Origin: Bacillota bacterium
GTDB lineage: Bacteria > Bacillota > Clostridia > Christensenellales > Pumilibacteraceae
DNA: 41,655 nucleotides
Direction: 5' to 3'
NCBI GenBank assembly: GCA_019113265.1
Contig: DXHT01000033.1
Span: 1 to 41,655, forward strand
The translations under genes were made by a program, and so were the position numbers. Below are positions 1 through 41,655 of this stretch, piece by piece. Position 1 is the first letter of the stretch. Each line of letters starts with the position of its first letter. The notes beneath the pieces are model-generated. The model did no database searches, was not told where the DNA came from, and worked only from the letters and a program-made list of their open reading frames with translations.

Positions 1-384
1 TGACAGCGAGTCGGACCCGTCGGCGTTCTTGTGGTGCATATCCGTGCGCAACCAGTCGAACACGGGCATGAAATTATAGCATACGCATTTGACCCCGTGC
101 GCCGCGACGGTGCGGATGTTTGCGATGTAGTTGGCTATGTAGCGGTCGCGCTCTCCCCTGCCGAGTTTGATATCCTCGTGAACGGGTATGGACTCGATGA
201 CTTCCATGCCGAGCCCCGCGTCCGCCGCCAGCTTTTCCAGCCTTGCCACGGAAGCGTCGCTCCACGCTTCGCCCACCGGCACGTCGTAAACCGCGGTAAC
301 CACTCCCGTCATTCCGGGTATCTGCTTGATATAGGAAAGAGGGATACTGTCCTTCTCTCCGTACCATCTGAATGTCAGCTTCAT
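1..384 (-). CDS. uxuA: Mannonate dehydratase, N-terminal part (runs off the left edge of the window)
   Basis: Reverse-strand translation MKLTFRWYGEKDSIPLSYIKQIPGMTGVVTAVYDVPVGEAW... is characteristic of UxuA; RBS GGAGACGGAGAAATG. Absent from the ORF track because it has no stop in the window. Confidence 0.92.
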   Translation of the reverse strand, partial: MKLTFRWYGEKDSIPLSYIKQIPGMTGVVTAVYDVPVGEAWSDASVARLEKLAADAGLGMEVIESIPVHEDIKLGRGERDRYIANYIANIRTVAAHGVKCVCYNFMPVFDWLRTDMHHKNADGSDSLS

Positions 385-414
385 TTCTCCGTCTCCTTTT
401 GTTTCCGTAATTAT

Positions 415-443
415 ATTTTAGCACATATCCGCGCGGTTTGCAA
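415..443 (-). promoter_or_regulatory. Promoter P1 for uxuA
   Basis: Reverse strand TTGCAA-17 bp-TAAAAT with TATGTGC just before the -10, about 30 nt upstream of the uxuA ATG. Confidence 0.65.
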
Positions 444-497
444 TTGCGAAAATATGCTATTTGCATTGCATTTTAAGTACCCTGCCGCTTTCGCGGA

Positions 498-624
498 TAA
501 AATGCAAGGCGGGAGCAGCACACCGACGTGAATGCGCCCTCCCGCCTGCATCAAACGGAACTCGAAATAATGCACACCGAGCGGTTTTCCCCTGTCGGAT
601 TATTATCGCTTTCCCATCACCGAC
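498..624 (-). ncRNA. Candidate small RNA or leader/attenuator between two leftward promoters
   Basis: Downstream of promoter P2 (631-659); contains TGTCGG...CCGACA near the 5' end and a TGCAGGCGGGAG...CTCCCGCCTTGCA stem (503-550) followed by TTTTAT on the minus strand. Confidence 0.35.
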
Positions 625-630
625 AAGCAT

Positions 631-659
631 ATTGTAGCACATATCTTTGCGAGTTTCAA
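631..659 (-). promoter_or_regulatory. Second leftward promoter P2
   Basis: Reverse strand TTGAAA-17 bp-TACAAT, with the same ATATGTGC block before the -10. Confidence 0.55.
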
Positions 660-681
660 TTGCATTTTTTTTGAAAATATA

Positions 682-710
682 TTGCATTTTCAATTTATAT
701 GTGCTATCAT
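682..710 (+). promoter_or_regulatory. Promoter for the AraC-family regulator
   Basis: TTGCAT-17 bp-TATCAT, with TATATGTGC before the -10. Confidence 0.6.
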
Positions 711-753
711 AAAACCGAGCGGAAGGGATATGCCTTTCGCCGAAGGGGATATA

Positions 754-1536
754 ATGTTCGCATATAAAAAAGACGGAATGGATTTCGCGCATAAGTACGA
801 CGAGCACCCCGCGCCCGCACCCGACTACGAAAAGCACTACCACGACTTTTTCGAGATACTCTACTTCGTACAGGGCGACGCGGATTTTACCGTGGAAGAC
901 AGCGTGTATAAACTGCACTCGGGCGATATAGTCTTTATACAGCCGGGCGAACACCATCACGTCGTGCTCAACCGCAAAGTAAGCTACGAGAGGTACGTTC
1001 TTAAATTCAGCGAGAGCCTTATACCCAAGTATATGTTCGGGCGCATTCGCAGCCGCGCCTCTTTCTATAACGCAAGCAAGGGCATGAGCGCGCTGTTCGG
1101 CGGTCTGGACGACATTTACGAAAAGTATTCGGGCGACGACCTCGAAACGCTGTTTACCTGCCGTATGCTCGAACTCATGATAATGCTCTGCCTCGAACCC
1201 GAGGCGAACAAGACCGCCGTTCACGACAATACGATAACTCAGATAATAAACTATATCAGCGAGAATATCCGCGAACAGATTACCCTGCCCGCAATATGCG
1301 AGCAATTCCACTTCTCGCAGTCGTATATCAGCAACAAGTTCAGCCGCCACATGAAAGTTTCCGTCATATCCTACGTGCGCACGAAAAAGATCATGGCCGC
1401 CCACCGCGAGATCATGCAGGGCGAAAAAGCGACGGACGCGGCGGAGCATTACGGCTTTACCGACTACTCCACGTTCTACCGCGCGTATGTCAAGGTCATG
1501 GGCTTCCCGCCGAGTACGCGCATTCCCGAAAAATAA
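754..1536 (+). CDS. AraC-family transcriptional regulator with N-terminal cupin sensor
   Basis: MFAYKKDGMDFAHKYDEHPAPAPDYEKHYHDFFEILYFVQGDADF... (cupin) and C-terminal HTH ...FSQSYISNKFSRHMKVSVISYVRTKKIMAAHREI...ATDAAEHYGFTDYSTFYRAYVKVMGFPPS. Start at 754 chosen for GAAGGGG RBS. Confidence 0.93.
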   Translation: MFAYKKDGMDFAHKYDEHPAPAPDYEKHYHDFFEILYFVQGDADFTVEDSVYKLHSGDIVFIQPGEHHHVVLNRKVSYERYVLKFSESLIPKYMFGRIRSRASFYNASKGMSALFGGLDDIYEKYSGDDLETLFTCRMLELMIMLCLEPEANKTAVHDNTITQIINYISENIREQITLPAICEQFHFSQSYISNKFSRHMKVSVISYVRTKKIMAAHREIMQGEKATDAAEHYGFTDYSTFYRAYVKVMGFPPSTRIPEK

Positions 1537-1667
1537 CGCCCGTTGCCTTTTGCGGCAGTGTGAGTCACCTTCCCGCCTATTGCGGAGCGGGCAAGATATT
1601 TTTTCTCTTGCTTTCGGCAAAACGAAGCGCACCGCGTTTTTTCGTTTCTGCAAGATCATGTAACTTC

Positions 1668-1709
1668 CCCGTCCGCCTACGCGATCAAAGCGCGGACGGG
1701 TTTTGTTTT
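1668..1709 (+). terminator. Rho-independent terminator after the AraC gene
   Basis: CCCGTCCGC...GCGGACGGG followed by TTTTGTTTT. Confidence 0.75.
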
Positions 1710-1721
1710 CCCCTATCGCAC

Positions 1722-1758
1722 AAAAAGAGCGGGCGGCGCAATCGCGCGCCGCCCGCTC
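1722..1758 (-). terminator. Rho-independent terminator after the GH3 gene
   Basis: GAGCGGGCGGCGC-AATCGC-GCGCCGCCCGCTC; on the minus strand followed by TTTTTG. Confidence 0.8.
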
Positions 1759-1803
1759 AATGTGATGGGATGATTATATATTTGCGGCTCTCGCCGCTTT
1801 TTG

Positions 1804-4800
1804 TCAGTCAGCGCCGCCTGCGGTTATAACTGCGCTTTCGGCTGTCAGGCGGATACCGTAGATATTCGCTCCCACATTCGTATTGTCGGAATTGACGGTA
1901 AACGTTATCGTATTGTCTCCCGCAATCAGATCGGCGAAACAAAGGAACGTATACTCGTTCGAAGGCGTAAACGTTTCCTCAGTGGTCGCGCAGCGGGGCA
2001 GCAACACGGAATCCGCATCGGACACATCGCTGCCGTTCACAGCCAGATCGAGGAACTGCCCGAACGTCACGTCCGAACTGCGGCGCGACAGCTCGATGTA
2101 AATGCCTGCTCTTGCCGCGCTGTCCGAATGCACCGTGAACGTAACGGTTGCGCCCTTGTTGCCGTTGAGGTCGCCTATCGGGATCTGTTTCCTGCCGTTC
2201 GCCCTGTGCTCGGGTGCTCCGAGAACGGGATTGGCTTCGCCTCCGACGGCATCCACGCCCGCGGCAAGTCCGCTTCCCTCACGCGCCGCGAAATCGTATA
2301 CCGTCCATTCTGAGTCGTCCGGATCGGACAATGCAGCGGGCGTAAACGTCGCGTCCGGAGAAAGCAGCTTTATTCCGTAGATATTGTGCGCCGTGAACGA
2401 AGCCGTGTTGTTCACAGTGAATGTGATCGCGTTCTGCCCTTCCCGAAGAGGGATATAGCCTATGCGTACGAACGTGTTGCTCGCTTCGTACTGCGTACCG
2501 GCAGGCATATCCGCATCCGACGTGTATTTCGTTCCGTTCACGGTAAGATCCGCCCAGTCGGCGAACTTATTGACCGTTGACAGATTACCGAGTTCCATGT
2601 ACAGCGCGGCTTCGGTATCGGCGGAGGACTCGACGTAGAACGTCACATACCTGCCCTTTCCCGTATCGAGATTGCCTATCGGGTAATACTTATCGTTGTT
2701 GGGTCTGCCAGTCGTTATCTGACAGCCGGAAGACATTTCCACTCCTTCGGACAGCGTCTGCGATTCCGGAGCGGACAAAGCGCGGAAGTCGAGTTCGTTC
2801 CAGTCGCTTTCGTCGCGCGCGGGGGTATTGACGTTAGGCACGTAATCGCTGTATACGAAACGGCCCATCGCAATCAATTCGCCGCTTTCGCCGAAGAAAC
2901 GGACGGTATACTCCGAACCGGCAGTCAAACCGAGTCCGGAAACGTCTGCGGAAAACGCATACGTGTTTTCGCCCGACGCCGTCACGGAGAACTCTCCGAC
3001 TTCGTTTCCTCCGACGGTGACGGATTCCGCCGCCGTCAGATCCTTTGTCGTAGCCACCGTCGCGGAAACCGTTCCGTCGGGATTCGTCACCGCGCCCGTG
3101 ACCGACGCGTACACTCCGTGGCGGGGAGTGCCGACTATATCCGCCTCGGAGCCGTCCGACCATGTCACGGGAACATCGCTGAGGAACGCTACGTAATCGA
3201 AGTTATATGCCGTGCCGACCGGTGCGATTTTAAGCGAATTTTCGCCCTTTGTAAGCGTCACGCAGCCGAGATTGACTTCCTGGAAATCGAACCATGTTCC
3301 CGTCTCCGTCCGTTCGACCATCGTCGACCGGTCAAGCAGTTCGCCGCCTTCGGCGTTGGTGAGCATGGGAAGAGCCACGTCGGTAAATCTCGTAACTCCG
3401 CCCGTTCCGCGGGACACGCGCGCAAGCAGCGTGACGGTAGTCGTTTCGGCAACGCTCACGTTGAACGTTATGGATGCGCCCGTATTGGACGAGAAGTTAC
3501 CTATACCGCTCACATATTCTCCGGTAGAAACGTCCGTCCTGTCCGTGAACACGCTGACCGCGCCCATCGAACCGCTCGTTCTTTCGACCCGCCGGTTCTC
3601 CGCCTCGAACGTATACGAACCCGTTCTGTCCGCTCCGCACTTTATCGCGCACGCTTCGAGATCGCTCTCCTCGTCCATGCAGCCGCCGCAGACGGGGCAC
3701 TTGTGAGTGCACTGTTCTTCCGTCGGGGTACCGGGCGTTTCCTGCGTGGGCGGAGCCGTTTCGGCAGAGCCGCCGCACGTCGTGACCGGCACGACTACCG
3801 CGACTACTATTATCGCCGCCGCGACTACCGCTATTGCCGCTATTATCGGCTTTTTATATCTTGCGAACACGCTGCGCTTTGCGGGAGCGGATATCCCGCC
3901 GCACGCGCCTGCGCCGCCCGCGCCCGTGCCGCCTGCTCCGGAGCCTGCGGACGCGTACAGATTCGCCGCTTTATCGCGCTCCGCCTCGAGCTGTTTTCGT
4001 TTTTCCGCGCGCTCCGACGCGCCCGCCATGTATTTCTTGAACTTATCGGACGCGAACACAAAGCTCAGCGTCGTCATTACCGCACACAGCACCGCCACGA
4101 TAAGCGACGCTATTTTAAGTCCTAAAAGTGCACTCTGCCACCACGGCGTTATGCGCACATACACGTCGTCAGACGTTATTCCGTTCATCGCGTGAGAGTG
4201 CAGCTGAGTATAGAGCATTCTGCGCGCCGCTTCGCGGAGAGCGCAAGCCACCGTCGCATTGTCCTTATACTCGTCCATAAGCGTGGTGCTTCCGCCCATG
4301 AGCCAGAAATCCTGACCGGCTATAAGCGCTTCCGCGAATATCGCCGCATTGGTATGCGCGTCGTTTGCCACGCCCATATGACGTCCGACGGCGGCGTCGG
4401 ACTGCACCGCGCCCTCGAATCCCCACTCTCCGCGGAGAAGATCGTTGAGCAGTCCCTTATGCCGTCCAGCCCACGTCGTGCCTATGCGGTTGAACGAACT
4501 CATTATGCCGTTAAGACCCGTCACCGCGCAGGATTTTTCAAACGCCTTTGCGTACACCTCGCGTATGGACTGTTCGTTCGCCCATATGCTGACACCGTAA
4601 CGGTTGCGCTCCTCGTCGTTGAGCAGCATATGCTTGACGTAGAGTATGCATCCGCGGTTCATCAGTCCGACGGTCTCGGCGGAGAGCATTTCGCCCGTCA
4701 TCACGCCGTCCTCGCTGAAATACTCCCAGTTGCGTCCGGAATACGCGGAGCGGTGTATGTTCGCTCCCGGACCGTTAAGTCCCTCATATCCGACATGCAT

Positions 4801-7149
4801 CATTTCCATGCCGAACGCGTTGCCGAGTTCCTCTATCAGCGGAGTGTTCCACGTCGACGCCATATTCACCTCGCAGGGGAATATCATGCAGGTGCCGAGT
4901 GTGGGATTGGGCTGATTTATGCCTGACGGGCCGTTCTGCGAAAGTCCTCCCGGAGCATTTACTGACGCCGCGCCCGCAAGAACGTGAGCGCCGTAAGTGA
5001 TCAGATACGTCTGCTCCGCATAGCTCGTCTGATTCATCAGATCGCCCCATATCGGGTCGTCGTATTCGCGTTCCATGAGCATTACGAGGGACAGCGCTCC
5101 GTCCTTACACGTGACTGTTTCATAAGTCGGAACCGTCGCATCCGGGTCTTCGGTTATACCTGTGTAATACTGCATATCCGCGATCATCTTATCGTTTACG
5201 CACGTCATTTCGACGGGCGAAGGATATGTCGCATCCCAGTCGTTTCTCGAAAGATATGTTATCTTCTGATCCGCAGTCCCTTCATAGAGATTGATATCCG
5301 CGTTCGAGAACAGATTCTTCACTTTCTCGCCCGTATACGGGGAAACGGAATACGTTTCGAAATCGTCCTCGGCTACGGTTATCTTATGAGCGAGGGACGC
5401 ATTGCCGGGCGCGTCCATACGCGCCTTCTGATCGGATGACAGCGGCTTTGCCGCAAGAATATTGTTGAGCGCGTCGTGAGATGACGTACCCGTCGCAAGA
5501 TAATAATCGCCCTTTTCGAGAATATACGTTCCCGCGCCGTACGCGTCGTAACTCTTGAAATCGTATTCGCTCACGGTCACGGTCAGAGTCTGCGAATTGG
5601 GTTTGCCCGTCTCGGAAGCGGGATAGAGCATATCAGTCTTTGCGAACGCGACAAGCTCGACCGCAGCCTTCTCGACGGGATGTTCTTCCGATTTGTCGTA
5701 ATCGGTATACGGTTTCTGGATATACACCTGCATTGCGTCCTTGCCGGGCACGCTGCCGGTGTTGGTTATCGTAAGCGATACTTCATACTCGCCGTCCGCC
5801 GTTTCTTCCACCTTATAGTCGGAATACGCGAACGTCGTATACGATTCGCCGTGACCAAACGAATACGCCACCTCGTCGGAATAGTTCCATGCACCGCTGC
5901 CGGCTTTGACGCCCTTTGCGGAGTCCGCGTTGCCGCGCCCGAGAACGTAATCCTCGTAGCGCGTTTCGTAATACTTATATCCGACGTAAATACCCTCCTG
6001 ATACACGAGATACTTATCGTTGTGCGTATAGGTAAACTCGGGCGGAAGTCCTTTCGAACTTGTGAACGTATGATCGCCGAAGTTCTCGCTGGCGGGCGCG
6101 GAGTCCGTATCCTTGACCCACGTATCGACGAGATGTCCGGACGGGTTGACTTTGCCGCTGAGAAGATTTGCCACCTGTTCGGCGGCGACCGTACCGCCCA
6201 TGCCCACCCATGCGCATGCATCTATGTCGTAGTCGTCTATCGTCATCGTCTGAACGGGCGTCGCACTGTTGACGAGCAGAATGACGCTGTTCACTTTTCC
6301 CTGCTCTTTGAGATCGCACAGGTTCCGAAGCACGCCCTGCTCCGCTTTCGACAAATCGAGATAACAGTCGTCGGCGCATTCATCCGTATCCGAATCGAAG
6401 TTTGTATCGTAATCCTCTCCGCCGTTACGGGATATGACCATTACCGCCGCGTCCTTGTAATTATCCGTTTCTTCGAGCACGCTGCCCGTCAGAGTATCGT
6501 CGAAGCGCTGTAATTCGTCCCACGGGGCTTCGTTTATGCGGTATTCGCCGTAGTTCTTATCATCTACTCCGGCAGCCACCGAACCGACGAGAGCATATCC
6601 GTATTCGGACGACGCTATACGGTAGAGATTCCACAGCGCGTCGTATACGTCAAGTCCGTTCTCTTCCGATTTGCTCTTGATATCGTCCGAACCGCTGTAT
6701 GCGATATAACCCGATCCGGTACCGCTGTAAATGTACCTCGACCGCTGCGAGGACACGCCGAAGAACCCTATCTTCGCGCCCTGCGCAAGCGGAAGAGCGC
6801 CGTCGTTCCACAGCAGCACGCTGCTCTCGTCCGCCGTCTTACGCGCCACCGCCATGGAATTCGCGCGCATAGCCGCGTCGTCGTATTTCGGTACGCGTTC
6901 ATTATCTTCGTTCACGGTATATACGACATTGCCTTCCGCGTCGCGCACGAAATAATCGGACTTATAGTAATCGGTAAATATGCTCGCGTCGTCCTCGTTC
7001 GCCACTCTTCTGAACACGTTGATGCCGAGAGCGGCGTTGATCTGCCCTTCGTAATTCATCGCTATCGCGCTTCCCACAAAGGAGATCACGGTAAGGATCA
7101 CGAAAAACGCGGTAAGAAGGCTCCACACCGATCTTTCAAAAATCTTCAT
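1804..7149 (-). CDS. Membrane-anchored glycoside hydrolase family 3 protein with permuted domain order and C-terminal CBM6/35-like modules
   Basis: Start MKIFERSVWSLLTAFFVILTVISFVGSAIA after AAGGAGG. GH3 C-terminal-type domain (ESSVLLWNDGALPLA...) and FnIII-like region precede the GH3 barrel (NAPGGLSQNGPSGINQP...NWEYFSEDG...VKHMLLNDEERNRYGVS...GIMSSFNRIG...WGFEGAVQSDA). Then two more TM segments and repeated beta-rich modules beginning YTFEAENRRVERTSG. Confidence 0.88.
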   Translation of the reverse strand: MKIFERSVWSLLTAFFVILTVISFVGSAIAMNYEGQINAALGINVFRRVANEDDASIFTDYYKSDYFVRDAEGNVVYTVNEDNERVPKYDDAAMRANSMAVARKTADESSVLLWNDGALPLAQGAKIGFFGVSSQRSRYIYSGTGSGYIAYSGSDDIKSKSEENGLDVYDALWNLYRIASSEYGYALVGSVAAGVDDKNYGEYRINEAPWDELQRFDDTLTGSVLEETDNYKDAAVMVISRNGGEDYDTNFDSDTDECADDCYLDLSKAEQGVLRNLCDLKEQGKVNSVILLVNSATPVQTMTIDDYDIDACAWVGMGGTVAAEQVANLLSGKVNPSGHLVDTWVKDTDSAPASENFGDHTFTSSKGLPPEFTYTHNDKYLVYQEGIYVGYKYYETRYEDYVLGRGNADSAKGVKAGSGAWNYSDEVAYSFGHGESYTTFAYSDYKVEETADGEYEVSLTITNTGSVPGKDAMQVYIQKPYTDYDKSEEHPVEKAAVELVAFAKTDMLYPASETGKPNSQTLTVTVSEYDFKSYDAYGAGTYILEKGDYYLATGTSSHDALNNILAAKPLSSDQKARMDAPGNASLAHKITVAEDDFETYSVSPYTGEKVKNLFSNADINLYEGTADQKITYLSRNDWDATYPSPVEMTCVNDKMIADMQYYTGITEDPDATVPTYETVTCKDGALSLVMLMEREYDDPIWGDLMNQTSYAEQTYLITYGAHVLAGAASVNAPGGLSQNGPSGINQPNPTLGTCMIFPCEVNMASTWNTPLIEELGNAFGMEMMHVGYEGLNGPGANIHRSAYSGRNWEYFSEDGVMTGEMLSAETVGLMNRGCILYVKHMLLNDEERNRYGVSIWANEQSIREVYAKAFEKSCAVTGLNGIMSSFNRIGTTWAGRHKGLLNDLLRGEWGFEGAVQSDAAVGRHMGVANDAHTNAAIFAEALIAGQDFWLMGGSTTLMDEYKDNATVACALREAARRMLYTQLHSHAMNGITSDDVYVRITPWWQSALLGLKIASLIVAVLCAVMTTLSFVFASDKFKKYMAGASERAEKRKQLEAERDKAANLYASAGSGAGGTGAGGAGACGGISAPAKRSVFARYKKPIIAAIAVVAAAIIVVAVVVPVTTCGGSAETAPPTQETPGTPTEEQCTHKCPVCGGCMDEESDLEACAIKCGADRTGSYTFEAENRRVERTSGSMGAVSVFTDRTDVSTGEYVSGIGNFSSNTGASITFNVSVAETTTVTLLARVSRGTGGVTRFTDVALPMLTNAEGGELLDRSTMVERTETGTWFDFQEVNLGCVTLTKGENSLKIAPVGTAYNFDYVAFLSDVPVTWSDGSEADIVGTPRHGVYASVTGAVTNPDGTVSATVATTKDLTAAESVTVGGNEVGEFSVTASGENTYAFSADVSGLGLTAGSEYTVRFFGESGELIAMGRFVYSDYVPNVNTPARDESDWNELDFRALSAPESQTLSEGVEMSSGCQITTGRPNNDKYYPIGNLDTGKGRYVTFYVESSADTEAALYMELGNLSTVNKFADWADLTVNGTKYTSDADMPAGTQYEASNTFVRIGYIPLREGQNAITFTVNNTASFTAHNIYGIKLLSPDATFTPAALSDPDDSEWTVYDFAAREGSGLAAGVDAVGGEANPVLGAPEHRANGRKQIPIGDLNGNKGATVTFTVHSDSAARAGIYIELSRRSSDVTFGQFLDLAVNGSDVSDADSVLLPRCATTEETFTPSNEYTFLCFADLIAGDNTITFTVNSDNTNVGANIYGIRLTAESAVITAGGAD

Positions 7150-7430
7150 TCTTCCGCCCCTCCTTTTACGGCTTTTCGTCCGCGCACGAGAAAGCGCATG
7201 ACGAAAGACCACCCGCACGCAAGCACGAACAGTATGTCCGTAACAAACAGCAGTATCTGCCACCAGCTGTCGAACAGCCCCGCCGATCTGTGCGTCGCGC
7301 CCGCAACGGCGTTGGAGACGACGAACGCGGCTATTATGCCCGCCGTGACGTAGAATATCACGATCAGGCATATGCCGCCCAGCACACCCCACGGCACCTT
7401 ACGGAACCGCTCATTGTCGATAAAGCTCAT
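7146..7430 (-). CDS. Small membrane protein (about 94 aa, two predicted TM segments) translationally coupled to the GH3 gene
   Basis: MSFIDNERFRKVPWGVLGGICLIVIFYVTAGIIAAFVVSNAVAG...WWQILLFVTDILFVLACGWSFVMRFLVRGRKAVKGGAEE; 4-nt ATGA overlap with the GH3 start; RBS GGAGGAG. Confidence 0.75.
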   Translation of the reverse strand: MSFIDNERFRKVPWGVLGGICLIVIFYVTAGIIAAFVVSNAVAGATHRSAGLFDSWWQILLFVTDILFVLACGWSFVMRFLVRGRKAVKGGAEE

Positions 7431-7496
7431 TTTCTCCTCCGAAATGTTTATTCCGAGGGCAAGGAACAAAAAACGCAATCGTTCGCCCTCGTTAAA

Positions 7497-7524
7497 AGAA
7501 TACACGAGAGACGGAAAAAAACAA
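7497..7524 (-). promoter_or_regulatory. Candidate promoter with weak -35 for the small membrane protein-GH3 operon
   Basis: Reverse strand TTGTTT-16 bp-TATTCT, immediately downstream of a direct repeat. Confidence 0.4.
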
Positions 7525-7525
7525 T

Positions 7526-7559
7526 GCGAACGTCGTAAAATGTACCGCGAGTGTCGTAA
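7526..7559 (-). promoter_or_regulatory. Direct-repeat operator, candidate LytTR response-regulator binding site
   Basis: GCGAACGTCGTAA (7526-7538) and GCGAGTGTCGTAA (7547-7559) start exactly 21 bp apart and abut the candidate -35. Confidence 0.5.
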
Positions 7560-7575
7560 TCGACAGAGCACAAGC

Positions 7576-7612
7576 AAAGAACGGACGCATCATTAAGACG
7601 CGTCCGTTCTTT
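7576..7612 (-). terminator. Strong hairpin between the two-component genes and the GH3 operon, probable terminator
   Basis: AAAGAACGGACGC-ATCATTAAGAC-GCGTCCGTTCTTT; perfect 13-bp arms. Confidence 0.6.
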
Positions 7613-7732
7613 CCGATCGGCTTTATGCGGCTTTGCATCCGTTCCGACGCACGAGATGACACGCGTTATCGGCGTTCAAGCGCAGCCCGCACAGCTTGTC
7701 GCCGTCAGACGAAAGACCGATATTACCGCGAG

Positions 7733-9037
7733 TTACAGCGGAAACAGAATATCGAGGGAGAACACGCCGTTCTCTGCGGTCACGCTCATACTGCCGCCGT
7801 ACTTTTCCGCTATGTGCTTTATACTGCGCATACCGAACCCGTGGCGCGATCTGTCCCCTTTGGTAACGGGCAAGCCGTCTTCCAGCGTTATCTCCCCGTC
7901 GTAGCAGTTTTCCATATGCACGGACAAAAACCCGCCCGCAGGGCGACTGGTTATGGATATGCAACGCCTGTCTTTATCCCTTATCCCGCGGACGCTCTCT
8001 ATCGCGTTTGAAAGGGCGTTTCCGAACAGAGAGTATATGTCCGTCTTGCTCATGAACGAGAGCGCGCCTCCGTCCATGACGCAGGTCAGCGTAATGCCGT
8101 TCTTTTCGCACAGCAGACTCTTTTCGGTAAGCACCACGTCGAGAATGTCGTTGCCCGTACGCGCCGCGGCGTCGTATATCATGACCGCATTCTCTATTTC
8201 CTTGACGTAATCCGCATCCGCTACCGTTCTCAGCGCGGATATCTGATGTTTAAGATCGTGGCACTTTATGTTTATTATGTCTATCGTTTCCTTGGAAAGC
8301 TCGAATTGCTCTTTTTCGCGTCGCATAAGCTCTTCCATTATTGCCGCGTCGCTCTGCGCCTTATCGCGCTGGGAAATGCTGAACAGTATCCCGAGGATGA
8401 GCGCGCAGCTTATGACGGCATAAAGGCTTTCCGCCCAGAATGCGAGCGAACTGCGCGTGCTGTCGTCTATCGTTATGCGCGACAGACCTATGCATACGAA
8501 AAGCACGGCAAGGCATACGAGCGTCTTTCCGCGCACGCCGCGCGCTCCCGCCGCGTCCGCACCGAGAACGGATAGAAGAAGCCGCCCGACGACAAATACC
8601 GCAGCACAGCTTATAAGCTCTATCGTCCACGACACCGCCACTATGTTCACACCCGCCGCGCGGCATATCATGGACGCCACGTTGAAGCCCAGGTGCTGCA
8701 TGGCATAGCCGCCCGAACAGTAAAAAAGTATTATCCACGGCGGGTCGGAATAACAGATGGTCATGCACGCGAACGTCAGCGCGAACACAAGCAGATAATA
8801 CGCGAACTTGAACGCCGAATCGCCTATTCCGTCCGAACCCGCTCCGTATACGAATATCGCGCCCGTCGCCCATCCGTACAGCATGGAAACAAGCACTATC
8901 AGTTCTATGCACACGGCGATCCCCACCGCCAGACGCACGACGTATTGCCGCCGTCTGTGAAGATATTTGGAAAGCGCTATCTCTCCCGCAAGTATCTCCG
9001 CAAACATAAGCGTTATCGATACTATAGAACTTATCAT
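7733..9037 (-). CDS. GHKL-type sensor histidine kinase (AgrC/CitA-like, multi-TM N-terminus)
   Basis: Hydrophobic N-terminal half, then IINIKCHDLKHQISALR phospho-acceptor motif, SLFGNALSNAIES N box and RHGFGMRSIKHIAEKYGG G box. Confidence 0.9.
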   Translation of the reverse strand: MISSIVSITLMFAEILAGEIALSKYLHRRRQYVVRLAVGIAVCIELIVLVSMLYGWATGAIFVYGAGSDGIGDSAFKFAYYLLVFALTFACMTICYSDPPWIILFYCSGGYAMQHLGFNVASMICRAAGVNIVAVSWTIELISCAAVFVVGRLLLSVLGADAAGARGVRGKTLVCLAVLFVCIGLSRITIDDSTRSSLAFWAESLYAVISCALILGILFSISQRDKAQSDAAIMEELMRREKEQFELSKETIDIINIKCHDLKHQISALRTVADADYVKEIENAVMIYDAAARTGNDILDVVLTEKSLLCEKNGITLTCVMDGGALSFMSKTDIYSLFGNALSNAIESVRGIRDKDRRCISITSRPAGGFLSVHMENCYDGEITLEDGLPVTKGDRSRHGFGMRSIKHIAEKYGGSMSVTAENGVFSLDILFPL

Positions 9038-9747
9038 ACGCTTCCCCCGATATACCGCGCAAGTTCCGTCATGAACGCCGCGCGGCGCGAACGGCTCATG
9101 CGCAGTTCCTCTCCTGCGACGATTATGTCGTCGCCCCGCCTGTCCTCCACGTATTTGAGATTGACGAGATAACAGTTATTGCAGCGTACGAAATGATAGC
9201 GCATAAGCGACCGCTCCGCTTCCGCTATCGTTCCGCGCACGCGGAAATCCCCGTCGAACAGATGATATACGAGATCGTGATTGCTCGCCTCGACGTATTT
9301 GATGTCGCCGACGTTCACGCTGCGTGTGTCCGAACGGTTCGAAAGCCGTATCCTGCCGCCGCCTATCCTGTGGCTGAGCTCGCGGCACACACGGTCGAAC
9401 TTCGTCATGAATCCGCCCGCGGTAACGGGTTTGAGTATGAAATCCAGCGCGCGCACGGAATACCCTGCAACGGCGTATTGAGCCATATTGGTCACGAACA
9501 CGATTATAGCGTCGTCGCCCGCCGCCCGCACTTTCTCCGCCGCTTCCATTCCGTTCATTCCGGGCATGTCTATATCGAGCAGGAGCACGTCGAAGTCCTG
9601 CTTGTAATCTCCGAAAAAAGCGTACGCATCGGCATATCTGCGGACCTGCACGCCGTGACCGTGCTCCTCGGCATACCGCTCCACAAGTTCGGCAAGCATG
9701 TCGCGCGCAGCAGCATCGTCCTCAACGACAGCCGTTTTGAAATTCAT
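9034..9747 (-). CDS. LytTR-family response regulator
   Basis: Receiver domain (VLLLDIDMPGMNGMEAAEKV) plus LytTR DNA-binding domain (VNVGDIKYVEASNHDLVYHL...YHFVRCNNCYLVNLKYVEDRRGDDIIVAGEELRMSRSRRAAF); ATGA overlap with the kinase. Confidence 0.95.
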   Translation of the reverse strand: MNFKTAVVEDDAAARDMLAELVERYAEEHGHGVQVRRYADAYAFFGDYKQDFDVLLLDIDMPGMNGMEAAEKVRAAGDDAIIVFVTNMAQYAVAGYSVRALDFILKPVTAGGFMTKFDRVCRELSHRIGGGRIRLSNRSDTRSVNVGDIKYVEASNHDLVYHLFDGDFRVRGTIAEAERSLMRYHFVRCNNCYLVNLKYVEDRRGDDIIVAGEELRMSRSRRAAFMTELARYIGGSV

Positions 9748-9788
9748 CTTTCTTCCTCCGTCACTTTCCTCATCCCGTCAGCACCTGA

Positions 9789-9818
9789 ATTATACACCCA
9801 CCCCCCGTCGATTGTCAA
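9789..9818 (-). promoter_or_regulatory. Promoter for the two-component operon
   Basis: Reverse strand TTGACA-18 bp-TATAAT upstream of the response-regulator gene. Confidence 0.75.
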
Positions 9819-9871
9819 TACTTTTTTATAAACGAGCTTTTTACGATGAATATTTCTCAGGGGAAAAGGAG

Positions 9872-9891
9872 GACTTCCTTGCAAGGAAGTC
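9872..9891. repeat. Perfect 20-bp palindrome GACTTCCTTGCAAGGAAGTC
   Basis: Sequence equals its own reverse complement; preceded by TTTCTCAGGGGAAAAGG. Confidence 0.85.
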
Positions 9892-10138
9892 ATTGTTGCG
9901 CCGTTTGTTTGTCTGCGTTAAATTCGCGCCGGTTGTTTGCGTTCACACTCACGGCCGCGCTGTGCACGGCGCGAGTGTTCCTCGGGCATTGCGCGAACGC
10001 CGGCGGACGGGTGCAATAGTCGCGCCGATTGTTGATTTCCGTAAGGCTTTCGTTTTAAGTAATTCGCTTCGTACCGCATGCCCACCGCAAGGTGTGCGAA
10101 AAGATACCGCAGGCGCGGAGAGCAAGGTTAAGAAGCAA

Positions 10139-10170
10139 AACTCCGTATGAATTGTAAAACAAACGGAGTT
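10139..10170. repeat. Hairpin AACTCCGT...ACGGAGTT in noncoding DNA
   Basis: 8-bp arms, 16-nt loop, followed by T/A-rich sequence. Confidence 0.6.
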
Positions 10171-10214
10171 CAAGCTTTTATATATAAGGATTTTAAGTTT
10201 CTCGGGGAAAGGGG

Positions 10215-10258
10215 TGCGGGGGAAGACACCTCTTTTCAAAGAGGGGTCTTCCCCCGCA
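10215..10258. repeat. 44-bp near-perfect inverted repeat, candidate interspersed repeat element
   Basis: TGCGGGGGAAGACaCCTCTTT-TC-AAAGAGGgGTCTTCCCCCGCA with one arm mismatch; flank TTTCTCGGGGAAAGGGG resembles the flank of 9872-9891. Confidence 0.8.
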
Positions 10259-10287
10259 AAAACTTTTCTCAAAAGCTCACAAAAACT

Positions 10288-12159
10288 CTACTCGATAACG
10301 GCGCTGTCCGAGGGCATGCGCCAGTCGCCGCGCGGCGAGAGAGACACGCTTCCCACTTTCGCGCCGTCGGGCAGACAGTTGCGCTTGAATGCGGAGGTAA
10401 AGAACCTGCGGAAGAACACTCCCAGCCACTTGTCCACTTCCTCTTCGGAATACTCGCCTTCGAATGCGGCAAGCGCGAGGCGGCGTATCTTGGCGCGGGA
10501 CGAGCCGCGGCGTATCAGATGATAGAGGAAGAAGTCGTGAAGCTCGTACGGTCCGATTATCTTTTCCGTCGGCTGAACGACTACGTCCCCGCCCGTGGGC
10601 AGAAGTTCGGGGCTGACGGGCGTATCCAGCACGTCGCGCAGTACACTGCCGACGGCGGGCAGACGCTCCGCCTCATACGCCACAAGTCTGCGGACGAGCG
10701 TTTTGGGAATGGACGCGTTGACCGCGTATGAACTCATGTGGTCGCCGTTATACGTACACCAGCCGAGGGCAAGCTCCGAAAGGTCGCCCGTACCTATAAG
10801 AACAGCTCCGCTCATGTTGGCTATGTCGAAAAGCACCTGTGTGCGCTCGCGCGCCTGCGCGTTCTCGAAAGCTATATCGGTAGACTTGTCGTCGTGACCT
10901 ATGTCGCGCAGGTGGAGTCTGACGCTCTCCGTTATGTCCACGACGCGGAAGTCCGTGCCGAGAGCGACGGAAAGTGCCTCGGCATTGCGGCGAGTCCTGC
11001 CCGTCGTGCCGAAACACGGCATGGTCACCGCCGTTATGTTACTGCGCGGCAGACCTACCTCGTCCACGGCGCGCGCCGCGACAAGCAGTGCGAGAGTGCT
11101 GTCCAGTCCGCCCGAAACGCCGACGACGCACTTCTTTATACCGCAGTTGGACAAGCGCCCCGCAAGCCCCGCCGTCTGCAAGCGGAGTATGTCCTCCGCG
11201 CGCTTGTCAAGTTCACCCTTGACGGCGGGTACGAATGGGTTTTTGTCCGGTTTCCTTTCAAGAGGAGTGACGCGCTTATTTAGCTCGAACGGCACTTCCG
11301 TGTATCCCGCGCGGCGGGCGCAACCGAAACTCGTCATGCGGCGACGTTCGTGCGCGAGGTATTGAAGGTCTATATCCGCAACTATGAATTCGTCCGAGAA
11401 CAGCTCGCCCTCCGCCGCCACTCTGCCGTTTTCCGCTATCAGGTTATGCCCCGCGTACACCGTGTCCGTCGTGGATTCGCCCTTGCCCGCGTCCGCATAT
11501 AAATAAGCGCAACAGAGCTTTGCGGACTGCATCGCCACGAGCGAGCGGCGGTAATCCGCTTTCGCTATCGTCTCGTCGGATGCGGAAGTGTTGCATATCA
11601 CGAGCGCGCCCGCGAGAGCGTGCTCCGTCGACGGGCTGTCGGGGACCCAGAGATCCTCGCATATCTCCGCCGCTATGGTGAGTGCGCCGCCCTTTTCGGC
11701 GAATATCAGTTTCGTACCGAACGGGCAGTTCAGCTTTTCGTCGAAGTCGTTTTCGCCCGTAAAAGCCGTGAACATACGCGCCTCGTAAAACTCCGAGTAG
11801 TTGGGAATGTGCTTTTTGGGAACGACTCCGAGCACTCTTCCGCGCTGCAGCACGAACGCCGCCGAATACAGCTTGCCGCGCATCATGGCGGGCGCGCCGA
11901 ACACGGTCACGACATCCTTTCCCTCCGTGCTGTCCGTTATCCTGTCCACCGCCTCTTCCGCGCCGCCTATAAGGCTGTCGAGCAGGAACAGATCCCCCGC
12001 GGTGTAACCCGTGACGCACAGCTCGGGAAGCACGAGCAGGCTCGCTCCCGCGCGCTCCGCGCGGTCTATCAGTTCGATTATCTTATCCGCATTGCCCTTG
12101 CAGTCGCCCACGCGTATGTGAGGAGTCGCCGCCGCGACTTTGTATATGCCGTCTTTCAA
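10288..12159 (-). CDS. nadE: Glutamine-dependent NAD+ synthetase
   Basis: N-terminal nitrilase/amidase domain (LLVLPELCVTGYTAGDLF) and C-terminal synthetase domain with VVGVSGGLDSTLALLVAARA P-loop. Confidence 0.96.
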   Translation of the reverse strand: MKDGIYKVAAATPHIRVGDCKGNADKIIELIDRAERAGASLLVLPELCVTGYTAGDLFLLDSLIGGAEEAVDRITDSTEGKDVVTVFGAPAMMRGKLYSAAFVLQRGRVLGVVPKKHIPNYSEFYEARMFTAFTGENDFDEKLNCPFGTKLIFAEKGGALTIAAEICEDLWVPDSPSTEHALAGALVICNTSASDETIAKADYRRSLVAMQSAKLCCAYLYADAGKGESTTDTVYAGHNLIAENGRVAAEGELFSDEFIVADIDLQYLAHERRRMTSFGCARRAGYTEVPFELNKRVTPLERKPDKNPFVPAVKGELDKRAEDILRLQTAGLAGRLSNCGIKKCVVGVSGGLDSTLALLVAARAVDEVGLPRSNITAVTMPCFGTTGRTRRNAEALSVALGTDFRVVDITESVRLHLRDIGHDDKSTDIAFENAQARERTQVLFDIANMSGAVLIGTGDLSELALGWCTYNGDHMSSYAVNASIPKTLVRRLVAYEAERLPAVGSVLRDVLDTPVSPELLPTGGDVVVQPTEKIIGPYELHDFFLYHLIRRGSSRAKIRRLALAAFEGEYSEEEVDKWLGVFFRRFFTSAFKRNCLPDGAKVGSVSLSPRGDWRMPSDSAVIE

Positions 12160-13247
12160 ATGCCTTCTCCTTTCTTTCTGACCGTTCCCGAACGCACCTC
12201 GAACTCGGTGACTTCGCCCATGCGGGCGCGCACGTCCTCGGGCAGATGCGTACAGGTTATTATCGTCTGGTATGATTTTATCCTCTCTATCAGTTTGGAC
12301 TGACGCTTTTCGTCCAGCTCGCTGAGTACGTCGTCCAGAAGCAGTATGGGATACTCCCCGCTCTCCGCTCCGAACAGCTCCGTTTCGGCGAGTTTGAGCG
12401 AAAGCGCCGCACTGCGCTGCTGCCCCTGAGAGCCGAACGAGCGCAGATCCACGCCGTCAGCTCGGATGGAGAGATCGTCGCGCTGCGGTCCGACGTGAGT
12501 GACGGAAAACTGCCTGTCGCGCTGTCTGCTCTTTTTAAGCGCTTCGAGAAGTCCGCTCTCTATCTCCTCCGACGTTTCGCCGTCCGCGCCCTCATAGCCT
12601 ATCGCAAGCTCTTCGCCGCCCGAAATTTCTTCATGCACTTTCTTGGCGAGTTCCGCTATCCTGTTTGCGAAAATGCGGCGGGTGCGCGTTATCTTCGCGC
12701 CCTCTTTGGCGAGTTGCATGTCCCACACGAGAAGTTCGGCTTCCGTCGGATCGCCTTTGAGCAGTTTGTTTCTCTGCGAGAGTATGCGGTTATAGCGCGT
12801 CAGCGTATAGAAGTACCCGCGCGAGAGCTGACAGAGCGCGATGTCCGCGAACCGCCGTCTTTCGCCCGGTCCTTCCTTTACTATGCGCAGTTCGTCGGGG
12901 GTGAAAAGCACCGTCTTGACCACGCCCATGAGCTCGCCCATGCGCGCTATCGGGTAGCCGTTCACGAGCACCTCTTTCGCCGCGCCCAGCTTTACGGTCA
13001 CCTCGTCCGCGCCCGCCTGTGAGCGCACGCGCACGTTGACGCTCGCGCTCTTCGCACCCCAGCGTATGAGATCCTGCCAGCGCGTCGTGCGACTGCTTCG
13101 CCCCACGCTCGCAAGACGCACGCTCTCCAAAAGATTGGTCTTGCCCTGAGCGTTATCCCCTAAAAACAGGTTTACGCCCCTGCCGGGAGTTATCCCCGCA
13201 GACGCGTAATTCCTGTAATCGGTTATATTCAGCCGTTCTATGAACAT
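12156..13247 (-). CDS. recF: DNA replication/repair protein RecF
   Basis: MFIERLNITDYRNYASAGITPGRGVNLFLGDNAQGKTNLLESV..., GSQGQQRSAALSLKLAE signature, ILLLDDVLSELDEKRQ Walker B. Confidence 0.97.
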   Translation of the reverse strand: MFIERLNITDYRNYASAGITPGRGVNLFLGDNAQGKTNLLESVRLASVGRSSRTTRWQDLIRWGAKSASVNVRVRSQAGADEVTVKLGAAKEVLVNGYPIARMGELMGVVKTVLFTPDELRIVKEGPGERRRFADIALCQLSRGYFYTLTRYNRILSQRNKLLKGDPTEAELLVWDMQLAKEGAKITRTRRIFANRIAELAKKVHEEISGGEELAIGYEGADGETSEEIESGLLEALKKSRQRDRQFSVTHVGPQRDDLSIRADGVDLRSFGSQGQQRSAALSLKLAETELFGAESGEYPILLLDDVLSELDEKRQSKLIERIKSYQTIITCTHLPEDVRARMGEVTEFEVRSGTVRKKGEGI

Positions 13248-15469
13248 CAGTTGCTTGCCACGAAACGGAAATCTCCGAGTACGTCCGTCATGTTGGTTAT
13301 GGCGGCGTTGATGCCCGACGTAAACGCCGAAAGCATTCCGTCCAGCTTTATGCCGGGAACGAGCCGCTCTATGGATGCTATGACGCTGCCGCAGGTAAGC
13401 TCTTCGACGGGAGGCGTTCCGCCGTTCTCCTTGGCGCCGTTTATAGTCGTCCAGACAGCGCCCGCGCGTTCCGCATCCGCTCTGTTCGGCGTGACGTCCA
13501 CGCGCACTCCGAGGGAAATGCTATCCGGGAGCACTCCGTTTATATATCCCGACGCGCCCTCGGTCAGCTTGCCGACGTCTACGGACACCACTATATCCGC
13601 ATAGTCCGTTCCGCCGCTCTTCGTGAGCCTTACCGAGTGCACGGACACGCCGTAAGAGGATACCGACTCGCCGAGAGTGTCCGTCATGTCGCGCAGCGTG
13701 CTGCCCAGCATCTTATCCGTTATCTCCACGGTGTATTCGCCCGTCGACGTTCCCGCGCTCTCCGTTATCTCGGCATAAAGCTCTTTCTGCGTTTGAGTCA
13801 GTCCGCTCGGGTCGTCGCCCGCCTGCATGATCGCCACTATATCGTCAAACGTGTATTTGTCCGTCGGATCGGACACGCCGAACGCTTCGAACACGCCGTC
13901 CTTCATCAGGTCGGAGCAGACGTTCACCCAGCCTTCGGGTATGGTCTGCCCGGGATCCGCCTTCACCACCTGCACGCCGAGCGCGGCAAGCGCGGCTATG
14001 TCCTCGTCCGAATCTATGTCCGCGACGCTCGCAAGTCCCGCTTCGGGGAGCGCGGCTTCGAGCGCGGCGAGGTCGGGCGTATAGAGATCCACGCGCGCTC
14101 CGCCGTCTATGCCGTCCGTCGCGTCAGTGCATATGAGCGTCTGCATAACGGAAATTATATCGTTCTTTGTCACGGACTCATTGTCCATCGCGTTTCTGAG
14201 CGCGCCCGCAAGCATTCCGTATGCGTCCACGGCAAACTCGCCCGCGCCGTCTTCGTTAACCCTGACGGACGAAAGATCGATAAGATCGGCAAGACTGTAT
14301 TCGCCGTCGGAGTTTTCGCAGATAATATTGAGAACACCCGACGCGGACTCGTTGACCGTCGCCTGCAAGTCATATCCCGAAAAGCTCTCCGCTATTATGC
14401 AAAGCCGCTCGAAACGCGTTATACCGTCCTCGCCGTATTTGGCGTTCATCTCATCCGTAATGTAATCCATTTTGCACGTTTCCTGTGCAAGGCGATTGAT
14501 GTTCAGTCGCACGCCGTAGGACGCGTCGGTAAGATCCGCGGTCGCGGAAAAGTACAGTTTCGCGGGTAAAAATGCCGCCGCGACTCCCGAAATATCGGAA
14601 GATACGCCCAGACCCGAAAGCGCGGCTTTTATGGTATCGGTGACGTCCAGCGAAAGCATGACGGTAAAATATACGCCGTCGTCTTCCGCGGAGTACGCGA
14701 TCTTGTCGCCGTCGTCGAGATCGGCGCCGCGCACCAGACTCACCTGTTCTATGCGTATCAGGTCGGACGCCTTATAGCCGCCGAGGAACTGCTCTGCGGG
14801 AGTGTCGGCAAGCATGTCGTCCAGCTTACCCGAATCTATCATGTAACTCTGCGCGAACGCAGCTATCTCACGGTCGGTCATGACCGGCATGGCGTTATCC
14901 GTACGCGTCGTGTCATACGCGCCGAGAGCTTCCGCATCGAAATTTTCGCGTTTTACAATGCTCATGACTGCATCCGCCGCCGAGCCGTCGCCGCTTTCGC
15001 TCTGCGCTCCGCCCGTACTGTCCGTGCCGCCGCCCGTACTGTCCGCGTTGTCGGTTCCGCCCGTGTTACCGTCGGTGCCGCTCTGCGAGCCGCCGTCCGT
15101 ACTGCCTTGGTCGACATTTGGGGACTTGCCCGCCGACTCGATCACGCTGTCAATATACTCTTCGTTTACTACACCGTCTTTAAGAAAAAGCGATCCGCCT
15201 ATCGCGGAATAAAACGCCGCCGAGTCCGTCTCGTCGTACGGATTGGTCACGACGCCCTCGCTCGCTCGCGTAAGATCGTCCACGCACGCCAGCACGTCGA
15301 GTGCGGAAACGCCGAATTTTTCTTTAAGTACGTTGTTACCTATGCTTACCGCCGCTATCGTTCCGCCGACGGACGCGCCGACAAGCGCGATAAAGAGTAT
15401 CACGCTGATTATGAATCCGACGGGATTGTGTCTTTTAAGTTTTGTCTTTCCGTTCACGGCTTTGGACAA
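13247..15469 (-). CDS. Uncharacterised single-pass membrane protein with G/T/S-rich linker and large extracytoplasmic region
   Basis: TTG start proposed at 15469 (GGAGG 8 nt upstream): MSKAVNGKTKLKRHNPVGFIISVILFIALVGASVGGTIAAVSIGNNVL...; linker GSTDGGSQSGTDGNTGGTDNADSTGGGTDSTGG. The tracked start at 15508 lies only 2 nt from the -10. 1-nt TGATG coupling to recF. Confidence 0.75.
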   Translation of the reverse strand: MSKAVNGKTKLKRHNPVGFIISVILFIALVGASVGGTIAAVSIGNNVLKEKFGVSALDVLACVDDLTRASEGVVTNPYDETDSAAFYSAIGGSLFLKDGVVNEEYIDSVIESAGKSPNVDQGSTDGGSQSGTDGNTGGTDNADSTGGGTDSTGGAQSESGDGSAADAVMSIVKRENFDAEALGAYDTTRTDNAMPVMTDREIAAFAQSYMIDSGKLDDMLADTPAEQFLGGYKASDLIRIEQVSLVRGADLDDGDKIAYSAEDDGVYFTVMLSLDVTDTIKAALSGLGVSSDISGVAAAFLPAKLYFSATADLTDASYGVRLNINRLAQETCKMDYITDEMNAKYGEDGITRFERLCIIAESFSGYDLQATVNESASGVLNIICENSDGEYSLADLIDLSSVRVNEDGAGEFAVDAYGMLAGALRNAMDNESVTKNDIISVMQTLICTDATDGIDGGARVDLYTPDLAALEAALPEAGLASVADIDSDEDIAALAALGVQVVKADPGQTIPEGWVNVCSDLMKDGVFEAFGVSDPTDKYTFDDIVAIMQAGDDPSGLTQTQKELYAEITESAGTSTGEYTVEITDKMLGSTLRDMTDTLGESVSSYGVSVHSVRLTKSGGTDYADIVVSVDVGKLTEGASGYINGVLPDSISLGVRVDVTPNRADAERAGAVWTTINGAKENGGTPPVEELTCGSVIASIERLVPGIKLDGMLSAFTSGINAAITNMTDVLGDFRFVASN

Positions 15470-15510
15470 TACGTTCACCTCCGCGGCATTGCCGCTTTTT
15501 CTACGCATTT

Positions 15511-15540
15511 ATTTTACTATTTTTTGCCGCTCATAGTCAA
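15511..15540 (-). promoter_or_regulatory. Promoter for the membrane protein-recF-nadE operon
   Basis: Reverse strand TTGACT-18 bp-TAAAAT. Confidence 0.65.
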
Positions 15541-15615
15541 GGTATTTTTTATTTTTTTAATTCGTTTTAACTAAATACTAATCTTTCATGCCGTCTTTTG
15601 TCCTTCTCCAAACGC

Positions 15616-15644
15616 TTGACTGAAAATGCGGCATATCATACAAT
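15616..15644 (+). promoter_or_regulatory. Promoter for the TraX-family gene
   Basis: TTGACT-17 bp-TACAAT. Confidence 0.7.
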
Positions 15645-15651
15645 AGTATGC

Positions 15652-16431
15652 GTGGAAGACAGTGAGAAAAAAGACGGTGCGTTCGCGCTTACCGGCAATA
15701 TGCTCAAACTCGCGGCATGCGCGTTCATGCTCGTCGATCACACGGGGATGATACTCTTTCCCGACGTCATCGCCCTGCGCATTATCGGACGGCTCGCAAT
15801 GCCCCTGTTCGCTTTTACGTTCGCCGAGGGCTGTTTTTACACCCGCCACAAGTTGCGCCACCTGCTCACCGTACTCATCATTGGCGTATGCACCTCCGCC
15901 GTGGCGTCCGTCGCGCGCGGACAGGTGTGCGGCGACATACTCATAACCTTTTCCCTTTCCGCCGCCGTAATATACGCCCTGGACGCGCTCAAACGCGCCG
16001 TGGTGTCGCGGGACGGGCGCGCCTCCGCGCTTTACGCCGTTCTCCTCGTCCTCGCCGTCGGCGGATCGGTGTTCTTATGCTGCTTTTCGGGAGCGCGCAT
16101 AGACTACGGCATTGCGGGAGTCATGCTTCCCGTCACCGTCCGCCTGCTCGATATGCGCTCGTTCGGCGCGACTTCCGAACTTGCGGAGAGCATTTACAAC
16201 CGCGCTACCATGCTGCTGTGCTTCGGCGCGGGGCTTCTCGCCGTATCCGTCGCTTCGGGCGGAGTTCAGATATTCTGCGTTCTCGCGCTCATCCCGCTCA
16301 TGTTCTACGGCGGGCGACGCGGCAAGGCAAAGCTGAAATACTTCTTCTATATCTTTTACCCCGCACACCTCGCGCTGCTTTGCGGAATATACGTCATCAT
16401 CCACCCGGATATCCTTTCCGCTCTGTTCTGA
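15652..16431 (+). CDS. TraX-family integral membrane protein
   Basis: ALTGNMLKLAACAFMLVDHTGMILFPDVIALRIIGRLAMPLFAFTFAEGCFYTRHKLRHLLTVL... matches the TraX family. GTG at 15652 chosen because the tracked start (15598) lies upstream of the promoter. Confidence 0.8.
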   Translation: MEDSEKKDGAFALTGNMLKLAACAFMLVDHTGMILFPDVIALRIIGRLAMPLFAFTFAEGCFYTRHKLRHLLTVLIIGVCTSAVASVARGQVCGDILITFSLSAAVIYALDALKRAVVSRDGRASALYAVLLVLAVGGSVFLCCFSGARIDYGIAGVMLPVTVRLLDMRSFGATSELAESIYNRATMLLCFGAGLLAVSVASGGVQIFCVLALIPLMFYGGRRGKAKLKYFFYIFYPAHLALLCGIYVIIHPDILSALF

Positions 16432-16605
16432 TACCGTAAAGGAGTGAAAATACGTTGAGACATATCAGTACCACGCGTTGAACGCGTGGTATGCACAAGC
16501 CCTTCAAGGGCATATTACCGGCTTGCGTCTTAAGACGCACTGAATGTTTCGCCAGCCGCAACACATTCTCAGGCTGCCGCTAAAGCGGCAGTCTATTTTT
16601 GCCTA

Positions 16606-17070
16606 TTACTTCTTGCTACCCGTGAACGGGTCATAATATTCTTTCATACTTATTTGGTCACTCATTATATCTTCCTGTAGTTGATTGCGCACATATTCCG
16701 CTATCTTCGCCTCGTTCCGCCCTACCGCATCTACATAGTAGCCTCGGCACCAGAAATGTCTGTTTCCGTACTTGTACTTCAAATTCGCGTGTCGGTCAAA
16801 GATCATCAATGTGCTTTTCCCTTTCAAGTATCCCATAAACTGCGCTACACTTATATTCGGCGGTATCTTCACCAACATATGTATGTGATCGGGACAAGCA
16901 TTGGCTTCTATTATTTCTACTTTCTTCACATCACATAACTCTCGTAGTATTTGCCCAATATCTGTCTTTATCTTTCCATATATTTCTTGCCTGCGATATT
17001 TCGGTGCAAACACTATGTGATATTTGCAATTCCACTTTGAATGTGCTAAACTACTTATGTCACTATTCAT
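16606..17070 (-). CDS. tnpA: IS200-like Y1/HUH transposase
   Basis: 154 aa; HUH motif DHIHMLV and catalytic Tyr motif AEYVRNQ present; reading frame intact. Confidence 0.96.
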   Translation of the reverse strand: MNSDISSLAHSKWNCKYHIVFAPKYRRQEIYGKIKTDIGQILRELCDVKKVEIIEANACPDHIHMLVKIPPNISVAQFMGYLKGKSTLMIFDRHANLKYKYGNRHFWCRGYYVDAVGRNEAKIAEYVRNQLQEDIMSDQISMKEYYDPFTGSKK

Positions 17071-17139
17071 AAAACCTCCTGTGGTAATTTTTGTTGCGGC
17101 TGACTACTCCGCTTCTTATTATACCACAGGAGGTTTTAT
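17069..17139 (-). promoter_or_regulatory. Inverted repeat sequestering the tnpA ribosome-binding site and overlapping its likely -10
   Basis: ATAAAACCTCCTGTGGTA (17069-17086) and TACCACAGGAGGTTTTAT (17122-17139), perfect 18-bp arms; the downstream transcript arm contains AGGAGG-TTTT-ATG, the upstream arm leads into TGGTATAAT. Confidence 0.7.
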
Positions 17140-17209
17140 CTTGTATCTTCAAGATTCTAATTCCACCACTTTAAGTGGTGGTTTATTTTTCGCTAAAGCT
17201 ACAATCAAA

Positions 17210-17237
17210 ACCGCCCCTGCTTTTCCGCAGGAGCGGT
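17210..17237 (-). terminator. Rho-independent terminator at the end of the thrC-trpS-J-domain operon
   Basis: Reverse strand ACCGCTCCTGC-GGAAAA-GCAGGGGCGGTTTTG. Confidence 0.7.
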
Positions 17238-17291
17238 AGTTTGCTTTTTATCGCGCTACACCCTCTGTCGCGTTTGCTTTCCCGCGCGTTG

Positions 17292-18047
17292 TCATTTGAG
17301 TTTATCGAGAACGCGCCTGAAAAAGTAACAGTAAATGAGATCGACGAGAATGAATATCACCATGACCGCAAGCGTTACGGCAAAGTACCCGAGAGCGAAG
17401 TTTCCGCCCGCTATGAACGATATTATGCCGTCTATGCTTACATAGTCGCCCACGCTCGTAAGCGCGCCCGCTATCTTAAAGACTATAAGCACTTCGAGTG
17501 CGCCGAACGCCGCAATGATGACGGCGCGGAGCGCGGCTTTTAGCGCGCGCTTGTAGTCCATTCCCGCTCTTGAAAGCCCGTAGCACAGCAGACTGTACGG
17601 CACGAACACCACTGCGACAAGCACCAGCACCGCGACGTTTGCCGCCGAACATAAGAAACCCAGCGCGACGGACGCTATCATGCTCATCAGCCCGTAGCCG
17701 AACCCGCACTTTTCCATTGCCGCGTTCCACGATATGTTCGTTATCAGCAGCGGAGCCGCCGTTACGGGCAACCATGCGGCTATCGTTATCATGACGACCG
17801 AAAGGGCCGCGCTTATCGCCGCATACGCGAGCCTGCGCGTGGGCGGAAGTCTGCGCTTGTCGCCGCGCCCTTTTCCGCCGTGCGGATCGCCTTTCTTTCC
17901 GCCGTCATCGCCGAAACGATCGCTTCCTCCCCCCTCGCCGAACGGGTCGCCGCCCTTTCCGTCATCGCCGAACGGTTCGCCCTTATCGCCGAACGGATCG
18001 CTCGTTTCGTCCGAACGAAGCGGGCGTATGCGAACGGAGCCGATCAA
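17292..18047 (-). CDS. Multi-TM membrane protein with DPFG/GDDG-rich N-terminal tail
   Basis: Proposed TTG start at 18047 overlapping the upstream TGA (TTGA); LIGSVRIRPLRSDETSDPFGDKGEPFGDDGKGGDPFGEGGGSDRFGDDGGKKGDPHGGKG then several hydrophobic helices. The tracked 406-aa version overlaps the J-domain gene. Confidence 0.65.
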   Translation of the reverse strand: MIGSVRIRPLRSDETSDPFGDKGEPFGDDGKGGDPFGEGGGSDRFGDDGGKKGDPHGGKGRGDKRRLPPTRRLAYAAISAALSVVMITIAAWLPVTAAPLLITNISWNAAMEKCGFGYGLMSMIASVALGFLCSAANVAVLVLVAVVFVPYSLLCYGLSRAGMDYKRALKAALRAVIIAAFGALEVLIVFKIAGALTSVGDYVSIDGIISFIAGGNFALGYFAVTLAVMVIFILVDLIYCYFFRRVLDKLK

Positions 18048-18673
18048 TGGCAGCCTCTCATGAGGGAGCAACAAAGCTCCGTCATACAGTACGCGCACAT
18101 ACAGTTGGCGCATGCGTTGCCCGCGCCCGTACCCGTGGTCGTCTGGGTGGTCGTATACTGTTCGGACGTATACTGTCCGCCGTCGGTGTAAGGGCCGTAC
18201 TGAGTGCGTCCCATGTCCTCCGCCTTGACTCCCGCATTGCCCATGACGAGATCGAGCTTGCGGAGGCTCTCCTTGTACTTTTCGTTGTTCGGCTCCATCT
18301 GCACGGCGAGAACGAGCTGCGCGCGGCTCTCGCTGAGCCATTCGCGCTTGTAAAATATTATCGACTGATAATAGTGCCATTTGCCGTCGTGTTCGGAGAT
18401 CGCGTCGAGCTCGCTCTGCGCGGAGTCGTAACTGCCGCTGCGGATAAAGTTCTCCACGCGCGAATAGTCGCCTTTTGCTCCGCCCTGAATGTCGCGGCTT
18501 ATTACCGACCATGCGGATTCGAGTTCGCTGAGAAGGCGCGCGCCCTCGTTTCCGCTCTCGCCGTCCTCAAAACGCTGCTCTCCGTACTTCTTTTTAAGCT
18601 CCTCGTAACGCGCTTTGAGCGCTTCCGGATCGCTGTTTTTGCTCATTCCGAGCACTTCGTAAGGGTCTCTCAT
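18044..18673 (-). CDS. J-domain-like protein with Cys-rich C-terminus
   Basis: MRDPYEVLGMSKNSDPEALKARYEELKKKYGEQRF...ARLLSELESAWSVISRD (J-like fold, no HPD), TPR-like middle, C-terminal CANCMCAYCMTELCCSLMRGCH. Confidence 0.8.
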   Translation of the reverse strand: MRDPYEVLGMSKNSDPEALKARYEELKKKYGEQRFEDGESGNEGARLLSELESAWSVISRDIQGGAKGDYSRVENFIRSGSYDSAQSELDAISEHDGKWHYYQSIIFYKREWLSESRAQLVLAVQMEPNNEKYKESLRKLDLVMGNAGVKAEDMGRTQYGPYTDGGQYTSEQYTTTQTTTGTGAGNACANCMCAYCMTELCCSLMRGCH

Positions 18674-19626
18674 TGTCCTTTCTTTCTCCTCGCCCGCTCC
18701 GCTTTCATCTGTTTCGAGAAATCCTTTGCGACGCTTTTTGCGACGCGGACTTTCGGCGGAGGGAGTTTGGCACGGGACGCAAACAGCTCATCCGCCTTCG
18801 CCCGTAATCCATCGTATATTATATTACGCAACAAGCCGTCGGCCTGCGTGAACGTCATTCCGTTACTGCACTCTATCGCGCGGTTGACCGTGGAATTGAC
18901 CGTAAAACGCAGTTCTAATGAGTGCGCCGCAAAGTACGCCGCCCTGTCGCCGTCGAATCCCGCGTATGCCGCGAGAACGGGGTTATATCGCTTTGCCGCG
19001 TGATCCTCTTCAACGTCGTCGAGAGCGTCTGCGAGATATACGAACTTTCCCACGTTATAACAGAGTTTACGCATCTGCTCCGAATAGTATTCGTCCCGTC
19101 CGCCGAGAGAGGTCACCGCGAACAGTTCGGACAGCAGCCCCGCGAAGCAATCGGACGCCCTGTCTGTCGACGTGCAGTTCGCCGCTTCCAGCGCGCGCAG
19201 TTTTTCGTATCCGCGCGCTATTATGCCGTCCGCTTCGGGGTATGCCGCCTTGGCCTTCATGTACGGCTTTTTAAGGACTCTTAACGGGAGCGAGCTCTTT
19301 TTGCCCGAATCGAGCACGTCGTCGAGCGCCTTGTAGTAGCACAGCAGTATGTTTATTCCCGCCATGCGACGCATGAACTCGCAGTCCTTGACATACGGCT
19401 TGCGGCGAACGTCGCCTATGCACCTGCACATTCCGAACTGCAATGCGGGGGCTTCCGCCTCCGTCGCAAGCGCGGCAAACGTCGTTATGTCGTAATTGAC
19501 CGTCATGCGGGGCAGGTTGCCGTATTCGCGTTTGGTAGCGAGGCATATCCCGCAGTATATCGCGCGGTACAGCGAAAAATCGCGTACGCTCAGCTTTGAA
19601 CAGTCGGGCAGAACGTATCCGAACAT
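18670..19626 (-). CDS. DUF5685-like family protein
   Basis: MFGYVLPDCSKLSVRDFSLYRAIYCGICLATKREYGNLPRMTVNYDITTFAAL... resembles the DUF5685 N-terminus; Asp-rich YYKALDDVLD and YLADALDDVEED motifs; ATGA overlap with the J-domain gene. Confidence 0.75.
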   Translation of the reverse strand: MFGYVLPDCSKLSVRDFSLYRAIYCGICLATKREYGNLPRMTVNYDITTFAALATEAEAPALQFGMCRCIGDVRRKPYVKDCEFMRRMAGINILLCYYKALDDVLDSGKKSSLPLRVLKKPYMKAKAAYPEADGIIARGYEKLRALEAANCTSTDRASDCFAGLLSELFAVTSLGGRDEYYSEQMRKLCYNVGKFVYLADALDDVEEDHAAKRYNPVLAAYAGFDGDRAAYFAAHSLELRFTVNSTVNRAIECSNGMTFTQADGLLRNIIYDGLRAKADELFASRAKLPPPKVRVAKSVAKDFSKQMKAERARRKKGQ

Positions 19627-20630
19627 CAGACGGAAACGAACCCCACTTTGCGGTATACCTTGGACAGAGTGCGCCTCGCTATGCGCGCGGCTTTCTCCGC
19701 TCCCTCGCGCATGATGCGTTCAAGCTCGCCCTTGTCGGATATATATTCGCTATACTTTTCGCGTATGGGGCGCAGATGCTCCGTCACGGCTTCGCCGACT
19801 GCGCGCTTGAATTTCTCGTAACTGCTGCCCTCGAACTCCTTTTCGCCCTCCGAAACGCTCTTGCCCGTCATTACCGACCAGATGTTAAGGAGGTTGGTTA
19901 TTCCCGGTTTATCCGCAGCCGCGCGCACTTCGTTGCCCGAATCGGTGACGGCGCGCGCAAACTTGCGCATTATGTCCTCGGGCTTATCGAGAAGGAATAT
20001 GACGCCGCCCGCGCTATCGTCCGTCTTTCCCATCTTTGCCGTGGGATCGGTGAGCGAGTATATCTTGGACGTACGCTTATTGCCGTAATAGCCTTCGGGC
20101 AGAACGAACGTCGGGCTGTAACGCCCGTTGAACCGCTCCGCTATCGTGCGGGCGAGTTCGAGATGTTGCTGCTGATCCTTGCCTATCGGCACGAGATCGG
20201 CGTTATAGAGCAGTATGTCGCTCGCCATGAGCACGGGATAATCGAACAGACCTACGTTTATGCCCGCCTTTCCCGCCTTTTTGCTCTTGTCCTTGAACTG
20301 CGTCATGCGGTTGGCTTCGCCCATCATGGTGTTGCAGTTGAGTATCCACGTCAGCTCCGCATGTGCGGGAACGTGGCTCTGTACGAACAGTACGCTACGC
20401 TGCGGGTCAAGACCTATGGCGAGGAATATCGCCATGAAGTCGTATGTGCGGCGGCGCAGATCGGCGGGGACCACGTCCACGGTGAGCGAGTGCATATCCG
20501 CGACGGTGTATATGCAGTCGAACTCCTCCTGCATCGCCACCATGTTGCGCAACGCGCCTATATAGTTTCCGAGTTGAAGATCGCCCGTGGGTTTGAGCGC
20601 GGAATATACTATCTTTCTCTTCTCGTCCAT
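19626..20630 (-). CDS. trpS: Tryptophanyl-tRNA synthetase
   Basis: SALKPTGDLQLGNYIGALRNMV, DLVPIGKDQQQHLELARTIAERFN, KMGKT at the KMSKS position. Confidence 0.96.
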   Translation of the reverse strand: MDEKRKIVYSALKPTGDLQLGNYIGALRNMVAMQEEFDCIYTVADMHSLTVDVVPADLRRRTYDFMAIFLAIGLDPQRSVLFVQSHVPAHAELTWILNCNTMMGEANRMTQFKDKSKKAGKAGINVGLFDYPVLMASDILLYNADLVPIGKDQQQHLELARTIAERFNGRYSPTFVLPEGYYGNKRTSKIYSLTDPTAKMGKTDDSAGGVIFLLDKPEDIMRKFARAVTDSGNEVRAAADKPGITNLLNIWSVMTGKSVSEGEKEFEGSSYEKFKRAVGEAVTEHLRPIREKYSEYISDKGELERIMREGAEKAARIARRTLSKVYRKVGFVSV

Positions 20631-22126
20631 TATGCCTTTCCTCCCAGACCTGCGGCAAATTTTTTCACAGCCGCCGGCACTCCGGAAGGGTCTGTCACTT
20701 CGCCGAACCGCTCTTTCATTTCAAACAGCTTATATACGCTTTCGGGTACGGGGAATGCGGTCACGTCTTCCATTTTACGCAACGCCGCCACATCGTCGGA
20801 CGGCACTTTTTCGCCGAGCGCGGCAAGCACCGCGGGCGCAAACTTGACGGGAGACGCCGTTCCCACAACGACTGCGGGGCTTCGCCCGCCGCTCTCCTCT
20901 TTATAGCGGAGGCAGACGTTGAACGCCACGGACGTGTGCGGATCGGCGAGGTAGCCGTATTCATCGAACACGTCCCTCAGCGTTTCCGCATATTCGTCCT
21001 GCATGGCACAGCCGCCGACGAATATCTTGCGTATCTCGGCAAGACGCTCCTTGCCTATGTCGTATCTTCCGTTTTCGCGCAGCTGTTTCATCCACTCTTC
21101 TATGAGCGCGCCGTCTCTGCCCGCGAACTCGAACAGCAGACGTTCGAGGTTACTGGAAACGAGTATGTCCATGGACGGGGACGTCGTCTTTATGAACTCG
21201 CGGTCAAGCGAGTACACTCCCGTGCGCAGGAAATCCGTGAGGACGTTGTTGTCGTTGGACGCGCATATCAGCCTGCCTACGGGCAGTCCCATGCGGCGGG
21301 CATAGTAGCCCGCGAGTATGTTGCCGAAATTGCCCGTCGGAACGCAGAAATCCACCTCGTCGCCCGCCTTTATCTGTCCCGAAGAAAGCAGATCCGCATA
21401 TGCCGAGAAGTAATATGCCGCCTGGGGAACGAGTCTGCCGAGGTTGATGGAGTTGGCTCCCGTCATCTTGCAACCGAGCGCGACAAGATCCGCCGTCAGT
21501 TTCGCGTCGCCGAACGCGCGCTTGACCGCCGTCTGTGCGTCGTCGAAATTGCCGCGGACGGCAACTACGCTGACGTTGTCGCCCAACGTCGTCACCATCT
21601 GCTTGCGCTGGGTGTGGCTGACGCCGCCGTACGGGTAGAACACTATAACGCCCGTCCCCGCTACGTCCGAAAAACCTTCGAGAGCGGCTTTGCCCGTGTC
21701 CCCGCTCGTTGCGACGGGTATCAGGCATATCTCCTTCTGTCCCGCCTTCTCTTTGAGCGCGGTCATGAGGAGCGGCAGTACGGAAAGCGCCATGTCCTTG
21801 AACGCGTGCGTTCTTCCGTGCCACAGTTCGAGGACGTAAAGTCCCTTGTCCAGCTTTACGAGGGGCGCGGGATCGCCGTCGAACGTCGCGTATGCCCTGC
21901 GGGTTATCGACAGCAGCTCGTCATACGACAGCTCGTCGAAGAACAGGCTCATTATACGCGCGCTGCGCTCGGGGTAATCGAGATCGGCAAGCGATTCGAT
22001 CTGTTCGATTGTGACGGTCGGGTAGCTCTCGGGGACGTACAGTCCGCCGTCGGGCGCGAGCCCTGTGAGTACCGCGGTGCTGCCGCTTACGGCAACGTCC
22101 GGATTTCTTGTGGAAATGTACTTCAT
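20630..22126 (-). CDS. thrC: Threonine synthase
   Basis: MKYISTRNPDVAVSGSTAVLTGLAPDGGLYVPESYP..., LWHGRTHAFKDMALSVLP PLP-lysine region, VATSGDTGKAALEGFSDVAGT. Confidence 0.96.
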   Translation of the reverse strand: MKYISTRNPDVAVSGSTAVLTGLAPDGGLYVPESYPTVTIEQIESLADLDYPERSARIMSLFFDELSYDELLSITRRAYATFDGDPAPLVKLDKGLYVLELWHGRTHAFKDMALSVLPLLMTALKEKAGQKEICLIPVATSGDTGKAALEGFSDVAGTGVIVFYPYGGVSHTQRKQMVTTLGDNVSVVAVRGNFDDAQTAVKRAFGDAKLTADLVALGCKMTGANSINLGRLVPQAAYYFSAYADLLSSGQIKAGDEVDFCVPTGNFGNILAGYYARRMGLPVGRLICASNDNNVLTDFLRTGVYSLDREFIKTTSPSMDILVSSNLERLLFEFAGRDGALIEEWMKQLRENGRYDIGKERLAEIRKIFVGGCAMQDEYAETLRDVFDEYGYLADPHTSVAFNVCLRYKEESGGRSPAVVVGTASPVKFAPAVLAALGEKVPSDDVAALRKMEDVTAFPVPESVYKLFEMKERFGEVTDPSGVPAAVKKFAAGLGGKA

Positions 22127-22139
22127 GTAATAGGTCCGT

Positions 22140-22553
22140 TTATGAGAATTTTTTGAGGAATTTGGGGAGCTTGTCGCAGGTCAGCGATATGCAGAACTGC
22201 ACTCCCGCGCGGTCGGACAGCCCGTCCAGCCTGACGAAAAATTCTTCGAGATCGTCCGCGCCCTCGCCGAGCATGCGGGCAAGTCCGTCGATGAATATCT
22301 CCGTTACGTCCGAATTGGACGCGATAACGCCCTTGACGAATCCGAGCAGCGCCTCTTCGGTTATCTTCCCGCCCTCGGGAAGGTACTCAGCGGCGTTGAC
22401 GTATCTTATCGCCGTCGGGATGCTGCGCGTGTATTCGGCGGTGTCCGTTATGTACACGATGTTGCCCTTGCTCACTTCGAGCGCGTCGTTCGCGCGGCGA
22501 AGTATCTCTTTCGTCTTTCCGCTGCCTTTGGGGCCGTAAATAAGTCCGATCAT
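22140..22553 (-). CDS. Small P-loop NTPase-like protein
   Basis: MIGLIYGPKGSGKTKEILRRANDALEVSKGNIVYITDT with Walker A GPKGSGKT; EIFIDGLARML as possible Walker B. Confidence 0.75.
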   Translation of the reverse strand: MIGLIYGPKGSGKTKEILRRANDALEVSKGNIVYITDTAEYTRSIPTAIRYVNAAEYLPEGGKITEEALLGFVKGVIASNSDVTEIFIDGLARMLGEGADDLEEFFVRLDGLSDRAGVQFCISLTCDKLPKFLKKFS

Positions 22554-22773
22554 TTCATTTCCCTCCCTCGATCGATACTGTGTGGTCCGTCGCGGCGGGA
22601 TCTTTCCCGACGCGCTTTTCTTGCTTTTCGTTATATTGTAATGCGCGTTCGTGAAAAAAACGTTACGTTTTTATTACGATCGCATTAAATTTCATCCGTT
22701 TTCGAAACGGCTCGCGTCTTTCTGCTTGCACGCAGGCGCGGGCTCATCCGAGACGGCAGGCACGCTCCGCCGC

Positions 22774-23970
22774 TTATCTGAGCGATGCGGTGAACGCGGC
22801 TATGCGGTCGAGACCCTTTCTGATGTCGTCTTCGCCGCAGGCATAGGACAGACGCACATAGTCGGGAGCGCCGAACGCCGCGCCGTCCACGACGGCTACG
22901 AGCGACTTTTCAAGCAGCTTTGCGCAGAAGTCGGAGGAGTTGTTTATCTTCTCCCCGTCGCACGTCTTCCCGAAAGTAGCCGACACGTTCACCATGATGT
23001 AGAACGCGCCCTGAGGCTCGGGTGCGGACAGAAGCGGCGCTTTGCGCACAAGCTCCGTTATCAGCTTGCGGCGTCTGTCGAACACTTCCACCATGCGGGA
23101 GAGGAATTCCTCGCCGCGCTTGTCGGTGAGCGCGACATAAGACGCGTACTGCGCTATGGAGTTGGTATTGGAAGTCGTGTGGCTCTGTATGCTGCTCATC
23201 GCCTTTGCGACGTTGAGGGGAGCCGCGGAGTAACCCACGCGCCAGCCGGTCATGGAATAAGTCTTGCTCAGTCCCGAGCATATCACGGTAAGATCCTTCA
23301 TGTTGCCGAACGACGCTATGGAGCGGCAGGCAGTACCGCCGTAAACGAGTTTTTCGTATATCTCGTCGGAGATGACGTACAGTCCGTGGCGTTCCGCCAC
23401 TTCCGCGATCGCGGCGGTCTCCTCGGGAGAATACACCATGCCCGTCGGGTTAGACGGATTGGTGAACACGAGAGCCTTAGTCTTTTTCGTTATCGCCTTT
23501 TCCAGCTGCGACGGCGTGATCTTGAAGTGATCGGCGTCAGTCGTCGGAAGCACCACGGTCTTACCTCCCGAAAGACGTATCAGTTCGGGATAGGTCAGCC
23601 AGTACGGCGCGGGAAGAAGCACCTCGTCGCCGGGGTTTATGAGCGCCTCGCAGGCGTTACGCAACGTCTGCTTTCCGCCCGTGGATACCACTATCTGTTC
23701 GGGAACGTATTCCACGCCCGTGTCGCGCGTCAGCTTGTCCGCTATCGCGCGGCGCAGCTCCATTGTGCCGGGGACGGGTGTGTATTTGGTCATTCCCTTG
23801 TCGAGCGCATACTTTGCCGCCTCGATTATATAATCGGGTGTGTTGAAGTCGGGTTCGCCCGCGCCGAATGATACTACGTCCAGACCCTGCGCCTTCATGG
23901 CTTTTGCTTTCGCGGTTATGGCAAGCGTAAGTGACGGTGAAATGTTCTTTGCTCTCTCGGAAATTTCCAT
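22774..23970 (-). CDS. Pyridoxal-phosphate-dependent class I/II aminotransferase (aspartate aminotransferase-like)
   Basis: MEISERAKNISPSLTLAITAKAKAMKAQGLDVVSFGAGEPDFNTPDYI..., SGLSKTYSMTGWRVGYSAAP PLP-Lys motif. Start at 23970 is the conserved N-terminus rather than the longer tracked ORF. Confidence 0.94.
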   Translation of the reverse strand: MEISERAKNISPSLTLAITAKAKAMKAQGLDVVSFGAGEPDFNTPDYIIEAAKYALDKGMTKYTPVPGTMELRRAIADKLTRDTGVEYVPEQIVVSTGGKQTLRNACEALINPGDEVLLPAPYWLTYPELIRLSGGKTVVLPTTDADHFKITPSQLEKAITKKTKALVFTNPSNPTGMVYSPEETAAIAEVAERHGLYVISDEIYEKLVYGGTACRSIASFGNMKDLTVICSGLSKTYSMTGWRVGYSAAPLNVAKAMSSIQSHTTSNTNSIAQYASYVALTDKRGEEFLSRMVEVFDRRRKLITELVRKAPLLSAPEPQGAFYIMVNVSATFGKTCDGEKINNSSDFCAKLLEKSLVAVVDGAAFGAPDYVRLSYACGEDDIRKGLDRIAAFTASLR

Positions 23971-24107
23971 TTGTGTGTCGGCTCCTTTGCCTTGGTTGAT
24001 TTCACATTTCTCCCTTATCCTGCATAATAACATATCGCCGCGAAAAACGCAAGTGTTTTCGGCTCTTCCGCACGTTTCCCCGCCATGCCGACAGCCGCGC
24101 GCTTAAA

Positions 24108-24138
24108 AAAACGAGCCGCGCGCCATGCGGCGCGCGGC
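24108..24138 (-). terminator. Rho-independent terminator for the small membrane protein
   Basis: Reverse strand GCCGCGCGCC-GCAT-GGCGCGCGGC followed by TCGTTTTTTT. Confidence 0.85.
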
Positions 24139-24144
24139 GTTTGC

Positions 24145-24366
24145 TCAGATGGGTATAAGTCTGAGTATCGATCCGCTGAGTATCATCAGAACCAAGTCGA
24201 TTATCCACACTATGGTGAATCCGAATATAAGTCTGATAAGACCGGCTATGATCTTTCCCTCCATAAATCTCGTCACGAAGCCGAGTATCCACGACGTGAC
24301 GGGGATTATCGCAAGGATAATGCTCACCAAACGGCCGAGGCCGAAGTAATCGCCTTTTCTTGCCAT
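24145..24366 (-). CDS. Small two-TM membrane protein (73 aa)
   Basis: MARKGDYFGLGRLVSIILAIIPVTSWILGFVTRFMEGKIIAGLIRLIFGFTIVWIIDLVLMILSGSILRLIPI; own promoter and terminator; GGAGGAG RBS. Confidence 0.8.
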   Translation of the reverse strand: MARKGDYFGLGRLVSIILAIIPVTSWILGFVTRFMEGKIIAGLIRLIFGFTIVWIIDLVLMILSGSILRLIPI

Positions 24367-24397
24367 TATGTATTCTCCTCCTTGATCGGTTTATACT

Positions 24398-24426
24398 ATA
24401 ATACTACAATCGCGCCCCTTTGTCAA
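24398..24426 (-). promoter_or_regulatory. Promoter for the 73-aa membrane protein
   Basis: Reverse strand TTGACA-17 bp-TATTAT. Confidence 0.8.
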
Positions 24427-24568
24427 GGGCAATCGATAAACCTTAAAATGAACTTTAAGGAATGTCTGCGGCGAAGGCGCATTCGCGCATGCATGGCGTG
24501 CCTTATGCCCCGCGCGCATACGGACTCGCTCCTTTTAAGGCATTTTGTCCGCCTGACGCCCTTTGCGG

Positions 24569-24597
24569 TTGACACCCGCGCCCGTTTATGATATTCT
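24569..24597 (+). promoter_or_regulatory. Promoter for the ABC exporter operon
   Basis: TTGACA-17 bp-TATTCT; lies across the tracked ORF start, supporting translation start at 24630. Confidence 0.7.
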
Positions 24598-24629
24598 CAA
24601 AAAACAAAAATAATACATCGGAGAACGCA

Positions 24630-26417
24630 ATGTTCGGTTTGCTTCGATACTTAAAAGGCTACCGCGCCGCCGCGATAGCCGCGCCTCTGCTTAAGATCAT
24701 AGAGGCGATAATAGAACTCATAGTGCCCCTCATAGTCGCGGCTATGATAGACGGTCCGATAGCGCGCGGAGATATTCCCGCCGTTATCGGCATGGGCGCG
24801 CTTATGGCGGGACTGTCCTGCGTCGGGCTGGGGTTTTCCCTCGCCTGTCAGTACCTCGCGTCCAAAGCCGCAGTCGGTCTGGGCTGTAACATACGCACCG
24901 CGCTCTACGCTCACCTGCACAGGCTCAATCTCGGCGACTCCGACCGCATGGGTACGGGCGCGCTCGTAAACCGCCTGTCCACCGACGTCGCGCAGGCGCA
25001 ACAGGGCTTTGCCATGTTTTTAAGGCTCATGCTGCGCGCGCCCGTCATTGCCGCGGGCGGCGCGATAATGAGCATAATAGTCGCGCCGTCGCTGTGGTAT
25101 ATAGGCGTGGGCGCGGGCGTTCTCGCGTTCGTTATCCTGCTCGTCGTCATGCGGGCGGGCGTTTCCCGCTTTGCCGCCATGCAGAAAAAGCTGGACGACA
25201 TTTCCCGCCTTACCAACGAGACCATACGCGGCGAGCGCGTCATACGCGCGTTTGCGGGAGAGGGGCGCAGTAAGGATAAGTTCGACGGCGCTCTCGTCTC
25301 CCACTGCCGCTCCGCCGTCGCGGCGAGCGCACTCTCCTGCCTGCTCACTCCCGCGGCGACAGTCGTGATAAACGCCGCCGTCGTGGTGTTGCTGTGGATG
25401 GGAGGCGGCGCGGTAAATGACGGCGTGATAAGCTCGGGCGATCTCGTCGCACTCGTAAACTACCTCAATCAGATAATGCTCGCGCTCATTACCACGGCTA
25501 CGCTTATGGTGCTCATATCCAAAGCCGTGTCCTCCGCCGCCCGCATAAACGCGCTGTTCGCCCTTAAAGAGGACGAAGAGGGCGCGGGCGCGCTTCCCGA
25601 TCTTAACGCGCCTCTCGTCGAGCTTAAAAACGCGTCCTTTTCATTCGGCGGAGAAGAAAACGCCGTGGGCGGGCTCGATCTGACGCTACGCAGAGGCGAA
25701 ACTCTGGGAGTCATAGGCACTACGGGAAGCGGCAAGTCCACTCTCGCGGGTCTGCTCACCCGCTTTTACCGCGCGACGGAAGGACAGGTTCTGATCGCGG
25801 GGCGCGACATACGCGAATACACCGACGAGCAGCTGCGTTCTCTCGTCACGCTCGCGCCGCAAAAACCGCTGTTGTTTTCGGGTACGGTGCGCTCCAACCT
25901 CGGCATGAGCGGAGAGATCGACGACGAAAAGATGATAAGCGCGCTCGGTATGACCAAGGCATGGGAGTTCGTCTCGGAAAAGAAAGGGCTTGACTCGGAA
26001 GTGACGCAAAAGGGAAATAACTTTTCGGGCGGCGAAAAGCAGAGGATATCCCTCGCCCGCGCTCTGCTGCGCGACGCGCCCGTACTCGTTCTCGACGACG
26101 CGGCGAGCGCGCTCGACTATGTGACGGAGGCGGAAGTCATGCGCAGTGTGCGCAAAGCCTGCCGCGACAAAGCGGTGGTCAACATTTCGCAGAGGATAGG
26201 CACTATCCGCCGCTCGGACAAAATACTCGTCCTCGACGGCGGGCGCGTAGTCGGATACGGCACGCACGAAACGCTGCTCGGCGACTGCGAGCTTTACCGC
26301 AGTCTTTCGGGGATAACGCCGCGCTCGCCCGACCGCGGCGACGCCTTAGCGGCCTCCCTTCCGAGCGACAACGGCGGGACTAAGGACAAAGCGCAGGCGG
26401 ACGGAGGTGTGAAATGA
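24630..26417 (+). CDS. ABC exporter half-transporter, non-canonical subunit of a heterodimer
   Basis: TM domain plus NBD: GTTGSGKST Walker A, FSGGEKQR signature, VLVLDDAASALD Walker B with Asp in place of catalytic Glu, VNISQRIGT with Gln in place of switch His. Confidence 0.93.
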   Translation: MFGLLRYLKGYRAAAIAAPLLKIIEAIIELIVPLIVAAMIDGPIARGDIPAVIGMGALMAGLSCVGLGFSLACQYLASKAAVGLGCNIRTALYAHLHRLNLGDSDRMGTGALVNRLSTDVAQAQQGFAMFLRLMLRAPVIAAGGAIMSIIVAPSLWYIGVGAGVLAFVILLVVMRAGVSRFAAMQKKLDDISRLTNETIRGERVIRAFAGEGRSKDKFDGALVSHCRSAVAASALSCLLTPAATVVINAAVVVLLWMGGGAVNDGVISSGDLVALVNYLNQIMLALITTATLMVLISKAVSSAARINALFALKEDEEGAGALPDLNAPLVELKNASFSFGGEENAVGGLDLTLRRGETLGVIGTTGSGKSTLAGLLTRFYRATEGQVLIAGRDIREYTDEQLRSLVTLAPQKPLLFSGTVRSNLGMSGEIDDEKMISALGMTKAWEFVSEKKGLDSEVTQKGNNFSGGEKQRISLARALLRDAPVLVLDDAASALDYVTEAEVMRSVRKACRDKAVVNISQRIGTIRRSDKILVLDGGRVVGYGTHETLLGDCELYRSLSGITPRSPDRGDALAASLPSDNGGTKDKAQADGGVK

Positions 26418-28180
26418 AACGCAATAAAAAAGCGAACTTCTCCGTCATACGCCGCATTCTTTCCCTCGCGCTCAGGCACAAGGGGTGCTTCTTCCCCGGC
26501 ATGATACTCGTCATCGGCGGCACCGCGCTCTCCCTGCTCGCTCCCGTTCTTACGGGCAAGGCGATAGATTACGCGCTGTTCGGCGCGACGGACTTCGCCA
26601 TGATCGCGCGCTACTGCGTCATCATCGCCGCCTGCGTCGCGGCGAGCGGAGTCGCTGTCTGGACGGGCAATATTCTTTTGAGCCGACTCGCGTTCCTTAC
26701 GGTGCGCGACGTCCGCGCGGAGCTGTTCGGGAAACTGCTCTCCGTTCCCCTCTCCGTCATCGAAAGGCACAGCCGAGGGGATCTTATGACCCGTATGACC
26801 ACGTTCGGCGAAAACCTTTCGGACGGACTGTATCAGGGAATCATGCAGCTTTCGGCGGGAATAGTCACGCTGATCATGACAATAGTGTGCATGTACGTCA
26901 TGAACTGGGCGGTGGCGACTCTCGTCGTGCTCCTCACTCCCGTTTCCGCGTTCGTATCCGCCGCGATAGCCAAGCGCAACCGCGTCACGTTCGCGCGGCA
27001 GAGCGAAAACATGGAAAAGATGAGCGGGCTTGCCGAAGAGCAGCTTTCGGGTACGCGCATACTGCGCGCATACGGGCGCGTTTCGGCGAGCGAAAAGGAC
27101 TTTGCCGAAATCAACTCCGAACTATTCAAAAGCGGACTCAGCTCGCAGTTCGCGGGCGCGCTCGTGAACCCCGTCAGCCGCATAGTGAACAACATAATCT
27201 ATGCCATAGTCGCGGTGGTGGGCGGACTGTTCATAGTCGGCACCATGCACGGCGGCTGGGCGACGGACATCGCCGCTCCCCTCACCCTCGGCGGACTGTC
27301 CGCGTTCCTCGCCTATGCCAATCAGTTCGCAAAGCCGTTCAACGACGTCACGAGCGTCACCGCCGAGCTCCAAACGGCGGCTTCGGCGGCAAGGCGCATA
27401 TTCGAGATAACGGACGCGGCGGACGAGGACAAGGGCGGCAGTCTCGCCGTCGAACACCCAGTCAGCGGTATAGAGTTCGACGACGTGTCCTTCTCCTACT
27501 CGGATAAGCCGTTCATGGAGCACATCACTTTCGCCGCCGCACAGGGCGAGAAAATAGCCCTCGTCGGCACGACGGGAAGCGGAAAGACTACCATAATCAA
27601 CCTTATAATGCGCTTTTACGACATTACGGGCGGCAGGCTCGTCTTTGACGGAAAGGACATAGCAAGCTACCCGAGAGAGGGCGTGCGCCGCTCCTTCGGC
27701 ATGGTCTTACAGGATACGTGGCTGTTTTCGGGCACGGTGCGCGAGAACATCGCATACGGCAAACCGGGCGCTACGGAAGAGGAGATACGCCTCGCCGCGC
27801 ACGCCGCTCGCCTCGATAACTTCATAGGCACCCTCGAACGCGGATACGATACCGTAATCAGCGGCGACGGAGAGGAGCTCAGCGAGGGGCAGAAACAGCT
27901 TATCGCAATCGCGCGGGTGTTTCTCACCTCTCCCGAAATGCTGATCCTGGACGAGGCGACGGCTTCCGTCGACGCCATGACCGAACGCACCGTTCAGTCC
28001 GCGTTTGCAGACCTTCTCGGCGGAAAGACCTCCTTTATCGTCGCCCACCGCCTCTCCACCATTCGTGACAGCGACCTCATCGTCGTCATGGACAAAGGAC
28101 ATATCATCGAGTCGGGCACGCACGAGTCGCTCGTCGCCGCGGGAGGATTCTATACCCGCATGCTCAAAGCCGCGGAGTGA
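26414..28180 (+). CDS. ABC exporter half-transporter, canonical subunit
   Basis: GTTGSGKTT Walker A, LSEGQKQL signature, LILDEATASVD, FIVAHRLSTI switch His; ATGA overlap with upstream partner. Confidence 0.94.
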   Translation: MKRNKKANFSVIRRILSLALRHKGCFFPGMILVIGGTALSLLAPVLTGKAIDYALFGATDFAMIARYCVIIAACVAASGVAVWTGNILLSRLAFLTVRDVRAELFGKLLSVPLSVIERHSRGDLMTRMTTFGENLSDGLYQGIMQLSAGIVTLIMTIVCMYVMNWAVATLVVLLTPVSAFVSAAIAKRNRVTFARQSENMEKMSGLAEEQLSGTRILRAYGRVSASEKDFAEINSELFKSGLSSQFAGALVNPVSRIVNNIIYAIVAVVGGLFIVGTMHGGWATDIAAPLTLGGLSAFLAYANQFAKPFNDVTSVTAELQTAASAARRIFEITDAADEDKGGSLAVEHPVSGIEFDDVSFSYSDKPFMEHITFAAAQGEKIALVGTTGSGKTTIINLIMRFYDITGGRLVFDGKDIASYPREGVRRSFGMVLQDTWLFSGTVRENIAYGKPGATEEEIRLAAHAARLDNFIGTLERGYDTVISGDGEELSEGQKQLIAIARVFLTSPEMLILDEATASVDAMTERTVQSAFADLLGGKTSFIVAHRLSTIRDSDLIVVMDKGHIIESGTHESLVAAGGFYTRMLKAAE

Positions 28181-28189
28181 CCTGCCCGC

Positions 28190-28319
28190 TCCAAAAAGAC
28201 GCGATGAGCAGTAGCGCGGTATGACGCGAACGCGGCGAAACGGATAAAGACAGATCCAAAAAGACGCGAGGAACAGTAGCGCGGTATGACGCGAACGCGG
28301 CAAAACGGATAAAGACAAG
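28190..28319 (+). repeat. Two tandem copies of a 65-bp unit
   Basis: TCCAAAAAGACGCGATGAGCAGTAGCGCGGTATGACGCGAACGCGGCGAAACGGATAAAGACAGA (28190-28254) repeated with a few changes at 28255-28319. Confidence 0.92.
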
Positions 28320-28322
28320 ACT

Positions 28323-28360
28323 AAACCCCTCTATGTGCTTATCGCACGGAGAGGGGTTTA
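28323..28360 (+). terminator. Rho-independent terminator after the ABC exporter genes
   Basis: AAACCCCTCT...AGAGGGGTTT hairpin with inner TGTGC/GCAC pairing. Confidence 0.75.
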
Positions 28361-28481
28361 TTTGCGATTAATGTTTTTGTACGTTCGCATTGACTCGCGC
28401 CGTGTCGAACCAAACGCGATAGATATGTAATAAGCAGTCGAAAGCGCCGTTAAGTCGGAAGCGCGGCGGGTGCGCGCCCGC

Positions 28482-30551
28482 TCACCTCACTATCTGCGCC
28501 GCCTGCGCGTCCACCGGAGCGCCGTCAGACTCGACGCGGCGGTACTTGCCGTCCGGGCAGAGCCTGCGCGCCTTGACGTTGTCCGAAAGCATGAGTCTGA
28601 GTATGCCCTCTATTTTGTCCGCGATGCTCTCGTCGAGCACGGGCGCGGCGATCTCCACGCGCTTATCCGTGTTGCGCGTCATCAGATCCGCGCTGGAAAT
28701 GAACATCCTGCGGTCCTCTCCGCTACCGAAGCAGTACACGCGCGAGTGTTCGAGAAACCGCCCGACTATGCTTATTATGCGTATGTTGTCCGTCATTCCG
28801 ACGACGCCGGGAATAAGGCAGCATATGCCGCGCACGATGAGGTCTATCCGCACTCCCGCGCGGCTCGCCTCCGTCAGCTTATCGATGATCTCGCGGTCGG
28901 TCAGGCTGTTCATCTTGGCGATTATCCGCCCTTCCTGCCCGCTTTTCGCCTTTCGCGTTTCGCGCTCGATGTACTCCGTAAGCCCGGGTTTGAGCGTTTC
29001 GGGAGCGACGAGAAGCCGCTTATAGTTAAAGTCCGTGTTGCATATGGCTATGTTTCGGAAGAACGCGACGGCGTCCTCGCCTATGCTCTCGTCAGACGTC
29101 AGTATATTGAGATCGGTATACTGCTTGCTCGTGGACTCGTTGTAGTTGCCCGTGCCGAGATGAGTGACGTAACGCAGCATTTCGCCCTCTTTGAGCACGA
29201 CGGAAATTATCTTGGAGTGTACCTTGTAGTTCTCCATGCCGTAAATTATCGTACAGCCCGCTTCGCGCAGTTTGGACGCGAAATACATGTTGTTCTCCTC
29301 GTCGAAGCGCGCGAGAAGCTCTATGACGACTGTCACCTGCTTGCCGTTCTCGCTCGCGCGGCAGAGCGCGTCGACTATGCGCGAGTGATTCGCAAGGCGG
29401 TATATCGTTATGGATACCGACTGCACTCTGTCGTCCGTCGCGCACTGTTCGAGAAGATGCACCACGGGCGACATGCTTTCGTAGGGGTACGAGAAAAATA
29501 CGTCGCGCTTCGTTATGACGTCTATCAGCGACGACGCGGAGCGGATGTAATCGGGCACCGCTCCCTTAAAAGGCGGGTACTTGAGCGCCGCGCTCTTTTC
29601 GGGCGGAAGGAAGTTGCCCAAAGTGAACATGAACTTATAGTCGAAAAACCTCTCGTCCGTAAAGCAGAACGACGGCTTTATTTTGAGCTGACGTATCACG
29701 AAATCTTTGAGCCGTGACTGCTCCGTATCCGTTTCGAGGCGCACTACGCTCAGTTTCGCGCGCGACTCCACTTTCTTGTGCATGAACGCGGGGAAATCGC
29801 TCTCGACGTCCGAATCGTCTATGTGGGCGTCGAAATCGGCGTTGCGGGTGACGCGCATCATCATCTGCTCCGTCACCGTATAGCCCATGAATGCCTCGGA
29901 CGCGAACGCCCTAACCAGCTCTTCGACGGGTATCAGCTTGACCTTTTCCCCGCCGCCCACGCGGTACAGCCTGTCGATCGCGCCGCCGTACGACAGCACG
30001 CCTATCATCCGCCTGCCGCCGCGTTCGAGCTCGCAAAGCATGTAGCCGCGCATATTCTCGAACTGCATGAGCGGGTGCTTGGCGTCGAGCACCATTACGG
30101 AAAGAAGGGGCAGTATGCGCGACATAAATATCGCGCGGCACTCCTCTTTCTGCCTGGGCGTCAGCTCGCTTCCGCGCAGTATCTTTATGCCGCTCGCCGA
30201 AAGCTCCTTGCGCAGCGCCGAGTAGCAGCGGCTGCGAAGCGCGTACAGCCCTTTTGTCACCGCCGCTATGCCTTCAAGCTGTTTTGCGGCGGTCAGACCC
30301 GTCTTGTTGTCCTTTTCCTGCGGGTCGGCAATGCTCTCGTTTACGAGGCTGCCCACGCGCACCATGTAAAACTCATCGAGGTTGGACCCGAATATGGACA
30401 GGAATTTGCACCTTTCCAGAAGCGGGTTCGTGACGTCCTGCGACTGATCGAGGACGCGCCTGTTAAACAGCAACCAGCTGTACTCGCGGTTCATGCATAC
30501 GCCGCTTATGAATCTCTTTTTTACCTTGCTATCTGCCAAAATGTCTTTCAC
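28482..30551 (-). CDS. ppk1: Polyphosphate kinase 1
   Basis: NREYSWLLFNRRVLDQSQD...ERCKFLSIFGSNLDEFYMVRVGSL; VTHLGTGNYNESTSKQYTDLNILTSD. GTG start at 30551 or internal ATG at 30494. Confidence 0.96.
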   Translation of the reverse strand: MKDILADSKVKKRFISGVCMNREYSWLLFNRRVLDQSQDVTNPLLERCKFLSIFGSNLDEFYMVRVGSLVNESIADPQEKDNKTGLTAAKQLEGIAAVTKGLYALRSRCYSALRKELSASGIKILRGSELTPRQKEECRAIFMSRILPLLSVMVLDAKHPLMQFENMRGYMLCELERGGRRMIGVLSYGGAIDRLYRVGGGEKVKLIPVEELVRAFASEAFMGYTVTEQMMMRVTRNADFDAHIDDSDVESDFPAFMHKKVESRAKLSVVRLETDTEQSRLKDFVIRQLKIKPSFCFTDERFFDYKFMFTLGNFLPPEKSAALKYPPFKGAVPDYIRSASSLIDVITKRDVFFSYPYESMSPVVHLLEQCATDDRVQSVSITIYRLANHSRIVDALCRASENGKQVTVVIELLARFDEENNMYFASKLREAGCTIIYGMENYKVHSKIISVVLKEGEMLRYVTHLGTGNYNESTSKQYTDLNILTSDESIGEDAVAFFRNIAICNTDFNYKRLLVAPETLKPGLTEYIERETRKAKSGQEGRIIAKMNSLTDREIIDKLTEASRAGVRIDLIVRGICCLIPGVVGMTDNIRIISIVGRFLEHSRVYCFGSGEDRRMFISSADLMTRNTDKRVEIAAPVLDESIADKIEGILRLMLSDNVKARRLCPDGKYRRVESDGAPVDAQAAQIVR

Positions 30552-30625
30552 TCCGTTTGTCTCCCGAACGCTTATATTCCCGTTACGCGCTCGGCAGTTC
30601 CCTCTTTTGTGTGTCTATAACGATC

Positions 30626-31801
30626 TTACGTAATTTGTTTTTTAGGCCGCCCGCGCTTCTTTGGCGCGCCTGCCGCGTTTGCACTCGCCTTTTTGGGCCG
30701 CCCGCGCTTCTTCGCCGCGCCTGCCGCGTTTGCGCTCGCCTTTTTGGGCCGTCCGCGCTTTTTAGCCGCGCCTGCCGCGTTTGCGCTCGCCTTTTTGGGC
30801 CGTCCACGCTTCTTTGTCTGCTTTTCGGGCAAGTCGTCCGCAACGCCGCGCGGAGCTCCCTCCGATCTTTTCCCGTCAAAGTCGTAGTACGAGCCGCTCT
30901 CGTCGCCCGAAAGCACGAGCGCGAGGTAGCCCTCTTTAACGCCTCTGTCGCTTACCGTCACTCTTTCGACGTCAAAGCGCTTGATGAGCTTTTTTATCAC
31001 CGCCGCGGCGGGCAGGATGACGTGCGTCTTTTCGGGCGCGGTCTTCAATATCAGTCTGGATCTGTCCGCGCCGTGGGCGAGTCTGCGGAACAGCTTGCCG
31101 AACTTCTTTCGGTCCATGACCTTTACGCCGTCGCTTTTTGGCTCGTCCGTAAATTCCGCGTACATGTCGTATATCGCGCCGCAGGTCTGACCCACTAAAA
31201 CGAGATCGGTATATTCTCCCTCGCGCGGCAGTCCCGCCTTGTCGAAGCGGGAGGACGCGTATTTGCCCATTTTCTTCGCCTCGTCCTCGTCGGGCTGGAT
31301 CTTGCCGTCGGCGAACTTTTCGTAGAGGTCGAGCAGACCGAAATCGAAGCAGGTCATGCCCTCTTTGCCCTTGCCGAGCGCGCATATCTCCATACTCTTT
31401 CCGCCGAGGTCGACGAGAACCGCGCCGCCCTCCGACGAATAGCGCATGTTGGCGACGTAATCGCAATACGCCTCCGCCCTGCCGTCTATTAGGTTCATTT
31501 CCAGTCCCGTTGCCGCTCGCACCGCCTCCGTCACCTCGCCGAAGTCGGAAATGTGCCGCAGTGCCGCCGTCGCTATAAGCCAGCACCTGCCGACGCCCGC
31601 CTCTTTAAGGCGCGACTTCATCTGCGAGAGTGCGGATACGAGTTTTTCCGTTCCTCGGCGGGAGAGCTTGTCTCCGTCCATGTAGTAAAGCAGGCTGAGA
31701 GGCTCGCGTTCCTTTCCCGTGACCTCGATCCCGTCGCCCGAGTCTTCCGCGATTATGACGGAAAGACTGCTCGAACTGATGTCTGCTACCGCATACTTCA
31801 T
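30626..31801 (-). CDS. Ppx/GppA-type phosphatase (exopolyphosphatase-like) with C-terminal AT-hook-like repeat tail
   Basis: MKYAVADISSSSLSVIIAEDSGDG..., LIATAALRHISDFGEVTEAV, NLIDGRAEAYCDYVAN, AVLVDLGGKSMEICAL (ASKHA-fold motifs); tail KKRGRPKKASANAAGA repeated. Confidence 0.85.
   Translation of the reverse strand: MKYAVADISSSSLSVIIAEDSGDGIEVTGKEREPLSLLYYMDGDKLSRRGTEKLVSALSQMKSRLKEAGVGRCWLIATAALRHISDFGEVTEAVRAATGLEMNLIDGRAEAYCDYVANMRYSSEGGAVLVDLGGKSMEICALGKGKEGMTCFDFGLLDLYEKFADGKIQPDEDEAKKMGKYASSRFDKAGLPREGEYTDLVLVGQTCGAIYDMYAEFTDEPKSDGVKVMDRKKFGKLFRRLAHGADRSRLILKTAPEKTHVILPAAAVIKKLIKRFDVERVTVSDRGVKEGYLALVLSGDESGSYYDFDGKRSEGAPRGVADDLPEKQTKKRGRPKKASANAAGAAKKRGRPKKASANAAGAAKKRGRPKKASANAAGAPKKRGRPKKQIT
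30642..30815 (-). repeat. In-frame 48-bp tandem repeat encoding (KKRGRPKKASANAAGA), about 3.5 copies
   Basis: Repeated DNA unit GGCCGYCCGCGCTTYTT...GCCGCGCCTGCCGCGTTTGCGCTCGCCTTTTTG on the plus strand; four KRGRPKK motifs in the protein. Confidence 0.95.
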
Positions 31802-31819
31802 AATTAAAGTCTCCTTCGG

Positions 31820-32887
31820 TTATTTTGTACCCGTTGCAATCCCTATATCCTTTGCAAACTTTACCGTCGGCCCGTTCGGATCGACGAGTTTGTATTTGCC
31901 CGCTATGTCGCTCAGAGCGTTGAACGTTATCCTGCCGCCCGACACAGCCGCGGTGACTCCGAACCTGCCCTCTTTGGCAAGCTGTGCCGCCACGCCGCCC
32001 AGCCGCGAGCAGAGCAGTCTGTCGAACGCGCAAGGCGTCCCTCCGCGTTGAAGATAGCCGAGAACGGTGTAACGCGTTTCCGTGCCCGTGCGCTCGCCGA
32101 TGACCTCGGCAAGGTGGCGCGTGATCGTCGTTTCGCCCATGTACTGACGGGCAAACGCGCGCTCCGATTTCTTGTACGCCGCTTCCGACGCGAGCGTCGC
32201 GCCCTCGGCTACGGCTATTACGTTATACGGCTTGTCCCTACGGCTGTCCGCGACGAACTCGCATACCGCGTCTATGTCGAACGGTATTTCGGGAATGAGT
32301 ATCATGTCCGCGCCCGCGGCAATGCCCGAATGCAGAGTGAGCCATCCCGCCTTGTTGCCCATGATCTCCACGAGCATGGTGCGCCTGTGGCTCGCGACCG
32401 TCGTCTTTATCCTGTCTATCGCGTCCGTCACCACTTCCACAGCCGTCTGGAAGCCGAAAGTGACGTCCGTGCCGTAAATGTCGTTGTCTATCGTTTTGGG
32501 CAGACCTATGACGTTGCAACCTTCGAAGCCGAGCAGAGCCGCCGTCTTGTGCGTACCCGCTCCGCCCAGGGTGAACAGACAGTCCAGACCCATTTTCTTG
32601 TAGTTGTCGCACATCTTTTCCAGCCGCGACTCGCCGTTCTCTTCCACCGTCATGCGCTTGAACGGCTGACGCGACGTGCCGAGAACCGTGCCGCCTCTGT
32701 CGAGTATGTCCTCGAAATCCTTTTCCTGCATGCGGAACGAGTCGCCGCGTATCAGCCCGCCGTAACCGTCCGGAATGCCTATCATCTCCGCGCCCGGAAT
32801 GTTGCGCGTGCAGTAAAGTCCTATCGAACGAATGACCGCGTTCAATCCCGCGCAATCCCCGCCGCTCGTGAGTATGCCTATCTTCAT
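31820..32887 (-). CDS. pfkA: 6-phosphofructokinase
   Basis: MKIGILTSGGDCAGLNAVIRSIG..., GGAGTHKTA, GLPKTIDNDIYGTDVTFGFQTAVE, EIMGNKAGWLTLHSGIAAGAD. Confidence 0.94.
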   Translation of the reverse strand: MKIGILTSGGDCAGLNAVIRSIGLYCTRNIPGAEMIGIPDGYGGLIRGDSFRMQEKDFEDILDRGGTVLGTSRQPFKRMTVEENGESRLEKMCDNYKKMGLDCLFTLGGAGTHKTAALLGFEGCNVIGLPKTIDNDIYGTDVTFGFQTAVEVVTDAIDRIKTTVASHRRTMLVEIMGNKAGWLTLHSGIAAGADMILIPEIPFDIDAVCEFVADSRRDKPYNVIAVAEGATLASEAAYKKSERAFARQYMGETTITRHLAEVIGERTGTETRYTVLGYLQRGGTPCAFDRLLCSRLGGVAAQLAKEGRFGVTAAVSGGRITFNALSDIAGKYKLVDPNGPTVKFAKDIGIATGTK

Positions 32888-33088
32888 ATGTGCGCCTCCG
32901 AAGTCTTCCGACTTTAATTATACGCCCGCTACGGGCAAGAAAAACATATTATTTGGTTTTTTCGTGCCGTTTTGCCGCTTATCGCACGGCAGTGTCGCTA
33001 CCGCCCGCCGCGAATTCATCATTCCCGCCGCGTCCTGTCTTCCGACGGTATTTTCGGGAGCGTGACCATTTGCCGCTCCCGCCGCCCG

Positions 33089-34954
33089 TCACTTTTTTGC
33101 CGAAAGGGCTTTGAGCTTGATTATAAGGACGTTTACGTCCGCGGGGGTAACGCCGGGTATGCGTGACGCCTGACCGACGGTTACGGGGCGGACGCGTTGC
33201 AGTTTTTCTATCGCTTCCAGCCTGAGCCCGTGCATGGCGGAGTAGTCCGTATCGCGCGGGACGGGCATGTTTTCCAGTCTGATCGCCTCGGCGCGCGCCT
33301 TTTCCTGCCGCGCGAGGTATCCCTCGTAACGCACGTCGGTAAACAGCTCTTCCGCTTCCGACGGCGAGAGAAAGGATAGCGCGGACGCGTGCGCGCGAAC
33401 GGATGCGGCGGAAATTTCGGGACGGCGCATAAGTCCGCCGTACGTTATACCCGATTCGGGCATTTCGCTCCCCGACTCCGCGAATATAGCCTCCGCCTCG
33501 ACGCGCGGAACGGTGACCGAAAGCAGCTCACGCGCCTTTTTGAGGTTCGCCAGCTTGCGTTTAAGCAGTTTTTCCCGCTTTTTCCCCGCCAGCCCCGCGC
33601 GAATGCCCTCGGGCGTCAGGCGCGTATCCGCGTTGTCCTGCCTCAGACACAGCCTGTACTCGGCGCGACCCGTCATCATGCGGTACGGCTCGTCCGTTCC
33701 GACGGTCACGAGGTCGTCTATCATCACGCCTATATACGAGTTGTCCCGCCTGAGCGCAAGCGGAGGAGTGCCGCGCATGGAAAGCGACGCGTTGAGTCCC
33801 GCCACTATGCCCTGCGCCGCCGCCTCTTCGTATCCGCTCGTGCCGTTCACCTGACCCGCGAAATACAGTCCGCGGTAACGCTTGTGTTCGAGAGTGGGAA
33901 GCAGTTCGAGCGCGTTTATGCAGTCGTACTCTATGGCGTATGCGTCGCGCATTATCTCGACTTTTTCAAAGCCCTTTATGGAGCGGTACATTTCCAGTTG
34001 CACGGATGCGGGCAGACCCGTACTCATGCCCTGAACGTACATCTCCTTGGTGCCGCACCCTTCGGGTTCGAGAAAGAAAGAGTGCCTGTCCTTATCGGGA
34101 AAGCGCACTATCTTGTCCTCTATGCTCGGGCAATAGCGCGGACCCGTTCCCTTTATCGTGCCGTTGTACTTGGGCGCGAGGTGAAGGTTGTTTCGTATTA
34201 TCTCGTGCGTGCGCTCGTTGGTATAGCCCAGCCAGCACGTTTCCGCCGTCGCCTTTACCTTTTTGGACAGCGCGGAAAAGGAGTAAAGCCCCTCTTCGCC
34301 GCGCTGAACGGTGAGCGCGGAAAGATCCACGCTGTCCTTATGGACGCGCGCGGGAGTGCCCGTTTTGAAACGCCTGACCTCTATGCCCAGCGCAACGAGG
34401 CACTCGGTAAGTCCGTTTGCGCGCGGAAAGCCAGCGGGGCCCTGCGGCAGGATCTTCTGACCCACTATTATGTCGCTTCCGAGGTACACGCCCGAGCAGA
34501 CTATGACGACGCGCGCGCGGTAGGTCATGCCGAAAGCCGTTTCGACGCCAGTCACCGCGTCGCCCTCCGTAAGCAGGCGGATCGCTTCGCCTTGTCTCAG
34601 CGTTATATTCTTCTCGCATTCGAGAACGCTCTTCATATACGCGTGATAGGCGTACTTGTCCACCTGAGCGCGCAGACTGCGCACCGCGGGACCTTTGGAC
34701 GAATTGAGCATTCTGAGACAGGTCAGGCACTTGTCCGCCGCAACGCCCATCTCGCCGCCGAGCGCGTCCACCTCGCGCACGAGGTGACCTTTCGCAGTCC
34801 CGCCTATGGACGGATTACACGCCAGCCAACCCACGTTGTCGAGGGATACGGACAGCACGAGCGTGCGGAAACCCGTGCGGGCAAGCGCGAGCGCCGCCTC
34901 TATGCCCGCGTGCCCCGCGCCTATCACTATGCCGTCGTAAACCATTTCGCTCAT
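33089..34954 (-). CDS. mnmG: tRNA uridine-5-carboxymethylaminomethyl modification enzyme MnmG/GidA
   Basis: YDGIVIGAGHAGIEAALALARTGFRTLVLSVSLDNVGWLACNPSIGGTAKGHLVREVDALGGEMG; C-terminal GidA-associated domain. Confidence 0.98.
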   Translation of the reverse strand: MSEMVYDGIVIGAGHAGIEAALALARTGFRTLVLSVSLDNVGWLACNPSIGGTAKGHLVREVDALGGEMGVAADKCLTCLRMLNSSKGPAVRSLRAQVDKYAYHAYMKSVLECEKNITLRQGEAIRLLTEGDAVTGVETAFGMTYRARVVIVCSGVYLGSDIIVGQKILPQGPAGFPRANGLTECLVALGIEVRRFKTGTPARVHKDSVDLSALTVQRGEEGLYSFSALSKKVKATAETCWLGYTNERTHEIIRNNLHLAPKYNGTIKGTGPRYCPSIEDKIVRFPDKDRHSFFLEPEGCGTKEMYVQGMSTGLPASVQLEMYRSIKGFEKVEIMRDAYAIEYDCINALELLPTLEHKRYRGLYFAGQVNGTSGYEEAAAQGIVAGLNASLSMRGTPPLALRRDNSYIGVMIDDLVTVGTDEPYRMMTGRAEYRLCLRQDNADTRLTPEGIRAGLAGKKREKLLKRKLANLKKARELLSVTVPRVEAEAIFAESGSEMPESGITYGGLMRRPEISAASVRAHASALSFLSPSEAEELFTDVRYEGYLARQEKARAEAIRLENMPVPRDTDYSAMHGLRLEAIEKLQRVRPVTVGQASRIPGVTPADVNVLIIKLKALSAKK

Positions 34955-36003
34955 GCTTTCACTACCTCTGTTATCCGCACTTTCAGTTTCACTTCGTCGC
35001 CCGCGGCGAGTTTTTTATCCGCCCGAGCGACCAGCTCGCCGCTTTCGGTAAGTATCTCTGTCATATATCCGTCGCCGCAGAAAGCGCAGCTCTTTACCCT
35101 GCCCGTAACTTCTCCGTCGTCGCATATTTCCGCGTCCTCGGCGCGGACGTACGCTTCGACGTCCCCCGAAAGGGCGCACTCTACGCGCGCTCCGCACTTA
35201 AAAGTCGCGGTCACGCCGTCCGCAACGCCGCGCAGTCTGCCGCTCTCACCCGTCAGCCGCGCCGCCTCGTACCCGCGAGGGAAGCGGTATACCTCTTCGG
35301 GCGAGCCGCAACGCACTATCCGCCCGCCGCTCATTATCGCTATCTCGTCGCCCGTGCGCATCGCCTCCGCGCTGTCGTGAGTGACGCACAGAACGGTCAC
35401 GCCCGTCTTTTCGTGCATGCCGCCCAGCCACTCGCGCAGAGAGTCGCGGCTCATGCCGTCAAGCGCGCTCATCGGCTCGTCGAGAAGTATGACATTTGCT
35501 CCGCACGCCGCCGCCCGCGCTATCGCCACGCGCTGTCGCTCTCCACCCGAAAGCGTGCTCGCCCGTCGGCTGCCCATGCCTTCGAGCCCGAGCACGGAGA
35601 GTATCTCTTCCGCGCGCGCTCTCGCTTCGCCCGCGCTCATGCGGCGCATTTTACCGTTTATGAGAACGGGACGGGCGCGCAGATCGAAAGTTATGTTGCC
35701 CGCCGCCGACATATGCGGGAAGAGCGGCGCGGACTGAGGAACGGTGCGTACTCCGCGCTCTCCGCTTTTTACGTTCGTAACGTCCCGCCCGCAGACGTAA
35801 ATCTTACCCGCGTCGGCGCGCTCGAAACCCGCCGCTATGCGCAGAAGCGTGGTCTTTCCGCAGCCCGATTCTCCGAGAAGAACGGTAAAACCGCCCTCTC
35901 TCACTTCCAGATCGACGCCGCAAAGCACTTCCTTTCCGTCGTATGCCTTTTTTATGCCTTCCAGACGCAGTCCCGCGGGAGGATTTAACGACTCTTCTTT
36001 CAT
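34951..36003 (-). CDS. ABC transporter ATP-binding protein (PotA/FbpC-like with C-terminal TOBE-like region)
   Basis: LLGESGCGKTTLLRIAAGFE Walker A, TLSGGERQRVAIARAAACGANVILLDEPMSALD, FCGDGYMTEILTESGELVARADKKLAAGDEVKLKV TOBE-like. Confidence 0.9.
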   Translation of the reverse strand: MKEESLNPPAGLRLEGIKKAYDGKEVLCGVDLEVREGGFTVLLGESGCGKTTLLRIAAGFERADAGKIYVCGRDVTNVKSGERGVRTVPQSAPLFPHMSAAGNITFDLRARPVLINGKMRRMSAGEARARAEEILSVLGLEGMGSRRASTLSGGERQRVAIARAAACGANVILLDEPMSALDGMSRDSLREWLGGMHEKTGVTVLCVTHDSAEAMRTGDEIAIMSGGRIVRCGSPEEVYRFPRGYEAARLTGESGRLRGVADGVTATFKCGARVECALSGDVEAYVRAEDAEICDDGEVTGRVKSCAFCGDGYMTEILTESGELVARADKKLAAGDEVKLKVRITEVVKA

Positions 36004-36011
36004 TCCTTAAT

Positions 36012-36040
36012 AATATATTATTATCTAAGGCGGGTGTCAA
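36012..36040 (-). promoter_or_regulatory. Promoter for the ABC ATPase-mnmG operon
   Basis: Reverse strand TTGACA-17 bp-TATATT, only 8 nt before the ATG; overlaps the 16-bp palindrome TAATAATATATTATTA (36008-36023). Confidence 0.6.
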
Positions 36041-36111
36041 GAAAAATGCGCTTTTTTATGCGGCGATTGCGCATTTTGCTCCCCTATTTTATATTATCCG
36101 CCTAAAATGCC

Positions 36112-36141
36112 TTGACGATTTCGCCGAACGGGGTGTATAAT
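36112..36141 (+). promoter_or_regulatory. Promoter for ilvD-leuCD
   Basis: TTGACG-18 bp-TATAAT. Confidence 0.75.
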
Positions 36142-36195
36142 CTTTGATGAAAATATATTAAAAGGCGGGGCGACCCGCAAAAAGGATAGCGCAAA

Positions 36196-37857
36196 ATGGG
36201 CAAGAATCTTACGCAAGGAATAGACAAGGCGCCGCAGCGTTCGCTGTATAAGGCGCTCGGAATGACGGACGAAGAACTCGGCAAGCCGCTTATTGCGGTC
36301 ATATCCGCCAAGAGCGACATAGTCCCCGGGCACATGCACCTCGACCGCATCGCTGACGCGGTCAAAGCGGGAGTTTACGCCGCGGGCGGCACGCCTTTCG
36401 TCATACCCTCGATAGGCGTTTGCGACGGCATCGCCATGGGACACGCGGGAATGAAGTATTCCCTGCCCTCCCGCGAGCTTATCGCGGACAGCGTCGAGTC
36501 CATGCTCATAGGGCACGCGTTCGACGGCGTCGTCCTCATACCCAACTGCGACAAGATCGTTCCCGGCATGGTGATGGGCGCGGCGCGCGTCAACATCCCC
36601 ACCGTGCTCGTCTCGGGCGGACCCATGGAGTCGGGCGTTTATAAAGGACATAAAGTTTCGCTCTCCGCCATGTTCGAGGCAGTGGGCGCGACGCAGGCGG
36701 GCAAGATGACCCGCGACGAGCTCAGCTGTCTGGAAGACTGCGCCTGCCCCGGTTGCGGCTCCTGCTGCGGAATGTACACCGCAAACTCCATGAACTGCCT
36801 TATGGAGACTCTCGGCATAGCCCTTCCCGGAAACGGCACCATACTCGCAACGAGCTCCGCGCGCATTCGTCTCGCAAAAGAGGCGGGCAAAGCCATAATG
36901 AAAGCGGTCGCCGACGACGTGACCCCGCGCATGATACTCACCAAGCGCGCGTTCCTCAACGCGATAGCGTGCGACAACGCGATAGGCGCGTCCACGAACA
37001 GCGTTCTTCACCTCATCGCGATAGCGAGCGAGTGCGGCATCGAGCTGGATTACGATATGTTCCGCAAGGCGGCGGAGTGCACTCCCAACCTCTGCAAACT
37101 CTCGCCCGCGTCCGAATACGACATGGACGCCCTCGGCAAGGCGGGCGGCATCATGGCGGTGCTCAAAGAGCTTGCGAGAAAGAACCTTATCGACGGCGGC
37201 GCAATGACGATAAACGGCAAGACGCTCGCGGAGAACTTCCGCGCTGCCGACATAACCGATCCCGCGGTCATACATACCTGCGACGAGCCCCTCTCGCCCA
37301 TCGGCGGTCTTGCATTCCTCAAAGGCAACATCGCGGAGGGCGGCGCGGTGGTCAAGCGCAGTGCGGTACGCAAGGAAATGCTCAAATTCACGGGCATTGC
37401 CAAGTGCTATAACAGCGAAGAGGACGCTGTACGCGCCATCATGGGCGGCGAGATAAAGCCGGGCAACGTCGTCGTCATTCGCTATGAAGGACCTAAGGGC
37501 GGACCGGGAATGCGCGAAATGCTCTCGCCCACGAGCGCGCTCGTCGGCATGGGTCTGGACGCTTCCGTCGCGCTCATCACCGACGGTCGCTTCTCCGGAG
37601 CGACGCGCGGCGCGGCGATAGGCCATGTTGCGCCCGAAGCGGCGGCAGGCGGCAAGATAGGCATCATCTGCGACGGCGACAAGATCAAAATAGATATCCC
37701 CGCGGGCAAGCTGGATCTCGACGTTCCCGCAAAGGAGATCGCCGCACGCCTTAAAAAATTCAAACCCAAGGAAGTGAATCCCACGGGCTATATGCTCAGG
37801 TATTCCTACCTCGTTACCGACGCTCCTCACGGCGCGGTGATGAAGAAAAAATTCTGA
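36196..37857 (+). CDS. ilvD: Dihydroxy-acid dehydratase
   Basis: [108 protein letters not shown]. Confidence 0.98.
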
Positions 37858-37875
37858 CAGACAAGGACTACTGAT

Positions 37876-39126
37876 ATGGCAATGACTCTTTCGCAAAAGA
37901 TACTCGCGTTCCACGCGGGGAAGGACAACGTGACGGCGGGTCAGCTCATTACGGCGGATCTCGATCTCGTGCTCGGTAACGACATCACCTCCCCCGTCGC
38001 AATAAAGGAGATAGCGGCTCACGGCGGCGGCAACGTGTTCGACAAGAGCAAAGTCGCGCTCGTCATGGATCACTTCGTACCCAATAAGGACATAAAGAGC
38101 GCGGAGCAGTGCAAGTGCTGCCGTGAATTCGCGCGCGCTCAGGGCGTGGAGAACTTCTTCGACGTCGGGCAGATGGGCATAGAACACGCGCTGCTCCCCG
38201 AAAAGGGACTCGTATGCGCGGGCGATCTCGTCATAGGCGCGGACTCGCACACCTGCACGTACGGCGCGCTCGGCGCGTTCTCGACGGGCGTCGGTTCTAC
38301 CGATATGGCTTACGGCATGCTCACGGGTAAGGCGTGGTTCAAAGTGCCGTCCGCGATAAAAGTGACGCTCAAAGGCAAAAAGAGAGAGCACGTTTCGGGC
38401 AAGGACGTCATCCTCACCCTTATAGGCATGATAGGCGTTTCGGGCGCGCTGTATAAGTCGCTCGAATTCGTGGGCGACGGTTGCCGCGACATGACCATGG
38501 ACGACCGCCTCACCATATGCAACATGGCGATAGAGGCGGGCGCGAAAAACGGCATTTTCGCATGCGACGACATCACCCTCGCGTACCTGTCCGAGCACTG
38601 CAAGAAAACGCCCCGCGTATTTACCGCGGACGCGGGCGCTGAGTATGAGAGAGAAGTCGTCATCGACCTCGACAAACTCGAACCCACCGTGTCCTTCCCT
38701 CACCTGCCCGAAAACACGCACAAGGTCAGCGAGATAGGAGACATAAAGATAGACCAGGTAGTCATCGGCAGCTGCACCAACGGACGCATTTCCGACCTTC
38801 GCGCGGCGGCGGAAGTGCTCAAAGGCCGCAAAGTCGCGCGGGACGTGCGCACGATAGTCATCCCCGCGACGCAGGATATATACCTGCAAGCGCTCAAAGA
38901 GGGACTCATCCGGACGTTCATCGAAGCGGGTGCGGTTGTGTCCACTCCTACCTGCGGACCCTGCCTCGGCGGCTACATGGGCATACTCGCAAGCAAGGAA
39001 AAATGCGTCGCAACGACCAACCGTAACTTCGTCGGAAGAATGGGCGCGGCGGACAGCGAGATATACCTCGCTTCCCCGTACGTCGCGGCATGCTCCGCCG
39101 TTCTCGGCAAGATAGGCGTGCTTTGA
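37876..39126 (+). CDS. leuC: 3-isopropylmalate dehydratase large subunit
   Basis: [90 protein letters not shown]. Confidence 0.97.
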
Positions 39127-39138
39127 TAAGGAGAAAGT

Positions 39139-39606
39139 ATGAAAGGCTTCGTACACAAGTATAAGGACAACGTCAACACGGACGAAATAATCCCCGCGAG
39201 ATACCTCAACGACTCCTCCCCCGCCGCCCTCGCGGCGCACTGCATGGAGGACATCGACCGCGACTTCGTCGGCAAGGTCAAGCCCGGCGACTTCATAGTC
39301 GCCGAAAAGAACTTCGGCTGCGGCTCTTCCCGCGAGCACGCCCCCATCGCCATTAAGGCGAGCGGCGTCGCCTGCGTCATAGCCTGCGACTTCGCGCGGA
39401 TATTCTTCCGTAACTGCATAAATATCGGTCTGCCCATCCTCGAATGCCCCGCCGCCGCAACGGAAGCGGAGGACGGCGACGAAATGGAAGTGGACCTTGC
39501 GAGCGGCACAATAAAGAACCTCACCAAGGGCAAGGAATACTCCGTTCCCCCCTTCCCGCCCGAAATACGCGCGATCATCGCGCGCGGCGGACTGCTCTGC
39601 AAGTGA
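39139..39606 (+). CDS. leuD: 3-isopropylmalate dehydratase small subunit
   Basis: [24 protein letters not shown]..., [29 protein letters not shown]. Confidence 0.97.
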
Positions 39607-39640
39607 GTTGATGTAAACTTTATTGCGGCACATGCCGCAT

Positions 39641-39687
39641 AGCAAGACCGCCGTGCGGCATATGCCGCACGGCGGTCTTGCTTTTAT
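39641..39687 (+). terminator. Perfect 42-bp palindrome plus T tract between leuD and leuB
   Basis: AGCAAGACCGCCGTGCGGCATATGCCGCACGGCGGTCTTGCT (39641-39682) equals its own reverse complement and is followed by TTTTAT; preceded by TGCGGCACATGCCGCA. Confidence 0.85.
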
Positions 39688-39901
39688 CGGTGCGCCCCGA
39701 CCGAGCAAGGCGCGGGCGGGTGCGGACGCAACGCGCCACATTTGCTTTATGTCGCCGCCATCGGAAGACGCGCGGGCGGCGCGGGCGGGTGCGGAAAAAC
39801 GCCGAACGACGGAGTGTAACGCGTCGGCGAATTTCCCTGACTCTGCTTTCCGTGCGCGCCGACGGCGGCGCGGCTTCGGCGCGCGGAAAAGCGGCATATA
39901 C

Positions 39902-39930
39902 TTGACAAACGCGCGCCGTTGCGGTAAAAT
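39902..39930 (+). promoter_or_regulatory. Promoter for leuB
   Basis: TTGACA-17 bp-TAAAAT. Confidence 0.8.
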
Positions 39931-39961
39931 ACCACTTGAAAAACGCATACGGAGAACTATC

Positions 39962-41026
39962 ATGAGCAAAAAGAACATAGTCGTCCTTGCGGGCGACGGA
40001 ATAGGCCCCGAGATAACCTCGGCGGCGGTAAACGTACTTAAAAAGACAGCCGAAGCGTTCGGCCACGAATTTACGTTCGACTATAAGCTCCTCGGCGGCT
40101 GTGCGATAGACAAATTCGGCGTGCCCCTTCCCGACGAGACGGTGACGGCGTGCAAAGCGTCGGACGGCGTGCTTCTCGGCGCGGTGGGCGGTCCGAAATG
40201 GGACGGCATGCCTGCCGATCTGCGCCCCGAAAAGGGACTCCTCGGCATACGCAAGGCGCTCGGACTTTTTGCGAATCTGCGCCCCGCGGTGATATATCCC
40301 GAACTTGCCGCGGCAAGCCCGCTGAAAGAAGAGGTGCTCGCGCGCGGGGTGAACGTCATGGTCGTGCGCGAGCTAATAGGCGGCATATATTTCGGGCCGC
40401 GCGGCACGAAAGACGACGGAAAAACGGCGTACGATACCGAAATTTACTCGGAGAACGAAGTTCGCCGCATAGCAAAAGTCGCTTTCGACCTCGCGCGCGG
40501 CAGGCGCAAAAAGGTCACGAGCGTGGACAAAGCCAACGTACTGCTGTCGTCCAGACTGTGGCGGCGCGTCGTCGAAGAGGTACACAAGGACTATCCCGAC
40601 GTTGAACTCAATCACATATACGTCGACAATGCGGCAATGCAGCTGGTGCGCGATCCCTCGCAGTTCGACGTGCTCCTCTGCCCCAATATGTTCGGCGACA
40701 TACTCAGCGACGAAGCAAGCCAGATAACCGGTTCGATAGGACTCCTCCCCTCATCCTCTCTCGGAACGGAGAAAGCGGGACTGTTCGAACCGATTCACGG
40801 CAGCGCGCCCGACATTGCGGGCAAAGACGTCGCAAACCCCGTCGCCACCATACTTGCCGCGGCCATGCTGCTCGATAACATGGGTCTTAACGCGGAAGCG
40901 CGCGCCGTCGAACGCGCCGTTTCGGAATTCATCTCCGAGGGCTGGCGAACGCCGGATCTCGGAGAAGGAAAACGGGTCGGCTGCGCAGAAGCGGGCAGAC
41001 TTATAGCAGGACGCGTGCACGCATAA
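39962..41026 (+). CDS. leuB: 3-isopropylmalate dehydrogenase
   Basis: [50 protein letters not shown]..., [41 protein letters not shown]. Start at 39962 (GGAG RBS), not the tracked upstream start at 39623. Confidence 0.97.
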
Positions 41027-41028
41027 TC

Positions 41029-41484
41029 ATGATGGTAATAAGAGATCTCGCTCTACGCGACAAGGAGGATTACATCGCAATGGCGGAGGAATTTTACAGC
41101 TCCCCCGCCGTTCTTTCACCGATACCGCGCGGATACATAGAACGCGCTTTCGACGAAACGGTATCCGGCAGTCCGTACGCAAAGGCGCTCGTTGCCGAAA
41201 GCGGCGGAAAAGCCGTCGGCTATGCCCTTCTCGCCCTTACTTATTCGCAGGAAGCCGGCGGCCGCGTCGTGTGGATAGACGAAGTATACGTCCGCCCCGA
41301 AGCACGCGGTCTCGGCGCGGGCAGCGCGCTCATAAAAGAAACGCTCGCCCGCTATCCCGCCGCACGCTGCCGCCTCGAACTCGAACCGGACAACGACGGC
41401 GCGCGGCGCCTGTATGAAAGACTGGGGTTCAATCCCCTGCCTTACGTACAGATGTATCGGGAAAACAAAAAAAGCGACGAATGA
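41029..41484 (+). CDS. GNAT-family N-acetyltransferase
   Basis: MVIRDLALRDKEDYIAMAEEFY..., VWIDEVYVRPEARGLGAGSALIKETLARYP, LELEPDNDGARRLYERLGFNPLPYVQMYR. Confidence 0.93.
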   Translation: MMVIRDLALRDKEDYIAMAEEFYSSPAVLSPIPRGYIERAFDETVSGSPYAKALVAESGGKAVGYALLALTYSQEAGGRVVWIDEVYVRPEARGLGAGSALIKETLARYPAARCRLELEPDNDGARRLYERLGFNPLPYVQMYRENKKSDE

Positions 41485-41575
41485 ACTCGCGCCCGCGAAT
41501 ACCCGATCCGCCGTCCGCGCAGAAAAGCAAAGTGCAATAAGCGCATATAGCATAAGCCGCGCCGCCCTTTTGAAG

Positions 41576-41655
41576 TGAACCCCAAAGTTTGGACAAAAAT
41601 TTAATTAAATTGTTTGGTAGTGAGTCCGGTACCCAACCGGGCTCATTCCTTTTAG
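41576..41655. mobile_element. Probable terminus of an IS3-like insertion sequence, cut by the right window edge
   Basis: TGAACCCCAAAGTTTGGACA resembles terminal inverted repeats of IS3 (IS150-type) elements; followed by hairpin TGAGTCCGGT-ACCCA-ACCGGGCTCA and TTCCTTTT. Confidence 0.45.

Follow-up and report, generated by a model that had tools for sequence, protein, structure and literature searches.

An AT-hook tail on a ppk1-linked Ppx/GppA-type protein of Christensenellales-type Clostridia

Polyphosphate (polyP) granules are located in the nucleoid region, and AlgP has been proposed as their link to DNA (PMC9239181). The route by which granules enter the nucleoid is poorly understood, AlgP being one candidate link in one species. 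In E. coli, polyP promotes the specificity of Hfq for AT-rich DNA (PMC10954037). AT-hooks can bind RNA as well as DNA (PMC11354804). Among the enzymes that act on polyP, the working residues of DrPPX are D7, R86, E114, D136, and E143, and its polyP contacts comprise T10, N11, S12, H14, G139, G140, and S141 together with a REG motif (PMC11234463); the equivalents in MTB-PPX1 are Arg84, Glu112, Asp135, and Glu142 (PMC3411833). In the literature searched, we found no earlier description of a Ppx that carries AT-hooks. Here we describe such a protein, encoded in a stretch of 41,655 nt of clostridial DNA (the window), and its orthologues among related genomes.

A divergent Ppx/GppA core beside ppk1

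The gene (30626..31801, minus strand) is an open reading frame of 391 aa with an ATG start. A preliminary description of the sequence read it as a Ppx/GppA-type protein with four AT-hooks next to ppk1, and the domain searches agree: the product matches PF02541 (Ppx-GppA; E = 1.9e-26, residues 18-293, 93.6 bits against a cut-off of 27) and, in four stretches, PF02178 (AT_hook; E = 1.7e-7, 30.7 bits against 17.4). PF02541 is also matched by 53 of the 53 members of set A3. The ppk1 gene lies directly downstream on the same strand, as described.

The protein divides into two parts. Residues 1 to about 320 (30842..31801, minus strand) form a two-domain Ppx/GppA core of the ASKHA fold, most of which AlphaFold2 predicts with pLDDT >90. 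The tail, residues 321-391 (30629..30841, minus strand), is predicted to be disordered from its pLDDT of about 50-60 and its composition (18 Ala and 17 Lys in 71 residues); it has a net charge of +22, and the body one of -3. The best PDB matches of the modeled core are all Ppx/GppA proteins, from A. aeolicus, D. radiodurans, C. hutchinsonii, and E. coli (Ppx), with a Foldseek E of 5.7e-24 against 1t6c. The catalytic residues D7, R82, E110, D131, and E138 correspond to DrPPX D7, R86, E114, D136, and E143. Four of them (D7, E110, D131, and E138) are invariant in 81 of 81 cores, and R82 is invariant along with these four in the 53-row alignment.

The polyP-binding loop reads DISSSSxS in the subfamily, against the usual DxG[ST]NSxR/H. 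Position 14 is Ser in all 81 cores (His in DrPPX, Arg in A. aeolicus), and the counterpart of DrPPX T10-N11-S12 is S-[ST]-[SG]. The polyP-contacting [ST]-N-[ST] with its basic residue, and REG, are not found in the window protein, which has S10-S11-S12, S14, and KEG; across the subfamily KEG stands for REG, and GGGST is replaced by GG[KAG]S[IVLMT]. Since the DrPPX contacts N11 and H14 are both Ser here, catalysis may be weakened. The NCBIfam exopolyphosphatase model TIGR03706 gives 140 bits, below its cut-off of 307, so exopolyphosphatase activity stays a prediction. We conclude that the window Ppx genuinely belongs to the Ppx/GppA fold family, within a subfamily that has diverged; the altered active-site loop marks this subfamily, and the substrate should not be assumed.

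These substitutions might point to a protein that has mostly given up catalysis and serves as a structural tether, with the Ppx fold holding polyP and the hooks holding the chromosome, as proposed for AlgP. The altered loop with its constant S14, the lost GGGST motif, and the low exopolyphosphatase score would all fit such a protein. However, none of the five catalytic and metal residues varies, which would be unusual in a dead enzyme, and there is no second Ppx beside ppk1, though the genome holds two other Ppx-like proteins. We consider this reading improbable. The two further Ppx/GppA-like proteins lie away from ppk1 (G000:C72:21060-21953 and G000:C7:23067-23375, in open frames of 514 and 294 aa), and the hook-bearing protein is thus not the sole Ppx-like protein of the cell.

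In the window the gene order is pfk-ppx-ppk1, an operon-like arrangement with all three genes on the minus strand. The 6-phosphofructokinase gene (31820..32887; PF00365, E = 6e-98) is 18 bp upstream of ppx, and ppk1 (28482..30551) is 74 bp downstream; the latter encodes a polyphosphate kinase 1 of 689 aa with four PP_kinase Pfam domains and a TIGR03705 score of 712 bits (cut-off 466). For comparison we used 80 named relatives from GTDB 220, all clostridial MAGs and mostly from the gut, which include Candidatus Protoclostridium, Gallimonas, Borkfalkia, Scatosoma, and Anaerocaecibacter. In 74 of these 80, ppk1 comes after the ppx-type gene in the same orientation and no more than about 500 bp away (five of the other six are at a contig edge, and one has no ppk1); pfk adjoins the ppx-type gene in 78. 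Within the window genus the six genomes that have ppk1 all have the Ppx, and the eight that lack ppk1 all lack it, an exact split with a chance of 1 in 3003 among 14 genomes if relatedness is ignored. Elsewhere in the family there are genera that carry ppk1 but lack this Ppx, so the link between the two genes is not universal.

Two observations concern the surroundings of ppk1. Just past its end in the window (28190-28360) lie two tandem copies of a 65-bp unit with 95% identity, and after them an inverted repeat of 17 bp whose loop measures 5 bp. In two relatives with hook-less Ppx proteins, large proteins (905-952 aa) with a Lys/Ala-rich C-terminal tail are encoded near ppk1 (L172, 8850-11706; L176, 6469-9184).

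The AT-hook array in the window and across the subfamily

The C-terminal end of the window Ppx reads ...KKRGRPKKASANAAGAAKKRGRPKKASANAAGAAKKRGRPKKASANAAGAPKKRGRPKKQIT. It is encoded by an in-frame DNA repeat present in 3.5 copies at 92% identity, whose unit measures 51 bp (17 aa) and not 48 bp as first described. As delimited by the repeat, the Pfam matches, and comparison of the copies, units 1 (30764..30814, KKRGRPKKASANAAGAA) and 2 (30713..30763, KKRGRPKKASANAAGAA) are followed by unit 3 (30662..30712, KKRGRPKKASANAAGAP) and by a partial unit with the fourth hook, KKRGRPKK (30638..30661), after which come QIT and the stop, all on the minus strand. The three differences between copies 1 and 2 are all synonymous, and those among the three full units and the partial fourth are mostly so. 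Across the 1.54-Mb genome the window Ppx is the sole instance of an in-frame array of the RGRP pattern. Promoter and terminator-like sites near the gene are close to chance level.

An RNA element within the repeat or beside the gene was considered and set aside, there being no Rfam match in either place. A related idea is that the hooks bind RNA (ribosomes or structured mRNA) rather than DNA and so couple polyP to translation; HMGA1 AT-hooks and extended AT-hooks do bind structured RNA (PMC11354804). Yet there is no Rfam element beside the gene, Pfam finds no RNA-binding domain in the window Ppx protein, and AT-rich DNA is the classical partner of tandem canonical hooks (general knowledge; PMC11354804). 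We judge RNA binding to be very improbable as the role of the hooks.

We collected the tails of 79 orthologues from a distinct subfamily of Christensenellales-type Clostridia and added that of the window (n = 80). RGRP is found in 49 of the 80 tails, with one to five cores in each and 90 in total; shuffled tails contain 0.34 on average and never more than three in 500 rounds. Four more tails have RGRKP without RGRP. RGRP is the tetrapeptide common to most tails, and its flanks ([KR][KR]RGRP[KRP]K) have mostly K or R before the core and K at +5 in 85 of the 90 cases; this is the classical AT-hook consensus.

The preliminary description expected that copy number might vary between strains; among species within the genus it does vary: there are four RGRP cores in the window, three in G006, two each in G003 and G010, none in G004, and three RGRKP in G002. 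That description had also named, as evidence against it, a tail confined to this assembly or missing in close relatives. It largely withstands this check: the tail is not unique, given the 49 hook-bearing members of the subfamily, but a close relative (G004, protein L102) has lost the hooks and keeps a short basic tail only. A frameshift was rejected as the cause in G004, where no hooks lie downstream in any frame. A clade of 12 Anaerocaecibacter members likewise has short, Lys-rich, hook-less tails, and one of them (L179) is practically tail-less. The hooks are therefore dispensable.

Spacers between the hooks are 55% identical inside an array and only 17% between arrays. Since spacers are alike within an array and unrelated across lineages, the arrays were amplified separately, with the hook core as the part that was kept. 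In a maximum-likelihood tree built from the cores, the deepest branches (L143; L166, L169, and L171) bear hooks, as does the main clade. An array in genome G461 is apparently split between two contigs (L236 at the start of C16, L237 at the end of C9), with five hooks on one piece and four on the other and strongly acidic spacers; joined, the pieces may form one array of nine or more hooks. An assembly artefact, or a tail peculiar to one assembly, was rejected because many independent MAGs and species bear hooks in differing spacers. The AT-hook tail on the ppk1-linked Ppx is real, clade-wide, and evolutionarily maintained.

We also asked how far the hooks are specific to this gene. In the genomes of 28 tail-bearing relatives there are 17 AT-hook matches: 14 in the Ppx, two in the split G461 array, and one in a chance frame. 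The model is weak, with only 13 positions, and single hooks can escape it, so that the count elsewhere is a lower bound. No PF02178 match occurs in any of 14 control genomes. The flanks of the orthologues hold 587 other naive ORFs; a basic terminus of this kind occurs in 12 of them and a strict hook in one, and by eye most of these are overlapping-frame ORFs. Within the reach of these tests, we reject the idea that proteins of these genomes commonly carry hooks, because the matches are almost all in the Ppx gene.

A neutral, slippage-prone extension of low complexity is another account of the tail: tandem repeats readily expand and contract, copy number runs from zero to five and more, and one member of the genus is hook-less. 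Against it, the RGRP core recurs amid unrelated spacers (90 against 0.34 expected), the differences among the full-length copies in the window are almost all synonymous, and such tails are rare on neighboring genes. The recurrence of the core largely refutes a functionless tail, which we find scarcely credible.

Hooks or hook-like motifs were seen on a few other proteins. In genus g18 (Anaerocaecibacter-like), genomes with a hook-less Ppx encode a roughly 620-aa protein that bears two KRKRGRP[PR]K hooks (L035, L036, and L037); L037, the only one of the three scanned, has a C-terminal RnlA-toxin DBD domain (PF19034). A 0.9-Mb genome of the same order encodes a coiled-coil-like protein with four AT-hook-like motifs (L038; G088:C7, open frame of 809 aa), and a Rho-like termination factor (L039; G075:C13) has RGRP hooks in its N-terminal region.

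A possible tether between stored polymers and the chromosome

A function of the tail is strongly suggested. We lean, with some reserve, toward a Ppx that is anchored to nucleoid DNA through its multivalent AT-hooks, which would place polyP turnover or putative granules at the chromosome. The structured core would bind and probably trim polyP, while the disordered string of C-terminal hooks, going by the AT-hook consensus, would make several contacts with the minor groove of AT-rich DNA. In this way the tail could hold the enzyme on the nucleoid, together with the polyP that is its substrate, and polyP degradation, or the positioning of putative granules, would take place next to the chromosome. 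The predicted chain would run from DNA binding through nucleoid placement to local polyP turnover.

The tail may instead chiefly hold polyP, its basic clusters catching long chains and feeding the short two-domain enzyme, and would then replace the additional domains that long Ppx enzymes have at the C-terminus. Its position equals that of domains 3 and 4 in most Ppx enzymes (PMC11234463), disordered cationic regions condense with polyP (PMC12259020), the window tail is strongly cationic (+22), and Lys-rich tails persist in the hook-less members. However, in 31 of the 49 hook-bearing tails the residues that do not belong to hooks sum to a zero or negative charge, the whole tail is net negative in three relatives (L132, L153, and L162), and the exact R-G-R-P order is kept, which a role of charge alone would not need. 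We regard a chiefly polyP-holding tail as unlikely. Because the parts of the tails around the hooks are neutral or acidic on average, sequence-specific AT-hooks are favored over a generic cationic tail, and this charge pattern, with the strict R-G-R-P order, favors DNA tethering as the predicted function over general cationic polyP binding or an H1-like tail. Since the tail replaces domains 3 and 4 of the long Ppx enzymes, it could hold polyP as well, or do both.

In many relatives a second storage-polymer enzyme, glycogen synthase, has a Lys/Ala/Pro-rich, histone-H1-like N-terminal extension (L183, L201-L230, and L231). The AT-hook search of family f30 met a glycogen synthase, GlgA (L183; G115:C46), with an AT-hook and a Lys/Ala-rich N-terminal extension. 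Nearly all of the best 30 GlgA matches among relatives have N-terminal extensions rich in Lys/Ala/Pro/Thr that span about 25-180 aa and mostly lack RGRP, in a list that is biased because the query itself carried such an extension; many GlgAs of lower rank align only over the stretch that begins with the catalytic domain. The GlgA of the window genome has a short N-terminal extension of about 40 aa. Basic disordered tails on two storage-polymer enzymes are compatible with an anchoring of stores to the chromosome, and since glycogen is no polyanion, the extension of GlgA would not be accounted for by polyP binding. That storage-polymer enzymes (Ppx and GlgA) are themselves chromosome tethers in these Clostridia is a tentative and rather doubtful extension of the same idea; if true, these cells would fasten both their phosphate and their carbon reserves to the nucleoid through the storage enzymes themselves, with no separate AlgP- or PhaF-like proteins.

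A polyP enzyme with its own multivalent DNA-binding tail, kept beside ppk1 across a clade, would link phosphate storage and chromosome directly and with simple genetics, and the natural orthologues span zero to five hooks.

Comparison with known systems

The window protein resembles the short two-domain Ppx/GppA proteins (Aquifex aeolicus, 1t6c and 2j4r; M. tuberculosis MTB-PPX1, Rv0496; Cytophaga CHU_0316, 3mdq) in its fold, the length of its core, and its invariant catalytic and metal residues. It differs from them in the AT-hook tail and in having DISSSSxS in place of DxG[ST]NSxR/H, GG[KAG]S[IVLM]E in place of GGGSTE, and KEG in place of REG.

In its repetitive, disordered, and predicted DNA-binding C-terminal tail it resembles AlgP of P. 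aeruginosa and PhaF, which are storage-polymer proteins too. In these proteins KPAA repeats follow a helical, non-enzymatic N-terminal part, whereas the window protein has neither feature, its RGRPKK units being joined to a Ppx fold encoded next to ppk1. The likeness is functional, not homologous. HMGA-type proteins and bacterial AT-hook proteins (M. xanthus CarD and the WhiB family) have the same Lys/Arg-flanked RGRP cores, sometimes several of them, in a disordered region, but these are architectural or transcription factors, and the hooks described here sit on a polyphosphate enzyme. The Hfq-polyP-DNA heterochromatin of E. coli likewise links polyP to AT-rich DNA (PMC10954037). There, polyP alters the DNA binding of a separate protein; in the window, the enzyme itself bears the predicted DNA-binding motif.
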